DNA of 64,000 bases from assembly GCF_022024015.1 (NCBI RefSeq), contig NZ_CP091786.1:1426001-1490000 (forward strand). Direction: 5' to 3'. This document shows positions 1 through 64,000 of this stretch, one piece after another (positions within the stretch are counted from its first letter, which is position 1; every line of letters begins with the position of its first letter). Position numbers and translations under genes: made by a program. Source of the DNA: Prevotella sp. E9-3. GTDB lineage: Bacteria > Bacteroidota > Bacteroidia > Bacteroidales > Bacteroidaceae. A model generated the notes under the pieces. The model had not been told where the DNA came from and searched no databases. It saw nothing but the letters and a program-made list of their open reading frames with translations.

Positions 1-59
1 GCAAAGCCTTCTTGGAGAAGCGTAAGCCAGATTTTGACCAGTATCCCCAGATTCCTTAA
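1..59 (+). CDS. menB: 1,4-dihydroxy-2-naphthoyl-CoA synthase, C-terminal end (partial)
   Basis: Only the last 18 codons and the TAA stop lie in the window. The frame starting at base 3 reads KAFLEKRKPDFDQYPQIP, which matches the conserved MenB C-terminus (FLEKRKPDF...), a crotonase-fold enzyme that closes the naphthoate ring in menaquinone synthesis. menC follows after 20 bp and then menE, which supports the call. The rest of the gene lies upstream. Confidence 0.85.
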   Translation, partial: KAFLEKRKPDFDQYPQIP

Positions 60-79
60 CCCCCCTAACAATCAATTCT

Positions 80-1147
80 ATGAAGATAACAGTTACCGAG
101 CGTGTGTTCCACTTTAAACAGCCAGCAGGAACATCGCGTGGCATCTATACTGAACGCCATTCCTGGTTTGTTGAATTAAGAGACGGCAATCGTTGTGGCG
201 TGGGCGAGTGTGCTCCATTGCCCGACCTTAGTTGTGATGCAATGCCCAACTATGGTGAAGTGCTGAAAGCAAAGAGCAAGGTCTTTGTTTTTGCCATTGA
301 GCAGGGCAGTGATGCATTGCAAGCTTTTTTTGAGACCCTGCGCAACTATCCCTCGATGCTTTTCGGATTTGAAACAGCATTGATGAATTTTGAGAGGGAT
401 GGTAATAGCCAGTCGCTTACCACTCGTTGTTGTCCTCAGCTCTTTAACACTGCTTTTACCCGTGGCGAGGTGGGCATTCCCATCAACGGTCTTGTGTGGA
501 TGGGCTCGTATGAAGAGATGCTGGGGCGCATAGAAGATAAATTGGAAGAGGGCTTTCGCTGTGTGAAACTGAAAGTGGGTGCCATTGACTTTTTGCAGGA
601 ATTGGATTTGGTGAAACGTATTCGTCAGCGCTTCTCGTTCCATGATGTTGAATTGCGCCTTGATGCCAATGGCGGTTTCAACCCCGATGAGGCACTTTAT
701 AAACTGGAGTTGCTCTCGCAGTATGCCATTCACTCTATCGAACAGCCTATCAAACAGAAACAATGGGCTTTTATGTCAGCACTCTGTCGGGATTCTCCAC
801 TGCCTGTTGCACTCGATGAAGAGCTGATAGGTGTCAATGATCCTGATGCTAAACGGCAGATGTTGAATATCATCAAACCTTCATATATTGTTTTGAAGCC
901 CTCACTTCATGGAGGTATGATGGGATGCCGTGAATGGATTCGTATTGCCCACGAAGAAGGTATCGGCTCATGGATAACTTCGGCTCTTGAAAGCAATGTA
1001 GGACTCAATGCCATTGCCCAATTCTGTAGCGATGTGTATGGCGATGAGATTACTTTCCCGCAAGGCCTGGGTACAGGGCGGCTGTTTACTGATAATGTGG
1101 AAATGGGGTTGGAGGTGCGCGGTGATAAATTATTTATAACTAGTTAG
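80..1147 (+). CDS. menC: o-succinylbenzoate synthase
   Basis: Enolase-superfamily enzyme that dehydrates SHCHC to o-succinylbenzoate in menaquinone synthesis, in the cytoplasm. The 355-residue length is normal for the family. The expected catalytic set is in order: a KLKVG lysine motif near residue 162, metal ligands in RLDANGG (about 193), EQP (about 220) and ALDEE (about 245), and the second lysine in LKPS (about 273). The N-terminal capping domain with GECAPLP is present. It sits between the end of menB and menE, so the three are probably one transcript. The ATG start follows the menB stop by 20 bp. Confidence 0.93.
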   Translation: MKITVTERVFHFKQPAGTSRGIYTERHSWFVELRDGNRCGVGECAPLPDLSCDAMPNYGEVLKAKSKVFVFAIEQGSDALQAFFETLRNYPSMLFGFETALMNFERDGNSQSLTTRCCPQLFNTAFTRGEVGIPINGLVWMGSYEEMLGRIEDKLEEGFRCVKLKVGAIDFLQELDLVKRIRQRFSFHDVELRLDANGGFNPDEALYKLELLSQYAIHSIEQPIKQKQWAFMSALCRDSPLPVALDEELIGVNDPDAKRQMLNIIKPSYIVLKPSLHGGMMGCREWIRIAHEEGIGSWITSALESNVGLNAIAQFCSDVYGDEITFPQGLGTGRLFTDNVEMGLEVRGDKLFITS

Positions 1148-1173
1148 TTATAGTATTTTGTTCAAAGTAAATC

Positions 1174-2142
1174 GTGAAACTTGAAGAATTCCTTGCCGAA
1201 TGGCAAAATGACAGTCCTACCGTCTTGGTTCACACCAGTGGAAGCACAGGCAAGCCGAAACCTATGTGGGTAGAAAAACACCGCATGCAGGCCTCGGCTC
1301 GTATCACATGTGAGTTCCTTGGACTGCATGCAGGTGATACTGCCTTGCTGTGTCTTCCCCTCGATTATATTGCGGGTAAGATGATGGTGGTGCGCAGTGT
1401 TACGTGTGGATTGCGTTTGGTTGATATAGAACCCTCTGGGCATCCCTATTGGGAAGGTGCTGTTGACTTTGCGGCCATGGTGCCTTTGCAGGTTTGGAAC
1501 CTTTTGCGGGATAAGGACAGTCGTGAGCGGCTGTTGCAGATTAGGCATCTGATTATTGGCGGTGGGGCCATTGACGATTCTCTGGCTACTGAACTGAAAT
1601 CGTTCCCTAATGCCGTTTGGAGCACATATGGTATGACGGAAACTCTCTCCCATATTGCCCTTCGCCGACTTAGCGGGCCTGATGCGTCCGATTGGTATTC
1701 TCCATTTCCCTCTGTTGAAGTGAAGGTGAATGCCGACAATTGTCTTGTAATCAATGCCCCCTTGGTGCACGACGGTCTTCTGGCCACCAATGATATCGTT
1801 GAGCTTGCCGATGGGCGGTTCAAAGTGTTGGGACGGAAGGATAATGTCATTTGTTCTGGAGGTTTGAAGATTCAGATAGAGGAGGTGGAGCGATTATTAC
1901 GCCGGCATCTGTCCCAACCGTTCATGATCACCAAGCGTCCGGATAAAAAATTTGGTGAACAGGTTGTTCTGCTCACCGAATCTGTGGATATCGCCGATGT
2001 GGAAGAAGTGTGTCGGCAGGTGTTGCCCAAATACTGGAAGCCCCGTTTCGTTCTTCATGTCAGTCAGCTTCCTTTAACCGCTACAGGCAAACCGGCACGC
2101 AAGGAAGCAGAGCACATAGCGGAAGACCTTCTTAATGGATGA
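1174..2142 (+). CDS. menE: o-succinylbenzoate-CoA ligase (short form)
   Basis: ANL-superfamily adenylate-forming ligase that activates o-succinylbenzoate with CoA before the MenB step. The phosphate-binding loop HTSGSTGKPKP lies near residue 21, STYGMTET near 150, the hinge motif GRKDNVICSGG near 222 and the C-terminal lysine motif LTATGKPAR near 305. At 322 residues it is clearly shorter than the roughly 450-residue proteobacterial enzyme; the missing part is the N-terminal subdomain, as in other Bacteroidetes versions. The start is GTG, 26 bp after menC. It is the last gene of the men run. Confidence 0.9.
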   Translation: MKLEEFLAEWQNDSPTVLVHTSGSTGKPKPMWVEKHRMQASARITCEFLGLHAGDTALLCLPLDYIAGKMMVVRSVTCGLRLVDIEPSGHPYWEGAVDFAAMVPLQVWNLLRDKDSRERLLQIRHLIIGGGAIDDSLATELKSFPNAVWSTYGMTETLSHIALRRLSGPDASDWYSPFPSVEVKVNADNCLVINAPLVHDGLLATNDIVELADGRFKVLGRKDNVICSGGLKIQIEEVERLLRRHLSQPFMITKRPDKKFGEQVVLLTESVDIADVEEVCRQVLPKYWKPRFVLHVSQLPLTATGKPARKEAEHIAEDLLNG

Positions 2143-2199
2143 GACATCTCCCATCATCCAACTCACATCTTCCATCATCCCTCTTCCATCTCTCCTCTC
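2143..2199. repeat. Pyrimidine-rich spacer with direct repeats between convergent genes
   Basis: The short gap between menE and aroB is made almost entirely of degenerate copies of ATCTTCCATCATCC on the + strand. No hairpin terminator is visible, so the convergent transcripts may end in a factor-dependent way. Confidence 0.4.
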
Positions 2200-3255
2200 T
2201 CACTGTCCTTCTCGGTAAAAGTCGAGAGCTTCTTCAATCTCCTCTTTTGTGGCCGTTTGGTTGATACGTATATCACCCACATTGCCTAATAGCGTGAAAT
2301 TGATGCGTCCGGCTATGTTTTTCTTATCGTGAGTCATCAGTTCGAGCAGAGTGGGGTAGTCATTGCAGGTGATGGGCATGCGTCCGTAGTGTTCTATAAT
2401 GAAGTTGACCACTTTGCACATTTTTTCTGTAGGAAATCCCGTCTTCAGCACACTCAAGTATAGTTCGCAAACCAATCCCCATGCCACGGCATAACCGTGC
2501 AGAACAGGCTGGCGCTTCATGGCCAGTGACTCGAAGGCATGACCAACGGTGTGTCCCAGGTTCAGTGCCTTGCGAATGCCCTGTTCGGTTGGGTCCTCCA
2601 GCACGATGCGTTGTTTCACCTCCACACTTTCTGCCACCATATGCTTCAGTTGTGTCAGGTCGGGCTGCTCTACATCAAATGCCAACAAACCGTTCAACAT
2701 TTTCTCTTCGGGGTTGATGCAGCCGTGCTTGAGCATTTCGGCATAACCAGAGAGGATGTTTTCCTGGTCCATTGTCTTGAGGAATACTGTGTCCAGTATC
2801 ACCGACGATGCATTGCGGAATACACCAATCTCGTTTTTCAGTCCTCCAAAGTTAAAGCCCGTTTTGCCTCCTACAGAAGCATCGACCATGGAAAGTAGCG
2901 TGGTAGGAATGTTGATGAGGCTGATGCCACGCTTGAAGGTGGAGGCCGCAAAACCTCCCAGATCGGTTACCATACCGCCACCCAGGTTCACCAGCAACGA
3001 GTGGCGGGTAGCACCCTGTTGTTGTAGTTCGCTCCACACATGGCCAACGGCCTCCAGTGTTTTGTGGGTGTCGCCGGCCTCTATCACTATTCGTTCTGCT
3101 CCTTTCAAGCAGTCGAATCCTTCTACTATAGGCCAGCACAAACGTGCCGTTGTGGTGTCTGAAAGAACGAAGATGCGGTCGGCTCTGCATTCAGCTATTG
3201 CTTCATTCAACGCCCTTTCCAGGTGTTCAGATATGACAACTTTCTGCTTTTCCAT
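2200..3255 (-). CDS. aroB: 3-dehydroquinate synthase
   Basis: Converts DAHP to 3-dehydroquinate, the second step of the shikimate pathway. At 351 residues it has normal length. Visible signatures are the NAD-binding GGGMVTDLGGF near residue 91, FKRGI with NIPTTLLSMVDASVGGK just after, and the metal-binding NLGHTVGHAFE near 234 with HGYAVAWG near 250. It is monocistronic or follows the flavin-reductase-like lipoprotein gene on the same strand, 42 bp downstream of it, but a hairpin at the end of that gene argues for separate transcription. Confidence 0.94.
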   Translation of the reverse strand: MEKQKVVISEHLERALNEAIAECRADRIFVLSDTTTARLCWPIVEGFDCLKGAERIVIEAGDTHKTLEAVGHVWSELQQQGATRHSLLVNLGGGMVTDLGGFAASTFKRGISLINIPTTLLSMVDASVGGKTGFNFGGLKNEIGVFRNASSVILDTVFLKTMDQENILSGYAEMLKHGCINPEEKMLNGLLAFDVEQPDLTQLKHMVAESVEVKQRIVLEDPTEQGIRKALNLGHTVGHAFESLAMKRQPVLHGYAVAWGLVCELYLSVLKTGFPTEKMCKVVNFIIEHYGRMPITCNDYPTLLELMTHDKKNIAGRINFTLLGNVGDIRINQTATKEEIEEALDFYREGQ

Positions 3256-3284
3256 TGTTGAGTATTTGTGTCTGTTTTTAAAAG

Positions 3285-3315
3285 AATAGCGAAGTGATTA
3301 TTTCACCTCGCTATT
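3285..3315 (-). terminator. Hairpin overlapping the stop codon of the flavin-reductase-like gene
   Basis: On the minus strand AATAGCGAGGTGA pairs with TCACTTCGCTATT and is followed by CTTTTAAAAA. The stem includes the TAA stop of the gene ending at 3298, so terminator and stop codon overlap. Confidence 0.6.
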
Positions 3316-4020
3316 AATGATACTCTTTCCGGCGCCCCAGGCGTTGCCCACCTTCTCGCCTACCACACGATACTCCCTCTTGGCAGAGTCGAAGATGACA
3401 GGCTGAAGTTTGCCCAAATCGATCTTACCGTCCTCGTCCAGAATACTCTCGTCGGCACTCATGTTTACGATTTCGCCTACTACACGTGCACCGCCGCGGT
3501 CGTCCTCGTCAAAGGTTACACATTTGCACTCCAATGTCAGTTTGTATTCATTGATGATAGGAGCATCCACGTTAGGACTCTTGGTAATGGTGAAGCCAGC
3601 CTTGGCCACCTTGTCGGGCACTTCATTGGCCGACACGATGCCGAAGTAGTCGCTCTGGGCTATGTCGTCTTTTGTGGCAAAGCTGATGGTAAACGCTTTC
3701 TTCAGGCGGATATTCTCGGTTGTTTTGTGGGCTGATAACTGGAAAGTGATGTGCTTTGGTCCGCACTGTCCGCCCCAGGCTGCCATCATCACGTCGGGGT
3801 TGTTGTCCTTGTCCCATGTGGCTATCATGATGGCAGGCAGTGGAGTAATAACGGCCTGGTCGCTGAAGTTCTTGCGGCCTTCCACCTCTACCACTTTAAT
3901 TTTCTCGTTGGAAGCATTTTCGTTCATGGCTTCGTTGCCTTTCTGCTCCTTGTTACCGCAGGCAGTAAAAAGGAGAGCACCTGTCAGCATTATTGCTGAA
4001 ATTTTCGAAATTGTTTTCAT
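3298..4020 (-). CDS. Flavin reductase-like domain lipoprotein
   Basis: The first 22 residues form a lipoprotein signal (MKTISKISAIML...LFTAC, lipobox cysteine near residue 21), followed by an acidic linker. From about residue 55 the sequence matches the FMN-binding split-barrel of flavoredoxin/flavin reductase proteins (MIATWDKDNNPDVMMAAWGG, then ISFATKDDIAQSDYFGIVSA). Such domains usually bind FMN and are usually cytoplasmic; a lipid-anchored envelope version is less common and suggests a redox role outside the cytoplasm. The substrate is unknown. It sits alone between aroB and the AlaX-like gene. Confidence 0.75.
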   Translation of the reverse strand: MKTISKISAIMLTGALLFTACGNKEQKGNEAMNENASNEKIKVVEVEGRKNFSDQAVITPLPAIMIATWDKDNNPDVMMAAWGGQCGPKHITFQLSAHKTTENIRLKKAFTISFATKDDIAQSDYFGIVSANEVPDKVAKAGFTITKSPNVDAPIINEYKLTLECKCVTFDEDDRGGARVVGEIVNMSADESILDEDGKIDLGKLQPVIFDSAKREYRVVGEKVGNAWGAGKSIINSEVK

Positions 4021-4079
4021 ATAAAACTTTGATTATGTGATTGTTATATGTTTTGTGTTAAATGTTTTTGTAGTCAATA

Positions 4080-4550
4080 CTATTGCACCACTTTAAACCT
4101 GATGCGGAACGAGCGTTCCTGTTCGTCCCAGTTAGTGCCCAGAAGTTCGAATCGTCCTATCTGACTTGTACTTCTCACATGTTTGCCTATACAGGGACAC
4201 ACGTCGTAGTTGCCTATGCGCACCAGTCGGATGGTCTCCGATGCATCCTCGGGCAGTCGTGACAGTTCCACCCCCTCGGGCAGATTGTCGCGTGTGGCAA
4301 ATTCATATGTAACAGGCAAGTCCTCTTCTATGAGCTCGTTCATCCGCTGCTCTATCTCGCGCTCGTCCTTTCGGTCGGGCTTGTGATCCAGGTGAAAACT
4401 CATCTTGCTCTTTTTCCTTTCCACGTGGGCATTATAGCTGCGTCCACAGCCGAACATCCTTATCATGGTCTGGTTCAGCAAGTGTTCTGCCGTGTGTGCC
4501 GGCGGAAACTCGTCCTTATTGTGAGCGTTGAGAATAGGGTCTTCGTTCAT
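4080..4550 (-). CDS. AlaX-type alanyl-tRNA trans-editing protein
   Basis: A 156-residue freestanding editing domain related to the second additional domain of alanyl- and threonyl-tRNA synthetases. The zinc-binding HxxxH motif is seen as HTAEH near residue 19 and the CxxxH motif as CIGKH near residue 120. Such proteins deacylate mischarged Ser- or Gly-tRNA(Ala). The protein starts almost directly with the editing domain, so it is the small AlaX form. A CAAAGGTA box at 4593-4600 (TACCTTTG on the minus strand) fits a -7 promoter element. Specificity (Ser, Gly or Thr type) cannot be read from the sequence. Confidence 0.78.
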   Translation of the reverse strand: MNEDPILNAHNKDEFPPAHTAEHLLNQTMIRMFGCGRSYNAHVERKKSKMSFHLDHKPDRKDEREIEQRMNELIEEDLPVTYEFATRDNLPEGVELSRLPEDASETIRLVRIGNYDVCPCIGKHVRSTSQIGRFELLGTNWDEQERSFRIRFKVVQ

Positions 4551-4656
4551 TGTCTTTGCAGAAATGCTTTCTCTTTTTTACTCTTTCCAGCGCAAAGGTA
4601 GTGCAAAAAAATGATTTAACGAAAGGAAATATCAAAAATGTAAATCATATATCCAA

Positions 4657-4688
4657 GAAACTGCTACCCTTTGACGGATAGCAGTTTC
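4657..4688 (-). terminator. Probable terminator of the giant surface-protein operon
   Basis: A perfect 10-bp inverted repeat (GAAACTGCTA / TAGCAGTTTC) with a 12-base loop lies 9 bp past the stop of the gene ending at 4697. The T-tract on the minus strand is weak (TTGGATAT), so it may be an imperfect intrinsic terminator. Confidence 0.55.
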
Positions 4689-4696
4689 CTAATTTC

Positions 4697-7600
4697 TTAC
4701 TGTGTGACTGTTGTCTTCACTTTTCCTCGCAGATAAATACCGCGACGTGTCGGCTTGTGCTGCAGTTTGATACCCTGCAGACTGTACCAGCCTTCCTCTT
4801 TGCCTTCGTCGGTTATGATGCTGTTAATGCTATCATCGGTATTCTGGAGCTCAATCACCAGAGGATCCCACGGAGTACCGACATTACCGTCGCTACTGTA
4901 GGTAATCGAGGCGTTCAGCGTCAGAATTTCTTCACCATAGGCAACGCGCAGTTCAATAGGCTGACCGCTTCCTTCTCCTGCTATAAGCAGGTAGTAGAGC
5001 CCTTCGCTACATGTGGCAACCCCTCGGCATTCATCGTTAATGAAGGCAGCCACCTCGGCCTCATCAACAGGCTCACCATCATTGACAAGCCTGATAACCA
5101 TAGACATATTGTCCGGATAATTGGTAGGATCTACCGGTTCGAAGACAGACGGAGCCCTGTGTGCTCTGTTTATTCCGAGTGTCCTGTAGTGTTGGTAATC
5201 AACAGTAGGATAGGTAAATACCTTTTCCCGGCTATCTGCGCTATAGTAAAGGTATCCCTTTCCGCTCTCCATAGCTTCCAGATTACCTTCCCATCCATAG
5301 GGGCCGTAGTATGCAAATGCGAATTGTGACTTTACTTGATCGCCCGGCTGCGGGTTAGCACCGGCCAGTGCCTCGCCAAGTGGCATTGTTGCAAATGGCG
5401 TATAGGGAATCCAGTTCCATCCATTCTTAATCGTTACTGATGAGTTGGGAGATTCTATCTGTTCACCAATCACAATCAGGGGATCAGGTAATTCATGGCT
5501 TCCGTCCTTTCGGCTTAGGAACATCTTATACATCGTATTGGCAGACATTTTAGTCAGGGGACCAGACCAGTAAACACCATTGCAGTAGGAGATTCCTTCC
5601 GTCTGATCTTTCAGACGCACATTCCATGATGCCACGTCCTTGAAGACCACAGATACAGAGTCGTTTGCTGGAGTTACACCCAGTGATAGCCAGTTCCAGC
5701 CCTGCTTCAGACTGAGCGGCTGCTCCACGTACTTGCTCTTGGTGAAGATGACGGGGGTGTCAAACGTACCGTAGCTTTGTGTGGGGTTGAATATTAATGT
5801 ATCCTGGCTTGTTCCGTTTGGCAGGATCAGACTCACATTAGTGTATGTAATGCCCGTATTCGCATCCCAGATGCGGAAAGTAACAGGCTGGTTCTGGTCT
5901 AAATCACACATCTTTCCGTTGATCTCCTGCTGTGCAGTACCATATACAGACAGGGGGATGTAAGCGGTTCCGCGAATCTGCTTGGGAGCAGCCACACCGC
6001 GGCATACGCCTTTGATGAAAGCAGCCACGCGACTGTCGGGGTTCTCCATCAGCACACCTCCTATACGCACCTGTCCCGTAATAGTCATCTGATTCTCGTA
6101 CTTCATCGGGTCAACGGCCCAGTCGGGCATCTGTCCGCGCACCTTCATTACAATGCGCAGGGGCTCCAGAATCTCGTTGTTACCCTGCAGACCTATGGTC
6201 ACGTCATAGTTACCGATACTTACTAGTGGATTGACCTTGAAGCGTAGCGTTTTCCTGCGCAGCGGCTGCACATTGTCGGTCTGATCACTATCTACAATCG
6301 AGAGCCACTGGGGCATATTTAATAAGGTATAGTACTCTACGCTACCGCTCTTGTTTTCGATATTCACGTCGAAGATATAATCATCGCCGTACATCTTATT
6401 GATATTCACCGAATCTTTTGTCCACGTCAGCGTGTTCTGCTGTACATAGGCCGTCCAGCGTATGGGCAGTGATGTGTTGCCGTGCAGGTCGTGCACCTGA
6501 TCGACGGTGATGTTAAGTGTCGTTCCTTCTATGTCACGTGGGCTGATACCGGCTCCCGTCAAGTTAATGACCACTTTACGCTCCGATGCTACGGGCGAGG
6601 CTATTATCCGAGTTTCCTCAGGTGCGTTCTTTACGGGGGGAATGGCACGTACGAGTTCAGAATTGGTCGATGAGATCTCAGTATTATGATGTCCTTTTGC
6701 CATATTCTGCATGGTTGGCACCTTAGTCTTTACACCGTTCACGTTGTCAGCCTGTTCAAAGGGATAGTAGGCCACCAGTCCGCGTGAATAGACGTCGGCA
6801 GTGTCGATTGCGTTGTAAATATTGCCTGTGAGGCAGCTCTCGCTCAGTGCCGCATGCCAGATACGCACCTCGTCCACTTCGCTATCGGTGGTGTTCTTAC
6901 CTATAATGAGCTCGCTACCCTGAATAGGGGGCACGTCGGCTTCGGCGATGACTGCCGTTCGCTGACCGTCCAGATAGAAACTGGCTGCCTGTCCGCGAAC
7001 TACATTCAGTGCCAGATGGCGCCATACATTATCCTCGGGGAAGTCCTCGTGGCTGGCTACCGTCTGTTTCTTCTTTCCGTATTCCAGCACCAGGTTCTTC
7101 TGTTCATCGTAGTTCAACTGCAGACTGTCCGTCTTGAAAACTACCTGAACAGCAGGGGTGCTATCATCGTGGGTGTTATCACGTTTATACCACATTTCTA
7201 TAGCATAGCTGTCCCCACGTGTAGTGTTCAAATCTGATATGTTGGCTTTGGCGCCTTCTTTATCTTTAATATGCAGGGCATAGTTCACGTTCTCCAGCTT
7301 CCACGAGTTGGGCACCACAAAATTGTGGGTACGTCGCAGGTCAGCGGCCACGTTGCCGTGACCCTCGTCCATGGGCCAGTAGTTGACCAGTCCATACACA
7401 TAGCCGTCCTTGCTCTGATACATCGTGGAGTAAGCTTCGTTCACATCGTGACTGATATCGTAGAGGCTCAGTGCATGCATATCGGCATTGATATGGCCCA
7501 GATAGAGGTAGTTGTCACTGGCAGCGCTGAGGTTCTGCATGCCATCCGTTGTCACGGGCATGTTGTCGAACAGTTTCAGATTTTTACCATCATAACTTGC

Positions 7601-10600
7601 CAGTACGTCAAAGACAAGATTGGCAGCCTTGAAGTTCAGCGCCAGGAAAATCCACTCGTCTTTGGGCAGCGCATCGGTGCTGATGAACTGATTGCCGGCA
7701 ACGGTGATTACAAAATGGCCTTCTTCGTCAATACCCAAGGCAAATTTTGTTCCATCTTTACCACTATGCAGAAGGGTACCGCTTTCATGCCAGTTGAACC
7801 AGAAGTCCACGGCAAAGTCACCGCTCAGGAATACGGGGTTCTCCGTTTTGGGAGCATCTCCATTGGACTGCAGGCGTAGAGCCACCTCGTGGTTCACCGT
7901 CTGCTGGTTCAGTTTGGCCGTTATAATAACATTTTTATCGCTCACATAGCCAGGAACAATATCCTCGTTGAACTCGATAGCCAATTGGTCACCATAATAT
8001 AGAATACCGTTTGACGGTGCAGGCGTGAAGAGACTTCGCGGACGAGTCAGGTCTTTAACAACCTTAGTCACATCGCTGTAAACGCTCACCAGCTCCGTTC
8101 CGTAGGGCGTGGTAGTAAAGGCTCGGAACTCATAGTTGCCTTCGGGATAACTAAGGTTGCTTGACATATCTACGTCGTAGCGAATGTCGCCCGTAGTAGG
8201 CAACAGGTCGTTGCTCACACCGGCAGTGTCGGCAGCACTGGTCCACCACGTATGCAGGTCTATCCACTGTGTGTTGCCCTCAAAACGGTATTGTACGCCC
8301 ACCTTGCGCAGGTTCTTGAACTGACGGTCGAAGTTGGTCAGTTTCAGTTGTAACGTACCGTCCTTACTCTCAGTGTTCAGCACCGGCTCTGTGATAGCCA
8401 GTTCGACGGGTGACGATGAGGGTTTGAAGTGGGCGTTGATGGTTACGTCATCATGGATAAGCCCTGGCTGATACTGCGAACAGAAACGCAGGCGTATGCC
8501 CTCGTAGTCAAGTATGCTTTGGTCGGTCTGTCGGATGGTGATTTGCTTCGTCACCGTCTCACCCTGAGGCAGCATGATGGAGCGTCCGCTGATGGGCACA
8601 CCATCCATCAGAATCTGTAGGCCTTTGGTATTGGACGTCTCAGGTACCACCACATTGTAACTGAAGTTCGTTCCTTGGTGCACGCGCGCCATATTAGTGC
8701 AATGCAGCGTCAGATGCGCCTCCTGTCCCGAGGCTATGTCGGTCACGGTAACATTCTTCGAAGGGTTCTGCCCCGTGATGCTGATGCTCATGCTGGGCTG
8801 TTCCATCTGTTCTGTGCCGTTGCCAAGGGGAGTGCCAGGTTCATAGTATTTAGTCACTTCCTTGTCCTCAAAGGGATTGTATGTCTGTCCGCCATAGAGA
8901 TAGAAAAAGTCACTATAGCCATTTGTATCCGAGGCATATTTGTTGATGGAGAGGTCGGTGTCGCGGTTTCCATCCTCTACATGATACTCCCATTCGGTGA
9001 ATGACTCGGTTTTGGTGCCTTCACCAGTGGTACGTCCACCACCATTTTCTGTACTTATGGTTGTGGATACTCCAAATAACCCCAACATGTCGGTTTCCCA
9101 TCCAAATTTTTCGCCTAAAATACCTCCTATTTTCCAATTAAGAATTCCACTTTTGTTTTTTGTTACAGCATCGCGTTGAGAATAGATATATGATGTACCG
9201 CCATCGATGGAGAAATTCTCTGCCACTTTGTTCTTAATGGAGTTAACCTTATTCTCCTCGTTATCCTTGATGCACTTGCGCCAAAGCTCTATCTGATTAT
9301 TGCACCACTGTACGCTGTCAATACATATTTCGTCCGGGTTCTTCGGTGCCACAAAGCGGTAGTTCCCCTCTTCACCATAACCCGCCTTCCCTTCTTCTAT
9401 CCACGACAGATAGACTGTTTTTTTGCTGGTATTCTGGTATGCTTCGGCATCTGCTTTTGTAGCGACTGGCGTCAGGAAAGCGTTACGCTGTTCCACCCAC
9501 TTGGGTATCATCACCGTCTCTATCTCATACTGGCTGTACTTGAAGGACGTTGCTATCTCCTGACCCAGCGAAAGGGCGTCCTCCAGCGCAATGACATACT
9601 GCTGGGTGTCGGCGTCCAAGCGTATCAGCAGGTTTCGGCATGAACCCACAATCATGTTGTAAGAGGTACCCACATAGACGTCACCGGCACTGCCTACATA
9701 GGGATAGGATGCACTGGTAGATACGGATTCAACCGTAGTGACGGTGGTGGTGGTGTCTCTGTTGTCTTGGCGCTCCCATGTATAGCGACAGCCTATACTA
9801 AAATCATTAGTCACTTTCTGTTTATTTATTACCATTACTCCAAATCCAGTAGCTGATTCCGCATCTACACCAGTTAAACAATCAAATACAAGGCTTTCAT
9901 TGCCATAACCTGAACGTGTAAAATAGTGCGTCTTACTGACCACTTGACCTTTCTTCAGTGTGGTCCTGGACTTTGCCCCTGGCGGGTCGCGTAGCACAAA
10001 CTGTACAATGTCGGGTCCTTTGGTAATGAAGTTGTTGCCGTTGGTGAGAGCACCCAGCACAATGGCATCCATGTCGTGGAGCACATAGGTACGGTTGTTA
10101 CGCACCATGCTGACAGAGAAATGACGTGTGTAGGGGCTGGTGATGTTGGGGTATCCCACCTGCCAGGTCAAGTGTCCGCATCCTATACTGTCCAGTTCCA
10201 TTTCAATGTCCTGAACATCCACAACCTCACCTTCCTTATATTCGATGTCGGGATCATCCACCCGATAAACCACTTTCTGCTCAGAACTCATCTCGTTGGT
10301 TATTTTCAACGTTTGGCCCTTCAGGGCGATGATGTCTTCCACAACTTGTTCACCGTCGTGGTTGACGTACCGTTCATAGGCATAGAAGTCGTAGTAGCGC
10401 ATATCGCCTGTCTCGTAGATGGGGTACCCCAGCAGATAGCTGACGGAGCCGTCTTCTTGAACCGTCCAGATGTTGTTGATGGTGTACTTGTTGCCATCTT
10501 CGTCGTTGCCGTAAGTCTTCTCCCTGATACCAAAGACACCAGGCTTATATCCTGTCTCGCTGATCTCAAGTTGCGGTTGTGCATAATAGGTCCACACCTG

Positions 10601-13600
10601 CTTGGTGTTATAGGAGTAAGCTTGGCTATCTAATGAGTCGTTCAACTCTTTTCGCGGATTGGTGAGGTCAATCTCGGAAAGGGACGAGAATTCTATACCG
10701 GGATTGCTGTCTATACTGACGCTCTTGGTGAAGTACTTCAATGGCGGCAGTAGGGCAGAGAACTCACCTGTCAGCGAGTCGGTGCGGATATATATGTATT
10801 TAGAGTCGGCACCAGTACCTGTCCAGGCAGTACTCTTGATAGTCGTGGTGTCGCTATCCCAGATGCGATTGGTTGCAGCGGTGCTGATGTGGTCGTCGGC
10901 GCAGTTGAAGGATAGCGACTCGTTGTTCAACTCCAGCTTCACAGTGGCAATACCTATATTGTTCTTAGACTCACCGAAACCTACGGCCAACGTGTCGTTG
11001 CGCTCACCACCGCCTACGCGGCCCACGAAGTTCACCAGCGTGGAGTCGGCAAAGTCATACGTCACGGCACGGTCAAAGTTGAAGGCGCCTTGTGTGGGAA
11101 AACGGCCTTCAGCCACCATGGTGTGGCCGTCGAGCTTGGCCTCCACATAGTGTTTGCCAATGGGCACGCTGATTTTGTAGTAGCCTACGGCATCGGTTTT
11201 CTTTACCTCGCCATTACCCGTCACCAGATCACCGTCAACATAAAGCATAATGCCCTCGGCAGGGATGTTTGTGCCCGCATAATAGACGTAACCTTCCATA
11301 GGGAAGGAGGAGACGTCCTCGAAATCAGTCTTGTTGTGAACCAGCGCGTTCTGACCAACGAAGAGTACACTCTTTCCGGGATTGAACTCATGGATGCCAA
11401 ACAACGGTGTGACTGTATAGGTGGTGCCTGCCTCGCTAAAGGGTACACCTTGGATGACATAGTTGCCGTCTGCATCAGTCTTGGCTCTTAGCGCTAAAGC
11501 TGAAGGCGTACGGTCTGAAGAAGTAGCATTTTGGATATCCGTACCATGGTGCTTATGATAATCGGTGCCGGTGCGTGAATAGTCGAAAAACTGTGTGCGG
11601 AGACCCTCGTCGAAGGTCCAGTAAGTTTCCAGCCCATCCTCATTGCCCACAAGCAGGTGGTTGTAATTCTCCATGATGTCATCTTCGCTGAGGCATTTCG
11701 TCCACAGGCGGAACTCGTCGGCCGAGCCTTTGAAATGTCCTAGCTCAAACTGCGTGGCATTGCCGAGTGACAGCTTGTCGGTTAGGGGGATGCTGGCTTT
11801 CTTAACAACAGGCTCGTTCCTTTCATTGATAGTCATGACGTAGCACGTCATTAGGGTGCCGCTGCGGGTCAGTGCCACGTGGTTATAGTTGTTCACATTC
11901 AACTTGATGCCCTCGAAGGATTGGTAGGTGGCGCTATCGCTGAAAGTCAGCTCTCCGCTGGCGGTCATGTTCAGGCTCACACAGTTGTCGATTTTAATAA
12001 TCTGTCCATTGCTGAGCGATTCGGGGTACAGCCATAGCTGAACGGAAAAATCACCGGAAGAGAATTTCTCTGTAGCATATTCGGTTGAGGGGTAGTCCCA
12101 TTTCACAAAACCTGATGAATCATTGAAATACATTGAATAGAACTGGGACTTTTTATTGTCGCCAGAACTGTTCTTCGTCATAATCACATCCACCCCCTTC
12201 ACGGCAATGCCCGACGAGCCGTAGGCGATACGTCCGGTCACGGTACCGGTGCTCTTGGCGAATCCGATGTCTTTAATATCATTTTTTGACTCAGTACCAT
12301 CAGAGCACTTATCTGCCACGGAGATGTTGTAGTCGTAAAATACGCCAGGCAAAGCCGTCTCATCAGTATAGAACAGATATTCGTCGGCACTACTCATTTT
12401 GGTCAGTTCATTATATTCAGAGCCATTATTCTCCGCTTCGCGACGACTTATGGTGTAAGTCTTTGTCTCGGAACCTTGATTATTGACATGCCACGTCAGT
12501 TTTACCGCACCCTCATACACCCCTTTCGATGCATCTAAGTCATAGAACTGCGTACCCTGACCAATGGCTCTCAGAAGGATGGAGTCTTTGTTGAGCACCG
12601 TAGAACCAATGAGACCCTCAATGCGGTAGTTGTGAGGAGAACATACACTCAACTGTTCTTCAGTAAAAGGAAATCCGCTATTGGGGTCAATTCCGTTCTG
12701 GCGGTCGCTGTGCAAATCAGTGGTGCGGTGCTCCCACCTGAAGGTACTCTGTCCATTAGACGGTATGATGGTATCAACGGGAGTAGTCTCCTTATCTATG
12801 TAAATATAGAATTTGTTGCCAATGTTTTTGGGGTAGCCGTCAGACGACCATGTGAATACGAGACGATCGTCCTGCTGTTCAACGTTGAGGTTGTTTACAG
12901 GCACCCTGCGTGTGCAGTCCACCGTCACAGATGTCTTTGTTCCATCACGTTTGTCACCTTCATTCCACTCGTTCGAAACGAAATATATATCGTAGGTATG
13001 AGTTTGTTCTGTGGTCATTTCCTCATCAACGAAAAAACAAGTGTTCCGATTGTTTGCTATAAGCTTTTTATCATCACGATAGACCACCCACTTGTAGTTG
13101 GTGAAATTGCCGGGAATGGAACCTGCGTTCCACGACAGATTTACTTTGTTTTCAACTTGGTTGAATACGCCGCTGGTACCTGTTGCCGGTGACACCCATT
13201 GTGCGTATAGCTTTACAGGGCCTTTGTCAGTAGATGAGGCAGTGATTGTAGCCTGGTCACTGTAAAAGGTGCCGCTACCGTCTGCCTTGGTATTCCATCC
13301 GATGAAACAATAGCCATCGCGTGTCATAGTACAGGCTTTCAGTTTACCGCCGTTTTCTATAATCTGATTGGTCATGGTAACGTCGGAGCCGTTAGGATAG
13401 AAAGTGATGTCCTTGTAGTAATAATCCTTATACGAATAATTTTTAGTGTTGAAGCTTACTTGTTGGTCAAATTGTAATGACTTGTAATTGTTGAAAATGG
13501 AATACACCATCATCGCAGTATATTTCCAAGAATTAGCACTGCTGGAATTCCTGTTGTCAAAAGTAAAGTGTTTTTCGTTTTCTTGTTCATTCTTACCTAT

Positions 13601-14089
13601 ACCCATTTTTGAGAGTCTTGAGAGAAGGTATTGCGATCCGCTCGCATTTTGATAATCTTCCGTCCAATCTATTGAGGTGTTCTCAATATAATCATTCTCA
13701 CTAAGATATAAGGCAACAGTTTGAACATGTCCCTTACCAACCTTTGAACTGAGTACATAATTCCATTCTACCTCCCTTCGTGTATAAGATGGCACATTCT
13801 CGTTATAGGTAAAAAGTGACATGATAATCATTTTGGATTTCTTCTGGGAAAAACCCCATGTTATAAATTGGCACCCTCCTTCATATATATTATCTGTAAT
13901 AAAGGTATTATTAGGGAAGCCATTATAAAGCTGGCCAAAATTTAAAGTAGGCTGATCATCATAAGAGGCCCAATGAGATTTCCAGGTCTTAAATTTCCAC
14001 GGACTTGATGCATTCATTGTTCCAGCCACTAAAAGCATTACGAGTACAAGGGCTGTCTGGCTGAACAGAGAAGTAATATGTTTCATCAT
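4697..14089 (-). CDS. Giant multidomain surface protein (LamG, InlB-like and Fn3-like domains, C-terminal sorting tail)
   Basis: 3130 residues, starting with a signal peptide (VLVMLLVAGTMNAS). Modules readable in order: a Listeria-Bacteroides (InlB-type) repeat near 230-300 (GYCFIGWNTKADGSGTFYS); Fn3-like segments to about 570; a LamG/concanavalin-like domain near 670-800 (FSVQLWLYPES, ending DEFRLWTKCLSEDD); carboxypeptidase-regulatory-like domains near 890-1010; a long unassigned middle; two further LamG domains near 2090-2230 and 2290-2420 (VDFWFNWHESG, IEMWYKRDN); and two copies of a GWNW-containing module near the end. The C-terminus (GWYSLQGIKL...RRGIYLRG) is the sorting-type tail of Bacteroidales surface proteins. 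It probably acts outside the cell as an adhesin or glycan-binding scaffold; no catalytic domain was recognised. It is 8 bp downstream of the fimbrillin-like gene. Confidence 0.85.
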   Translation of the reverse strand: MMKHITSLFSQTALVLVMLLVAGTMNASSPWKFKTWKSHWASYDDQPTLNFGQLYNGFPNNTFITDNIYEGGCQFITWGFSQKKSKMIIMSLFTYNENVPSYTRREVEWNYVLSSKVGKGHVQTVALYLSENDYIENTSIDWTEDYQNASGSQYLLSRLSKMGIGKNEQENEKHFTFDNRNSSSANSWKYTAMMVYSIFNNYKSLQFDQQVSFNTKNYSYKDYYYKDITFYPNGSDVTMTNQIIENGGKLKACTMTRDGYCFIGWNTKADGSGTFYSDQATITASSTDKGPVKLYAQWVSPATGTSGVFNQVENKVNLSWNAGSIPGNFTNYKWVVYRDDKKLIANNRNTCFFVDEEMTTEQTHTYDIYFVSNEWNEGDKRDGTKTSVTVDCTRRVPVNNLNVEQQDDRLVFTWSSDGYPKNIGNKFYIYIDKETTPVDTIIPSNGQSTFRWEHRTTDLHSDRQNGIDPNSGFPFTEEQLSVCSPHNYRIEGLIGSTVLNKDSILLRAIGQGTQFYDLDASKGVYEGAVKLTWHVNNQGSETKTYTISRREAENNGSEYNELTKMSSADEYLFYTDETALPGVFYDYNISVADKCSDGTESKNDIKDIGFAKSTGTVTGRIAYGSSGIAVKGVDVIMTKNSSGDNKKSQFYSMYFNDSSGFVKWDYPSTEYATEKFSSGDFSVQLWLYPESLSNGQIIKIDNCVSLNMTASGELTFSDSATYQSFEGIKLNVNNYNHVALTRSGTLMTCYVMTINERNEPVVKKASIPLTDKLSLGNATQFELGHFKGSADEFRLWTKCLSEDDIMENYNHLLVGNEDGLETYWTFDEGLRTQFFDYSRTGTDYHKHHGTDIQNATSSDRTPSALALRAKTDADGNYVIQGVPFSEAGTTYTVTPLFGIHEFNPGKSVLFVGQNALVHNKTDFEDVSSFPMEGYVYYAGTNIPAEGIMLYVDGDLVTGNGEVKKTDAVGYYKISVPIGKHYVEAKLDGHTMVAEGRFPTQGAFNFDRAVTYDFADSTLVNFVGRVGGGERNDTLAVGFGESKNNIGIATVKLELNNESLSFNCADDHISTAATNRIWDSDTTTIKSTAWTGTGADSKYIYIRTDSLTGEFSALLPPLKYFTKSVSIDSNPGIEFSSLSEIDLTNPRKELNDSLDSQAYSYNTKQVWTYYAQPQLEISETGYKPGVFGIREKTYGNDEDGNKYTINNIWTVQEDGSVSYLLGYPIYETGDMRYYDFYAYERYVNHDGEQVVEDIIALKGQTLKITNEMSSEQKVVYRVDDPDIEYKEGEVVDVQDIEMELDSIGCGHLTWQVGYPNITSPYTRHFSVSMVRNNRTYVLHDMDAIVLGALTNGNNFITKGPDIVQFVLRDPPGAKSRTTLKKGQVVSKTHYFTRSGYGNESLVFDCLTGVDAESATGFGVMVINKQKVTNDFSIGCRYTWERQDNRDTTTTVTTVESVSTSASYPYVGSAGDVYVGTSYNMIVGSCRNLLIRLDADTQQYVIALEDALSLGQEIATSFKYSQYEIETVMIPKWVEQRNAFLTPVATKADAEAYQNTSKKTVYLSWIEEGKAGYGEEGNYRFVAPKNPDEICIDSVQWCNNQIELWRKCIKDNEENKVNSIKNKVAENFSIDGGTSYIYSQRDAVTKNKSGILNWKIGGILGEKFGWETDMLGLFGVSTTISTENGGGRTTGEGTKTESFTEWEYHVEDGNRDTDLSINKYASDTNGYSDFFYLYGGQTYNPFEDKEVTKYYEPGTPLGNGTEQMEQPSMSISITGQNPSKNVTVTDIASGQEAHLTLHCTNMARVHQGTNFSYNVVVPETSNTKGLQILMDGVPISGRSIMLPQGETVTKQITIRQTDQSILDYEGIRLRFCSQYQPGLIHDDVTINAHFKPSSSPVELAITEPVLNTESKDGTLQLKLTNFDRQFKNLRKVGVQYRFEGNTQWIDLHTWWTSAADTAGVSNDLLPTTGDIRYDVDMSSNLSYPEGNYEFRAFTTTPYGTELVSVYSDVTKVVKDLTRPRSLFTPAPSNGILYYGDQLAIEFNEDIVPGYVSDKNVIITAKLNQQTVNHEVALRLQSNGDAPKTENPVFLSGDFAVDFWFNWHESGTLLHSGKDGTKFALGIDEEGHFVITVAGNQFISTDALPKDEWIFLALNFKAANLVFDVLASYDGKNLKLFDNMPVTTDGMQNLSAASDNYLYLGHINADMHALSLYDISHDVNEAYSTMYQSKDGYVYGLVNYWPMDEGHGNVAADLRRTHNFVVPNSWKLENVNYALHIKDKEGAKANISDLNTTRGDSYAIEMWYKRDNTHDDSTPAVQVVFKTDSLQLNYDEQKNLVLEYGKKKQTVASHEDFPEDNVWRHLALNVVRGQAASFYLDGQRTAVIAEADVPPIQGSELIIGKNTTDSEVDEVRIWHAALSESCLTGNIYNAIDTADVYSRGLVAYYPFEQADNVNGVKTKVPTMQNMAKGHHNTEISSTNSELVRAIPPVKNAPEETRIIASPVASERKVVINLTGAGISPRDIEGTTLNITVDQVHDLHGNTSLPIRWTAYVQQNTLTWTKDSVNINKMYGDDYIFDVNIENKSGSVEYYTLLNMPQWLSIVDSDQTDNVQPLRRKTLRFKVNPLVSIGNYDVTIGLQGNNEILEPLRIVMKVRGQMPDWAVDPMKYENQMTITGQVRIGGVLMENPDSRVAAFIKGVCRGVAAPKQIRGTAYIPLSVYGTAQQEINGKMCDLDQNQPVTFRIWDANTGITYTNVSLILPNGTSQDTLIFNPTQSYGTFDTPVIFTKSKYVEQPLSLKQGWNWLSLGVTPANDSVSVVFKDVASWNVRLKDQTEGISYCNGVYWSGPLTKMSANTMYKMFLSRKDGSHELPDPLIVIGEQIESPNSSVTIKNGWNWIPYTPFATMPLGEALAGANPQPGDQVKSQFAFAYYGPYGWEGNLEAMESGKGYLYYSADSREKVFTYPTVDYQHYRTLGINRAHRAPSVFEPVDPTNYPDNMSMVIRLVNDGEPVDEAEVAAFINDECRGVATCSEGLYYLLIAGEGSGQPIELRVAYGEEILTLNASITYSSDGNVGTPWDPLVIELQNTDDSINSIITDEGKEEGWYSLQGIKLQHKPTRRGIYLRGKVKTTVTQ

Positions 14090-14097
14090 TTTTCAAT

Positions 14098-14988
14098 TTA
14101 TAATTCTTTTTCCAAGTTCATTGTTGCAGGATAGTATCTGCCCGCCTTCAGCGTGGCAGAGGCTGTGCCGGTGTAGGTGCCGGCACTATTGGTCACAGAG
14201 AAGAATAGTACTTGTCCGTTAATAGGGAAAAGCACCACATATACACCGTCTGTCGTTTCTGTATCAAGGGTAATATGGAGTGGCGTTCCTGTAGGTGGTA
14301 AATTGTCGGGAACTGACACCTGGGCAGGATCTGCATTGGGGACTAAAACATAAGTCTGCGGAAAACCGGCAGAAAGGTCTGTACCATAACTGATACTGAG
14401 CGTTCCGACAGGGATAGGATTGTCGTTTTTGTCCTTAAATGTGAACTTGCATGCTGCCAGCAGTGGTTTCATTTCGGCTCGGGTGGCTGTAGCTGTGGTT
14501 TCTGTCACCGATGTGACTTCAGCAACACCATAGACATAGTGGAAATCCTTTGCCATATCAGCAAGTAGGCCCGTCTGATGGGCAAGGCTAATGGAAAACT
14601 TGCCTCGGTTCTCTACAGATGTGATAGGAGGCGTGGCAGGATAAAGAAGCGCAATTTTGTCCTCCGTAATACAACAGACCTCACCTGAAAAGGACGAGGT
14701 GGCACTACCAGAGGCGGCAGTAAGGGTGCCGTAATTCATTGTGATGTCGGTGAAACTGGTAAGGTTCAGGTAAGTGATGGGATCACCGGCTTTCCACGCA
14801 GCTCCCAGCGTAGTTGTGTTGTCTGTGAGCGTAGCACGTGACAGGGGCACTTCGGCAATGGTTAGCTGGCGCACATTTCTGCCGTCACCATCTATGGCCT
14901 GACCGTCATCGTTGGAGCACGCTGAAAGTACAGCCGAAACGCACAAGGCGGTTAAGGCAGTCAGCGTTATGTTCTGCATCTTATTCAT
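14098..14988 (-). CDS. Fimbrillin-family-like lipoprotein
   Basis: 296 residues with a lipoprotein signal (LCVSAVLSACSNDDG; cysteine near residue 24). The body has the hallmarks of Bacteroidales fimbrillin/Mfa-like proteins: an early TIAEVPLSRATL segment that could hold the protease site used in pilin maturation, GAAWKAGDPITYLN, and a C-terminal half with GRYYPATMNLEKEL resembling the end of the second transthyretin-like domain. It probably forms or caps a surface fibre. It lies 26 bp downstream of the small peptide gene and 8 bp upstream of the giant surface protein, so the three look cotranscribed. Which fimbrial role it has (stalk, anchor or tip) is not clear. Confidence 0.75.
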   Translation of the reverse strand: MNKMQNITLTALTALCVSAVLSACSNDDGQAIDGDGRNVRQLTIAEVPLSRATLTDNTTTLGAAWKAGDPITYLNLTSFTDITMNYGTLTAASGSATSSFSGEVCCITEDKIALLYPATPPITSVENRGKFSISLAHQTGLLADMAKDFHYVYGVAEVTSVTETTATATRAEMKPLLAACKFTFKDKNDNPIPVGTLSISYGTDLSAGFPQTYVLVPNADPAQVSVPDNLPPTGTPLHITLDTETTDGVYVVLFPINGQVLFFSVTNSAGTYTGTASATLKAGRYYPATMNLEKEL

Positions 14989-15014
14989 AAGTCAATTGTA
15001 AATGTTTAATTGTT

Positions 15015-15209
15015 TCAGTTCTGGTTCCAATTCTCTTCGTTGCCTGCAGAGGAGGGCGTCTGTATAAAACCGTCACCATCACTACCTGCTTCTTCGTAAC
15101 CCGATATGGTGGCACTTATGTTCGCATCTCCGCTAGCAGAAGACAAATGGCGATGGCTGGTGATATGAACCACACACAACATGGGCGACTGATAATCTTT
15201 TTTCATCAT
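15015..15209 (-). CDS. 64-residue peptide of unknown function heading the surface operon
   Basis: Starts MMKKDYQSPMLCVVHI, a pattern (MKK-aromatic-x-P followed by a short hydrophobic stretch) that recurs in short Bacteroidales proteins encoded beside surface lipoproteins. There is no clear cleavage site. The second half is acidic and rich in Ser, Gly and Asn (SGYEEAGSDGDGF). It is the first gene after the promoter region and lies 26 bp before the fimbrillin-like gene. The function is not known; it could be a small envelope or leader-type peptide. Length and position support a real gene more than family knowledge does. Confidence 0.6.
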   Translation of the reverse strand: MMKKDYQSPMLCVVHITSHRHLSSASGDANISATISGYEEAGSDGDGFIQTPSSAGNEENWNQN

Positions 15210-15250
15210 GATAATATGCTGTTTAGTCTGATTAATTTACTTTTACGTTC

Positions 15251-15258
15251 CAAAGTTA
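15251..15258 (-). promoter_or_regulatory. Putative -7 element of the surface-protein operon
   Basis: CAAAGTTA on the + strand reads TAACTTTG on the minus strand, a good match to the Bacteroidetes -7 box TAnnTTTG, 42 bp before the ATG of the 64-residue peptide gene. No clear TTTG -33 box is seen at the expected distance, so activation by the neighbouring AraC-type regulator is possible. Confidence 0.45.
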
Positions 15259-15396
15259 GATAATAACACGTAAACTATTAATAAATCAGTTGTTGCAATA
15301 TCGAAAAACAATGTTGCAAAAATGAAAAATGCAGAATATCAAGACGTTACGCTTGCATACGTTCGTCTTGTAATGGATATTGTTACATTTTTTTAT

Positions 15397-16485
15397 TTAC
15401 GAAAGGGAGGCGATAAAGTCGGTAGGGGAGCTGCCGATGAACTTCACAAAGTTGCGGTAGGCTGTATGGCGGTTGCGGAAACCTACATCAAAATAGAGGT
15501 GCTTGTGGTCCTGAGCAGGATTGAGGCGCAACTGTGCAGCCATGTAGCTGATGCGCTTCTCGTTCATATAGTCATTGAACGTCATTCCGGTATGTTCCTT
15601 GATACAACGGGCCACATAGATGCGGTTGGTGCCGATGGCGGTACATAGCGTCTCGACCGTGGTGTTGGGATTGCGCCATATCTCCCACTCGTCCATCATC
15701 TGGCAAATCATAGGCCAGTAATCGTAGGTTGTTTCATCCACTTCTTCCGTATTGACATGGGATGGGAAAGGCTCTGGAACAGAGGAATCTATTTGAGAAT
15801 TGGGCGACGGAATGACGCGGATATGACGCTCAAAATAGGTGAAGTAGTAAATTCCACAAGTACCCCACAGAATATGCAGGATCAGAAAAATAGGATTGTT
15901 AATAAAGACGTTTCCGCAATAGAAAAGGGTAGTGCCCTGCGCGAAGAGTGTAAACCGACGCACCCACTGGTAGTCGGCACTCGAACGGCGCCAGTTGTAG
16001 GGAATGACAAGCAGTATGATTGAATATACGAAAAGAAAGGCAATGCTGAGAAAGCGAATTAACACATCCCATTCGAAGATATGTTCACGCAGATCGGCCC
16101 ATGAATGTAAAAGTTGGAACTGAAAGCCGAAAACCACCGGCAAAGTCACAATAATAGACGGTAACCAGAGCAAAAACAGCCAGCGACCTCGCAACTGCCC
16201 CGGACGCATCACCTCAATAGGATAGCCTGTGGCAAGGGTGATGGCATAAAGACCCGCAAATGACTTCAAGGGGTCCAGAAGTGTCCATTCCCTAATATCC
16301 CACAAATCGAGGGAAATACCGGTTACAGACACGATGACACAGGCAGAGCATAAAAGGGATAAGAGGGAAAAATAGGTGCGTGAGCGGTCTGGCACCTCCT
16401 TGCGTTGCTTCCATAACAGAATGCCGCAAACCAGGGATACTGTCAGAAAAACTCCGAAGATGAATATAATTATTTCTGGAAACAT
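15397..16485 (-). CDS. Membrane-anchored AraC-family transcriptional regulator
   Basis: 362 residues. The first 220 or so contain about six hydrophobic membrane segments (for example IIIFIFGVFLTVSLVCGILL and LFLLWLPSIIVTLPVVFGF). A linker follows, and from about residue 255 there is an AraC-type double helix-turn-helix: TVETLCTAIGTNRIYVARCI is the first helix pair and FDVGFRNRHTAYRNFVKFIGSSPTDF the second. The architecture suggests that the membrane part senses an envelope signal and the DNA-binding domain acts from the inner membrane. It is encoded 187 bp upstream of, and on the same strand as, the fimbrillin/giant-protein operon, its most likely target. Confidence 0.82.
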   Translation of the reverse strand: MFPEIIIFIFGVFLTVSLVCGILLWKQRKEVPDRSRTYFSLLSLLCSACVIVSVTGISLDLWDIREWTLLDPLKSFAGLYAITLATGYPIEVMRPGQLRGRWLFLLWLPSIIVTLPVVFGFQFQLLHSWADLREHIFEWDVLIRFLSIAFLFVYSIILLVIPYNWRRSSADYQWVRRFTLFAQGTTLFYCGNVFINNPIFLILHILWGTCGIYYFTYFERHIRVIPSPNSQIDSSVPEPFPSHVNTEEVDETTYDYWPMICQMMDEWEIWRNPNTTVETLCTAIGTNRIYVARCIKEHTGMTFNDYMNEKRISYMAAQLRLNPAQDHKHLYFDVGFRNRHTAYRNFVKFIGSSPTDFIASLS

Positions 16486-17176
16486 GAGAGTTTGCTACAG
16501 TTGAGGATTCCCTCATGCTGTTTGTCGGTTGATGTATTATGTGTTGGCTTTGCCATTGTTTATGGACCATTTGATTTTGCAAAGATAAAGTTTTTTATTT
16601 ATAAAGAAGTAGGAAATTGGATTTTTTTTAGGTTTACGGGTTCGTTACAGCAACAATATCTTTTTCGGTGTTGATTAAATATGTGCTTTGATATCTGTAA
16701 TTTTATACACTTTCAGACTGTATATTTATTACGTCAAGACGCGCGAGAATCGCACGAAATTCACCAACTCCTACTTCGGACTTCTACACGCGAATTATGG
16801 GGTGTGTTACGAATTATTTGTAATACACTGATAATTAAAGAATTACGTTTATGATATTAAAAAAGGCGTCTCTTTTTTCTTAATAATCACCGAATATAGG
16901 CTGCAATTGAATGGTAGTTATACTGCAAGTGAATAAAACCTATACTGCAATTGCTATTCAGTTATACTGCAAGAGACGTTCAGTTGCAGTATAAAAGTTA
17001 AAGAATTGCGATATAAGATGAGTTCAGTTGCAATATAGAGGACGTTTCAATTACAATTTAGGCAATTTTTCTTAACCTCGTCGTTCTAATTTGCGATTTT
17101 TATTTGTCTTGATTTTCGAAAAATTTAGTGAATGAATATGCAAGATTAGACAGACTTTTTCAAAAAACGGTAGTTG
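16486..17176. other. Long intergenic region holding one copy of a dispersed repeat
   Basis: There is no credible gene. The part next to the AraC-type gene is AT-rich and should hold its promoter. From about 16710 to 17130 the DNA is homologous to 62113-62525 (see repeat entries). The rest, up to the 3' end of the amylase gene, shows nothing recognisable. Confidence 0.7.
16710..17130 (+). repeat. Dispersed intergenic repeat, copy A
   Basis: Homologous in the same orientation to about 62113-62525. The core at 16716-16798 is nearly identical in both (GAATCGCACGAAA, CACCAACTCCTACTTCGG, ACTTCTACACGCGAATTATG). It is followed by a divergent segment, then a field of degenerate iterons TATACTGCAATTG and their mirror CAGTTGCAGTATA, and finally a conserved end TTTGCGATTTTTATTTGTC / TTTTCGAAAAA. 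No transposase and no clear terminal inverted repeat or target duplication is visible. The core has an open frame (VKTRENRTKFTNSYFGLLH...) shared with copy B, which stops shortly after. Confidence 0.8.
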
Positions 17177-18829
17177 CTACAGCTTCAGTACCACACCGCC
17201 ACGAGGTTGCAACTTTACCTGCACGGTGGCATCGCGCTGAAGGGTGAGCGTGTGCTGAGTGCCGTTAAGAAGGTCGGTTGCGGTATAGGTTTTCTCCTCA
17301 ATGCCTAGATAGTCGAAGGCATGCGACGTGAGGTTGACGGACATGTCTATGGGCTGATCGGCAAAGTTTACCACCACAAGCAGGGTGTCTTGCTTGCAAC
17401 TGCGCAGGAAAGCATACTGACCGCCATACTGTTGATTGGCATACATCAGGTCGAACATTTTGCCATTGGCAATGGCCTTTTCTGTGTGGGCAATGTTAAG
17501 TATGCGGTTGTAGAGTGCGGACAATGCCTTTTCTTCTTCGCTGAGCTGCCCTTTGGCTGCCCGTACCAGCGTGTCCACCGACCAGTAGTCGAAAATCGTA
17601 GTGCGACCATCGCATCCGCTGAAGCCTTCCTGGTCCATTCCGCGCTCGCCATACTCCTGTCCGGCATAGAGCATGAAAGGATTCTGCTGCAGAAGGACAG
17701 AGATGATAAGGGCGGGGATGGCTTTGGCGCCACTGCCTGCAAAGAAATCGCTGGCGATGCGCTGTTCGTCGTGGTTCTCGAGGAAATAGAGCATGTGGTC
17801 GCGGATGTCGTCGGTGTGTTGCCATGCATGTGTGATGTCGTGTGAGCCGCGCCGATGGCACACTATGTCGCGCAGTACGTCGTACATGCCCACCTTGTCG
17901 TACAGGTAGTCGAAACCGGCTGCGATGTAGTTGCGGTATTCATTGGGATTGTACACTTCGCCAATGAACACCAGATTGGGATATTTCTCTTTTACTTGTG
18001 ATGTGGCCCATCCCCAGAAAGCTGCCGGCACCATCTCAGCCATGTCGCAACGGAAACCGTCAATGCCCTTGGAGGCCCAGAACAACAGAATGTCGAGCAT
18101 CTTTTTCCAGGTGTTGGGAATTGGGTTGAAGTGGCCTATGCCGCCAGCATAGTAATCGATGCCGTAGTTCAGTTTTACGGTCTCATACCAGTCGTTTTGT
18201 CCCGGTGCGTTGCAGAAACAGTCGTTACCGGTGGCCTTGGCGGGCTCTTCGTGATATGGAGTTTTCTCGCCGTGGTAGAGGTCGAAGTAGGGGGTGAACT
18301 GCTGTCCGGGACAGTAGTAGAAATTGTTGCGCTCGGGATTGAAACCCTGTGTGCTGTCATCGTCGGCCCCTAAGTCGCGCACTCCCTTTGGCGCACAGAT
18401 GCTCTTATACTGTCGGGCAACGTGGTTGGGCACAAAGTCGATAATCATCTTCAGACCGGCACGATGGGTGCGGCTGACAAGTTTCTCGAATTCCTCCATT
18501 CTTTTGTCCACGTTGACGGCCAAGTCGGGGTCAACATCGTAGTAGTCGGTAATGGCATAGGGTGAGCCGGCGCGACCTTTTACAACAGCGGGGTGCTGGC
18601 GGGGAATGCCATACTTGGAATAGTCGGTCATGGTGGCATGACGAATCACGCCTGTGTACCATACGTGGGTGATGCCCTTTTCTTGCAAGCTTTTCAGCAC
18701 TGATGGAGTGAAAGCGTTAAACTTTCCGCAGCCATTCTCTTCGATGGTGCCGAAAGGTTTACGCGCTTGCATGGTATTCCCATACAAGCGCGTAAAAATC
18801 TGATAGATGATAATCTTATTGGATGCCAT
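17177..18829 (-). CDS. GH13 alpha-amylase-family protein
   Basis: 550 residues with a (beta/alpha)8 glycoside hydrolase 13 catalytic core. Conserved regions: I (DFVPNH, about residue 130), II with the nucleophile aspartate (GFRCDMAE, about 258), III with the acid/base glutamate (GEVYN, about 288) and IV (ENHDEQ, about 353). A C-terminal all-beta domain follows from about 465. There is no signal peptide, so it should act in the cytoplasm on starch- or glycogen-derived oligosaccharides. Its first 14 bp overlap the end of fabD, so it is translated from the same message. Exact specificity (alpha-amylase, maltogenic or transferase) is not certain. Confidence 0.88.
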   Translation of the reverse strand: MASNKIIIYQIFTRLYGNTMQARKPFGTIEENGCGKFNAFTPSVLKSLQEKGITHVWYTGVIRHATMTDYSKYGIPRQHPAVVKGRAGSPYAITDYYDVDPDLAVNVDKRMEEFEKLVSRTHRAGLKMIIDFVPNHVARQYKSICAPKGVRDLGADDDSTQGFNPERNNFYYCPGQQFTPYFDLYHGEKTPYHEEPAKATGNDCFCNAPGQNDWYETVKLNYGIDYYAGGIGHFNPIPNTWKKMLDILLFWASKGIDGFRCDMAEMVPAAFWGWATSQVKEKYPNLVFIGEVYNPNEYRNYIAAGFDYLYDKVGMYDVLRDIVCHRRGSHDITHAWQHTDDIRDHMLYFLENHDEQRIASDFFAGSGAKAIPALIISVLLQQNPFMLYAGQEYGERGMDQEGFSGCDGRTTIFDYWSVDTLVRAAKGQLSEEEKALSALYNRILNIAHTEKAIANGKMFDLMYANQQYGGQYAFLRSCKQDTLLVVVNFADQPIDMSVNLTSHAFDYLGIEEKTYTATDLLNGTQHTLTLQRDATVQVKLQPRGGVVLKL

Positions 18830-19703
18830 GAGCTGTCACGGTATTGTTGATTTTTGCTATCATTCCCTGCAGAGCCTTGCCAGGTCCGCACTCGGTGAAG
18901 TCGTCGGCACCGTCGGCAATCATTGACTGTACGCACTGTGTCCAACGTACGCTGGAGGTGAGCTGGGCAATGAGGTTCTGCTTGATTTCAGCAGGGTTGG
19001 TGTGAGGCTTTCCGTCCACGTTCTGATAGATGGGGCACTTAGGCTCCTGGAACTCTGTTTTCTCGATGGCGGCCTGCAGTTCGTCCTTGGCAGGCTGCAT
19101 CAGGGGACTGTGGAAAGCACCGCCTACCTTCAAGGGCAGTGCACGCTTGGCACCGGCTGCCTTCAGCTGTTCGCAGGCCTCGTTGATGGCTTCTACATTA
19201 CCGCTGATAACCAGCTGGCCAGGGTTGTTATAGTTGGCACATACCACTACGTTGCCTTCGCGGTTGATGCCGGCACAGATTTCTTCAACTTTCTCATCGG
19301 GAAGACCAATGATGGCTGCCATCGTTGAGGGAGCTGCCTCGCAGGCTTTCTGCATGGCCATTGCACGGGCATACACCAGTTTCAGACCGTCTTCAAAGGA
19401 AAGGGCACCTGCAGCTACCAGTGCTGAAAACTCACCCAGAGAGTGACCGGCTGTCATGGCGGGCTGGAATGCATCGCCCATGCAGATAGCAGAGATTACA
19501 GAGTGCAGGAATACTGCAGGCTGGGTAACCTTTGTCTGCTTCAGGTCCTCGTCGGTTCCTTCAAACATAATGTCGGTAATTCTGTAGCCCAGAATCTCAT
19601 TAGCTTTCTCAAACAATTCTTTTGCCTTGGGGTTGTTGTCGTAGAGGTCTTTGCCCATTCCTACGAACTGTGCTCCCTGACCAGGGAATACAAATGCTTT
19701 CAT
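18816..19703 (-). CDS. fabD: Malonyl-CoA:ACP transacylase
   Basis: 295 residues, the normal length. It loads malonyl groups on acyl carrier protein for fatty acid synthesis. The active-site serine is in GHSLGEFSALVA near residue 90, the catalytic histidine in GGAFHSPLM near 196, and the N-terminal FPGQGAQ motif is complete. The gene lies apart from other fab genes and overlaps the following GH13 gene by 14 bp, an odd partnership but consistent with translational coupling. A TAACTTTG promoter-like box (minus strand) lies 40 bp upstream. Confidence 0.94.
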   Translation of the reverse strand: MKAFVFPGQGAQFVGMGKDLYDNNPKAKELFEKANEILGYRITDIMFEGTDEDLKQTKVTQPAVFLHSVISAICMGDAFQPAMTAGHSLGEFSALVAAGALSFEDGLKLVYARAMAMQKACEAAPSTMAAIIGLPDEKVEEICAGINREGNVVVCANYNNPGQLVISGNVEAINEACEQLKAAGAKRALPLKVGGAFHSPLMQPAKDELQAAIEKTEFQEPKCPIYQNVDGKPHTNPAEIKQNLIAQLTSSVRWTQCVQSMIADGADDFTECGPGKALQGMIAKINNTVTAHGIQ

Positions 19704-19742
19704 TTCTTTCTTATTCTATTAAATAATATACAAATATGGTTG

Positions 19743-19750
19743 CAAAGTTA
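19743..19750 (-). promoter_or_regulatory. Putative -7 element of fabD
   Basis: CAAAGTTA on the + strand (TAACTTTG on the minus strand), 40 bp upstream of the fabD start and just downstream of the terminator of the preceding gene. Confidence 0.5.
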
Positions 19751-19785
19751 GACTTTTTTTGCGATTCCTGCAACTTTTCATAAAC

Positions 19786-19810
19786 AAAAAAGGAGGGACG
19801 AGCCCTCCTT
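19786..19810 (-). terminator. Intrinsic terminator after the PNPOx-like gene
   Basis: A perfect 8-bp stem (AAGGAGGG / CCCTCCTT) with a 5-base loop, followed on the minus strand by a run of T residues. It separates the PNPOx/gpx pair from fabD. Confidence 0.85.
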
Positions 19811-19839
19811 CCATGTGTTATCCTGTGTTCTTGGTGTGT

Positions 19840-20238
19840 TTAGAATGAAACGGTTTCTACCAGTTCCATCATTTTGAAGAAATCGGCTTTGGCGTCCTTC
19901 AGGTAGTACATCACGCCGTTTTCGCAATTTTCTCCCAGAGCAGTCTTCAGCACCGGCATTTTCTCTATCAGTGCTCTGCCAACTTCAGGACGGTTGTCCT
20001 CTACCAATTTGCACGCAATACGGAGAGTCTGTCCTTTGAATGCGCAGATTTCTGCTTTCTGGTTGTTCTCTATCTGACGGGTGGCATTGGTTTTTCCAAA
20101 AGCCATGATGTAAATTTTGTCCTCAAAATAGAGCATGGCTCCGTAGGGACGTACACGTGGCTGGTCGCCTTCTACTGTAGCAAGGTAGAATGTTCCTGCC
20201 TTCTCCAGAAAATCGAATACTTTCTTAGTTGCTTCCAT
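19840..20238 (-). CDS. Pyridoxamine 5'-phosphate oxidase-like FMN-binding protein
   Basis: A 132-residue single-domain split-barrel protein. The features FYLATVEGDQPRVRPYGAMLYFEDKIYIMAFGKTNATRQIENN match small PNPOx-like proteins that bind FMN or F420-type cofactors and often act as nitroreductase-like or flavin-storing enzymes. It is too short and lacks the C-terminal dimerisation motif of true PdxH. It lies 20 bp downstream of the glutathione peroxidase gene on the same strand, so a shared role in redox defence is likely. The substrate is unknown. Confidence 0.75.
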   Translation of the reverse strand: MEATKKVFDFLEKAGTFYLATVEGDQPRVRPYGAMLYFEDKIYIMAFGKTNATRQIENNQKAEICAFKGQTLRIACKLVEDNRPEVGRALIEKMPVLKTALGENCENGVMYYLKDAKADFFKMMELVETVSF

Positions 20239-20258
20239 ATCAGATGAATTTTTTAGAG

Positions 20259-20801
20259 TTATAACATTTCTTCAATTTCCTTCTCAAAATCTTTCGGCTC
20301 TGTAGTAGGAGCATAGCGCTTGATGGTTTCGCCATCTTTAGAGATAAGGAACTTGGTGAAGTTCCACAGTATATCGCTGTCTTTCTCTACGCTCTTGCTG
20401 ATGGTTTTCAGCATGGCATGGGTGGCTTTGGCCTTCAGTCCTTTGTATTCCTCGGTAGGAGCCTGAGACTTCAGATACTCGAAAATAGGTTCTGCATTGG
20501 CACCATTCACGTCAGTCTTCTTCATAATCTGAAAGGTTACGCCATAGTTCAGCTGACAGAACTCTTCAATCTGGGCATCGTTGCCCGGATCCTGCTCCTT
20601 GAATTGGTTGCAAGGGAAACCTATGATTACGAGGCCCTTGTCCTTGTATTTCTGATTCAGTTCTTCCAGTCCGGCAAACTGGGGGGTGAATCCACACTTG
20701 CTGGCAGTATTGACTATCAGCAACACTTTTCCCTGAAACTCGGAGAAGTCAATCTCCTTACCTTTGCTCGTTAGAGCTTTGAAATCATAGATCTTCTTCA
20801 T
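20259..20801 (-). CDS. Glutathione peroxidase family protein (thioredoxin-type)
   Basis: 180 residues. The peroxidatic cysteine sits in NTASKCGFTPQ near residue 37, in place of selenocysteine. The motifs GFPCNQFKEQDPG (about 60-72) and WNFTKFLI (about 146-153) supply the Gln and Trp of the catalytic tetrad. The cysteine in FPCNQF is the conserved one; such bacterial enzymes generally use thioredoxin rather than glutathione. The gene heads a two-gene unit with the PNPOx-like protein. A CAAAGATA box at 20842-20849 (TATCTTTG on the minus strand) is a likely -7 promoter element. Confidence 0.88.
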   Translation of the reverse strand: MKKIYDFKALTSKGKEIDFSEFQGKVLLIVNTASKCGFTPQFAGLEELNQKYKDKGLVIIGFPCNQFKEQDPGNDAQIEEFCQLNYGVTFQIMKKTDVNGANAEPIFEYLKSQAPTEEYKGLKAKATHAMLKTISKSVEKDSDILWNFTKFLISKDGETIKRYAPTTEPKDFEKEIEEML

Positions 20802-20985
20802 ATTCTTTATTTGTTTATATCGTTTACGATTTTTGATGTTGCAAAGATAGAGAGTTTGTTTTATATCGCAAGCGATTTATGAAAATATTTAATAATGATT
20901 AACAAAAAGTCGTAGGCGATATATTTTGAGGAGGTCTATTACAATATAATATATTGAGAAGGTACTTTTTTTGTGTGATGCTACT

Positions 20986-21002
20986 TTGGCACGGTATTTG
21001 CA
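20986..21002 (+). promoter_or_regulatory. Sigma-54 (-24/-12) promoter of htpG
   Basis: TTGGCACGGTATTTGCA is an exact match to the RpoN consensus (TTGGCACG-N4-TTGCA), with the required 10 bp between the GG and GC pairs. The GC lies about 48 bp upstream of the htpG ATG, which would give a 5' leader of about 35 nt. A near-perfect palindrome CAATATA-A-TATATTG at 20942-20956 could be an activator site, but AT palindromes arise easily by chance. Confidence 0.8.
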
Positions 21003-21048
21003 AATGTTATGGCAGAATTATTAAAATAAACATTTCTAATATAGAGTT

Positions 21049-23109
21049 ATGCAAAAAGGTAATATCGGGGTTACAACCGAGAATATTTTCCCCGTCATCA
21101 AAAAGTTTCTCTACAGCGATCATGAGATTTTCCTGCGCGAGATGGTTTCAAACGCCGTTGATGCATCGCAGAAAATGAAGACCCTGGCTGAAAAGGGTGA
21201 GTATAAAGAAGAACTGGGTGACCTCACAGTTCGTGTGAACTTGGACACCGAGAAGGGTACCATCACCATCAGCGACCGCGGTATTGGTATGACCGAAGAG
21301 GAAATTGACAAGTACATCAATCAGATTGCCTTCTCGGGTGTTACTGACTTCCTGGAGAAGTATAAGGACAATGCCAATAATATCATTGGTCATTTTGGTT
21401 TGGGTTTCTACTCTTCGTTCATGGTATCAAAGAAGGTAGAAATTATTACTAAGAGCTATAAGGAAGGTTCAAAGGCTGTGAAGTGGAGCTGTGACGGAAG
21501 TCCTGCCTACGAGATTGACGATGCCGAGCGTGACAGTCGTGGCTCAGATATTATTCTTTATATAGACGATGACTGCAAGGAATTCCTTGAGAAACAGAAG
21601 ATTGAGGGCCTGTTGAACAAGTATTGTAAGTTCATGCCTGTGCCTGTAGCTTTTGGAAAGAAGCAGGAGTGGTCGAGCGATGAGAAAAAGATGGTGGACA
21701 CTCAGGAGGATAATATTATTAATAATGTGGAACCTCTGTGGACCAAAGCTCCCTCGTCGTTGAAGGAGGAAGACTACAAGTCGTTCTACCGCACACTCTA
21801 TCCTATGCAGGACGAGCCTCTGTTCTGGATTCACCTGAATGTGGACTATCCTTTCAACCTGACGGGTATTCTGTATTTCCCACGCATCAAATCGAACATA
21901 GAGATTCAGCGTAACAAGATTCAATTGTATTGCAATCAGGTGTTCGTGACCGATCAGGTGGAGGGTATTGTGCCTGAGTTCCTTACCCTGCTGCATGGCG
22001 TAATCGATTCACCCGACATTCCTCTGAATGTGAGCCGCAGCTATCTGCAGAGCGACCGTGAGGTGAAGAAGATTTCTACATATATCACTAAGAAAGTGGC
22101 CGATCGCCTGAAGGCTATCTTCAATGAAGACCGAAAGGCCTATGAAGAGAAGTGGGACGACCTGAAACTGTTTATCAACTACGGTATTCTGTCAGAACAG
22201 GATTTCTACGATCGTGCTAAAGATTTCTCACTCCTGAAAGATACAGAAGGTAAGTATTTTACTTTCGATGAGTATAAGCAACTGATTGAGGCTTCGCAGA
22301 AGGATAAGGACAACCAGCTTGTATATCTCTATGCTACTGACAAGGAAGAACAGTACAGTTATATTAAGGCCGCGCAGGACAAGGGTTACTCTGTGCTGCT
22401 GATGGACGGACAGTTGGATGTGCCTTGTATTCAGACTTTCGAACAGAAATTCGAGAAGAGTCGTTTCACCCGTGTGGATGCCGACATCATTGATCGTCTG
22501 ATTGTGAAGGATGAAGCTCCTAAGAGCAATCTGTCAGATGAGGAACGTGACAATCTGTCAGCGGTATTCCAGTCACAGGTTCCTTCACTTGAGAAAGCTG
22601 AGTTCCGTGTTGAAGTAGATGCCTTGGGTACTGAGGCTCGTCCGGTGGTGATTACTCAGAACGAGTGGATGCGCCGCATGAAGGAAATGAGCCGCTATCA
22701 GAGTGGTATGAACTTCTATGGACAGATGCCCGATTCGTTCAATCTGGTACTTAACAGCGACCACGCTTTGGTAAAGAAAGTACTTGACGATGCTCAGGCT
22801 GCACTGACCGAACAGCTGAAACCAATCGACAGTGAGATAAAGGGACAGGAAGCTCGTTTGGCTATTCTGAACCAGCAGACTGAGAAGAAAAAGCCCGAGG
22901 AAATCACTCAGGAAGAAAAAGATGACAAGGCTAATACTCAGAAGTCTATTGATGAGCAAAAGCAGAAACGCCAGCAGCTTATCGCTGACTATGCCAAAGG
23001 TAATGATATCGTTCATCAGTTGATAGATTTGGCATTGTTGCAGAACGGCATGCTGAAGGGCGAGGCACTTGACAAGTTCCTGAAACGTTCTGTTGATCTG
23101 ATTAAGTAA
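21049..23109 (+). CDS. htpG: Hsp90-family molecular chaperone HtpG
   Basis: 686 residues. The N-terminal GHKL ATPase is marked by NAVDAS (about residue 36, Mg/ATP), SDRGIGMT (about 75) and GHFGLGFYS (about 115). The middle domain contains YCNQVFVTD and the catalytic-loop segment LNVSRSYLQ with its arginine (about 330). The C-terminal third carries a Gln/Lys-rich stretch (TEKKKPEEITQEEKDDKAN) that is longer than in E. coli HtpG. It is a cytoplasmic dimeric chaperone acting with the DnaK system. Monocistronic: it has its own promoter and a terminator after the stop. The sigma-54 type promoter is unusual for htpG. Confidence 0.96.
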   Translation: MQKGNIGVTTENIFPVIKKFLYSDHEIFLREMVSNAVDASQKMKTLAEKGEYKEELGDLTVRVNLDTEKGTITISDRGIGMTEEEIDKYINQIAFSGVTDFLEKYKDNANNIIGHFGLGFYSSFMVSKKVEIITKSYKEGSKAVKWSCDGSPAYEIDDAERDSRGSDIILYIDDDCKEFLEKQKIEGLLNKYCKFMPVPVAFGKKQEWSSDEKKMVDTQEDNIINNVEPLWTKAPSSLKEEDYKSFYRTLYPMQDEPLFWIHLNVDYPFNLTGILYFPRIKSNIEIQRNKIQLYCNQVFVTDQVEGIVPEFLTLLHGVIDSPDIPLNVSRSYLQSDREVKKISTYITKKVADRLKAIFNEDRKAYEEKWDDLKLFINYGILSEQDFYDRAKDFSLLKDTEGKYFTFDEYKQLIEASQKDKDNQLVYLYATDKEEQYSYIKAAQDKGYSVLLMDGQLDVPCIQTFEQKFEKSRFTRVDADIIDRLIVKDEAPKSNLSDEERDNLSAVFQSQVPSLEKAEFRVEVDALGTEARPVVITQNEWMRRMKEMSRYQSGMNFYGQMPDSFNLVLNSDHALVKKVLDDAQAALTEQLKPIDSEIKGQEARLAILNQQTEKKKPEEITQEEKDDKANTQKSIDEQKQKRQQLIADYAKGNDIVHQLIDLALLQNGMLKGEALDKFLKRSVDLIK

Positions 23110-23127
23110 TAAGAGGATAGATACTGA

Positions 23128-23165
23128 AAAAGTCCGAACTGATTGAATGGTTCGGACTTTTTTAT
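23128..23165 (+). terminator. Intrinsic terminator of htpG
   Basis: AGTCCGAAC pairs with GTTCGGACT across a 10-base loop and is followed by a T-tract. The flanking A run makes it potentially bidirectional. Confidence 0.9.
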
Positions 23166-23256
23166 TTAAACTTAAGTTTCAGTTCCTGGAAGTCATAACT
23201 CCTTTTCTTCTTAACTTCTTAACTTATTTACATCTAAACTTCTAGAGAAACTTCAG

Positions 23257-24534
23257 TTAGCAACCTTTCGACGTCATAATGTTCAGTACCATTTCGTCGG
23301 TGGGCCCCATGCCGTTGGCTCCAATTGAAGTGAGATTATGAATACATTTGTCAACACAGTCATCGACAATGCCTTCATTCGAAGTGACACACTTGCCTTC
23401 CATGGATAGAAGGGCAGAGAGAAGAGCAGTGGAAACACCCGAGGTGATTTTCAATGAGCACGATGGTTTGGCACCATCGCAAATCATTCCTGTAAGATTG
23501 GCCACCATATTCTTCACTGATCGGCAAATGTGCTCGTAATCGCCACCCATGAGATAGGTGATGCCAACACTAGAGCCAATACTGGCAACCACACATCCGC
23601 AGAGTGCTGAGAGCATGCCAAGCGACTGTTTGGTATAGATGACGGTGAGATGGCTGAGCATGAGGGCACGAAGCAGTTCTTCTTCTGTGTTCTCGTTCTC
23701 TTTGGCATAGACACATACAGGATTCGTTGCACAAATGCCCTGATTGCCTGAGCCACTGTTCGACATGACGGGAATCATGGCGCCACCCATACGGGCATCG
23801 CAGGCAGAAGCTGTACGAGAAATGATGTGGGCATAGATACTATTACCGAATATGCCTTTGGCCATAGGACGCTCAATGGTTTTGCCTAAGTTGTGACCGT
23901 AGTTGCCTTTTAGGGCTTCGCGTGCAGCATTCATATTGTACTTGCGGGTTTCTTCAATGAAGCGAATCTCATCGAGTGGAGCTGTGGTGGCGAAGTCATA
24001 GACCATGCGCAGGTTGAGTGATATAGGCTCTTCACTTGGCGCCTTCCGGGAATCGTCGGCACAGGATGTGTCTTCATTGGCATCCTTGAAATGGGTATGC
24101 GTTTTTTCAATGATGGCAGTCTGGTGCTTGTCACCAGCCGTTACAGTAACCTCAACATAGAGCTTTTCGGTGATTCCCTTTTTCAATCGGATGTCTATTC
24201 GGTTCTCTTTGACGAATTGTTTCCCCTCTTCAAGAGACAATGGAGTTAGATCCTTCAATACTTCCAGTTGATACTCACTCTTTCCAATAAGTGCGCCTAA
24301 GGCAATGGCTATTGGAAGTCCTATCATTCCAGTACCTGGAATGCCTACTCCCATTGCGTTTTTCAGGATATTAGCACTTAACAGTACTTCTATGTGCTCG
24401 GGCTTACAACCAAGCATTTCAGTAGCCCGGGCAGTACAGAGCGCTACACACATAGGCTCTGTACAACCAATGGCCGGTACTACTTCTTCTTTAACGAGGG
24501 CAATGATGCGCTCGCGGGTTTCTTTATCAATCAT
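23257..24534 (-). CDS. UPF0597 / L-cysteine desulfidase family protein
   Basis: 425 residues related to archaeal L-cysteine desulfidase and the alpha subunit of iron-sulfur serine dehydratases. The conserved cysteine-containing GCTEPMCVAL lies near residue 23, and later cysteines (GNQGICATNPV, ALCGCVVAS, GMICDGAKPSC) could ligate a [4Fe-4S] cluster. Proteins of this family degrade cysteine to pyruvate, ammonia and sulfide. The start codon overlaps the stop of the DsbD-like gene by four bases (ATGA), indicating translational coupling; a thiol-redox protein and a cysteine-degrading enzyme are thus co-expressed. The exact substrate (Cys or Ser) is an inference from the family. Confidence 0.82.
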   Translation of the reverse strand: MIDKETRERIIALVKEEVVPAIGCTEPMCVALCTARATEMLGCKPEHIEVLLSANILKNAMGVGIPGTGMIGLPIAIALGALIGKSEYQLEVLKDLTPLSLEEGKQFVKENRIDIRLKKGITEKLYVEVTVTAGDKHQTAIIEKTHTHFKDANEDTSCADDSRKAPSEEPISLNLRMVYDFATTAPLDEIRFIEETRKYNMNAAREALKGNYGHNLGKTIERPMAKGIFGNSIYAHIISRTASACDARMGGAMIPVMSNSGSGNQGICATNPVCVYAKENENTEEELLRALMLSHLTVIYTKQSLGMLSALCGCVVASIGSSVGITYLMGGDYEHICRSVKNMVANLTGMICDGAKPSCSLKITSGVSTALLSALLSMEGKCVTSNEGIVDDCVDKCIHNLTSIGANGMGPTDEMVLNIMTSKGC

Positions 24535-26555
24535 TTTTTATAATTGTGAAGTCCAATATTCAGGAACTTCAAATATTCTTCGATATCTTCATCGTACGAA
24601 CGAAGACCATTCAGAGGTTTGCCTGTGTGTGGGTCAAGGAGTACATAGAATGGTTGGGTGTTGGCACCAATCTTTGTACGTTGCAGGTAGCTCCATTTGT
24701 CACCAACAGTGCGAAGGGTACTCTGACTGCCATCGGCCTCGGTCACCTCAATGGGATGGGGAAGAGGAGTTTTGTCGTCAACATACAGCGAAATAAGAAT
24801 ATATTCGTTGTTCAGAATGCTCTGTACCTTCGGATCAGTCCATACAGCTGCTTCCATCTTGCGACAGTTCACACATCCGAAACCAGTGAAATCCACCATT
24901 ACAGGCTTGCCTTCAGCACGAGCTGCTGCCATACCGATGTCGTAGTCTCGGTATTTTGCCTCGACAGACCCCTGATAGAGGTTGAAGTCCTGAGTGTTCA
25001 TAGGAGGAGTGAAGGCTGAGATGGCTTTCAGGGGAGCACCCCATAATCCTGGAATCATATAGATGGCAAACGACAGTGAAATAAGAGCAAGGAAAAACTG
25101 TGGTACATTGGTATGTTGATTGTCATCATCGTGAGGGAATTTTACCCATCCCAACAGGTAGAAACCTAAGAGGGCAAACATAACAATCCACAAGGATACG
25201 AATACTTCACGGTCGAGTAGATGCCAGCCGTAGGCCAGGTCGGCAACAGAAAGAAACTTCAATGCAAAGGCTAGCTCAATGAATCCGAGTACCACTTTAA
25301 CCGTGTTCATCCATCCGCCAGACTTTGGCGCACTCTTCAGTAGTGAGGGGAAAAGAGCAAAGACAGTGAAGGGAATGGCCAGTGCTATGGCAAAACCAAG
25401 CATGCCGATAGTAGGTGCTATGATGTCGCCTTGTGTGGAAACGGCTACTAATAGAAAACCAATGATAGGACCTGTGCAAGAGAATGACACCAAAGTGAGT
25501 GTGAAGGCCATCAGGAAAATTGACAACAGTCCCGTTGCAGATTCTGATTTCTGATCAATCTTGTTCGACCAACTGGAGGGAAGTGTCAGTTCAAAGGCTC
25601 CAAAGAAAGATGCCGCAAACACAACCAGCAGTGCTGCAAAGAAAATATTGAAAATGGCATTCGTTGAAAGAGCGTTCAGGGCTGATGCACCAAACAAAAG
25701 AGTAACGAAGAGTCCCAACAATACGTAAATGACGATAATTGAGACACCATAGGTGAATGCTTCGCGAATGGCTTTCGAACGATCTTTGTTACGTTTTAAG
25801 AAAAACGATACAGTCATAGGAATGATGGGCCATACGCATGGTGTAAGAATAGCAATAAAGCCACCTAAAAGTCCCTGAAGGAAAATGAACCACCACGAGG
25901 TTGTAGGGGCATTGTTGCCTCCTTCAGTAAAATTCTTCAGGTCACTGATAATCGGACTCCATAGATCATTGCCTGCAGTAGAAGTAACGGCTGCCAGCGT
26001 GTCGGGTGACTCAGAGACTACACTGTCAGTACTTTCTTTCTCATCGTTAGCAGTTTCAATTCCTTTATCATCAGTTTTTGCATCATCCTTTCCGCTTACA
26101 ACTGGTGCATTGCCAGCGGCTTTGAATGCTACTTGAGTGGGGGGCATGCACATCTCATCGTTGCAAGCACCATATTCAAGATAGGCATCAATTGTATATT
26201 TCGGTTTGGTGAAGCGAATTTTCTGAACAAATGTACCTTTCTTTTCGAAAAAGCGAAGGGTCATGCCAAACATTTGGTCAAACTGCTCAGTGACTTTTCC
26301 ACGTGGCTGGAGTTTTCCAACCAGTTCTGCTCCTTCAAGTTTGACAGTGTTGAACGTTGCCTCGATGGGACCGTCTTGTCCTAAATCGGTAGAATAGACG
26401 TGCCAGCCATTGTCGATAGTTGCCGTGAAAAGAATTTCGGCAGTAGCATCGTCAAGAGCTTTGAGTTCTGTCTTAAAATGAACGGGATTCATCATCTGGG
26501 CGTGTACAGCTACGCTCAGCAGCATGAAAAATAGTGCAAAGTTTAGTTTTCTCAT
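24531..26555 (-). CDS. DsbD-like thiol:disulfide interchange protein
   Basis: 674 residues in three parts: a signal peptide and periplasmic immunoglobulin-like DsbD-alpha domain (1-170, with AYLEYGACNDEMCMPP); a membrane domain of about eight segments (220-510) with the two redox cysteines in TPCVWPIIP (about 240) and SFSCTGPIIG (about 358); and a C-terminal thioredoxin domain with GFGCVNCRKME (about 560). It carries reducing power from the cytoplasm to the envelope. An acidic Asp/Glu/Ser linker separates the first two parts. It is first in a two-gene unit with the cysteine desulfidase-like gene. Confidence 0.9.
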   Translation of the reverse strand: MRKLNFALFFMLLSVAVHAQMMNPVHFKTELKALDDATAEILFTATIDNGWHVYSTDLGQDGPIEATFNTVKLEGAELVGKLQPRGKVTEQFDQMFGMTLRFFEKKGTFVQKIRFTKPKYTIDAYLEYGACNDEMCMPPTQVAFKAAGNAPVVSGKDDAKTDDKGIETANDEKESTDSVVSESPDTLAAVTSTAGNDLWSPIISDLKNFTEGGNNAPTTSWWFIFLQGLLGGFIAILTPCVWPIIPMTVSFFLKRNKDRSKAIREAFTYGVSIIVIYVLLGLFVTLLFGASALNALSTNAIFNIFFAALLVVFAASFFGAFELTLPSSWSNKIDQKSESATGLLSIFLMAFTLTLVSFSCTGPIIGFLLVAVSTQGDIIAPTIGMLGFAIALAIPFTVFALFPSLLKSAPKSGGWMNTVKVVLGFIELAFALKFLSVADLAYGWHLLDREVFVSLWIVMFALLGFYLLGWVKFPHDDDNQHTNVPQFFLALISLSFAIYMIPGLWGAPLKAISAFTPPMNTQDFNLYQGSVEAKYRDYDIGMAAARAEGKPVMVDFTGFGCVNCRKMEAAVWTDPKVQSILNNEYILISLYVDDKTPLPHPIEVTEADGSQSTLRTVGDKWSYLQRTKIGANTQPFYVLLDPHTGKPLNGLRSYDEDIEEYLKFLNIGLHNYKK

Positions 26556-26599
26556 TGTACCTTTATTTCTGTTTTGTGTGTATGTTTGTGTACAAACAA

Positions 26600-26626
26600 A
26601 AAAAGACCCATCATTGGGCCTCCTTA
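26600..26626 (-). terminator. Terminator of the tRNA-Ser/Glu/Glu operon
   Basis: On the minus strand GGCCCA pairs with TGGGTC (one G-U pair) around a four-base loop and is followed by seven T residues, 14 bp past the last tRNA-Glu. Confidence 0.8.
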
Positions 26627-26639
26627 TTCGTTTGCTTGT

Positions 26640-26710
26640 AGTCGGTAAGGGAATCGAACCCTTATGCCAAGATTGAGAATCTTGTATCCTAACCGTTAGA
26701 TGAACCGACC
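26640..26710 (-). tRNA. tRNA-Glu (anticodon CTC), copy 2
   Basis: The minus strand folds as a cloverleaf: acceptor GGTCGGT/ACCGACT (first pair G-U), anticodon arm CAAGA-TTCTCAA-TCTTG with anticodon CTC, and T arm AAGGG-TTCGATT-CCCTT. CCA is not encoded. Identical to the copy at 26751-26821. Confidence 0.93.
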
Positions 26711-26750
26711 GATTAGATGCTAGAAATTCTTAAAATTGTAAGGGGATTGT

Positions 26751-26821
26751 AGTCGGTAAGGGAATCGAACCCTTATGCCAAGATTGAGAATCTTGTATCC
26801 TAACCGTTAGATGAACCGACC
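26751..26821 (-). tRNA. tRNA-Glu (anticodon CTC), copy 1
   Basis: Identical 71-nt sequence to the tRNA at 26640-26710, separated by 40 bp, in the same transcript downstream of tRNA-Ser. CTC reads GAG codons; the TTC isoacceptor is not in this window. Confidence 0.93.
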
Positions 26822-26829
26822 TTGTTTGC

Positions 26830-26915
26830 GGAAGCTGGGGGATTCGAACCCCCGGTACAGTCACCCGTACGGCAGTTTAGCAAACTACTGGTTTCAGCCA
26901 CTCACCCAAACTTCC
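26830..26915 (-). tRNA. tRNA-Ser (anticodon GCT)
   Basis: An 86-nt class II tRNA on the minus strand: acceptor GGAAGTT/AGCTTCC, anticodon arm with AGTTT-GCT-AAACT, a long variable arm and T arm GGGGG-TTCGAAT-CCCCC. It reads AGC/AGU codons and is the first gene of a three-tRNA operon. Confidence 0.93.
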
Positions 26916-26966
26916 TCGGTTTTGCATTTTGATGCTACCGAAAAGCACTTTCTCTTAAATGCGGTG

Positions 26967-26998
26967 CAAAGGTATATACTTTTCTTGATTCTTGCAAA
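26967..26998 (-). promoter_or_regulatory. Promoter of the tRNA-Ser/Glu/Glu operon
   Basis: Minus-strand -7 box TACCTTTG (CAAAGGTA at 26967-26974) and -33 box TTTG (CAAA at 26995-26998) with 20 bp between them, a textbook Bacteroidetes sigma-A promoter about 50 bp before tRNA-Ser. Confidence 0.8.
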
Positions 26999-27121
26999 TT
27001 TTCCTGCTATCTTTTTTGAGTTTCTTCTAAAAAAAGTAAGAATTATCTCCTAATACCTTATTTATTTATAGATAAGACTCAGAAAAATGAGAGGTAGTTT
27101 GACTGAAGCTAAAATAAATTT

Positions 27122-27169
27122 TGGCCAAAATTCAAATAATAATGGCCAAAATTTTTAAAATAATGGCCA
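27122..27169. repeat. Three TGGCCA palindromes phased at exactly 21 bp
   Basis: TGGCCA occurs at 27122, 27143 and 27164, embedded in AT-rich DNA (AATGGCCAAAATT type). The period equals two helical turns. It lies between the 3' end of the rhamnose mutarotase gene and the tRNA promoter. Confidence 0.6.
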
Positions 27170-27199
27170 TTATTTGTTGAAGGGGAATAATAACAAGTA

Positions 27200-27520
27200 T
27201 TAGTCTAAATGGAAAAGCTCGGGAAGCGGAATGGTAACTGGAGAGTTGTCGGGGTTCACTTCCATGATGTCTGCCATCATGTCCCACCAGCGTTGAGTGA
27301 TGGGATCAACGTTTTCTGTATCTTGTGAATTGCCCTCTTTAGTACATTCTTGATAGGCAAAGAGAATATTTGTGTCTTTATCCCAATAGATACTATAGTT
27401 CTCTACGCCTTGTTCCTTGATCATCTGTTTCAGTTCAGGCCAGATGGCGGCGTGACGTTTTTCGTACTCTTTCTCGAAGCCTGGCTTGAGAAACATTTTG
27501 AATGCAAATCTCTTTCTCAT
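27200..27520 (-). CDS. rhaM: L-rhamnose mutarotase family protein
   Basis: A 106-residue small protein of the RhaM/DUF718 (dimeric alpha-beta barrel) family. Features are the N-terminal MRKRFAFKMFLKPG, the catalytic-type histidine in KRHAAIWPELKQMI near residue 24, NYSIYWDKDTNILFAYQE, and the C-terminal TQRWWDMMADIM with PVTIPLPELFHLD. RhaM interconverts the anomers of L-rhamnose. No rhamnose isomerase or kinase genes are nearby, so here it probably serves a rhamnose or similar deoxysugar pathway encoded elsewhere. It lies 5 bp after the glycosyltransferase gene on the same strand. Confidence 0.87.
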   Translation of the reverse strand: MRKRFAFKMFLKPGFEKEYEKRHAAIWPELKQMIKEQGVENYSIYWDKDTNILFAYQECTKEGNSQDTENVDPITQRWWDMMADIMEVNPDNSPVTIPLPELFHLD

Positions 27521-27525
27521 AAGTG

Positions 27526-28425
27526 TTAGTCGTTTTTTGTTAATGTTAAGTAATATCCTAATCTGTAAAGGTTGAAAATTCTTAAGCTAGGTCTTTTCCC
27601 TGTAAGGTTTCGGCGTTCAATAGGTCCGAATAGACGGTGCCATAATCGGATAAATGATCGGACAATCCCCAGATGAATACCGTCTACGAGAGTTAGCAGG
27701 CGTGAGTAACCACGAAGTTCTGAACGAAATTGATGAAGAGTGTTGATACTCCGGTCTATTTTATCCATATAGGCTTCATTAGTTTCGAAGTCGGTCATTA
27801 GGGTAGGGTTGTCAATATGGGTGATGCTGACTTTTGATTCTCTTAGCATTTTACCGAATATGACATCTTCATAACCACTTTTTCTGAAACGTTCATCAAA
27901 GGGATTGGCTATGATTATTTTTCGCTCTATCAAAAAGTTCGTAGAACGAAAATGTTGATAAGGTCTTAGTTTTCGCTGTTCAGCCGTATGCATAGGCTCG
28001 CAATGCTTCTCGTACAGATAGCGTAAGTTCTGATTGTTGCCATTTCCAATTTTTATGCCTCCATTGATAATTCCCTGAGCATCAGTATTTAGATAGTCGG
28101 TAATGAAGGATTGGCTGGTAATCTGCATATCACAATCAAGGAATAGTAACCAATTGTATTGACTTGCCTGGGCAAGAAAATTGCGAGTAGCAGCACTCCC
28201 TGTGTTTTCCGGCTTCTCGATGAATCGGCAGTTCGTAAAGTCGTTGATTATTCTGTTTTCTTTGATGCTGTCTTTTATAGACGAACAATCATCTGCCACA
28301 AGAATTTCGTAAAGGAAATTGTCGCCGTTACTTTTTAGTTGTTGGCATTGACGAGCAATGGCTTCTACAATCTTGACGCATACAGTATTATATACGGGTA
28401 TTAATATGGAAATTTCATTCTTCAT
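27526..28425 (-). CDS. Family 2 glycosyltransferase
   Basis: A GT-A fold glycosyltransferase of about 299 residues. The nucleotide-sugar region begins ISILIPVYNT, followed by ILVADDCSS near residue 44 and the metal-binding LFLDCDMQ near 95 (DxD-type); SGYEDVIFGKML near 185 resembles the acidic catalytic motif. It likely adds a sugar to a surface polysaccharide. I chose the ATG at 28423-28425 because the protein then begins MKNEISIL in register with relatives; an in-frame ATG six codons upstream would run into the promoter region. It is followed by rhaM, and more glycosyltransferases lie just beyond rpsP. Confidence 0.84.
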   Translation of the reverse strand: MKNEISILIPVYNTVCVKIVEAIARQCQQLKSNGDNFLYEILVADDCSSIKDSIKENRIINDFTNCRFIEKPENTGSAATRNFLAQASQYNWLLFLDCDMQITSQSFITDYLNTDAQGIINGGIKIGNGNNQNLRYLYEKHCEPMHTAEQRKLRPYQHFRSTNFLIERKIIIANPFDERFRKSGYEDVIFGKMLRESKVSITHIDNPTLMTDFETNEAYMDKIDRSINTLHQFRSELRGYSRLLTLVDGIHLGIVRSFIRLWHRLFGPIERRNLTGKRPSLRIFNLYRLGYYLTLTKND

Positions 28426-28447
28426 CGGCACAAAAGTACACAAAAAC

Positions 28448-28478
28448 TTTGAAGTTCACAAATATTTTTGTACCTTTG
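28448..28478 (+). promoter_or_regulatory. Promoter of rpsP
   Basis: -33 box TTTG at 28448-28451 and -7 box TACCTTTG at 28471-28478, spaced 19 bp, followed by a leader of about 60 nt before rpsP. The region is also the upstream flank of the divergent glycosyltransferase gene. Confidence 0.8.
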
Positions 28479-28546
28479 CACCCGCTTTCACGAGTTGATA
28501 GCATGAAATTCAATCAAATTACAAATTAAACACTTACATTTAAAAC

Positions 28547-29089
28547 ATGGCAACAAAAATCAGATTGCAGCGCGGTGGCCGTAAGAGCTATGCTTTCTAC
28601 AGCATCGTAATCGCCGACGCTCGTGCACCACGTGATGGTCGTTTCACTGAGAAGATTGGTTCTTACAATCCTAACACCAATCCCGCCACGGTAGACTTGA
28701 ATTTCGACCGTGCATTGTACTGGTTGGAAGTAGGCGCTCAGCCCACTGACACCGTTCGTAACATCCTGAGCCGCGAAGGCGTTATGCTGATGAAGCATCT
28801 GCGTGGTGGCGTGAAGAAGGGTGCTTTCGATGAGGCTACATGCCAGAAGAAGTTCGATGCATGGAAGGCTGACAAGCAGAAGGGTCTGGAGAAGGTTGCT
28901 GCTGACGAGGCTAAGGCTAAGAATGAAGCAGCCGCTAAAGCTCTCGATGCCGAGAAGAAGGTAAACGAGGCTATTGCTAAGAAGGTGGCCGACAAGAAAG
29001 CTGCCGCTGCTGCTGCCGCCGCTGAGGCTGCTGCAGAAGAAGCTGCTGCTGAGGCTCCCGCTACAGAAGAGGCTCCTGCTGAGGCTTAA
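28547..29089 (+). CDS. rpsP: 30S ribosomal protein S16 with Ala/Glu-rich C-terminal extension
   Basis: The first 80 residues are the S16 fold ([33 protein letters not shown], then [12 protein letters not shown]). The protein is 180 residues, about twice the usual 80-90. The extra part, from about residue 95, is low-complexity: Lys/Ala/Glu heptad-like helix then Ala/Glu/Pro repeats (EEAPAEA). Such tails are typical of Bacteroidetes S16. It is monocistronic, with a strong promoter and terminator, and lies between glycosyltransferase genes rather than with rimM/trmD. Confidence 0.95.
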
Positions 29090-29117
29090 TTTCGAAAGAA
29101 CACAAGCAGAAAGATTA

Positions 29118-29152
29118 GAGGCTGTACTTTATATGAGTACAGCCTCTTTTTT
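29118..29152 (+). terminator. Intrinsic terminator of rpsP
   Basis: GAGGCTGTACT pairs perfectly with AGTACAGCCTC (11 bp, 7-base loop) and is followed by six T residues. Confidence 0.93.
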
Positions 29153-29210
29153 GTGTTTCTCTCTGCTCATATGAGCATGCTTATTATTTTAGAACAATTT
29201 CATTTCAGGT

Positions 29211-30329
29211 TCACAGATTTTGCAATAACGAGGAATAGAAATCTTCATATTGCTTAGCCACTTTCAGATAGTCGTGATGTCGATGAATGTATTCGATGCT
29301 CTGCTGTTTGAGTATTGGCATTCGTTCTGGATGTAATAGCAGTTGTTCCAGTTCGTAGTAAACACTTTCATAGTTAGGCTGAACGTTGATAATGGGACGT
29401 AGTTCGTTTTCACCAAGTATCTCGTAGTTTTCTGGTTCGCCTCCACCCACGCAGATGATACCTTTCGACATGGCGAGTAATGGATTCATGGAAGGGGTGT
29501 AACTATAAAGTTGATCAAGGATGACGTCAGAAGTGTTCATCAGTTGTTGATACGTGTCAAAGGGAACGCCTTCTACTTTTGTCAGTTCCATCCTGTCAGG
29601 ATATTTTTTCTTAAGGTCTTCGGCGGCTTTGAGCATAATGTCTGTACCCTTGTATTGGCTACGCCCTTTGCTGATGCCGATGAATACCTTAATGGGTAAG
29701 GAAGAATATGCTGATTGGAGCGTCTGGTTATTTGACGGTTGGGATGGTTCGATAGGAAAAGGAATATATTGTGTCTTTTCAGGGAAATTAGGCCTGTAGC
29801 ACACGTCATATTCATACAGACCAGTTACAATGCCGTCGCAGTTGCTGGCTATATATTTGTTTAGTTGCTCCTTGGCAGTTCCCAACCAGTCGCGCTGTTC
29901 TTTCAAGGCTGGCTCGTCTGTACGTATCTGGTCGCCAAAGTTGAAATCACTATAGCGCAAAGGCTTTCGCTCTATACACTCATTCACCCAGTAGTAGTCC
30001 ATTCCAAAAGCCCCAAGTACCATGGCTTTGTTTTGACGCCGAAGAATGCGGTAAATGGACAACAAACGTTCGGCCTTCAGTTCAATAAATATGGGGTTGA
30101 TGAGTTGTACTACGTCGAAATCTTTCCATGTGAGCAGCAACCGGTAAACCTTTAACAATAGTGAGATGCCATTCAGTTTTCCGGGACTTCTTTCAAGGTC
30201 AATGTCGCGTGGGTAGTTCTTCCAGAAATCACCGTTTGAGGCAACGACTACTTGATGACCAAGATTACGAAGCCCTTTGGCTAAGGTGTTGTGGACATTG
30301 CTATATTCACCCAATAGGAGTATTTTCAT
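29211..30329 (-). CDS. GT4-like glycosyltransferase
   Basis: 372 residues with a GT-B architecture. The N-terminal Rossmann half starts MKILLLGEYSNVHNTLAKGLRNLGHQVVVASNGD. The C-terminal half has IKVFIGISKGRSQYKGTDIMLKAAEDL (about 215-240), then SDVILDQLYSYTPSMNPLLAMSKGIICVGGGEPE (about 290-325), which is the donor-binding region with the EX7E-like zone weakly kept. It has no signal peptide. It likely elongates a lipid-linked surface oligosaccharide together with the two family 2 enzymes encoded just upstream on the same strand. Donor and acceptor are unknown. Confidence 0.8.
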   Translation of the reverse strand: MKILLLGEYSNVHNTLAKGLRNLGHQVVVASNGDFWKNYPRDIDLERSPGKLNGISLLLKVYRLLLTWKDFDVVQLINPIFIELKAERLLSIYRILRRQNKAMVLGAFGMDYYWVNECIERKPLRYSDFNFGDQIRTDEPALKEQRDWLGTAKEQLNKYIASNCDGIVTGLYEYDVCYRPNFPEKTQYIPFPIEPSQPSNNQTLQSAYSSLPIKVFIGISKGRSQYKGTDIMLKAAEDLKKKYPDRMELTKVEGVPFDTYQQLMNTSDVILDQLYSYTPSMNPLLAMSKGIICVGGGEPENYEILGENELRPIINVQPNYESVYYELEQLLLHPERMPILKQQSIEYIHRHHDYLKVAKQYEDFYSSLLQNL

Positions 30330-30357
30330 TATTCTGTGTCTATTATAAAAAAGATCT

Positions 30358-31350
30358 TTATCTTTCTTTTTTCATTAGTGGTAGGGTCTTCATCAGTAAG
30401 GAAAGCCCTACTTTGATGTTTGCAAGTCTTCGGAACCAGCTGTATTTCTGTGTGTAGTTACGGTCGGGAAGAGGATAGAGTCCTATTCTGCTTAATTCTT
30501 GAAGACGGTGGTCCAAGTAAGTTCGACGGCCTGTAAGTACAATAATGTTATAGATATAATCCATGGTCAGTTGGTGTACACGCCGCTCCAAGGCTAAACG
30601 ATCATCGGTTGGTAGAGTGTCAGACAGCTTATGTAACTTACTGATTACTGTTTTCATGTCGTTCAGCCGTTTAACAAGTGCTCTGTCGCTACGGTTGTGA
30701 ATCACAGAAGTGGAGCGTTGTCTGTAGAAGTAGGCTTTGGCGGTTGTCTGTATAGCCATATCTGCACGTAACAGTAGTTGGGGGACAAACTCCTCGTCTT
30801 CTCCATAGAAGATACCTTTAGTGAATTGTAGATTCCCAACAATTGTTTTTCGGAATAGGTATGTACATGCAGATCCGTGAATATTCATCCTTCTCAGCAT
30901 GGATTGTCCGCTCATTTCTTGGCTATCCTCATATTGAATCGTTGTTTCTTCAGAACTGTCGAAATCGAACATGATTAAGTCGTAATGGCCATAGCGAGCA
31001 AGGTCTAAAACATGCTCATAGCCAGGACGTACTAAATAGTCATCGCCATCAATAAACTGAATAAACTTTCCGGTGGTCATGCTGAGACCCATGTTGCGGG
31101 CTGTTGATACGCCTCCATTAGATTTTCTTACGTAAGTGATATCGTCGACATAATTGTTCAGCTGATTAATGAAAGCATTAGGAGAACCATCGTCAACAAC
31201 GATGATTTCACGCTCAAAAGGTCGCAATGTAAGAGCCAAAATGCTATCAATGCATTGGCAAATCATCTGTATGGGCAAATCGTAGCATGTGATGATGAAG
31301 CTTACGAGCGGCTGTGTTGTATCTTGTGAAAGAGAGTGTTTAGTTTGCAT
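30358..31350 (-). CDS. Family 2 glycosyltransferase
   Basis: 330 residues; GT-A domain starting LVSFIITCYDLPIQMICQCIDSIL, followed by IIVVDDGSPNAFINQL and the DxD-type FIDGDDYLVRPGYEH near residue 100. GEDEEFVPQLLLRADM near 180 is the acidic catalytic motif. The first 49 bp overlap the end of the preceding glycosyltransferase gene, and there is no good internal start after the overlap, so coupled translation is likely. It belongs to the three-gene minus-strand polysaccharide unit 29211-32225. Confidence 0.84.
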   Translation of the reverse strand: MQTKHSLSQDTTQPLVSFIITCYDLPIQMICQCIDSILALTLRPFEREIIVVDDGSPNAFINQLNNYVDDITYVRKSNGGVSTARNMGLSMTTGKFIQFIDGDDYLVRPGYEHVLDLARYGHYDLIMFDFDSSEETTIQYEDSQEMSGQSMLRRMNIHGSACTYLFRKTIVGNLQFTKGIFYGEDEEFVPQLLLRADMAIQTTAKAYFYRQRSTSVIHNRSDRALVKRLNDMKTVISKLHKLSDTLPTDDRLALERRVHQLTMDYIYNIIVLTGRRTYLDHRLQELSRIGLYPLPDRNYTQKYSWFRRLANIKVGLSLLMKTLPLMKKER

Positions 31351-32225
31351 ATATTCTTTATTCCTATTAGGTCCAAAGCTACAGCTTTAAGTCTGTTCTT
31401 AAAGGATAGGCCTGTGGCAAAGGGGGTGATGATTCTATTCGGTAGGATGGGTGAGTGGCCAGTAAACTCGAATACATCCATTTGTATGTTCAGTGCATTC
31501 ATGTAGAACCGACTGTCATTGAGTATTTCTGGATAAATAGCCATAGCCATGTGGGCATCGAGAAGCATGCTTAGTTCTGTGCCTTTTGCTTTGTTGGTGA
31601 TGCCGTTAGGGTTCATCCAGTAGTGGTATGTGCCTATATCGGTGGTGACAATGCATTTTGCTTGTTGGGCAAGTAGGGGGAGGGTGGCCACGTCCTCAAA
31701 TACTTTTCCGATGGGGAAACAGACATTGGCAAATAATTCTTTCTTGAATAATTTGTTACATGCGTAGGTGTGCTCATAGGCATAGCCTTTCAGCCAATAA
31801 CTGATGATGTCAGAGTATTCTGTATTTTGAAACAACACAGTCCTTTCGTCACTGGATCCGGAATGCCATATATAGGGATATTCAAGTATGTCAATGTCTG
31901 TCCTCCTGCTGAGTAGTTCCATGAGGGGTTGGTAAGTATCAGGTGCAATAAAGTCATCAGAATCTACAAAAGTGAGATAGTCGCCGGTAGCTTTCTTGAT
32001 GCCTGCATTGCGCGCTCCACTCAGACCGCAATTGCTTTGATGTATCACAGTGATGCGAGTATCGGTTATTGCCCATTCATCGCACTTCTTTGGACAGTTG
32101 TCTGGCGATCCATCGTCAACCAGAATAATTTCCATATCAGTATATTGCTGAGCTAATACACTTTCCACACATCGGTCAAGTGTGTGTGCAGTGCGATAGA
32201 CAGGAATGATGATACTCAATTTCAT
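31302..32225 (-). CDS. Family 2 glycosyltransferase
   Basis: 307 residues; begins directly with the GT-A core (MKLSIIIPVYRTAHTLDRCVESVL), then IILVDDGSPDNCPKKCDEWA, GLSGARNAGIKKATGDYLTFVDSDDFIAPDTYQPL (DxD near residue 90) and a FEDVATLPLLAQQA catalytic-type motif near 185. First gene of the minus-strand unit and divergent from the flippase gene. Cytoplasmic; sugar specificity cannot be assigned. Confidence 0.86.
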   Translation of the reverse strand: MKLSIIIPVYRTAHTLDRCVESVLAQQYTDMEIILVDDGSPDNCPKKCDEWAITDTRITVIHQSNCGLSGARNAGIKKATGDYLTFVDSDDFIAPDTYQPLMELLSRRTDIDILEYPYIWHSGSSDERTVLFQNTEYSDIISYWLKGYAYEHTYACNKLFKKELFANVCFPIGKVFEDVATLPLLAQQAKCIVTTDIGTYHYWMNPNGITNKAKGTELSMLLDAHMAMAIYPEILNDSRFYMNALNIQMDVFEFTGHSPILPNRIITPFATGLSFKNRLKAVALDLIGIKNICKLNTLFHKIQHSRS

Positions 32226-32299
32226 GTATGCAAAAATATAAGAAAATAACGGAAAAACAAAATAAAAGTTGCCTTTTTGCGTTAGAAAAAAGTAATATT

Positions 32300-33799
32300 A
32301 TGAAGAAAGATCGTTCAGATAGTTATGATCATGTGCTGAAATATACCAGTATCTTCGGCGGCGTTCAGGGACTAAACCTATTGATAGGCTTGGTGCGCAA
32401 TAAAATTGTGGCTTTGCTCCTTGGACCTGCAGGTATGGGACTGGTGTCGCTTTTCAATACTTCTGTCAATTTTCTTTCTCAGGCTACCAACCTTGGCATT
32501 TCGTTCAGTGCAGTGCGTAATGTGTCTGAATTGTACGATAAAGGGGATGAAGAACAATTGACCCACTATGTGGGGGTTGTGCGTGCATGGACTCTGCTCA
32601 CAGCATTGTTGGGTATGGTGGTCTGTGCCTTGTTAGGCCCTGTTTTGAGTAATTATACGTTTGACTGGGGCGATCATACTCTTCATTTCGTGTTGCTTGC
32701 TCCTGCCGTCGGTTTGATGGCTATTACTGGAGGTGAAACGGCCATCCTGAAGGGGGCAAGGCAATTGAAGGCATTGGCTGTTATTCAATTGTACAATGTA
32801 TTCATTGCCCTGCTTGTAGCTATACCAATTTACTATTTCTTTGGCATGAGCGGTATTGTGCCGGTTATTGTATTGGTCGCTCTAGCAGCCATGGTGCTCA
32901 CAATCCGACACTCTTACCGGTTGTTTCCCTTAACGCTTAGTCGCTTATGGCGGCGCCTTTCTGATGGAAAGGATATGATACGTTTGGGTGTAGCATTTGT
33001 GTTTGCTGGCATACTGGGTAGCGGTGCTGAAATGTTCATCCGTTCTTATTTGAATGTAGAAGGTGGACTTGACGTGGTGGGTTTCTATAATGCAGGCTTC
33101 ATGATTACTGTGACTTATGCCAGTATGGTGTTTACATCGATGGAAACAGATTTTTTTCCTCGTCTTTCAGCCGTTTGTCGTCAGCGAGTCGAGATGCGAA
33201 AAACGGTTAACCGTCAGATTGAGGTGGCAATATTACTTGCATCACCCATGCTTTGCATGTTGATAGTGGGTATGCCTTTTATTATTCCCTTATTGTTTTC
33301 ATCAGAGTTCGAAAGTGTTGTAGAGATGGCTCAAGTGGCTGTGTTCTCTATGTATATAAAGGCAATATCTCTCCCAATAAGCTATTTGACGTTGGCACGT
33401 GGCGATTCATTCGCGTTTTTGCTGTTGGAGGCCGTGTTCGATGTGGTAATGGTGTTTTTTGTGGCCTGGGGCTATCACTATTGGGGACTCTTCGGAACGG
33501 GATTGGCGCTATCGTCGGCTTATCTGGTTGATATCTTACTCGTGTATCTATATGCGTTTTTCCGTTATGGCTACCATGTGTCCTATCCTGTACTACAATA
33601 TGTTGCTATGCAATTACCTTTGGGTATTGCTGCTTATGTGGTGACAAAGGTCGATAATGATTTCGTATATTGGACGCTGAGTGGTATTTTTTGTTTGGTG
33701 AGTCTGTCCATATCTATTTCGATCCTCTATCAGAAGACAGCCCTTTGGGATGCTTTGAAGACTAAGTTAAACAAAAAACTCCGTGGCAATAATGACTAA
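32300..33799 (+). CDS. Wzx-type polysaccharide flippase (MOP superfamily)
   Basis: A protein of about 499 residues with about 12-14 membrane segments, for example IRLGVAFVFAGILGSG, VAILLASPMLCMLIVGMPFIIPLLF and YVAMQLPLGIAAYVV. The N-terminus (HVLKYTSIFGGVQGLNLLIGLVRNKIVALLLGPAGMGLVSL) is typical of O-antigen translocases that flip undecaprenyl-linked oligosaccharides. I prefer the ATG at 32300 (MKKDRSDSYD) to the in-frame ATG at 32228, whose 24 extra residues are polar and unlike the family. It overlaps the next glycosyltransferase gene by 17 bp. No Wzy polymerase is seen nearby. Confidence 0.85.
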   Translation: MKKDRSDSYDHVLKYTSIFGGVQGLNLLIGLVRNKIVALLLGPAGMGLVSLFNTSVNFLSQATNLGISFSAVRNVSELYDKGDEEQLTHYVGVVRAWTLLTALLGMVVCALLGPVLSNYTFDWGDHTLHFVLLAPAVGLMAITGGETAILKGARQLKALAVIQLYNVFIALLVAIPIYYFFGMSGIVPVIVLVALAAMVLTIRHSYRLFPLTLSRLWRRLSDGKDMIRLGVAFVFAGILGSGAEMFIRSYLNVEGGLDVVGFYNAGFMITVTYASMVFTSMETDFFPRLSAVCRQRVEMRKTVNRQIEVAILLASPMLCMLIVGMPFIIPLLFSSEFESVVEMAQVAVFSMYIKAISLPISYLTLARGDSFAFLLLEAVFDVVMVFFVAWGYHYWGLFGTGLALSSAYLVDILLVYLYAFFRYGYHVSYPVLQYVAMQLPLGIAAYVVTKVDNDFVYWTLSGIFCLVSLSISISILYQKTALWDALKTKLNKKLRGNND

Positions 33800-34820
33800 G
33801 GTGACGGTATTAATGGCTGTCTATAATTCCGAAGCTTTTCTAAAGGAAAGTATCGATTCTCTTTTAGGCCAGACAATGAAAGAGATTCAGGTGGTCTGTG
33901 TTGATGATGCTTCGACTGATGGTTCGTTGGCCATCTTGAATGGTTACGCTCAGCGTGATAGTCGTATTGAGGTAATTCATCTGGTTGAAAATAAAGGGCA
34001 GGCTCATGCTCGAAATGTAGGGCTGAAACATGCAAGAGGAGAGTATGTGTGTATGCTGGATGCCGACGATTCTTTTTCACCTGATGCTTTGTCGGAAGCA
34101 GTGAAGGTCATGGAACAAGAGAATACAATTGACTGTGTGTTGTTTGATGTGTCGATGGATTGGCCTCAACGTTCAGAATTGTACTCTATGCCTGTGTTTC
34201 ATTTGCCTGAAGCTAATAATCTGTCGCAAGAAACTAGTGTGGAGAATCCGACGATTAGTGGTGAGGAGGCTTTTCAACTCAGTCTTACCTGGAAAATTCA
34301 TGGACTCTATTTAGTGAAGAATAATATTCATCAGAAGTACCCTTATGATGAAACCTGTCGGTTGTATAGTGACGATAATACTACAAGAATGCATTATCTG
34401 GCATCACGCAGAGTGGGGCATTGTAAAGGGATATACCATTATAGGCAGCATGGTGAATCTATGACTCACAAAGTGTCGGTTCGTAAATTTGACTATTTGC
34501 GTGCCAACGAGTCAATGAAACAAACAATGACGGATGTGGGCGTATCGTTGGAAATGATGAAACTCTATGAGAACCATCGCTGGCTGAATCTGATAGGTGT
34601 ATATATGTTTTACTACGTCCATGGTAAAGAACTGGAAAAAGATGAACGGCAGTATGGCTTGAAAGAACTATTTAGGACGTGGCAGATTATTGACCGATCT
34701 CTGCTTTCGATGGAGACGATTAATAAATTCGGTTATAGACCAATGCGCTATTGGTGGGCATTTCGAGTTCAGGAATGGCTCTATTTCACTCTCCGTGGCT
34801 TGTTGGGAAAGAATTATTGA
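33783..34820 (+). CDS. Family 2 glycosyltransferase
   Basis: 345 residues. GT-A core: KVTVLMAVYNSEAFLKESIDSLLGQTMKEIQVVCVDDASTDGSL, GQAHARNVGLKHARGEYVCMLDADDSFSPDAL (DxD near residue 98). The body has a YSDDNTTRMHYLASRRVGHC segment that may be the acidic base region, and RQHGESMTHKVS afterwards. It overlaps the flippase gene by 17 bp, so the two are coupled. An ATG at 33792 (MTKVTVL) is an equally good start. Confidence 0.84.
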   Translation: MAIMTKVTVLMAVYNSEAFLKESIDSLLGQTMKEIQVVCVDDASTDGSLAILNGYAQRDSRIEVIHLVENKGQAHARNVGLKHARGEYVCMLDADDSFSPDALSEAVKVMEQENTIDCVLFDVSMDWPQRSELYSMPVFHLPEANNLSQETSVENPTISGEEAFQLSLTWKIHGLYLVKNNIHQKYPYDETCRLYSDDNTTRMHYLASRRVGHCKGIYHYRQHGESMTHKVSVRKFDYLRANESMKQTMTDVGVSLEMMKLYENHRWLNLIGVYMFYYVHGKELEKDERQYGLKELFRTWQIIDRSLLSMETINKFGYRPMRYWWAFRVQEWLYFTLRGLLGKNY

Positions 34821-34891
34821 TAAGGAATTATTAGTCGTTGGGTTGTTTTTGTAGATCCTTTTATTTGAAAACAGGTAGGTATATAAAAAAC

Positions 34892-34923
34892 GAATGCCGC
34901 CAAACTTTTGTTTGACGGTATTC
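34892..34923. terminator. Bidirectional terminator between convergent genes
   Basis: GAATGCCGCCAAAC pairs with GTTTGACGGTATTC (14 bp with two G-U/mismatch positions, four-base loop). On the minus strand it is followed by a strong T-tract; on the plus strand by ATTTTA. Confidence 0.85.
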
Positions 34924-34948
34924 ATTTTACCATTAAGTCCGTTAGATA

Positions 34949-35209
34949 TTACTCAGCGGTCTCCTCAACAGCAGTTGTGTCGGCCTCGGCAGCAGCAGCA
35001 GCCAGAGAGTCAGCAACAGCCTGGAACTTAGCAGCGATAGAGTCAGCCTCAAGACCGGTGGTGTCACCAACGAGAGCCCAAACAGCAGCTGAATCGATAA
35101 CGTTCTCAGCAACTTCTTCTACCTCAGGTACTTCAGCCTCAGCAGCCTTCTTCTCACCGCAAGCTACAAACAGAGCAGCTGCAACGAACATAAATGCAAT
35201 CTTTTTCAT
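34949..35209 (-). CDS. Small Ala/Glu-rich lipoprotein
   Basis: 86 residues from the ATG at 35207-35209: MKKIAFMFVAAALFVACGEKK, a lipobox ending at cysteine 17. The mature part is acidic and alanine-rich (AEAEVPEVEEVAENVIDSAAVWALVG, then a helix ending AEADTTAVEETAE) and predicted helical. No family is recognised; it may be a short envelope structural lipoprotein. A longer reading frame extends upstream but the extra residues are not signal-like and cover the promoter. A CAAAGGTA box at 35261-35268 (TACCTTTG on the minus strand) supports the shorter start. Confidence 0.75.
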   Translation of the reverse strand: MKKIAFMFVAAALFVACGEKKAAEAEVPEVEEVAENVIDSAAVWALVGDTTGLEADSIAAKFQAVADSLAAAAAEADTTAVEETAE

Positions 35210-35260
35210 TTCTTTGCTTTTTAAAATCTGTAAAACAATCATTTGTTGATTAAAACGCTG

Positions 35261-35268
35261 CAAAGGTA
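35261..35268 (-). promoter_or_regulatory. -7 element of the small lipoprotein gene
   Basis: TACCTTTG on the minus strand, about 50 bp before the chosen ATG. It decides the start codon, because the longer frame would begin inside the promoter. Confidence 0.65.
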
Positions 35269-35437
35269 TATATTTTTTCAATACGGCGTTGCATTTTTTT
35301 TGTTTTTTTTTGAGCCGTTTTTGTAACTTTTTTGTAAATAGTTGATTTTTAGTGATTTACGAAATGTTAAAAATGCTATCATTTTGCGCGAATGAGAAAT
35401 AATGCGCAGAAATGGATTATTTTTCCCTAAAATGTGC

Positions 35438-35445
35438 TACCTTTG
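35438..35445 (+). promoter_or_regulatory. -7 element of mtaB
   Basis: TACCTTTG 29 bp upstream of the mtaB ATG; no strong -33 TTTG is seen at the usual distance. Confidence 0.55.
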
Positions 35446-35474
35446 TGCTCATAATCAAGGCACCTATATAATAT

Positions 35475-36860
35475 ATGATAGATTCGTCAGTTTTTCAAGG
35501 TAAAAAAGCTGCATATGCAACCTTAGGTTGTAAATTGAACTTTTCTGAAACTTCGACTTTTGGTAAGATGTTGGAGGAGTTGGGCGTTCGTACAGCCGGA
35601 AAAGGGGAAATTGCAGATTTGTGCCTTATCAATACATGTTCAGTGACTGAAGTAGCTGATCATAAGTGTCGCCAGGTGATACATCGATTGGTTCGTCAGC
35701 ATCCCGGCGCCTTTGTAGTAGTAACTGGTTGCTACGCTCAATTAGAGGCTGAGAATGTGGCAAAGATTGATGGCGTTGATTTGGTGTTGGGCTCCAATGA
35801 GAAAGCCAATTTGATTCAGTTTTTGTCGGATGCTTGGATAAGCAAGGAGGCTGATAGCTCTAAGGTTGTTGAAAATGAACAAGATAAGAATGCTTCTTTT
35901 TTCGTTCGTAAAACTAAAGAAATAACATCTTTTGCACCTAGTTGTTCGCGCGGCAATCGTACACGTTATTTCTTGAAAGTACAGGACGGTTGTGACTATT
36001 TTTGTACTTATTGTACTATTCCTTATGCACGCGGCTTTAGTAGAAATCCAACTATTGCTTCACTTGTCGAACAAGCTCGTAAGGCTGTTGAAGAGGGCGG
36101 AAAGGAAATAGTGCTCACGGGTGTGAATATTGGTGATTTTGGGAAGACAACAGGCGAAAGCTTTGTTGATTTGGTGAAGGCTCTTGATGGGGTAGAAGGA
36201 GTGAGCCGCTATCGAATCAGTAGTCTTGAACCAGACCTGATGAGCGACGAGCTGATAGACTACTGCGCTCATAGCCGTGCTTTTATGCCACATTTTCATG
36301 TGCCTCTTCAAAGTGGTAGTGATACTGTGCTAAAACTTATGCATCGTCACTACGACCGTCAGTTGTTTGCTGATAAGATAATGACAATAAAATCTCTGAT
36401 GCCTGATGCCTTTATTGGTGTCGATGTGATGGTGGGGTGTAGAGGTGAAACTCCGGAATGTTTTGAAGAAACCTATGAATTCCTCAATTCGTTGCCCGTT
36501 ACCCAACTTCATGTCTTCCCCTATTCTGAGCGTCCAGGTACTTCAGCTCTTCGCATTCCTTATGTGGTGAGTGAAAAAGACAAGAAACTTCGTAGTCGTC
36601 GCCTTTTGGAATTGTCTGATAGTAAAACGCATGCTTTTTATGAAGCACATATCGGAAAAGAGGCAGAAGTACTGCTGGAGAAAGCCACGCGTGGTCGTGC
36701 AATGCATGGATTTACGAAGAACTATGTACGCGTGGAATTGTCGGCTGCAGATGCTTGTCCTGAGTTTGACAACCATCTGCTACGTGTCAGATTGGGGGAT
36801 TTTAATCATGACAAGACGGCTCTGCGCGTAGCTCAAATTCTAACTCCTCATTCGGCATAG
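35475..36860 (+). CDS. mtaB: tRNA t6A37 methylthiotransferase
   Basis: 461 residues, radical SAM methylthiotransferase converting t6A to ms2t6A at position 37 of tRNAs reading ANN codons. N-terminal cluster cysteines are in GCKLNFSE (about 19), NTCSVTE (about 55) and GCYAQ (about 87). The radical SAM CxxxCxxC motif is in DGCDYFCTYCTIPYARG near 168-178. A TRAM-like domain closes the protein (LLEKATRGRAMHGFTKNYVRVEL). The MtaB subtype rather than MiaB is inferred from the N-terminal AYATLGCKLNFSET. The next gene, a glycosyltransferase, starts 49 bp later. Confidence 0.92.
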   Translation: MIDSSVFQGKKAAYATLGCKLNFSETSTFGKMLEELGVRTAGKGEIADLCLINTCSVTEVADHKCRQVIHRLVRQHPGAFVVVTGCYAQLEAENVAKIDGVDLVLGSNEKANLIQFLSDAWISKEADSSKVVENEQDKNASFFVRKTKEITSFAPSCSRGNRTRYFLKVQDGCDYFCTYCTIPYARGFSRNPTIASLVEQARKAVEEGGKEIVLTGVNIGDFGKTTGESFVDLVKALDGVEGVSRYRISSLEPDLMSDELIDYCAHSRAFMPHFHVPLQSGSDTVLKLMHRHYDRQLFADKIMTIKSLMPDAFIGVDVMVGCRGETPECFEETYEFLNSLPVTQLHVFPYSERPGTSALRIPYVVSEKDKKLRSRRLLELSDSKTHAFYEAHIGKEAEVLLEKATRGRAMHGFTKNYVRVELSAADACPEFDNHLLRVRLGDFNHDKTALRVAQILTPHSA

Positions 36861-36909
36861 TGTGATAATCTGATTGCGAATAACTTGTACCCGAAACCTC
36901 TGACTGTAT

Positions 36910-37926
36910 ATGGATAAGTTGGCTATTGTTATATTGAATTGGAATGGTGCGAAGATGCTTGAGAAGTATCTTCCTAGCGTTCTTGAATATTCAAAGGAGG
37001 CTGTTGTCTATGTAGCTGATAATGCTTCGACTGATGATTCTGTTGCATTACTGAAAGAAAAGTTCCCCAGCTGTCGTTTGATTTTGCTTGACAAAAACTG
37101 GGGGTTTGCAGAGGGTTACAATAAGGCCTTGGAGCAAGTGGAAGCCGAATACTATCTTTTGTTGAACAGTGATATTGAGGTGACTCCTCATTGGCTTCTG
37201 CCAATGCTGGCCTATATGGATGCACATAGTGAAGTTGCGGCTTGTCAACCAAAGTTGTTGTCGGTGTTTAACCGCGATTCCTTCGAATATGCAGGTGCCT
37301 GCGGCGGTTATCTTGATAGTTTGGGCTATCCTTTCTGCCGTGGTCGTATATTTGATGTCGTAGAGCATGACCATGGACAATACGATCAACCAGCTTCTGT
37401 TCTGTGGGCTTCCGGGGCAGCTCTACTCGTGCGCGCGCGTAATTATAAAGAGGTGGGAGGATTGGATAGCCGATTCTTTGCCCACAATGAAGAAATCGAT
37501 TTCTGTTGGCGATTACGTATTCGAGGCTATCGGATAGTTTGTGTGCCTGAAAGTAAAGTGTATCATGTAGGTGGTGGAACTTTGCCGAAATCGAATCCGA
37601 TGAAGACCTATCTGAATTTCAGGAATAATTTGACCATGCTATATAAGTGTCTTCCTGATGGCGAACTTCGTAGGGTGATGCATATTCGCTGGTGGCTGGA
37701 TTATTTGGCTGCTACTGAGATGCTGCTTTTGAAACATAATTGGGGAGATTTTAAAGCAGTGTTCCGTGCACGTCGTGATTTTCGCAGATGGCGTAATGAC
37801 TTTGATGCTGATCGTAAGCTTATTCAGTCGGCGAGGGTAGGGCAGGAAATACCAGAACAACGTTCATTTTCTTTGCTTTGGCAGTATTATGTCAAAGGGC
37901 GTAAGCATTTTTCTGAACTGCCATAG
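36910..37926 (+). CDS. Family 2 glycosyltransferase, rhamnosyltransferase-like
   Basis: 338 residues with the features of the subgroup that contains rhamnosyl- and galactofuranosyltransferases: LAIVILNWNGAKMLEKYLPSV, VYVADNASTDDS, LLLNSDIEVTPHWLLPML (acidic motif near residue 80), ASGAALLVRARNYKEVGGLDSRFFAHNEEIDFCWRLRIRGYRIV (about 170-210) and VYHVGGGTLPK. The C-terminus holds a positively charged helical part that may touch the membrane. It follows mtaB in the same direction and may be cotranscribed, though its role lies with the polysaccharide genes upstream. Confidence 0.87.
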   Translation: MDKLAIVILNWNGAKMLEKYLPSVLEYSKEAVVYVADNASTDDSVALLKEKFPSCRLILLDKNWGFAEGYNKALEQVEAEYYLLLNSDIEVTPHWLLPMLAYMDAHSEVAACQPKLLSVFNRDSFEYAGACGGYLDSLGYPFCRGRIFDVVEHDHGQYDQPASVLWASGAALLVRARNYKEVGGLDSRFFAHNEEIDFCWRLRIRGYRIVCVPESKVYHVGGGTLPKSNPMKTYLNFRNNLTMLYKCLPDGELRRVMHIRWWLDYLAATEMLLLKHNWGDFKAVFRARRDFRRWRNDFDADRKLIQSARVGQEIPEQRSFSLLWQYYVKGRKHFSELP

Positions 37927-37979
37927 TTGACGGTTAGAATCATTGCGACCAACTACAGGTGCGTTTCCCTTAAAAAACA

Positions 37980-38014
37980 AAACGATGCGTTTGGCTCATT
38001 CAAACGTGTCGTTT
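37980..38014. repeat. Hairpin with 14-bp arms
   Basis: AAACGATGCGTTTG and CAAACGTGTCGTTT are inverted copies with two mismatches, separated by a 7-base loop. It lies 53 bp past the glycosyltransferase stop; no T-tract follows. Confidence 0.65.
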
Positions 38015-38080
38015 AGCCTCTCAGATTGTACCTTTTGCGATAGGAGAGCATCTGGACTGAACGACAGGTTTTCCCAATTT

Positions 38081-38123
38081 TGCCACATTGCCACTTTGCC
38101 ACTTTGCCACATTAAGGATTTTC
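38081..38123. repeat. Left arm of a 43-bp inverted repeat with TTTGCCACT iterons
   Basis: Consists of tandem 9-bp units TTTGCCACT (first unit ATTGCCACT) followed by TTTGCCACATTAAGGATTTTC. It is the inverse of 38308-38350 at 42 of 43 positions. Confidence 0.9.
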
Positions 38124-38164
38124 GACTACACGCGCTTGGTGGAAAAAATACTTATGACTTAACT

Positions 38165-38210
38165 TTAATATATTATTATATATAATATATTATATATAAT
38201 AATATATTAA
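38165..38210. repeat. 46-bp perfect AT palindrome
   Basis: From 38165 to 38210 the DNA contains only A and T and is identical to its reverse complement (TTAATATATTATTATA... mirrored around a central TATA). It lies midway between the two arms of the 43-bp inverted repeat. Confidence 0.9.
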
Positions 38211-38307
38211 TTAATATTTAATTTATATTCATTCTTTATTATATTTGTATTCTATTTATATTCTGTTTGTATTCTTATTATTTTCTTGTGCCTAACTTTG
38301 CACTATT

Positions 38308-38350
38308 GAAAATCCTTAATGTGGCAAAGTGGCAAAGTGGCAAAGTGGCA
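38308..38350. repeat. Right arm of the 43-bp inverted repeat
   Basis: GAAAATCCTTAATG then GTGGCAAA units in tandem, the reverse complement of 38081-38123 with one mismatch. It ends 12 bp before the stop of the DUF4861 gene. Confidence 0.9.
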
Positions 38351-38362
38351 TAATGAATACTT

Positions 38363-39616
38363 TTAGTAGTTTACGATGACAGGACTGTCTGTCTCTTTCT
38401 TCCATGCTTTTACCCAATCGAACCATTCTTTGGCTGAACGGAATCCTTCTTTCTCATTGGCTGAACAGTAAGCAACTTTGTAGTTTAGTTTTGTTCCATT
38501 TGCTTTAATTACGAAGGTATAGTTGCACCCCTGTTGTTGTTTACCTTTAGGATCGCGAGCTTTCTCTTCTATAATATTCTGTTGTGGTAGATTGATAGCT
38601 AAGCCCACGGTTTCACGGTTCCAATTGATAGTATCACTTGCAGGCCAATCCGTTCCCCAGCAAGCTCTCGTCCCCTTATGGTCTGAATATTCTTCGGAGC
38701 CTTTCACGTCGATGATTCCTGTTGAGAATACATAGTCACTGGCATCACGGTCAAACTCTATATTGACATCGGTGTCTCTGCGGCCAGCATACTGAGTGTA
38801 ACGGATAACCATGTTTAATGGCTTTTGTTGAGGATCTATTGTCCATCCTCTGTCTATTATTTCGACGATAGTGCGTAGTGGACCGTAACTTATTATACGT
38901 TGCGTTCGTGATTTCACAGGGTCGATCATTGTTGGCTCGTTGCCATTCCATCCGCGAAATGCCCCAAGTCCGAAGGTGTTGCCTACCCATAATACATCAT
39001 CTCCATAGTATTCCTGTTTTTGTTCGGCTGAAGTGTAGAACTGTGTTTGCTGGAGCTCTAAACGGTGAAGTTTTTTGCCATAGATGTCGAGCGTCTGTCG
39101 CTTGTCAAAATAAACGCGGATGCCATTCAATTCGCTCTCAAAACACACGCCGTGGTGATGCTGGAGATTGTAAGGATTTGCACAGTCACCGCGAGCTGTT
39201 ATACTTTCGATGAAGTTGTTGTGACGATTTTTTTCTTTAACTTTATCGTTGCGCATCAACATTTCTGTGTACACCCGAGCAGGGTAGTTTCTTGGGGCTC
39301 CTTCATGATAGAGGGTTATGATATATTTTTTTTGTTGATGCGCTTTCAGATCTGAAAGAAAACATAGCTCATCGTTTATGTCATCCTGATTTAAATCATC
39401 TAATTGGCAAGCAACTTCTTTCGTTGCGCTTGAGTCGCTATTGGCGTATTCCTCAACCAATGCTGAGCTTATCTCTCCATACTTTTGTAGAGGAATGATG
39501 ATGGGGTGATCGGTGCGAGGATTGTCACTTTGGTTTGATACGTTAACGACAATCTTTGTTTGGGCTACAGCGTTCATGGAAACTAGTAGCAAGAGTAAAT
39601 ATACTTTTGACCTCAT
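38363..39616 (-). CDS. Secreted DUF4861-domain protein
   Basis: 417 residues with a cleavable signal peptide (MRSKVYLLLLLVSMNAVAQ). The body matches the DUF4861 family found in pectin and polysaccharide utilisation regions: PRTDHPIIIPL, HHHGVCFESELNGIRVYFDKRQTLDIYGKK, GLGAFRGWNG, RTIVEIIDRGWTI. The reaction is not known to me. The same domain forms the C-terminal half of the GH105 fusion at 42980-45316, which suggests a shared role in processing plant rhamnogalacturonan-type fragments in the periplasm. It points toward the nested inverted-repeat region. Confidence 0.8.
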   Translation of the reverse strand: MRSKVYLLLLLVSMNAVAQTKIVVNVSNQSDNPRTDHPIIIPLQKYGEISSALVEEYANSDSSATKEVACQLDDLNQDDINDELCFLSDLKAHQQKKYIITLYHEGAPRNYPARVYTEMLMRNDKVKEKNRHNNFIESITARGDCANPYNLQHHHGVCFESELNGIRVYFDKRQTLDIYGKKLHRLELQQTQFYTSAEQKQEYYGDDVLWVGNTFGLGAFRGWNGNEPTMIDPVKSRTQRIISYGPLRTIVEIIDRGWTIDPQQKPLNMVIRYTQYAGRRDTDVNIEFDRDASDYVFSTGIIDVKGSEEYSDHKGTRACWGTDWPASDTINWNRETVGLAINLPQQNIIEEKARDPKGKQQQGCNYTFVIKANGTKLNYKVAYCSANEKEGFRSAKEWFDWVKAWKKETDSPVIVNY

Positions 39617-39747
39617 GTTTTGATAAGTTTTCCTTACAAAAGTACTAATTTTGTAATTTTCTTTTAAATTATTTAGGTTAATATTTGGTTTTTAAAAATA
39701 TTTTTAGTATTTTTGCAACGCAATTTAACAGAAGCTAAGATTTGTTA

Positions 39748-40518
39748 GTGCGAAAGATCTATTTTATATTGGTTGCGCTAATGTTCGCCTGCCTTGGTTG
39801 TGAATGGCGAATGAGATCAGATGTAACATCTTACGATGCTAATTCGTTTGTGTTACGTTATGATCGTATGGAATCTTTCTTTCTTACTTCTGGCGATTTT
39901 TCTGCTTTGCAGCAGATGCAGACTCATTATCCTCTTCAAACACGACTGCTTATTGAGAATCTCTTACAATTAGGCAAGGTTGAGGATGCTCATATTAATA
40001 CCATTTTTTATTCTTATTATCAGGATACTACACTTCAGCGAGTTATTTCTGATGTGGGCCGTCAGTATGCGCGTATGGACGATTTGGATCATCAGCTGAA
40101 AACGGCTTTCGAGCGTTTGTCGCGTATGCTGCCTAATGTTCCTGTGCCTATGGTCTATACACAAATTGGCTCGTTCGATCAGAGTATTGTAGTGGGTGAT
40201 AGTGTAGTAGGAATCTCGTTGGATAAATATCTGGGTAAGGATTATCCTTATTATGTGCATTATGGCTATTCTGAGCGTCAGCGTTCAATGATGACTCGTG
40301 ATTTTATTGCCCCAGACTGTTTGAGCTTTTATTTGTTGAGCCTGTATCCTGTGCCATCTGATTCTCTTCGTCAGCAGCATATGGGTAATATTCAGCATGT
40401 CGTAAATACAGCTTTGCGAAGACTCGTTTTTCGTAATGAATATGTAAGTCGGGCAAATGAACTGATGTTGGCGGGCGGACATATTTCTTACGACCAATTA
40501 CTTCGCGGAAAGTGGTAG
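39748..40518 (+). CDS. GldB-like lipoprotein
   Basis: About 257 residues. A hydrophobic N-terminus (IYFILVALMFACLGCEWRM) ends in a probable lipobox cysteine. The body resembles the gliding-motility lipoprotein GldB family, with IGSFDQSIVVGDSVVGISLDKYLGKDYPYYVHYGYSERQRSMMTRDFIAPDC (about 150-200). In non-gliding Bacteroidales these proteins are kept without known motility, and may have an envelope peptidase-like or assembly role. The start is uncertain: GTG at 39748, TTG at 39742 and ATG at 39781 are all possible. A TATTTTTG box lies about 35 bp upstream. Confidence 0.7.
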   Translation: MRKIYFILVALMFACLGCEWRMRSDVTSYDANSFVLRYDRMESFFLTSGDFSALQQMQTHYPLQTRLLIENLLQLGKVEDAHINTIFYSYYQDTTLQRVISDVGRQYARMDDLDHQLKTAFERLSRMLPNVPVPMVYTQIGSFDQSIVVGDSVVGISLDKYLGKDYPYYVHYGYSERQRSMMTRDFIAPDCLSFYLLSLYPVPSDSLRQQHMGNIQHVVNTALRRLVFRNEYVSRANELMLAGGHISYDQLLRGKW

Positions 40519-40587
40519 GCTTTCTATATTTTAGCGTTTAATCGTATTTTACTTTATATAAATTGTTTCTCAAGTATAAAAAGTTTT

Positions 40588-40617
40588 TTTGTACTTCAAT
40601 TTTATTTCGTACCTTTG
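40588..40617 (+). promoter_or_regulatory. Promoter of the DPP-IV-like peptidase gene
   Basis: -33 TTTG at 40588-40591 and -7 TACCTTTG at 40610-40617, spaced 18 bp, with a leader of about 70 nt before the ATG at 40691. Confidence 0.7.
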
Positions 40618-40690
40618 CATGTATAAATTCAAGAGCGGTATAATTGCTCTTCATAAGGTTTAAACCAAAAGGAATAGTTTGATATTGAAT

Positions 40691-42928
40691 ATGAAAAAAT
40701 CATTTTTGTTGTTAGTGCTTTTTTTGACGGTCGCACTTAGTAATTCGGTTGCTCAACAACTTGTTTTGAAAGATATAGTTAATGGCGCTTTTCGTGGTGA
40801 GGGTATGACTGCCATTACTCCTCTTGCCGGCAGCGACCAATATGCAGCTATCAGTGCTGATGGTAAGCAGATTATCAGCTATTCATTCAAGACGGGAAAG
40901 CAGTCTTCAGTATTGTTTGATGCGGCTAAGGCACGAGGCGCAAAAATTGAACGTGTAGATGGCTTTGTGATGAGCCCTGATTCAAAGCACATGCTGGTGC
41001 AAACTCAAACGAAATCAATCTATCGCCGTTCGTTTACAGCTGTTTACTATATTTATAATTTGGCTAACAACAAACTTGAGCCCTTGAGTGATGGAGGCCC
41101 CCAGCAAACTCCTGTGTGGAGTCCTGATGGTACGCAAGTGGCTTTCGTCCGTGACAATAATATACACTTGGTGAAATTGTTGTTCAATAACTCTGAGAGT
41201 CAAGTGACGAAGGATGGCAAAGCCAACGAGATTATTAATGGCATACCCGATTGGGTGAACGAAGAGGAGTTCTCGTTCAATTCTGCTATGACTTTCTCTG
41301 CTGACTCCCGCCAGATTGTTTGGGTTCGCTATGATGAGAAAGATGTTAAGGAGTATTCTCTTCAGCAGTTTCGTGGAGCGTATCCTTCTATCGATAGTCT
41401 GGCAACATATCCCGGTTTCTATTCATACAAGTATCCAAAGGCCGGTCAGCAGAATTCAAAGGTTAGTGTGTTGAGCTATGATATCAAAAGCCATCAGACA
41501 AGAAAGCTTGAACTGCCTCTTGACGCCGATGGTTATGTGCCTCGCATTATGCCTACAAGCGACCCGACGAAAGTTGCAGTGTTCACCTTGAATCGCCATC
41601 AAGACATACTTCGCGTGTATATGGCTAATCCGCTGAGTACTGTTTGTCAGTTGGCCATTGAGGATAAAGTAGATAAGTATATTAATGAAAATGTTTTTGC
41701 ACAGGTTAAAATCACTGACAAGCATATTGTGCTGACAAGCGAACGTGATGGTTACAATCATATCTACCTCTATACGCTGACAGGACAGTTACAGCGTACT
41801 GTCTCAGACATTGTTATTCCAGGAGTCGTTGCAGAAGGTAAGCATACCGTTGTTACCGATGTGTATGGTTATGACGAACTGACTGGCGATTTGTATTTTG
41901 CCGCCTTACCCAACGGTCCTCTCAATCAGAAAGTCTTTGTATCGAGGAAGAATGGAAAGGTAGAATGCCTTACCGAAAAGGATGGATGGAATACTGCAGT
42001 GTTCTCTGGTGATTTCAAAAACTATATCAATACTTGGAACGATCTTAACACTCCTACGAAGATAACGCTCAGAAATGTTCAGGGAAAAGTAACTGCCACA
42101 TTAGTGGATAATAAGGAGTTGACTGAGAAATATTCAATCTATGCCAAGGGAAAGAAAGAACTCTTTTCTTTCACCACTGGCGAAAATGTTGAACTCTATG
42201 GATGGATTGTAAAGCCTGAAAACTTTAATCAGCAGAAGAAATACCCCGTGGTGCTTTTCCAGTATGGAGGACCAGGAAGTCAGCAAGTGAAGAATACTTG
42301 GAACATCGGTATGAATGGGCAGGGAGCAATCCTTGAACAGTATATGGCTCAGCAAGGGTATATAGTTGTTTGTGTGGACAATCGTGGAACCGGAGGTAGA
42401 GGAGCACAATTTGAAAAGTGTACCTATCTGCGCTTGGGAGAAAAAGAGGCAAAAGATCAGGTGGAGACAGCCCTATGGTTAGGTCGTCAGAGCTTTGTTG
42501 ATGCTAGTCGCATTGGCATATGGGGATGGTCTTATGGCGGTTGGAATACACTTATGTCAATGAGTGAGGGTAGAGGTGTTTTTGCTGCAGGAATAGCCAT
42601 TGCTCCTCCTACAAGTTGGCGATTCTATGATACCGTTTATACTGAACGATTTATGCGTACTCCTGCTGAAAACAAACAGGGATATGATGAAGTAAACCCA
42701 ATGGCTCGAGCCTCTCAGTTACATGGCGCTCTGTTACTCTGCCACGGACTTTGTGATGATAATGTACACTATCAGAATACGGCCGAATACGTTGAAACAT
42801 TAGTACAGGCAGACAAGGACTTCAGACAATTGGTTTATACTAATCGTAATCACAGTATTTACGGAGGAAACACGCGCAATCATTTGTTCCGCCAGTGTAT
42901 GAATTTCTTCGGAGAACATTTGAAATAA
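40691..42928 (+). CDS. Dipeptidyl peptidase IV-like serine peptidase (S9B)
   Basis: About 745 residues. Signal peptide MKKSFLLLVLFLTVALSNSVAQ, then a beta-propeller (about 40-470) containing the substrate-anchoring EE pair in IPDWVNEEEFSF (about 185), and a C-terminal alpha/beta hydrolase. The catalytic serine is in GIWGWSYGGWNT near residue 613, the aspartate in GLCDDNVHYQN near 688 and the histidine in NRNHSIYGG near 720. Such periplasmic enzymes remove X-Pro dipeptides from peptide N-termini. The ATG at 40691 fits the signal peptide; a TTG four codons upstream is less likely. It is followed at 52 bp by the GH105 fusion. Confidence 0.9.
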   Translation: MKKSFLLLVLFLTVALSNSVAQQLVLKDIVNGAFRGEGMTAITPLAGSDQYAAISADGKQIISYSFKTGKQSSVLFDAAKARGAKIERVDGFVMSPDSKHMLVQTQTKSIYRRSFTAVYYIYNLANNKLEPLSDGGPQQTPVWSPDGTQVAFVRDNNIHLVKLLFNNSESQVTKDGKANEIINGIPDWVNEEEFSFNSAMTFSADSRQIVWVRYDEKDVKEYSLQQFRGAYPSIDSLATYPGFYSYKYPKAGQQNSKVSVLSYDIKSHQTRKLELPLDADGYVPRIMPTSDPTKVAVFTLNRHQDILRVYMANPLSTVCQLAIEDKVDKYINENVFAQVKITDKHIVLTSERDGYNHIYLYTLTGQLQRTVSDIVIPGVVAEGKHTVVTDVYGYDELTGDLYFAALPNGPLNQKVFVSRKNGKVECLTEKDGWNTAVFSGDFKNYINTWNDLNTPTKITLRNVQGKVTATLVDNKELTEKYSIYAKGKKELFSFTTGENVELYGWIVKPENFNQQKKYPVVLFQYGGPGSQQVKNTWNIGMNGQGAILEQYMAQQGYIVVCVDNRGTGGRGAQFEKCTYLRLGEKEAKDQVETALWLGRQSFVDASRIGIWGWSYGGWNTLMSMSEGRGVFAAGIAIAPPTSWRFYDTVYTERFMRTPAENKQGYDEVNPMARASQLHGALLLCHGLCDDNVHYQNTAEYVETLVQADKDFRQLVYTNRNHSIYGGNTRNHLFRQCMNFFGEHLK

Positions 42929-42979
42929 GTGGGCAAGAAAATGCTTTGTTGAAAAATTACTAACAAATATTACCATAAC

Positions 42980-45316
42980 ATGAAAAGACTAACATTACTA
43001 CTACTATCAGTCCTGATCGTGGTTACATCGGTCAGTGCCCGTGCTAAGAGAAAGCGGTTTGAACCTGTACAGAAACTGCCAACTATCGAGATTATCACCA
43101 AGGTGAATGATTATTGGCAACAGCATCACAAGCCGCAAGTACGTTCGTTCTGGGATGAAGCAGCCTATCATACCGGAAATATGGAAGCCTATAGGCTTTT
43201 AGGAGTGGCAAGATGGAAAAACTACAGTGAAGATTGGGCCCGCCACAATAAATGGATGGGAGCACAGGGACAAGATCCTTCAAAGTGGAAATACAAAACT
43301 TACGGCGAAGGTCATGATTTTGTTCTTTTTGGGGATTGGCAGATTTGTTTTCAAACCTATCTCGATTTGTATGAACTTAATCCAGATCCATTCAAAATTA
43401 AACGTGCCATTGAAGTGATGGACACTGAAGTCCGTTCTAAAGAAAACGATTTTTGGTGGTGGGCTGATGCTCTTTACATGGTGATGCCTGTTATGACTAA
43501 GCTTTATAAGGCCACTGGCGAAGTGAAATATCTGGACAAGCTGTATGAAAATTTCCGCTGGGCAGATGAACTTATGTACGATAAGGATGAACAATTGTAC
43601 TATCGTGATGCGAAATACATTTATCCTAAAGTGAAGACAGCCTGCAATGGAGGCAAAAGTTTCTGGGCACGTGGCGATGGATGGGTATTGGCCGGACTTG
43701 CCAAGGTTCTCAATGACATGCCGGCAGATTATAAACACCGTCCGTTTTTCGTACAACGTTTCCGTGAATTGGCTGAGGGAGTGGCTCGTGTTCAGCGTCC
43801 TGGCGGCTATTGGAGTCGTTCTATGCTTTGTGAAGAGGATGCACCAGGCCCTGAAACTTCAGGAACTGCATTCTTTACCTATGGTATGTTGTGGGGTATG
43901 AATCATGGACTGTTGGATCGCTCTGTCTATGAGCCCGTGGTCAGCAAAGCATGGACTTACTTGGTGACTACCGCTTTACAGGAAGATGGTAGTGTGGGTT
44001 TCGTTCAGCCTATAGGCGAGAAGCCAGATCCTACAAAAACTGTAGATGCTCATTCTCAAGCAAATTTTGGGGTGGGAGCTTTTCTCCTTGCAGCCTGCGA
44101 GAAAGTGCGTTTTGACGATAAATCGGTGGGTGCCAATTCTGCAGTAGCCAATAACTCTAAGTCCGTCAAGGTATCTGTTTCAAACAATACTGCCGATTTT
44201 ATTCAGCAAGTTGTTGAACTTGATGCACAGACCATCTACAACAAGCTATCTATTCAGGGAGGTAGGCAGTTTGTCGTTTTTGATGAGGGTGGACTTGAAG
44301 TTCCCTATCAGTTGAGTTACGATGGAAAGGTGTTACTTGATGCTGGTGTACGTCCACATGGAAAACTCACGTTTACAATAAAGAAAGGTACCCCCAGAAA
44401 TTATTCAACTGTTTGCTATGGCCGCGTTTACAATGAACGAAAGGATGACTATGCATGGGAAAATGATCGTGGGGCTTATCGTGTCTATGGACCTGCTTTG
44501 CAGCGTACTGGAGAACGTAGCTATGGTACTGATGTGTGGTCTAAAAATACGCCTGAATTAGTGGTTGAACAACGATATTGGATTGAAGATGTGGTTATGA
44601 TGCCGGCTGTAGAAAAACTTCGTAAGGAGAATAGGCAGCGTGGTGACTCGCTCTATAGGTTGAATTCTTATCATAATGATCACGGGCGTGGCATGGACCT
44701 CTATAAAGTAGGAGCCACCCTGGGGTGTGGCACACCTGCACTGATGGTAAACGGAGAACTTCAATATCCTTACTGCTTTAAGACCGCAGAGATACTTGAT
44801 AACGGGCCTATGCGTACTACGGTGCACCTGACCTATAATCCTGCAACTATTAATGGTGATACTGCTGTGGTGGAGCATCGTTATATACAATTAGACAAAG
44901 GCTCTAATTTTAATAAGGTGACAGTCTGCTACAATGGTCTCACAAAGCCTGTGAGTTTGGCTACAGGGTTCGTAATCCATTCTGAAGAAAAAGAGAATGT
45001 TGTATTGGCTAATAATTATCTTCTATATGCCGACCCAACAGACAATGTGCGTGTGAATAATTGTGTCTTGTATGTAGGAGTCATATTCCCTGATGGCCCT
45101 GTCGAGTCTAAAAAACTCCTTTTCGATCAGCCAAAAGGTGGTAATGAGGGGCATGCGTTAGGAATAAAAAATAGCTATCGTGGTGAAAACTTTACCTATT
45201 ATTTTGGATCAGCATGGTCAAAATATGATGTACGCTCAATGGAGGAATGGAAACAGCGTTCTGCGTGGGCGTTGAAAACTATTGAAGAACCTTTGTTGGT
45301 AACAATTGGGGAATAG
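42980..45316 (+). CDS. Fusion of GH105 unsaturated rhamnogalacturonyl hydrolase and DUF4861 domain
   Basis: 778 residues. Signal peptide MKRLTLLLLSVLIVVTSVSA. Residues about 30-385 form a GH105 (alpha/alpha)6 barrel: DFWWWADALYMVMPVM near 158 holds the probable catalytic aspartate, and ARGDGWVLAGLAKVLNDMP near 235 and HSQANFGVGAFLLAACE near 362 are family motifs. Residues about 405-778 are a DUF4861 domain (GTPRNYSTVCYGRVYNERKDDYAWENDRGAYRVYG). GH105 removes unsaturated uronic acid from pectin oligosaccharides. The fusion puts both activities on one periplasmic chain; the separate DUF4861 protein lies 3.4 kb away. Confidence 0.88.
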   Translation: MKRLTLLLLSVLIVVTSVSARAKRKRFEPVQKLPTIEIITKVNDYWQQHHKPQVRSFWDEAAYHTGNMEAYRLLGVARWKNYSEDWARHNKWMGAQGQDPSKWKYKTYGEGHDFVLFGDWQICFQTYLDLYELNPDPFKIKRAIEVMDTEVRSKENDFWWWADALYMVMPVMTKLYKATGEVKYLDKLYENFRWADELMYDKDEQLYYRDAKYIYPKVKTACNGGKSFWARGDGWVLAGLAKVLNDMPADYKHRPFFVQRFRELAEGVARVQRPGGYWSRSMLCEEDAPGPETSGTAFFTYGMLWGMNHGLLDRSVYEPVVSKAWTYLVTTALQEDGSVGFVQPIGEKPDPTKTVDAHSQANFGVGAFLLAACEKVRFDDKSVGANSAVANNSKSVKVSVSNNTADFIQQVVELDAQTIYNKLSIQGGRQFVVFDEGGLEVPYQLSYDGKVLLDAGVRPHGKLTFTIKKGTPRNYSTVCYGRVYNERKDDYAWENDRGAYRVYGPALQRTGERSYGTDVWSKNTPELVVEQRYWIEDVVMMPAVEKLRKENRQRGDSLYRLNSYHNDHGRGMDLYKVGATLGCGTPALMVNGELQYPYCFKTAEILDNGPMRTTVHLTYNPATINGDTAVVEHRYIQLDKGSNFNKVTVCYNGLTKPVSLATGFVIHSEEKENVVLANNYLLYADPTDNVRVNNCVLYVGVIFPDGPVESKKLLFDQPKGGNEGHALGIKNSYRGENFTYYFGSAWSKYDVRSMEEWKQRSAWALKTIEEPLLVTIGE

Positions 45317-45386
45317 TACTAAAAATATAATAAAATATTTGGAAGTTTCGCGTTTTTTCTCTATTTTTGCAAAAAATAATGATAAT

Positions 45387-45707
45387 ATGCGAAGAAGGCT
45401 AATCATATTCTCAGGAATTATCTGTTTGACAGTTGCTTGTTTACAGGCTTCTCCAATGATGATGGAGATGGCAATGGGTGTAGCTGAACAGGTTGAGCCA
45501 GAGCGTGCAATCAGTATTGACGTAGAAGGTAATAAAGTAGATGTAAAGGGAGCGAGTGGAATGCTTCTTGAAGTTGTATCAATTACTGGACGTCAGGTGG
45601 CATCTTATAAAATCGAAGGGCCAGCTCAACAGGTGGAACTCAATGTGCCTAAAGGCTGTTACATTCTGAAGATTGGGAAGGTCGTAAGAAAAATAACTGT
45701 CCGTTGA
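45387..45707 (+). CDS. Small secreted protein consisting mainly of a sorting-tail-like domain
   Basis: 106 residues from the ATG at 45387. Signal peptide RRLIIFSGIICLTVACLQAS, a short Met-rich stretch (MMMEMAMGVAE), then about 70 residues that look like the C-terminal beta-sandwich normally attached to large secreted Bacteroidetes proteins (MLLEVVSITGRQVASYKIEG, ending KGCYILKIGKVVRKITVR). There is almost no passenger domain. It lies 18 bp before an ECF sigma gene, suggesting that it senses or reports on surface secretion. An upstream in-frame ATG at 45306 overlaps the GH105 gene and lacks a signal. Confidence 0.65.
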   Translation: MRRRLIIFSGIICLTVACLQASPMMMEMAMGVAEQVEPERAISIDVEGNKVDVKGASGMLLEVVSITGRQVASYKIEGPAQQVELNVPKGCYILKIGKVVRKITVR

Positions 45708-45725
45708 GAATCTGAAATAGAACCT

Positions 45726-46277
45726 ATGGAAGTACTGAGCGATCAGGAACTGAAGAAACTTCTCGCTGATTCAAAGACACAACGTAAGGGATTCGAGATA
45801 ATGGTATGCCAATACAGTGAACAGCTGTATTGGCATATTCGTCGTATAGTGGTCACTCACGAGGATGCTAACGACGTTCTTCAAAATTCCCTTGTCAAGG
45901 CCTGGAATGGGTTAGATAGTTTTCATGGTGATTCGAAACTCATTACTTGGCTTATGCGCATAGTTATTAATGAGAGTCTTGATTTTATTCGTAAACAGAA
46001 ACGTATTACTGAACTCAGCGTTGATAATGTAGATACAGGACTGGCTCAGCAGTTGATGGCCGACGATTATTTTGATGGTAATGAAACAGAGGCGCTGTTG
46101 CAAGAAGCGATAGCTCAATTGCCTGAAGTACAACGAACTGTGTTTACTTTGCGATATTTTGATGAAATGAAATATAGTGATATGAGTCGTGTCACAGGTA
46201 CTTCAGAAGGAGCCCTTAAAGCTTCATATCATATAGCGGTAAAAAAAATACGTGACTTTTTTGAAGGTCATGATTAA
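45726..46277 (+). CDS. ECF-family RNA polymerase sigma factor
   Basis: 183 residues. Region 2 covers about 25-95 (EDANDVLQNSLVKAWNGLDSFHGDSKLITWLMRIVINESLDFIRKQKR). Region 4 covers about 125-180 (QLPEVQRTVFTLRYFDEMKYSDMSRVTGTSEGALKASYHIAVKKIRDFF), with the helix-turn-helix intact. It directs core polymerase to envelope-stress type promoters. The downstream 129-residue membrane protein is a likely anti-sigma factor, and the next gene encodes a Spy/CpxP-like protein, so the four-gene unit looks like an envelope stress response. Confidence 0.9.
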   Translation: MEVLSDQELKKLLADSKTQRKGFEIMVCQYSEQLYWHIRRIVVTHEDANDVLQNSLVKAWNGLDSFHGDSKLITWLMRIVINESLDFIRKQKRITELSVDNVDTGLAQQLMADDYFDGNETEALLQEAIAQLPEVQRTVFTLRYFDEMKYSDMSRVTGTSEGALKASYHIAVKKIRDFFEGHD

Positions 46278-46310
46278 ACTATTACTATTTGAATACGTCA
46301 ATAAAGAAAA

Positions 46311-46700
46311 ATGTATATGACGAATGACGAGAAATATTTGAAAAAGCGCGTGGGAAATAGAAATCCTTATGGAGTCCCCGAAGGGTATTTCGAGCGTCTG
46401 ACACCAGAATTGATGCAGCGCCTGCCTGAATACCCTGAACGCAAACTGAATATTGTCGAACCTAAGTTCGGTAGTAAGGTGCGCCCAATTATCATGCGTA
46501 TGCGCCCCTTGCTATATACTGCAGCATCTCTTCTGATAGCAACATTCTGCATAGCAGTCTATTTTGACTCTAAAGATGCTGATAATACTCAGCAACTTTC
46601 AATACAAACGGAAACCTCTGATGCTTATTATGATGAAGTGGCCGACTATGCAATGGTTGACAACTATGATATTTATGCATGTCTTACAAGCGATTACTAA
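46311..46700 (+). CDS. Single-pass membrane protein, probable anti-sigma factor
   Basis: 129 residues. The N-terminus is cytoplasmic and charged (NRNPYGVPEGYFERLTPELMQRLPEYPE), a pattern seen in small Bacteroidales proteins next to ECF sigma genes. One membrane segment (LLYTAASLLIATFCIAVYF) lies near 70-88, and an acidic, tyrosine-rich outer part follows (DAYYDEVADYAMVDNYDIYACL). There is no recognised zinc-type anti-sigma motif. The anti-sigma role rests on position (33 bp after the sigma gene) and topology. An ATG two codons downstream is an alternative start. Confidence 0.6.
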   Translation: MYMTNDEKYLKKRVGNRNPYGVPEGYFERLTPELMQRLPEYPERKLNIVEPKFGSKVRPIIMRMRPLLYTAASLLIATFCIAVYFDSKDADNTQQLSIQTETSDAYYDEVADYAMVDNYDIYACLTSDY

Positions 46701-46702
46701 TT

Positions 46703-47152
46703 ATGGGAAAGAAATTTGCATTGATTGTCGCTCTATTTTCAATAGTAATTAGTTTAGCAGCTCAGAAAACTGAGAAGTTTTCTCCTGAAAAGTTTGAGCA
46801 GGAATTGCGCACCTATATTGAAAAAGAAGCAAAGCTAACTCAGCAAGAGTCTGAACGCTTTTTCCCTCTTTATAAAGAGATGAAAAAGAAGCAACGCGGA
46901 TTGTTTAAGCGTCTGAAAGAAGCTGAGTTTGTTAAACCGCATACTGAAGATAGCTGTAAAAAAGTTGTTCAATATCGGGATTATCTTGAAGTAGAACTGA
47001 AACGTATTCAGCAGAACTATCATAATCGCTTCTTGGAAATTCTGCCAGCCTCTAAGGTTTACGACATAATTAAAGCTGAAGATAAGTTTCATAGGCATAA
47101 GTTGAAAGAGTGGGGAGGAAAGAGAGGTAAAAGACCCCAAAAGCACGATTAA
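46703..47152 (+). CDS. Spy/CpxP-like periplasmic protein
   Basis: 149 residues from ATG 46703, with a signal peptide (MGKKFALIVALFSIVISLAAQ). The mature part is helical and highly charged: LTQQESERFFPLYKEMKKKQRGLFKRLKEAEF and CKKVVQYRDYLEVELKRIQQNYHNRFLEILPASKVYDIIKAEDKFHRHKL, resembling the LTxxQ-type Spy/CpxP or heavy-metal-sensor family. It probably acts as a periplasmic chaperone or stress sensor. It is last in the ECF sigma unit, starting 2 bp after the preceding stop. A frame starting at 46679 overlaps the upstream gene and lacks a signal. Confidence 0.7.
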   Translation: MGKKFALIVALFSIVISLAAQKTEKFSPEKFEQELRTYIEKEAKLTQQESERFFPLYKEMKKKQRGLFKRLKEAEFVKPHTEDSCKKVVQYRDYLEVELKRIQQNYHNRFLEILPASKVYDIIKAEDKFHRHKLKEWGGKRGKRPQKHD

Positions 47153-47270
47153 ATAAGCGGTTTGAGGAAAATGGAAAGCCTTTTCGGATGTTTTTAAGTG
47201 CTTTTCGTTAAAGAATGTTACTTACAGATTAATTCTTAATAGAACATTCTTATTTTCCGAAAAATGTTTG

Positions 47271-47278
47271 TACCTTTG
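47271..47278 (+). promoter_or_regulatory. -7 element of the tRNA-Asp operon
   Basis: TACCTTTG 26 bp before the first tRNA-Asp. A precise -33 TTTG is not obvious; TTATTTTC lies near the expected place. Confidence 0.65.
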
Positions 47279-47303
47279 CATCCGCAATCGAAAAAGGTAC
47301 TCT

Positions 47304-47377
47304 GGTGCGTTAGTTCAGTAGGTTAGAATGCCTGCCTGTCACGCAGGAGGTCACGAGTTCGAATCTCGTACGCACCG
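47304..47377 (+). tRNA. tRNA-Asp (anticodon GTC), copy 1
   Basis: 74 nt, acceptor GGTGCGT/ACGCACC plus G discriminator, anticodon arm CTGCC-TGTCACG-CAGG with anticodon GTC, T arm TACGAG-type pairing with CTCGTA. CCA is not encoded. Confidence 0.95.
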
Positions 47378-47408
47378 CAACCTACATCGATAGCAAATTT
47401 AATGGACT

Positions 47409-47482
47409 GGTGCGTTAGTTCAGTAGGTTAGAATGCCTGCCTGTCACGCAGGAGGTCACGAGTTCGAATCTCGTACGCACCG
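47409..47482 (+). tRNA. tRNA-Asp (anticodon GTC), copy 2
   Basis: Identical to the copy at 47304-47377 and separated from it by 31 bp; the shared transcript ends at the hairpin at 47491-47519. Confidence 0.95.
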
Positions 47483-47490
47483 CCAAAAAT

Positions 47491-47519
47491 AAGCTCATCG
47501 GAAACGGTGAGCTTTTTTT
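47491..47519 (+). terminator. Intrinsic terminator of the tRNA-Asp pair
   Basis: AAGCTCAtCG pairs with CGgTGAGCTT around a GAAA tetraloop and is followed by a run of T residues. Confidence 0.92.
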
Positions 47520-47643
47520 GTCGTTAATAATGTTTTCGATGGAAGTGTACTTGGCATAAAGCCTGTGATTTGTTTGGCTCGAGTCGTTCTAGTAAGTTAG
47601 TCAAGAATGTGCTAAAGAAAACGTTTGTCTATTACAATCAAAT

Positions 47644-48279
47644 ATGAAAAGAAAATTATTACTTAGTTGCTTGCTTGTGTGTATTAATCTGGTTCTATTG
47701 AATGCACAGGATAATACCCGTAATCTTACACTTTATCATCAGTATAAGCCAGCAGAGATTAAAATGACAAATGGAAAGGTGGTGAAGACAGCCTTTGCAA
47801 ATGTGTTTTTGAAAAATGCCTCCCTTCTTTTTAAACGAGGGGATGCTACGATGGAGGCCACGATGTCAACAATATCTACAGTTGATATAGGCAAACATCA
47901 TTTTATAAATATTGATAATATGTTGGCTTGTGAAGTAGGGATTGTAGGAGTGAATAAGCTGTATTGTGTCACCTTGCTTGATTTGGACTCTTATAAAGCC
48001 ATGCTTCGTAATGATGTGAATATTACGAATTTGTCTATTGGTGATCAACTAAGTTACACCACCATTGATCTTACTCCTACTGAAGGTATCGCTCTTCCTT
48101 TGATACGTCAATATTACTATTTGCTGGATGGAAAAATTGTGCGTGCGCATGAACGCGAATTGGTTAGAAGATTGCCAAAAGAAAAGAAGCGAATTTACAA
48201 AACCGTTATTTCAATGGATTCTTTCAGTTGGGTTGACGCGGAAAGTCTTCTGAAACTTTTGGAAGCTATTTCTGAATAG
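47644..48279 (+). CDS. Secreted protein of unknown function
   Basis: 211 residues with a signal peptide (MKRKLLLSCLLVCINLVLLNAQ). The mature part has a beta-rich start (LTLYHQYKPAEIKMTNGKVVKTAFANVFLKNASLLFKRGDATMEATMSTISTVDIG), where the protein could carry an NVFLKNASLLF-type structural repeat, and a C-terminus with several basic stretches (RELVRRLPKEKKRIYKTV). I do not recognise the family. It stands alone between the tRNA-Asp terminator and truA, with a gap of about 75 bp to truA. Confidence 0.6.
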   Translation: MKRKLLLSCLLVCINLVLLNAQDNTRNLTLYHQYKPAEIKMTNGKVVKTAFANVFLKNASLLFKRGDATMEATMSTISTVDIGKHHFINIDNMLACEVGIVGVNKLYCVTLLDLDSYKAMLRNDVNITNLSIGDQLSYTTIDLTPTEGIALPLIRQYYYLLDGKIVRAHERELVRRLPKEKKRIYKTVISMDSFSWVDAESLLKLLEAISE

Positions 48280-48355
48280 AATTCATTGTCCTGTTAAACT
48301 TTTTCGGAGTGTTCTGTCCTAATACAAATTATTTTTTATAATTTTGCGCTTCGTT

Positions 48356-49084
48356 ATGAGGTACTTTATTACTTTGAGTTACGATGGAACATGTTTTCAT
48401 GGATGGCAGATTCAGCCCAATGGTTCTTCTGTGCAAGAAGAATTACAGCGTGGACTTACTCTGCTATTAAGACATGATACTCCTATTACTGGCGCTGGTC
48501 GAACTGATGCCGGAGTTCATGCTCGAATGATGGTAGCTCATTTTGATACTGACGTGGTTTTTGATGCTAATCAGTTGGTATATAAACTGAATAAGTTACT
48601 GCGTCGTGATATCGCTATCCAAAAAATAGAACGGGTGTCTGATGATATGCATGCCCGTTTCTCAGCTACTAAGCGTACCTATTATTATTATATACATACT
48701 TGTAAGTCACCATTTGATCGTCATTATTCCTGTGAGATTCACTATCCGTTAGATTTTGAGAAAATGAATGAGGCAGCAAGTATATTGATGGAGTATGAGG
48801 ATTTCGGAGCTTTCTGTAAGTCGCATGCTGATGTTAAGACCACTCTTTGTTGTGTGACAGAGGCACGGTGGCATCAGACATCTCCTACAACCTGGTATTT
48901 TGAAATTACAGCTAACCGCTTTTTGCGTAATATGGTTCGCGCTGTTGTTGGAACGCTTATTGAGGTGGGGCGTGGACGAATAACATTAGATGATTTTCGG
49001 CGTGTGATAGAAGGTAAACGGCGAAGTGATGCTGGTGAGTCTATGCCGGGGAATGCTCTTTTCTTGGAACGGATAGAATATTGA
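48356..49084 (+). CDS. truA: tRNA pseudouridine(38-40) synthase
   Basis: About 242 residues. The catalytic aspartate is in GAGRTDAGVHARMMVAHFDT near residue 50. RYFITLSYDGTCFHGWQIQPNGSSVQEEL at the N-terminus and RFLRNMVRAVVGTLIEVGRG near 190 are family hallmarks. It modifies U38-U40 in the anticodon arm of many tRNAs. The ATG at 48356 is in line with relatives; a TTG four codons upstream is less likely. The EamA gene follows after 34 bp. Confidence 0.94.
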   Translation: MRYFITLSYDGTCFHGWQIQPNGSSVQEELQRGLTLLLRHDTPITGAGRTDAGVHARMMVAHFDTDVVFDANQLVYKLNKLLRRDIAIQKIERVSDDMHARFSATKRTYYYYIHTCKSPFDRHYSCEIHYPLDFEKMNEAASILMEYEDFGAFCKSHADVKTTLCCVTEARWHQTSPTTWYFEITANRFLRNMVRAVVGTLIEVGRGRITLDDFRRVIEGKRRSDAGESMPGNALFLERIEY

Positions 49085-49118
49085 TTGTTGTATTCTTAGA
49101 ATGAATATCTTTTTGTAA

Positions 49119-50036
49119 ATGTGGTTAGTTTTAGCATTTTTGTCGGCAACTTTATTGGGTGTCTATGATTCCCTGAAAAAGAAAGCCTTGAAGGATAACG
49201 CTGTTATACCTATTTTGTTTTTAAATACTTTATTCTCGTCTTTTATTTTTATTCCCTTTATCTTCCTAAGTAGAGAGACGCAACTGCTTGATGATACTGT
49301 CTTTTATGTTGGTTCTGGTGGATGGGAACTGCACAAGTATATCGTTTTGAAAGCATTTATTGTGCTGTCAAGTTGGATACTTGGCTATTTTGGAATGAAG
49401 CATCTCCCGCTAACAATAGTTGGTCCAATTAATGCAACTCGTCCAGTAATGGTGCTGATTGGTGCACTGTTGGTGTTTGGTGAACGTTTGAACGGTTGGC
49501 AATGGTTAGGTGTGTCATTGGCGGTGACTTCTTTCTTGCTTCTCAGTAAGAGTGGAAAAAAGGAGGGAATTGATTTTAAGCATGATCATTGGATTTATAT
49601 GATCGTAGGAGCGGCTGTCTTAGGCGCTGTTAGTGGATTATATGACAAATATCTCATGGCTCCAGTCTCTGAAGGTGGGGTGGGGCTTGACCGTATGATG
49701 GTCCAGTCATGGTATAATATATATCAATGTGTACTGATGTTCTTTATGCTTGTTTTGCTATGGTGGCCTAAGCATAAGTTGACAACACCTTTCCATTGGG
49801 ATTGGGCTATACTTGGAGTAAGCTTGTTCCTTTCTGTAGCCGATTTTATGTATTTCTATTCCCTTTCTCTTCCTACTGCAATGATTAGTATAGTAAGTAT
49901 GGTTCGGAGAGGGTCGGTAGTGGTGAGCTTCTTGTTTGGGGCTCTTTTCTTCCGGGAAAAGAACTTAAAGGCTAAGGCTTTCGACCTCATTTTAGTGCTT
50001 TTGGGAATGGTGTTCCTCTACATCGGTAGTCGATAA
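49119..50036 (+). CDS. EamA/DMT-family transporter
   Basis: 305 residues and about ten membrane segments, made of two EamA repeats (the first ends near residue 140, the second starts near 160). Typical parts are MKHLPLTIVGPINATRPVMVLIGALLVFGERLNGWQWLGVSLAVTSFLLL and ISIVSMVRRGSVVVSFLFGALFFREKNLKAKAFDLILVLLGMVFLYIGS. It probably exports or exchanges a small metabolite; the substrate cannot be inferred. Downstream lies the galM promoter region. Confidence 0.85.
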   Translation: MWLVLAFLSATLLGVYDSLKKKALKDNAVIPILFLNTLFSSFIFIPFIFLSRETQLLDDTVFYVGSGGWELHKYIVLKAFIVLSSWILGYFGMKHLPLTIVGPINATRPVMVLIGALLVFGERLNGWQWLGVSLAVTSFLLLSKSGKKEGIDFKHDHWIYMIVGAAVLGAVSGLYDKYLMAPVSEGGVGLDRMMVQSWYNIYQCVLMFFMLVLLWWPKHKLTTPFHWDWAILGVSLFLSVADFMYFYSLSLPTAMISIVSMVRRGSVVVSFLFGALFFREKNLKAKAFDLILVLLGMVFLYIGSR

Positions 50037-50098
50037 AAATGAAAATAATAGACTTTTTTTATTGCTAATTCAAAAAATAGTTGTAAATTTACACCCAA

Positions 50099-50112
50099 AT
50101 TATCAACAATAA
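50099..50112. promoter_or_regulatory. Candidate arabinose operator upstream of galM
   Basis: ATTATCAACAATAA (reverse complement TTATTGTTGATAAT) lies 28 bp before the galM ATG and just after a TAAATTTA box (50084-50091) that could be the -7 element. The same TTGTTGATA word occurs twice upstream of araA, which suggests a shared regulator. Confidence 0.5.
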
Positions 50113-50139
50113 CTAAAAAATAAACAAAATCAGAGTAAA

Positions 50140-51297
50140 ATGAAAGTATTGAAAAATTCATTTATCTGCCTTGGTGCAGCAGCACTGATGCTAGTTTCTT
50201 GCGATCCAAAACCTGTTTCTTCTTATTCAGGTCTTGATGCCGCAAAGTTTGATACTGTGATAAACGAAAAGCCTGTGAAGCTCTTCGTTTTGAAGAATCA
50301 GAATGGAATGGAAGTCAGCATCACAAACTTTGGTGCCCGTGTTGTATCGCTTATCGTTCCAGATCGCGATCGCAAGCCTACTGATGTCGTTTTGGGTTAT
50401 GATAATATTGCACAATATGCAGACAGAGAAAACTCTCCCAGTGATTTTGGCGCCACTATTGGACGTTATGCAAATCGCATCAATCAGGGAAAGATCACTG
50501 TTGAAGGCGTAGAATATCAGTTGCCACAGAATAATTTCGGACATTGCCTGCATGGAGGTCCCACTGGTTGGCAGTATCAGGTTTTTGATGCTGAACAGAT
50601 AGATGATCAGACACTGAAGTTGACACTTGTGAGTCCTGATGGCGACAATAATTTCCCCGGTACTGTAACTGCTGTGACTACTTATCGTGTTACTGATGAC
50701 AATGTTCTTGATATTGTGATGGAAGCTACAACCGATAAGGAGACAGTTGTAAACATGACCAATCACTCTTATTTTAACTTGAACGGAACCCCCACTGAGC
50801 CTGCTATGGATATGGTAATGTATATTAATGCTGATACATTTACACCTGCAGATTCAACCTTTATGCCTACTGGCGAGATTCGTAGCGTTGAAGGAACTCC
50901 TATGGACTTCCGTATAGCTCATGCTATTCAGGATTCACTCCGCATGGATGATGAACAGGTTAAATTTGGCAACGGTTTTGACCACAACTGGATTCTGAAT
51001 ACTAATGGCGATGATACAAAAGTGGCTGCTTCACTCTATTCTGAAAAAACTGGTATTCTGTTGGAGGCTTTCACTAACGAGCCAGGTATGCAAGTTTATA
51101 CAGGTAATTTCCAGGGTATCGGCGGCCAAGAAAATGTAGTGCGCAAGGGTGGCGTTAAGTATCCTCAGCGTCCTTCAGTATGCTTGGAGAGTCAGAAATA
51201 TCCAAATTCTCCCAACCATCCTGAATGGCCTTCACCATACTTAAAGCCAGGCGAAACTTATCATAGCCATCTGGCATTCAAGTTCTCTGTGAAATAA
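50140..51297 (+). CDS. Aldose 1-epimerase-like lipoprotein
   Basis: 385 residues. Lipoprotein signal MKVLKNSFICLGAAALMLVSC, then the aldose 1-epimerase (GalM) fold: GFGATIGRYANRI-type segment (SDFGATIGRYANRINQGKI), NFGHCLHGGPTGW with the first catalytic histidine, MTNHSYFNLNG with the second, and the catalytic glutamate in CLESQKYPNSPNHPEWPSPYLKPGETY near 345-370. It interconverts sugar anomers at the outer or inner membrane surface before uptake. It is first in the arabinose cluster, 45 bp before the symporter, so L-arabinose is the likely substrate, though galactose is possible. Confidence 0.9.
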   Translation: MKVLKNSFICLGAAALMLVSCDPKPVSSYSGLDAAKFDTVINEKPVKLFVLKNQNGMEVSITNFGARVVSLIVPDRDRKPTDVVLGYDNIAQYADRENSPSDFGATIGRYANRINQGKITVEGVEYQLPQNNFGHCLHGGPTGWQYQVFDAEQIDDQTLKLTLVSPDGDNNFPGTVTAVTTYRVTDDNVLDIVMEATTDKETVVNMTNHSYFNLNGTPTEPAMDMVMYINADTFTPADSTFMPTGEIRSVEGTPMDFRIAHAIQDSLRMDDEQVKFGNGFDHNWILNTNGDDTKVAASLYSEKTGILLEAFTNEPGMQVYTGNFQGIGGQENVVRKGGVKYPQRPSVCLESQKYPNSPNHPEWPSPYLKPGETYHSHLAFKFSVK

Positions 51298-51342
51298 TAA
51301 TAAATAGCTACTAACATACTTTTCAAAACATTATTAATAACT

Positions 51343-53088
51343 ATGGATTGGAGTTCTCATGAATTTATATGGCTCGATTGGGTAGTTCTTGCTCTCGGCC
51401 TCTGTGGAGTTGTCGCTGCTGTATGGTATGCCATTTGGAAAGACAAGAAGGCTCAGCAAGGTGAAGATTCGTCAGCCTACCTTTTTGGAAAAGGCGAACC
51501 TTGGTATGTAATTGGCATGGCAATCTTTGCTGCGAATATTGGTTCTGAACACCTTGTAGGCCTGGCTGGTACTGGTGCAAAAGACGGCGTAGGAATGGCC
51601 CATTGGGAAATGCAGGGTTGGATGATCCTGATTCTTGGCTGGTTGTTTGTTCCTTTTTATCAGTTGCTGATTACCAAGATGGGCAAAATCATCACGATGC
51701 CCGATTTCTTGAAGTTCCGTTATACCCAGCGCACAGGATCATGGCTCAGTATCATTACTTTGGTTGCCTATGTGCTTACGAAGGTTTCAGTGACAGCTTT
51801 TACTGGTGGTATTTTCTTTAAGTTCCTTCTTGGTATTCCTTTCTGGTATGGTGCTATTGGCCTTATCGCCATTACTGCTGTGTTCACTGTCTTTGGTGGT
51901 ATGAAGGGCGTGATGACCTTGTCAACCATTCAGACACCCATACTTATTATTGGTTCGTTCTTGGTTCTCTTCTTGGGATTGTCTGCTCTTGGTGATGGTA
52001 GTATCACAGAGGGTTGGGCTGCCATGATGGCCGCATGTAATGCAGCACACGATGGCTTCGGAACTACTCATATGTTCCATACCGATGTTGCAGATCCCAT
52101 GTATCCGCAGTTCCCTGGCTATGTGGTTTTCTTAGGCGCTTCTATCATAGGCTTCTGGTATTGGTGTACTGACCAGCACATCGTTCAGCGTGTACTTGGT
52201 CAGGTGCCAGGCGAGGATAATAAAGACGTTATAGCTCGTGCACGTCGTGGTACCATTGCTGCCGGTTTCTTCAAGATCCTTCCTTGTTTTATGTTCTTGA
52301 TTCCGGGTATGATTGCTTATGCCTTGTCACTCAAGACTGGTAGCGGTATTGAAATGGATATCACCAACCACGAGTCAACCGATGGTGCTTTCGCTATGAT
52401 GGTGAAGAATATTCTTCCTGCAGGTATTAAGGGTATTGTGACTATTGGCTTTGTTTGCGCTCTTGTTGCTTCATTGGCAGCATTCTTTAATAGTTGTGCC
52501 ACCTTGTTCACGGAGGATTTCTATAAGCCCATGAAGAAAGGTATGACCGAAGAACACTATGTATTCGTAGGTCGTGTGGCAACAGTGGTTGTTGTATTGC
52601 TTGGCCTTGCATGGATGCCTATCATGATGAATATGGGTAATCTGTATAGCTATCTGCAAGACATTCAGTCACTCATCGCTCCTGCCATGGTAGCAGTGTT
52701 CACTCTCGGTATCTTCTCTAAGAAAATTACCCCTAAAGCTGGTGAATGGGGACTTATCGGAGGCTTCCTTGTTGGTATGCTTCGTTTGGTAACCAATGTT
52801 ATTACTGACTCTGGTAAAGCTGCCATGGATGGTGCTTTTTGGGAGAACACAGCTTGGTTCTGGCAGACCAATTGGCTCATTTTTGAGTGCTGGCTTTTAG
52901 TATTCATTATCGCATTGATGGTGGTCGTCAGCTTCTTCACTCCTGCACCTTCTAAGGCTCAGGTTGATGCTATCACATTTAGTGACGACTTCAAGAAGAG
53001 CATACGCGAAAGTTGGAACGTTTGGGATGTTCTTGGAACCTTGGTGGTTATCGGCCTTTGCGCATGCTTCTATGCTTACTTCTGGTAA
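51343..53088 (+). CDS. Sodium:solute (SSS family) sugar symporter
   Basis: 581 residues and about 14 membrane segments of the sodium/solute symporter family, close to the SGLT group: FAANIGSEHLVGLAGTGAKDGVGMAHWEMQGW, WYWCTDQHIVQRVLGQVPGEDNKDVIARARRGTIAAGFFKILPCFMFLIPGMIAYAL, and SCATLFTEDFYKPM. Position between the mutarotase and the arabinose catabolic genes points to L-arabinose as substrate. It replaces the ABC or proton-coupled AraE-type systems used in other bacteria. Confidence 0.88.
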   Translation: MDWSSHEFIWLDWVVLALGLCGVVAAVWYAIWKDKKAQQGEDSSAYLFGKGEPWYVIGMAIFAANIGSEHLVGLAGTGAKDGVGMAHWEMQGWMILILGWLFVPFYQLLITKMGKIITMPDFLKFRYTQRTGSWLSIITLVAYVLTKVSVTAFTGGIFFKFLLGIPFWYGAIGLIAITAVFTVFGGMKGVMTLSTIQTPILIIGSFLVLFLGLSALGDGSITEGWAAMMAACNAAHDGFGTTHMFHTDVADPMYPQFPGYVVFLGASIIGFWYWCTDQHIVQRVLGQVPGEDNKDVIARARRGTIAAGFFKILPCFMFLIPGMIAYALSLKTGSGIEMDITNHESTDGAFAMMVKNILPAGIKGIVTIGFVCALVASLAAFFNSCATLFTEDFYKPMKKGMTEEHYVFVGRVATVVVVLLGLAWMPIMMNMGNLYSYLQDIQSLIAPAMVAVFTLGIFSKKITPKAGEWGLIGGFLVGMLRLVTNVITDSGKAAMDGAFWENTAWFWQTNWLIFECWLLVFIIALMVVVSFFTPAPSKAQVDAITFSDDFKKSIRESWNVWDVLGTLVVIGLCACFYAYFW

Positions 53089-53100
53089 TATTTAATTTCC

Positions 53101-53140
53101 ATAGAGTAGTAGATTACTGATTAGTGGTCTACTACTCTAT
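53101..53140. repeat. Perfect 13-bp inverted repeat upstream of the Nudix regulator gene
   Basis: ATAGAGTAGTAGA and TCTACTACTCTAT are exact inverted copies separated by 14 bases, 12 bp after the symporter stop and 56 bp before the regulator start. No T-tract follows, so it is either a processing or attenuation hairpin, or an operator. Confidence 0.8.
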
Positions 53141-53195
53141 AGAAACTTATCATTACTTTAGGTAAACAATTATTTTATTATACAAAAACGAAAAG

Positions 53196-53870
53196 ATGAC
53201 ATTTTATAACGAACATTCCAAAGTCTGGGTATCAGTAGACTGTATCATTTTTGGCTTTGACGAGAATAAGTTAAAGGTGCTTATAGGCCGACGCCGGATG
53301 GATCCCGGACGTGGGGAATGGAGTCTCTACGGTGGTTTCGTTGGTTTAGACGAGAGTTTAGACGGTGCTGCCGAGCGAACATTGACAGAACTAACAGGTT
53401 TGCGCCATATCTTCATGCGACAGGTTGGAGCTTTTGGTAATGTGGATCGTGATCCAGGCGAACGCGTTATTTCTGTTGCCTATTATGCTCTTATCAACGT
53501 GAAAGATTACAGTGAGAATCTTCGTAAACAGTATGGTGTAGAGTGGGTTAATATAGGTGATCTTCCACAATTATATTCTGACCATAATGAGATGGTGATG
53601 AAAGCATGGAAGATGATGAAGCAGAAAATGAAGTCAGAGCCCATTGGCTTCCGTCTATTGCCTCAATTGTTTACCCTTACCCAATTGCAGCGTTTGTATG
53701 AGGCTGTGAGTGGTGAAGAGATTGACAAGCGTAACTTCCGTAAGCGTATTAAGGATATGGACTTTATTGAGAAGACCGAACTCATTGATAAGGTTACCTC
53801 AAAACGTGGAGCAGCTCTATATAGGTTCAATAAAAATGTCTATAATGAAGATCCAAACTTTAAACTCTAA
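53196..53870 (+). CDS. araR: AraR-like transcriptional regulator with degenerate Nudix domain
   Basis: 224 residues: a Nudix fold (about 1-135) followed by a winged-helix domain (about 145-224). It belongs to the NrtR-related regulators; the Bacteroides thetaiotaomicron member AraR is known to repress arabinose genes. The Nudix box reads GFVGLDESLDGAAERTLTELTG: two acidic positions of the canonical REUXEE motif are T and L here, so hydrolase activity is probably lost and the domain senses L-arabinose. The C-terminal part has RNFRKRIKDMDFIEKTELIDKVTSKRGAALYRFN. It lies directly before araD. The araR name follows family knowledge and context. Confidence 0.87.
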   Translation: MTFYNEHSKVWVSVDCIIFGFDENKLKVLIGRRRMDPGRGEWSLYGGFVGLDESLDGAAERTLTELTGLRHIFMRQVGAFGNVDRDPGERVISVAYYALINVKDYSENLRKQYGVEWVNIGDLPQLYSDHNEMVMKAWKMMKQKMKSEPIGFRLLPQLFTLTQLQRLYEAVSGEEIDKRNFRKRIKDMDFIEKTELIDKVTSKRGAALYRFNKNVYNEDPNFKL

Positions 53871-53876
53871 GAAACT

Positions 53877-54581
53877 ATGTTAGAAGAACTTAAGCAAAAA
53901 GTATTCAAGGCCAATCTTGACTTGGTAAAGCAAGGATTGGTAATATTTACCTGGGGCAATGTTTCGGGTATAGATCGTGAGAAAGGACTTGTAGTCATTA
54001 AACCTTCTGGCGTAAGTTATGATGAGATGAAGGCCGAAGATATGGTTGTAGTTGATTTAGAAAGCGGTAAAGTAGTAGAAGGTGATCTGAATCCTTCAAG
54101 TGATACTCCTACTCACTTAGTGCTATACAAGTCATTCCCTAATATTCAAGGCGTTGTTCATACACATTCTACTTATGCGACAGCATTTGCTCAGGCAGGT
54201 CGTGATATTCCCAATATTGGTACTACTCATGCCGATTATTTTTATAAGGATATTCCCTGTACCCGTGATATGACTAAAGCTGAAGTGGAAGGTCAGTACG
54301 AATTGGAAACAGGCAACGTTATTGTTGATGAGATTCTGAATATCCGAAAAATTAATCCTGATCACACCCCCGCTGTGCTGGTGAAGAATCATGGTCCTTT
54401 CTCTTGGGGTACATCACCCGATAATGCTGTCTATAACGCAAAGGTGATGGAACAGTGTGCCAAGATGGCTTTTGTTGCCTTTTCTGTGAATCCTGATCTG
54501 ACGATGAATCCTCTTCTCATTGAAAAGCATTATAGTCGTAAACATGGTCCTAATGCTTATTATGGCCAAAAGAAGAAATAA
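53877..54581 (+). CDS. araD: L-ribulose-5-phosphate 4-epimerase
   Basis: 234 residues of the class II aldolase fold, a zinc-dependent enzyme giving D-xylulose-5-phosphate. Visible motifs are TWGNVSGID (about 24), PSGVSYDEM (about 44), [16 protein letters not shown] (about 66), the metal ligands [12 protein letters not shown] (about 93) and GTTHADYF (about 115), and KNHGPFSWG (about 170). It starts 6 bp after the regulator, so the regulator and epimerase are cotranscribed. Confidence 0.93.
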
Positions 54582-54612
54582 GGTTTAGAATTAGTGACAA
54601 TTGACACATTTT

Positions 54613-54643
54613 TTGTTGATACAATAATGATTATTGTTGATAT
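54613..54643. promoter_or_regulatory. Candidate AraR operator: TTGTTGATA direct repeats 21 bp apart
   Basis: TTGTTGATA occurs at 54613 and again at 54634, an offset of exactly two helical turns. The repeats lie just upstream of a TAAATTTG -7 box at 54645-54652, so a bound protein would block polymerase. The inverse word is found upstream of galM. Confidence 0.55.
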
Positions 54644-54644
54644 A

Positions 54645-54652
54645 TAAATTTG
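54645..54652 (+). promoter_or_regulatory. Putative -7 element of araA
   Basis: TAAATTTG matches TAnnTTTG, 68 bp before the araA ATG. No perfect TTTG -33 box is present; the region where it would be expected lies between the repeats. Confidence 0.5.
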
Positions 54653-54720
54653 AACCAATAATATTAATAAATAAAGAGTGAAATTATAAGAAACTATTAA
54701 CTAACAAAAATTATAACATT

Positions 54721-56259
54721 ATGAAAGCATTTGATAATTTTGAAATTTGGTGGGTAACTGGAGCACAGCTTCTTTATGGAGGTGATGCAGTTGTTGCAGT
54801 TGATGGACATTCAAAGGAGATGGTAGATGGCCTGAATGCCTCTGGCAATATCCCTGTGAAAATTGTTTATAAGGGTACTGCAAACAGTTCTAAAGAAGTA
54901 GAACAGGTAATGTTGGCAGCCAATAATGAGGAGAAATGTATCGGTATCATCACCTGGATGCACACCTTCTCACCTGCTAAGATGTGGATTAAGGGCTTGC
55001 AGGCATTGAAAAAGCCAATGCTTCACTTCCATACACAATATAATGCTGAGATTCCCTGGGCAACGATGGATATGGACTTCATGAACTTGAACCAGTCTGC
55101 TCACGGTGATATTGAGTTTGGACATATCTGTACTCGTATGCGTGTTCCTCGTAAGGTTGTCTGTGGCTACTGGAAAGACGAGGCTGCTCAGAAGCAGATT
55201 GCCGTTTGGGCTCGTGTGGCTGCTGGTGTGGCCGATGCTCACAACGTTCGTTGCCTGATGTTTGGTATGAACATGAACAACGTAGCCGTTACTGATGGTG
55301 ACCGCGTAGAGTTTGAACAGCGTTTGGGCTATCACGTAGATTACTATCCTGTTAGCTCTCTGATGGATTACTTTAAGAAGGTAACCGATGCTGAGGCTGA
55401 TGAATTGGTTGAAGAGTATAAGAAGCTGTATACCATTAAGATAGATGAAAGTGGTGAAGCAGTTTATTGGGAGAAAGTGAAGAATGCCGCTAAGGCAGAA
55501 ATTGCTCTTCGTCGAGTATTGAAGGATGAAGGAGCAACAGCTTTCACTACCAACTTCGATGACTTGGGCGATGCTGATATCGATGCTCCAGACTTCTGTG
55601 GCTTTGATCAGATTCCAGGTCTTGCTTCTCAGCGTCTGATGGAAGAGGGCTATGGCTTCGGTGCCGAAGGCGACTGGAAGACCGCTTGTCTGTATCGTAC
55701 TCTTTGGGTAATTTCTCAAGGACTGCCTACAGGTTGTTCTTTCCTTGAAGACTATACACTTAACTTTGCTGGCGATCGTTCATCTTGTCTGCAGAGTCAT
55801 ATGTTGGAGGTTTGTCCGCTTATTGCTGTTGATAAACCAAAGCTGGAAGTTCATTTCTTGGGTATTGGTATTCGCAAGCAGCAGACTGCACGCCTTGTGT
55901 TCACTTCAAAGACTGGTCGTGGTATCAAGGCTACCGTTGTTGACTTGGGCAACCGCTTCCGCCTGATTTCTCAGGAGGTAGAGTGTATTGAGCCTAAGCC
56001 AATGCCTAATCTGCCTGTTGCTAGTGCTCTTTGGGTTCCACAGCCTACCTTTGAGATTGGCGCTGGCGCATGGATTCTCGCTGGCGGTACTCACCACAGT
56101 GCTTTCTCTTACGATATTACTGAGGAGTATTGGGAAGACTTTGCTGAGATGCTGGGAATTGAATATGTCAAGATTAACAAGGATACTAAGACTTATGAGT
56201 TCAAGCAGAACCTCCGCAACAACGAGGTTTACTTCATGCTCAATAAGGCTCTCCGTTAA
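54721..56259 (+). CDS. araA: L-arabinose isomerase
   Basis: 512 residues, slightly longer than the roughly 500 usual. N-terminal FEIWWVTGAQLLYGGDAV is the family signature; metal-binding residues are in the ALKDEGATAFTTNFDDLG-type region near 280-295, the Glu/His pair in MEEGYGFGAEGDWKTA near 310-325, and H in GGTHHSAFSYDIT near 455. It isomerises L-arabinose to L-ribulose, the first catabolic step. It has its own promoter region with candidate operator repeats and runs into araB (6 bp later). Confidence 0.96.
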   Translation: MKAFDNFEIWWVTGAQLLYGGDAVVAVDGHSKEMVDGLNASGNIPVKIVYKGTANSSKEVEQVMLAANNEEKCIGIITWMHTFSPAKMWIKGLQALKKPMLHFHTQYNAEIPWATMDMDFMNLNQSAHGDIEFGHICTRMRVPRKVVCGYWKDEAAQKQIAVWARVAAGVADAHNVRCLMFGMNMNNVAVTDGDRVEFEQRLGYHVDYYPVSSLMDYFKKVTDAEADELVEEYKKLYTIKIDESGEAVYWEKVKNAAKAEIALRRVLKDEGATAFTTNFDDLGDADIDAPDFCGFDQIPGLASQRLMEEGYGFGAEGDWKTACLYRTLWVISQGLPTGCSFLEDYTLNFAGDRSSCLQSHMLEVCPLIAVDKPKLEVHFLGIGIRKQQTARLVFTSKTGRGIKATVVDLGNRFRLISQEVECIEPKPMPNLPVASALWVPQPTFEIGAGAWILAGGTHHSAFSYDITEEYWEDFAEMLGIEYVKINKDTKTYEFKQNLRNNEVYFMLNKALR

Positions 56260-56265
56260 TACTAT

Positions 56266-57864
56266 ATGACTATGACAGCAAAGCAAACAATTGAATCAGG
56301 TAAAGCCATTCTCGGAATCGAGTTTGGCTCTACCCGTATTAAGGCTGTCCTCATCGATGAGGAGAATAAACCCATTGCCCAAGGTTCACACGAATGGGAA
56401 AACCAATTAATAGATGGCCTTTGGACTTATAGCACTGAGGCCATCTGGTATGGTCTGCAGGACTGCTATGCTGAGTTGCGTAAGGATGTACTGAAACAGT
56501 ATGATTGTGAGATTGAAGCCTTGGCTGCTATCGGTTTCTCAGCCATGATGCACGGCTATATGGCTTTCAACAAGGATCATCAGATTCTTGTACCTTTCCG
56601 TACTTGGCGTAATACCAATACAGGTAAGGCTGCTGCAGCTCTGTCAAAACTTTTCAATTATAATATTCCTCTGCGTTGGAGTATCTCTCATCTCTATGAG
56701 GCAATCCTTGATAATGAGGAACATGTAAGCGATATCAAGTATTTGACAACACTTGCAGGCTATGTGCATTGGCAAGTTACAGGTCAGTTCGTTCTTGGAG
56801 TAGGTGATGCTTCTGGTATGATTCCCGTAGATCCCAAGACGAAGACCTACGATGCTACAATGGTGAAGAAGTTTGATGAGCTGATTGCTCCAAAGGGCTT
56901 CTCATGGAAATTGTTAGATATTCTTCCAAAGTCGCTCAATGCTGGTGAAGAGGCAGGCTTCCTTACTCCTGAGGGTGCCAAGAAACTTGACGTCAGTGGT
57001 CATTTGAAGGCAGGCATCCCTGTATGTCCTCCTGAGGGTGATGCTGGAACGGGTATGGTAGCTACCAATGCTGTAAAACAGCGCACTGGTAATGTAAGTG
57101 CAGGTACATCTTCATTCTCAATGATTGTGTTGGAGAAAGAGTTGTCTAAGCCTTACGAGCCTATTGACATTGTTACGACTCCTGATGGTTCTCTTGTTGC
57201 TATGGTTCATTGCAACAACTGCACCAGCGATATCAACGCATGGGTTGGTCTTTTCAAAGAGTATCAACAAATGTTGGGTGTGCCTGTTGATATGAACGAA
57301 CTTTATGGCAAACTTTTCAATAAGGCCCTTGAGGGCGATGCTGACTGTGGTGGACTGATGGCTTACAACTACGTGAGTGGTGAGCCTGTTACTGGTCTTA
57401 GCGATGGTCGCCCATTGTTTGTTCGTTCTGCCAACGATAAGTTCAACCTTGCCAATTTCATGCGTAGCCACCTTTATGGCGCTATCGCTGTATTGAAGTT
57501 CGGTAATGACATTCTTTTGAAAGAAGAAAATGTTAAGGTTGACCGTATCACAGGTCATGGAGGCTACTTCAAAACTGCTGGCGTCGGACAGCGTATGCTG
57601 GCTGCTGCCTTGAACTCACCCATCTCTGTTATGGAGACTGCTGGCGAGGGCGGTGCTTGGGGTATTGCCCTGTTGGCCGGTTATTTGGTGAACAATGCTA
57701 AGCACCTTTCACTTGCTGACTATTTGGAGGAAGTCGTGTTTGCCGGAAATACTGGTACAAGCATTGAACCTACGGCCGACGATGTGGCAGGCTTTAACAA
57801 GTATATCGAGAACTACAAAGCCGGACTCGCTATTGAGCAGGCTGCTGTAGCTAGTAAAAAATAA
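56266..57864 (+). CDS. araB: Ribulokinase-like FGGY-family kinase
   Basis: 532 residues. The ATP-binding ILGIEFGSTRIKAVLIDEE lies near 16-34, a substrate-side segment SAMMHGYMAFNKD near 92, GTGMVATNAVKQRTGNVSAGTSSFSMIVLEKE near 265, and GGAWGIALLAGYL near 463. It phosphorylates L-ribulose. It is the Bacteroidetes-type FGGY kinase that is only distantly similar to E. coli AraB, so substrate assignment rests on the neighbouring araA and araD. Its stop is one base before the start of the sigma-factor gene. Confidence 0.87.
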   Translation: MTMTAKQTIESGKAILGIEFGSTRIKAVLIDEENKPIAQGSHEWENQLIDGLWTYSTEAIWYGLQDCYAELRKDVLKQYDCEIEALAAIGFSAMMHGYMAFNKDHQILVPFRTWRNTNTGKAAAALSKLFNYNIPLRWSISHLYEAILDNEEHVSDIKYLTTLAGYVHWQVTGQFVLGVGDASGMIPVDPKTKTYDATMVKKFDELIAPKGFSWKLLDILPKSLNAGEEAGFLTPEGAKKLDVSGHLKAGIPVCPPEGDAGTGMVATNAVKQRTGNVSAGTSSFSMIVLEKELSKPYEPIDIVTTPDGSLVAMVHCNNCTSDINAWVGLFKEYQQMLGVPVDMNELYGKLFNKALEGDADCGGLMAYNYVSGEPVTGLSDGRPLFVRSANDKFNLANFMRSHLYGAIAVLKFGNDILLKEENVKVDRITGHGGYFKTAGVGQRMLAAALNSPISVMETAGEGGAWGIALLAGYLVNNAKHLSLADYLEEVVFAGNTGTSIEPTADDVAGFNKYIENYKAGLAIEQAAVASKK

Positions 57865-57865
57865 T

Positions 57866-58552
57866 ATGAAAGAGAACTCATTAAACGTCTATCTAGATGA
57901 AATCGGTCAGTCCTCTCTTCTCTCAGAAGATGAGGAACGCCGACTTTCCATTCGTATCAAAAATGGTGATGAACGTGCCTTGAACAAATTGGTTGAGGCC
58001 AATCTTCGATTCGTGGTCAGTATAGCCCGTAATTATCAGGGGCGAGGACTTGCTGTCGATGACTTGATCAGCGAGGGCAATATCGGATTGATGAAAGCGG
58101 CCCGCAAATTTGATGGTGAGCGAGGATTACGCTTTGTAAGCTATGCTGTTGTGTTTGTTCGTCAGCAGATTGAGAAGGCTTTGCTTCAGGAAAGCGATGA
58201 AATGCGTGTGGAGAGTGCCCCAACAGGGGTTTCGCGTTCGGTCGATGCTCCTTTAGGTGGACGTGCCAATATGAGTCTCTTGTCAGTATTAACGGATGCT
58301 ACTGCTCCTTTGGCCGATGAACGTGTATATAGCGCAGCCATTGCCGATGCCGTAGAATATGCTCTGCACACGCTCGATGAGCGAGAAAAAAAAGTGATTA
58401 CCGCCTATTTCGGTATTGAGCAAGAACATCTTACTATGGCTGAGATAGCCTTTGATATGGGGCTGAAGCGTGAACGGATACGCCAGATTCGCGATCGAGG
58501 CCTGCGCCGATTGAAGAAAAATTACAAGCGGCGCTTGGCTGAACTTCGATAA
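57866..58552 (+). CDS. Primary-like sigma-70 factor lacking most of region 3
   Basis: 228 residues. Regions 1.2/2.1 (NVYLDEIGQSSLLSEDEERRLSIRIKNGD) and 2.2 (ANLRFVVSIARNYQGRGLAVDDLISEGNIGLMKAARKFD) look like a group 1/2 sigma factor. In 2.3 the two tryptophans for promoter melting are replaced (SYAVVFVRQ instead of YAxWWIRQ). After 2.4 the chain goes almost directly to a 3.2-like loop (SVDAPLGGRANMSLLSVLTD) and then region 4 with LKRERIRQIRDRGLRRLK. Most of region 3.0-3.1 is therefore missing. It starts one base after araB, so transcription from the arabinose operon may drive it. A strong terminator follows. Confidence 0.85.
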   Translation: MKENSLNVYLDEIGQSSLLSEDEERRLSIRIKNGDERALNKLVEANLRFVVSIARNYQGRGLAVDDLISEGNIGLMKAARKFDGERGLRFVSYAVVFVRQQIEKALLQESDEMRVESAPTGVSRSVDAPLGGRANMSLLSVLTDATAPLADERVYSAAIADAVEYALHTLDEREKKVITAYFGIEQEHLTMAEIAFDMGLKRERIRQIRDRGLRRLKKNYKRRLAELR

Positions 58553-58567
58553 GGAGCAGGCAGATTT

Positions 58568-58609
58568 AAGAGGAACACTCATATACAATGAAGTGTTCCT
58601 CTTTTTTTT
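58568..58609 (+). terminator. Intrinsic terminator of the arabinose/sigma operon
   Basis: AAGAGGAACACT pairs with AGTGTTCCTCTT (12 bp) around a 12-base loop and is followed by a run of T residues. The end of the T-tract doubles as the -33 region of the clpS promoter. Confidence 0.92.
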
Positions 58610-58638
58610 GTGTTACTGATGAATTATTACTACCTTTG
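58607..58638 (+). promoter_or_regulatory. Promoter of clpS-clpA-aat
   Basis: -33 TTTG at 58607-58610 and -7 TACCTTTG at 58631-58638, spaced 20 bp, 60 bp before the clpS ATG. Confidence 0.78.
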
Positions 58639-58697
58639 CAGAAAAATAGACAAGTATTAGAATAAAAGGTGCTTTGTGCACATTTCGTATAATATCT

Positions 58698-59006
58698 ATG
58701 GCAAAAGAGCAGTCTTCACTCCGGGAGCGTCAACGAATCAATTTGAAGCAGCCGCGGCGGTATAAGGTTTATATTCACAACGATGATTTTACCACGATGG
58801 AATTTGTGGTGAAAATCCTCGTAGAAATATTTTTTAAGAGCGAAGCCGACGCCGAAGCGTTGATGCTTCAAGTACATCATTCCGACAAGGCTTTGGTTGG
58901 TATCTATAGTTACGATGTAGCTGTTTCGAAAGTCAATAAAGCAACAAGCATGGCTCGCGAATCGGGTTTTCCTCTTCGCTTGACCATTGAACCAGAAGAA
59001 GAATAG
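58698..59006 (+). CDS. clpS: ATP-dependent Clp protease adaptor
   Basis: 102 residues from the ATG at 58698. The core RYKVYIHNDDFTTMEFVVKILVEIFFKSEADAEALMLQVHHSDKALVGIYSYDVAVSKVNKATSMARESGFPLRLTIEPE is a complete ClpS, with the N-degron pocket residues N-D-D in the first strand and the H-H pair. It captures proteins with Leu, Phe, Tyr or Trp at the N-terminus and hands them to ClpA. The start at 58674 in the same frame would add 8 residues covering the leader. clpA begins 5 bp after it. Confidence 0.93.
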   Translation: MAKEQSSLRERQRINLKQPRRYKVYIHNDDFTTMEFVVKILVEIFFKSEADAEALMLQVHHSDKALVGIYSYDVAVSKVNKATSMARESGFPLRLTIEPEEE

Positions 59007-59011
59007 TAAGT

Positions 59012-61309
59012 ATGGAAGAAATACAGAAGACCGAACGTGTAACGACGCTTTTTCGTAAAGCAACAGAGCTTTGCCAGGAGTACAGGCATGAGTTTGTTAT
59101 GCCCGAGCATTTGTTGAAGGCATTTATCGACGATTCATATTATGCCCATATATTAGATGAGTATTATCCCTCTGAAAGGTTGAATGCCGACTTGAAAGAA
59201 CACTTGCTTGAGACCGAGCAGGTTCCGACTGATCGTTCATATATGGTAGAGCCGTCTGAACAGATGAACCAGTTGATTGAGATTGCCTGTCAGCATGTAG
59301 TGAACAGCAGTGCCAAAGCGCTCGACATACCTCATTTATTAGATGGACTTTTGTCGCTCAATGATTCATGGGCTTGTTATCTGCTGAAAAATGCGATTAA
59401 GGATGATGAACCCTTATTTCTCAGTCATATCATAACCGCTGTTGACTGGCTTGATACTGTCGATGATTCTTTTGGTGACGATGATGAGGATGATGGCGAG
59501 TCAGATTATCCTTTTTCCGATGCTCCACCAAAGATGGATGCTTGGAAAAAACTGGTGACCTGTATGAATGATTGTTATGAGCAGCAGAATCCTCTGATAG
59601 GTCGTGAGGCAGAATTGCAGCGAACCATTCAGGTACTTTGCCGCCGTGATAAGAATAATCCATTACATGTAGGTGAGCCTGGTGTGGGCAAGACCTCCCT
59701 TGTGTGGGGACTGGTCAGAATGATTGAGGAAGGCAAGGTGCCTGAACGACTTGCGGGTTGTAAAGTGTATCAGCTTGACATGGGAACACTTCTGGCCGGT
59801 ACTCAGTATCGTGGTGACTTTGAGAATCGCATTAAGATGATTATGGAAGGAGCAACGGCCGAGAAAAATGAGACCGGCGCGTCTGTTCCTACTATTATCT
59901 ATATTGACGAGATTCACACCATGGTGGGCGCCGGTGCCACGAGCGACAGCTCGATGGATGTCTCAAATATGCTGAAGCCTTATCTCGAAGCTGGCAATAT
60001 ACGCTTTATAGGGTCAACCACCTATGAAGAGTATAACCGCCATTTCTCACGTTCCAAAGGACTCATCCGGCGCTTTCAGCAGATTGATATTACTGAGCCT
60101 ACTATAGAAGAGACAAAAAACATCCTTCACCAATTGCAACCTCGCTACGAAGAGTTTCATTACGTGAGATATGACGATGCTGCTATTGATTTTGCTGTTG
60201 AGGCCAGTGCAAAATTCGTGAACGATCGTTTCTTGCCTGATAAGGCCATCGACCTGATAGATGAGGCAGGAGCTGCTAAGGAAGTTGTCTCTCAATCATC
60301 GACTATGGCTGTTACCAAAGCTGATATCGCCGATGTACTGGCTAAAACCTGTAAAGTAGATGCACTGGCAGTTGCCGTGGATGAGGATTATGAACGACTG
60401 GAGACGCTGGCTTCAAGAATGCAGGCTCAGATTTATGGTCAGGACGAGGCTATACGGCAAGTGGTTGAGTCGGTACAGATGTCTCGTGCAGGACTGCTCG
60501 ATGACAACAAGCCATTGGCATCGCTCCTTTTCGTAGGTCCTACAGGTGTGGGAAAGACCGAAGTTGCTCGTGTGTTGGCCCAAGAATTGGGTATTGAACT
60601 GATTCGCTTCGATATGAGTGAATATACAGAGAAGCATACGGTGGCTAAACTGATTGGCTCGCCCGCAGGCTATGTTGGTTATGAAGATGGCGGCCTTTTG
60701 ACCGATGGCATTCGCAAAACACCTAACTGTGTGTTGCTCCTCGATGAGATTGAGAAGGCACATCAGGATATATACAACATTCTGTTGCAGGTGATGGACT
60801 ATGCTCGCCTGACGGACAATAAAGGACATAAGGCCGATTTTCGTAATGTAGTGCTTATCATGACTTCCAATGCCGGTGCGCAGTATGCCTCACAAAGCGT
60901 TGGCTTCAATCATACTGTAAGTCGTGGCGAGGCTATGATGAAGCAAGTGAAAAAGACATTTAAGCCCGAGTTCTTGAATCGTTTGTCAGGTGCGGTGGTA
61001 TTCCATGATATGGACAATTCGATGGCTACACTTATTCTGCAAAAGAAACTGCGTCAGTTAGAGGAAAAACTGTTGGCCAAGCAAGTGACCATGACTCTTA
61101 CCCCTGAGGCTGTTAACCATCTGTTGAAAGAAGGATTCACTGCCGAATATGGTGCACGCGAAATGGATCGCGTGATTGCTCAGCAGCTAAAACCATTGTT
61201 GATGCGTGAGATTCTTTTCGGTAGATTAAAGCATGGCGGTAGCGTCACAGTAAGTGTAGAAAATGCCCATCTTGCTATCGTAGGCTGCGAATCTTCTGCA
61301 ATTTCATAA
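59012..61309 (+). CDS. clpA: Clp protease ATP-binding subunit ClpA
   Basis: 765 residues. An N domain (1-150) is followed by an acidic linker (GDDDEDDGESDY near 155) and two AAA+ modules. The first has Walker A GEPGVGKTS near 221 and Walker B IIYIDEIHTM near 295. The second has Walker A GPTGVGKTE near 510 and Walker B VLLLDEIEKAH near 575. The ClpP-docking loop is represented by SVGFNHTVS near 628. It unfolds substrates for ClpP; with ClpS and Aat it forms the N-degron pathway. The linker acidic run is longer than in E. coli ClpA. Confidence 0.93.
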   Translation: MEEIQKTERVTTLFRKATELCQEYRHEFVMPEHLLKAFIDDSYYAHILDEYYPSERLNADLKEHLLETEQVPTDRSYMVEPSEQMNQLIEIACQHVVNSSAKALDIPHLLDGLLSLNDSWACYLLKNAIKDDEPLFLSHIITAVDWLDTVDDSFGDDDEDDGESDYPFSDAPPKMDAWKKLVTCMNDCYEQQNPLIGREAELQRTIQVLCRRDKNNPLHVGEPGVGKTSLVWGLVRMIEEGKVPERLAGCKVYQLDMGTLLAGTQYRGDFENRIKMIMEGATAEKNETGASVPTIIYIDEIHTMVGAGATSDSSMDVSNMLKPYLEAGNIRFIGSTTYEEYNRHFSRSKGLIRRFQQIDITEPTIEETKNILHQLQPRYEEFHYVRYDDAAIDFAVEASAKFVNDRFLPDKAIDLIDEAGAAKEVVSQSSTMAVTKADIADVLAKTCKVDALAVAVDEDYERLETLASRMQAQIYGQDEAIRQVVESVQMSRAGLLDDNKPLASLLFVGPTGVGKTEVARVLAQELGIELIRFDMSEYTEKHTVAKLIGSPAGYVGYEDGGLLTDGIRKTPNCVLLLDEIEKAHQDIYNILLQVMDYARLTDNKGHKADFRNVVLIMTSNAGAQYASQSVGFNHTVSRGEAMMKQVKKTFKPEFLNRLSGAVVFHDMDNSMATLILQKKLRQLEEKLLAKQVTMTLTPEAVNHLLKEGFTAEYGAREMDRVIAQQLKPLLMREILFGRLKHGGSVTVSVENAHLAIVGCESSAIS

Positions 61310-61359
61310 TCATCAACATCCAACATTCTCTTTTTTATTCAATATTCAACACCTTTTTC

Positions 61360-62058
61360 ATGGCTGTTTATCAACTGGACAACGAACTTTGGTTTCCTGA
61401 TCCCCATCTGGGCGAGCCTGATGGGTTGGTTGCAGTGGGTGGTGACCTCTCGGTCGATCGCTTGCTCTTGGCCTATTCTAATGGTTTCTTTCCTTGGTTC
61501 TCCTATCAAGATTGTAAAGAACCCTTGTGGTACTGTCCGCTTCAGCGCTTCGTCATTTTCCCAGATGAGATTCATGTGAGTCATTCTATGAAGCAACTTA
61601 TTAAGAGCCAGCGTTACGAAGTTACTTTTAATCAGAACTTTGATGGGGTGATTCGTGGATGCGCTTCAGCACAGAACAGGAACAAAGAGGAGGGTGCCTG
61701 GTTAGGTCCTCAGATTATCGAGGCTTATACCGAATTATATCGTCAGGGGTTTGCTGCGAGTGTTGAGGTTTGGCGAAAACATCAGGATGGCGATGAAGCC
61801 TCGTGCTCTACTGAGACGTCAGATAATGGTCAGTTAGTGGGCGGGCTCTATGGAGTTACCATCGGATCATCATTCTTTGGAGAGAGTATGTTTTCCTTGG
61901 AACCAAGTGCCTCGAAATTGGCGTTGATCTGTTTGGCTCATGTGTTTAAGAAGAATGGCGGACAATTAATCGACTGCCAGCTTGAAACACCTCACTTGCG
62001 TTCTATGGGCGGACGATATATTTCTTATGAGGAATATCTGAAATTGATTCAATATTGA
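61360..62058 (+). CDS. aat: Leucyl/phenylalanyl-tRNA--protein transferase
   Basis: 232 residues. N-terminal FPDPHLGEPDGLVAVGGDLSVDRLLLAYSNGFFPWFS and the core GGLYGVTIGSSFFGESMFSLEPSASKLALICL with LIDCQLETPHLRSMGGRYISYEEYL are diagnostic. The enzyme adds Leu or Phe from aminoacyl-tRNA to proteins that begin with Arg, Lys or (in some) Met, creating N-degrons read by ClpS. It is the last gene of the clpS-clpA-aat unit, 50 bp after clpA. Confidence 0.95.
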   Translation: MAVYQLDNELWFPDPHLGEPDGLVAVGGDLSVDRLLLAYSNGFFPWFSYQDCKEPLWYCPLQRFVIFPDEIHVSHSMKQLIKSQRYEVTFNQNFDGVIRGCASAQNRNKEEGAWLGPQIIEAYTELYRQGFAASVEVWRKHQDGDEASCSTETSDNGQLVGGLYGVTIGSSFFGESMFSLEPSASKLALICLAHVFKKNGGQLIDCQLETPHLRSMGGRYISYEEYLKLIQY

Positions 62059-62110
62059 AGTCCAATCGCTTTTGTCTTTATAGCGCTAAATTGTAAGTAT
62101 ATTCACTTTC

Positions 62111-62323
62111 TTGCTGTATATTTATAACGTTAGAACGCGTGAGAATCGCACGAAAATCACCAACTCCTACTTCGGACTTCTACACGCGAATTATGAGCAT
62201 GTTGTGAATAATTTGCAACCGATTGATCATCAGTTATTTACAATATATATCATCAAAACGGCCTCTCTTTTTCCTAATATAATCCTGAAAAAAGGCTACA
62301 ATAGAACTTCTATTATACCATAA
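62111..62323 (+). CDS. Doubtful 70-residue frame inside repeat copy B
   Basis: The frame reads MLYIYNVRTRENRTKITNSYF..., shares VxTRENRTKxTNSYFGLLHANY with copy A, and then diverges; in copy A it stops after 13 further residues and has no ATG near the same place. No ribosome-binding site or promoter is evident. It may be a gene remnant or just the reading of a conserved non-coding element. Confidence 0.2.
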   Translation: MLYIYNVRTRENRTKITNSYFGLLHANYEHVVNNLQPIDHQLFTIYIIKTASLFPNIILKKGYNRTSIIP

Positions 62324-62525
62324 CTGCATTCATTCTATACTGCAATTGACGTTCAGTTATGATGCAATTGAAGTTAGGTTTCGGTATAATAGACAGTACG
62401 TTTCGGTATAAGATGCATTCAGTTGCGGTATAATAGACTTTTTACTGCACTAAAGGTCGTTTTTGGGTATCCTAGCCGTTCTAGTTTGCGATTTTTCTTT
62501 GTCTTAATTTTCGAAAAACAAACTG
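62113..62525 (+). repeat. Dispersed intergenic repeat, copy B
   Basis: Same orientation and order of parts as 16710-17130: core GAATCGCACGAAAATCACC / CAACTCCTACTTCGG / ACTTCTACACGCGAATTATG (62131-62195), divergent spacer with a CCTCTCTTTTTCC tract, iterons CTATACTGCAATTG, CAGTTGCGGTATAATAG and TTTCGGTATAA, and end TTTGCGATTTTTCTTTGTC / TTTTCGAAAAA. Confidence 0.8.
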
Positions 62526-62594
62526 AATAAATATGTGCTTTTGGGGACTTGTTACACCATCCGGTACTCACATAGATTGTCTGCTGTTCCTTTA

Positions 62595-63731
62595 TTAGAA
62601 TGCAGGTAATTCCGGTTCGTTGATTCCCTTTATGGCCATGCATTCCATCTCGATGAGCCATCCTGCCCGACAAACTGGTGCATGAAGTATAACCACAGGA
62701 TGATTAGGGAAACGTTCATCGTAAAGTGAACGCACCAAACGGTAGTCGGCAATATCGCGCAGATATACAATCATGGGTCCAACATCCTCATAGGTGCAGT
62801 CGGCTTCAGCTAATAAGGCTTCGACGTTCTCCCACATGCGCAGTGTTTGCTGTCTGATATCACCCACGTGTTCTATTTGACCCTTGTTGTTGATGCTGGC
62901 AGTGCCTGATATGAGAACGTGTCGGCGGTCGGCATAGTCAATACGAGTACCACGTTCGAAACTCACACCATAGTCGCTGGTGCGGTTCAAATGGGTTGGC
63001 GCATACAAATAGTGTATCTGCTCTGGCTGAATGCCTGCTATGGCATAAGTGTCCATCTGGGTGAGTACTGCAGCGTCCTGTTGTCGGCCACCGATGCCTG
63101 TCGAGGCAATGAAATGAGTGTCTTGGGTGAGTCCTTGCGTGAAAAAAACGCGGTTTCGAGCCTGAACAACTCCTTGATAGTTTACATCAACATCGTTTAC
63201 AAATAGCCACGTGCGTACACAGTTGTCCTTTAATGTACATTCCTCCTGAGCAAGTTGCATAATGTATTCGTTAAAGAGCAAACGTGTCTGATATTCAGAA
63301 TTTACGGCTGTATTATGGGCACCGGCTCCCCATAGGTGACGGAACTGACCGTGACTCACCTCAAAGAGACCGCTGGGTAACTGGCGTGTGGTTACATTCT
63401 TCATGAGATATGCCCATAAGGCTATTTTCGAACCGTCAAGGGGTGCCTGTTCTATAATACTCTGGGCGCAGGAATCATCGTCGGCCAGTACTACAGCATC
63501 GGCCTGATTGGCTGCATCACTCAGAAAATAGCGTTTCAGTACAGTCTGTGCACCTTTCAATTCGTTTTCTATAATATGATGGTAATCATTCAGTAGGGCG
63601 TTCAGTTGCTCCTGAAAGGTGAGACCGTCACCCTGAATGTGTAGCATCAGGTGGTATTCTTCTACCTCATTTCCGTTTTTAAACTCAAACAGCTCGGCTT
63701 TGGTATTCGAAAAAGTTAGTATTTTTCTCAT
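62595..63731 (-). CDS. RidA/YjgF-family-like protein with long N-terminal half
   Basis: 378 residues. The C-terminal 150 residues look like a RidA-fold domain: VLISGTASINNKGQIEHVGDIRQQTLRMWENVEALLAEADCTYEDVGPMIVYLRDIADYRLVRSLYDERFPNHPVVILHAPVCRAGWLIEMECMAI. The first half has a second, weaker fold of similar type (GDGLTFQEQLNALLNDYHHII). The two-part layout recalls chorismatase/FkbO-type proteins, but I cannot claim that chemistry. Function unknown; perhaps imine/enamine processing or hydrolysis of a small metabolite. A CAAAGGTA box at 63751-63758 gives a minus-strand promoter. Confidence 0.6.
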   Translation of the reverse strand: MRKILTFSNTKAELFEFKNGNEVEEYHLMLHIQGDGLTFQEQLNALLNDYHHIIENELKGAQTVLKRYFLSDAANQADAVVLADDDSCAQSIIEQAPLDGSKIALWAYLMKNVTTRQLPSGLFEVSHGQFRHLWGAGAHNTAVNSEYQTRLLFNEYIMQLAQEECTLKDNCVRTWLFVNDVDVNYQGVVQARNRVFFTQGLTQDTHFIASTGIGGRQQDAAVLTQMDTYAIAGIQPEQIHYLYAPTHLNRTSDYGVSFERGTRIDYADRRHVLISGTASINNKGQIEHVGDIRQQTLRMWENVEALLAEADCTYEDVGPMIVYLRDIADYRLVRSLYDERFPNHPVVILHAPVCRAGWLIEMECMAIKGINEPELPAF

Positions 63732-63750
63732 GATAGATTCTTTTAGGCTG

Positions 63751-63758
63751 CAAAGGTA
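63751..63758 (-). promoter_or_regulatory. -7 element of the RidA-like gene
   Basis: TACCTTTG on the minus strand, 20 bp before the ATG; no clear -33 box. Confidence 0.5.
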
Positions 63759-63837
63759 GAAATTTTTTTGTGATAAAGATTGACGTTGATTGTTTTTTTT
63801 AGAAAATACCTAAACGGAGGTATGCCTATTCACTTGA

Positions 63838-63854
63838 TTGGCATGTTTTTTGCA
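63838..63854 (+). promoter_or_regulatory. Sigma-54 (-24/-12) promoter of the J-domain gene
   Basis: TTGGCATGTTTTTTGCA has the exact sigma-54 spacing (10 bp between GG and GC) and matches the consensus TTGGCACG-N4-TTGCA except for T in place of C at the seventh base. It lies 68 bp before the ATG at 63922. Confidence 0.75.
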
Positions 63855-63905
63855 GTCGGATACTTAGAAAGAATGAAAAGAAAAAGAATCATTATAGTGT
63901 GTAGA

Positions 63906-63914
63906 AAGGAGGAG
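63906..63914 (+). promoter_or_regulatory. Strong Shine-Dalgarno before the J-domain gene
   Basis: AAGGAGGAG, 7 bp before the ATG at 63922. Most genes in this window lack a clear Shine-Dalgarno, as is usual in Bacteroidetes, so this one stands out and fixes the start. Confidence 0.7.
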
Positions 63915-63921
63915 TGATGAT

Positions 63922-64000
63922 ATGGCATTTGTAGATTATTATAAGATTTTGGGCGTTGATAAAACGATTCCGCAGAAGGATGTGAAGAAAGCCTATCTGA
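63922..64000 (+). CDS. J-domain co-chaperone (DnaJ/CbpA-like), N-terminal part
   Basis: Only the first 26 codons are in the window: MAFVDYYKILGVDKTIPQKDVKKAYL, the start of a J domain (helix I DYYKILGV and helix II DVKKAYL). The HPD motif lies beyond the end. A full-length DnaJ or a CbpA-like protein with a C-terminal substrate domain are both possible. It has a strong Shine-Dalgarno and a sigma-54-type promoter, separate from the divergent RidA-like gene. Confidence 0.85.
   Translation, partial: MAFVDYYKILGVDKTIPQKDVKKAYL

Follow-up and report, generated by a model that had tools for sequence, protein, structure and literature searches.

Sigma-32 and HrcA/CIRCE heat-shock control coordinate the kinds of genes considered here through another sigma factor or a repressor. 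In Bacteroidota a different arrangement has been described. Transcription starts carrying a -24/-12 motif (SM4) were mapped in the related fish pathogen F. psychrophilum, and SM4 promoters precede groES-groEL, lon, dnaK, grpE-dnaJ, htpG and clpB, among others (PMC9723704). The main text of that study counts three activator proteins and assigns none of them to the chaperone cluster; its locus-tag numbering puts an activator-lptE pair (THC0290_0733/0732) near groES-groEL (0729/0728). Sigma-54 enrichment has been reported in Bacteroidia/Bacteroidota for the Hsp90, GroES/GroEL, DnaK/DnaJ, GrpE and IbpA (Hsp20) families (PMC12316311). For the sigma-54 dependence of grpE and groES that paper cites its reference 80, the listed title of which is that of a Blattabacterium genome paper. 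In addition, PMC10434189 lists htpG and groES/groL as iron-responsive in P. intermedia and B. thetaiotaomicron, and for P. intermedia also grpE and a DnaJ-domain gene.

The initial annotation of the DNA analysed here had treated sigma-54 chaperone promoters as undescribed, and in that respect it was anticipated by PMC9723704 and PMC12316311. We find that the htpG promoter is real and that the regulon to which it belongs is of a known kind. As far as our literature searches reach, the new parts are the box TGNCA-N3-TGNCA beside the promoters, a receiver-less candidate activator of chaperone promoters, and the fusion of this activator to LptE. The likely switch of the chaperone regulon, judged from sequence, is this sigma-54 activator, fused in Prevotella sp. 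E9-3 to the outer-membrane lipoprotein LptE.

The htpG promoter and its conservation

The window, i.e. the whole stretch of 64,000 nucleotides from Prevotella sp. E9-3 to which positions refer, contains htpG at 21049–23109 (+), encoding an Hsp90 of 686 aa (PF00183). The sigma-54 promoter core TTGGCACGGTATTTGCA lies at 20986–21002 (+), with its -24 element TTGGCACG at 20986–20993 (+) and its -12 element TTTGCA at 20997–21002 (+), and 46 nt separate it from the ATG at 21049. It has GG near -24 and GC near -12 at the fixed spacing, and from sigma-54 geometry transcription is predicted to start near 21013. An exact -24/-12 motif at this distance and the lack of a nearby TAnnTTTG box had been claimed in the initial annotation, and both observations were confirmed, as no TAnnTTTG was found within 150 nt upstream of htpG in the window. 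A glutathione peroxidase gene (20259–20801, -) is divergent from htpG, with which it has a 247-nt intergenic region in common. Elsewhere in the window, a 3130-aa ORF at 4697–14089 (-) combines a Laminin_G_3 domain with a Listeria-Bacteroides repeat.

The htpG core is the single zero-mismatch match to TGGCACGNNNNTTGCW in the window. When up to two mismatches were allowed, six matches were observed in the window versus 9.6 expected, which is no excess. As such matches occur at chance level, a lone site is little proof, and the case for the promoter comes from conservation, the rest of the genome and relatives of this organism, not from the motif count in the window.

Conservation was assessed in 80 related htpG loci, the best 80 of 559 relatives in a species-genome search, with titles that were mostly Prevotella or Prevotellaceae. 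The initial annotation had named absence of the motif in close relatives as grounds for abandoning the promoter; TGGC-N7-TTGC starts 48–101 nt upstream of the htpG ATG in 79 of these 80 loci, and in the remaining one the core ends in TTGT. For a footprint alignment, rows were anchored on TGGCA[CT]-N5-TTG[CT], which was matched by 81 of 81 rows, and removal of near copies left 74 non-redundant loci. With these rows aligned on the core pattern, TGGCA and TTTG were invariant and C-12 stood at 0.99. A second conserved block, resembling GGCARAA, was observed at -2 to +5, the expected sigma-54 start region; in the window this block is GGCAGAA at 21011–21017 (+). No column from -66 to -36 exceeded 0.14 bits in the 74 loci, and per-column conservation revealed no fixed upstream site in the htpG promoters of the clade. 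A gapped-word search of the same promoters returned best words that were present in only 16 of 81 loci and that resemble shared neighbouring sequence.

It might be argued that a housekeeping promoter drives htpG and that the -24/-12 match arose by chance, given that chance accounts for the number of mismatched motifs in the window and that no promoter type is more abundant in F. psychrophilum than the sigma-A type (PMC9723704). This explanation is very improbable in view of the near-invariant core in 80 loci, conservation that stops at the promoter, the lack of TAnnTTTG near htpG in the window, and the presence of the same core upstream of other chaperone genes.

By eye, the gene directly upstream of htpG ends like a Clp ATPase in four of the loci (L140, L141, L143 and L146). 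In L146 (from G223) 13 nt lie between this gene and htpG, and no promoter was found there.

Chaperone promoters, RpoN and activators of the genome

Two pattern searches were carried out on the complete genome. Exact matches to TGGCAYNNNNNTTGCW were found at 19 places compared to 9 for the reversed pattern, a modest excess, and matches to TTGGCAYRNNNTTTGCW with at most one mismatch at 25 places compared to 8. Combined, the searches yielded 38 distinct motif places, 13 of which are outside ORFs of more than 130 codons. Ten of these 13 are upstream of htpG, dnaK, groES, ClpC-like, J-domain, four hsp20 and thioredoxin genes, as identified with Pfam, although one hsp20 site is distant, the nearest possible start codon of its gene being 187 nt away. 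No convincing downstream gene was found for the other three (L027, L115 and L126). If about 20–40 chaperones among 3,000 genes are assumed, the probability of finding at least 9 of 13 places before chaperones is below 1e-14. The cores of clpB and grpE are weaker, matching at 11 and 9 of 14 positions.

A second core, TTGGCATGTTTTTTGCA, is present in the window at 63838–63854 (+), 67 nt upstream of a J-domain gene (PF00226, 222 aa) that occupies 63922–64000 (+) and extends past the window end. A Clp-type AAA+ ATPase (PF07724, ClpB_D2-small and weak Clp_N) is encoded near this gene, at 59012–61309 (+). The initial annotation had taken the second site as a hint of a sigma-54 chaperone regulon; the site was recovered in our searches, and the genomic positions of the motif, most of which outside longer ORFs precede proteostasis genes, support a regulon of this already known kind.

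In the genome designated G288, 34 raw motif places were found versus 23 for the reversed pattern, again a modest excess. Thirty of the 34 were examined and 13 were outside longer ORFs. Only 4 of these 13 precede htpG, groES, lon or an FKBP gene, and most of the others are not chaperone-linked. The core of the FKBP gene lacks one G of the GG, and the dnaK core of G288 overlaps an opposite-strand ORF of 158 codons.

The initial annotation had also listed the lack of an rpoN gene as an objection to the promoter. The genome encodes an RpoN of 528 aa, the core-binding and DNA-binding domains of which gave strong matches. In a domain search of the full protein, its activator-interacting domain scored 21.7 bits, below the cut-off of 23.8. 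A genome search using this domain alone gave no match. We considered the possibility that region I of RpoN had been lost; this was ruled out because the full protein has the sub-threshold match. An rpoN match was present in 291 of 296 Bacteroidia genomes. Genomes devoid of rpoN failed as a natural experiment, since the five without a match are all drafts of 170–460 contigs; when four of the five were followed, an htpG match was absent in two.

The sigma-54 interaction domain had seven matches in the genome. Two correspond to full activators, each at 214.7 bits. The first (G000:C1:2249927 onward) is a receiver-less protein with a sigma-54 interaction AAA+ domain and an HTH, while the second (G000:C1:788847) is of the two-component type. 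The other five matches scored 22–36 bits; three are Clp ATPases and the remaining two are at 1573786 and 3566295.

A candidate activator and a box beside the promoters

The receiver-less activator at 2249927 contains the loop GSYTGA and an HTH_8 domain. In each of the 30 genomes searched it gave the top match (281–907 bits), which ran unbroken over nearly the whole query in 28 genomes and was split into two pieces in the other 2. Runner-up matches reached at most 238 bits and covered mainly the AAA+ part. A G[AS][FY]TGA loop was present in 23 of 24 parsed proteins from the 30 loci, our own genome included. An LptE-like gene is located downstream of the activator in 23 of 29 genomes (in one case with an intervening gene and in another as a weak match, E 1e-4), and in 11 of these genomes groES-groEL is within 7 kb of it; contig ends shortened two of the 29 neighbourhoods. 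In Prevotella sp. E9-3 the activator is about 670 kb from groES.

The regulon could depend on sigma-54 and yet use another activator, for example the protein at G000:C1:788847 with its receiver, AAA+ (GAFTGA) and HTH domains, or different activators at different promoters. The activator query had at least two matches in 29 of 30 genomes, and most of the 30 hold further activators; distinct activators were suggested for the co-expression clusters of F. psychrophilum (PMC9723704); and several promoters of our genome are without the box described below. However, the lptE-linked activator is the only one found in G288, where htpG, groES, lon and dnaK are all preceded by cores. The near full-length matches in 28 of 30 genomes, as opposed to next matches to the AAA+ part, and the position of the gene beside groESL in 11 of 29 also speak for the lptE-linked protein. 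We consider the use of another activator unlikely.

A repeated TGTCA was first seen by eye upstream of the hsp20, clpB and groES cores of the genome. The pattern TGYCANNNTGYCA was fixed before other genomes were inspected, and it was scored in the 130 nt upstream of groES. It occurred at 9 of 10 in 8 of 11 groES upstream regions from 11 other genomes, compared to 4 of 76 upstream windows and none of 80 coding windows that served as controls from Prevotella loci. Inspection by eye of the sequence before groES in L251, L252, L255, L256, L263 and L266 showed TGTCAG...CTGACA-type hairpins followed by T runs, and in several loci the half-site of the groES box doubles as an arm of a terminator-like stem. 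As these boxes form a hairpin arm ahead of a T run, a terminator could account for part of the groES signal.

The box was also scored upstream of htpG in 27 other Bacteroidia genomes, the gene having been found in 27 of 30 searched. A box matching TGNCA-N3-TGNCA at 7–8 of 8 positions and ending 11–14 nt before the TGG was present in 19 of 27 genomes, 9 of them with a perfect box, compared to 0.22% of 14,445 shifted positions and 0.19% of shuffles; the 11–14 nt spacing was set after viewing the htpG sequences, and the control covers the four positions rather than the choice of spacing. In the window the corresponding position, 20960–20975 (+), is without a box, the best score at this htpG being 3 of 8. 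The box reached 7 of 8 in 1 of 80 Prevotella-type htpG loci, and the box pattern occurred in the 130 nt before htpG of the clade in 4 of 80 loci versus 4 of 76 control windows.

Of the 12 chaperone promoters scored in our genome, 5 carry the box at 11–14 nt (groES, two hsp20, thioredoxin and clpB), and 2 (two hsp20) carry it at 23–24 nt, about one helical turn further. The dnaK box is further upstream, at 36 nt, and the box is absent from the htpG, ClpC-like, J-domain and grpE promoters. Among genomes with activator linkage, the groES box is at 11–14 nt in only 1 of 11 promoters. Boxes located further up tended to lie near integral multiples of a helical turn (R = 0.63 at 10.5 bp, n = 27), although these are non-independent, several of them coming from the same promoter or from paralogues. 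The combination of box and core was rare: it was found nowhere in the 64-kb window and 12 times in 390 kb comprising the window and selected loci; 10 of the 12 precede chaperone or thioredoxin genes, in loci picked for such promoters. In 392 kb of htpG loci the combination occurred three times, once before htpG.

We also considered, and rejected, the idea that box quality is traded off against core quality. The correlation was negative when 107 htpG promoters were pooled (rho -0.46) but positive and non-significant within the 27 class-wide promoters (rho 0.35, p 0.08), so the apparent trade-off depends on one clade.

In L245–L251, which come from several Bacteroidales genomes, a sequence identical or nearly identical to TGTAATTTTGTCA is located 18–85 nt upstream of the activator gene. 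This sequence includes TAnnTTTG, and the box score is 7 of 8 in 6 of the 7 loci; the activator may therefore regulate its own gene in these genomes. In L270 (G239) a perfect box, TGACAAATTGTCA, is at -54 upstream of the activator gene.

The box could instead be read by a different protein, for example a repressor or an additional activator located next to polymerase, with the sigma-54 activator needing no fixed site. Both the 11–14 nt spacing and the phasing of the further boxes at about 10.5 bp fit a polymerase-adjacent site better than a flexible enhancer. On the other hand, the box is a 13-bp dyad that a dimer of Fis-type HTH domains could read, and box and activator are both widespread in the class. 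We consider a separate reader of the box unlikely.

Taken together, it is highly probable that sigma-54 acts on htpG through a functional promoter at 20986–21002 and that this promoter belongs to a chaperone regulon, the likeliest activator of which would be encoded with lptE and read the box. The regulon would consist of htpG, dnaK, groESL, four hsp20, ClpC-like, J-domain and thioredoxin genes, with clpB and grpE having weaker cores. RNA polymerase with RpoN would wait in a closed state at -24/-12 until an AAA+ activator opened the promoter under proteotoxic or envelope stress. We infer that this activator is the receiver-less, Fis-type protein encoded with lptE (G000:C1:2249927 onward), and that it reads TGNCA-N3-TGNCA adjoining many promoters of the regulon. 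As htpG of the Prevotella clade has a near-consensus core and no box, its promoter would be served either by the same activator acting without a fixed site, or by the second activator of the genome. Candidate activator and box are both class-wide, and the contrast between htpG promoters that have the box and those that lack it constitutes a natural experiment.

The activator-LptE fusion and comparison with known systems

In our genome, which is a single contig, the reading frame of the activator continues into LptE to give a protein of 584 aa (L003:1459-3210). The Sigma54_activat domain occupies residues 15–181, HTH_8 residues 376–415 and the LptE domain (PF04390) residues 451–579. The LptE domain is located behind a lipoprotein-type hydrophobic stretch and a Cys, and Cys434 is present in 51 of 51 aligned fused proteins. 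When the LptE part was used to search proteins of 321–1022 aa, 1103 matches were obtained, and all 120 of those listed also carry activator domains. Among 220 proteins in two hit lists, 126 are fused, 85 are separate and 9 were unparsed; many of the Prevotella proteins are fused. At 64 distinct junctions, the end of a helix resembling TLYRRLKQYG leads into 11–18 hydrophobic residues and then a lipobox-like Cys. The hydrophobic stretches have a mean hydropathy of 2.39; one contains a charged residue and 22 have no Met in the first eight.

A tree of 100 proteins, sampled from the top of the two hit lists and with some joins unsure, contained 13 changes between the fused and separate states, 8 of which are forced by well-supported branches. 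As the state switches often, both forms must work. The fused ORF contains an in-frame TTG as a possible internal start for LptE, and the signal peptide that would result has no positive charges. The predicted fold of the fused protein had a mean pLDDT of 51.9 and a pTM of 0.26, and a single helix (405–429) spans the junction at such low confidence.

As the DNA-recognition helix runs directly into a lipoprotein signal peptide, we propose that the protein could be retained at the membrane before LptE is cleaved. The switch of the regulon would then be one polypeptide with LptE that stays at the inner membrane until export and cleavage of LptE release it, and the supply of cytosolic Hsp90, Hsp70 and GroEL would be coupled to the state of lipoprotein and LPS export. 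We regard this scenario as speculative and quite unlikely. If the fusion acts as a single protein, cytosolic folding would be covalently wired to outer-membrane assembly, an arrangement that to our knowledge is not known from other bacteria.

The regulon resembles the predicted sigma-54 regulon of Bacteroidia in that Hsp90 and other chaperone families are included; it differs in that PMC12316311, in the portion consulted, presents gene-family statistics rather than a single promoter, box or activator. The similarity to the SM4 promoters of F. psychrophilum is closer, as -24/-12 promoters precede htpG, groES-groEL and dnaK in both organisms, as well as grpE and clpB, for which the cores are weaker in our genome, and the locus tags in PMC9723704 place an activator-lptE pair near groES-groEL, as in 11 of the 29 genomes examined here. 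Starts were mapped in that study whereas ours are predicted from sequence; TGTCA does not appear in its main text, and hsp20, ClpC-like, J-domain and thioredoxin genes are added in Prevotella sp. E9-3. As the main text of PMC9723704 names no activator for the chaperone cluster, what we offer for the chaperone switch of Bacteroidota is a candidate and a site. Like PspF and NtrC-type activators, the candidate has a sigma-54 interaction domain and a Fis-type HTH, and it resembles PspF in the absence of a receiver; unlike them, it has a GSYTGA loop, a proposed site directly upstream of the promoter and, in this genome, a fusion to LptE.
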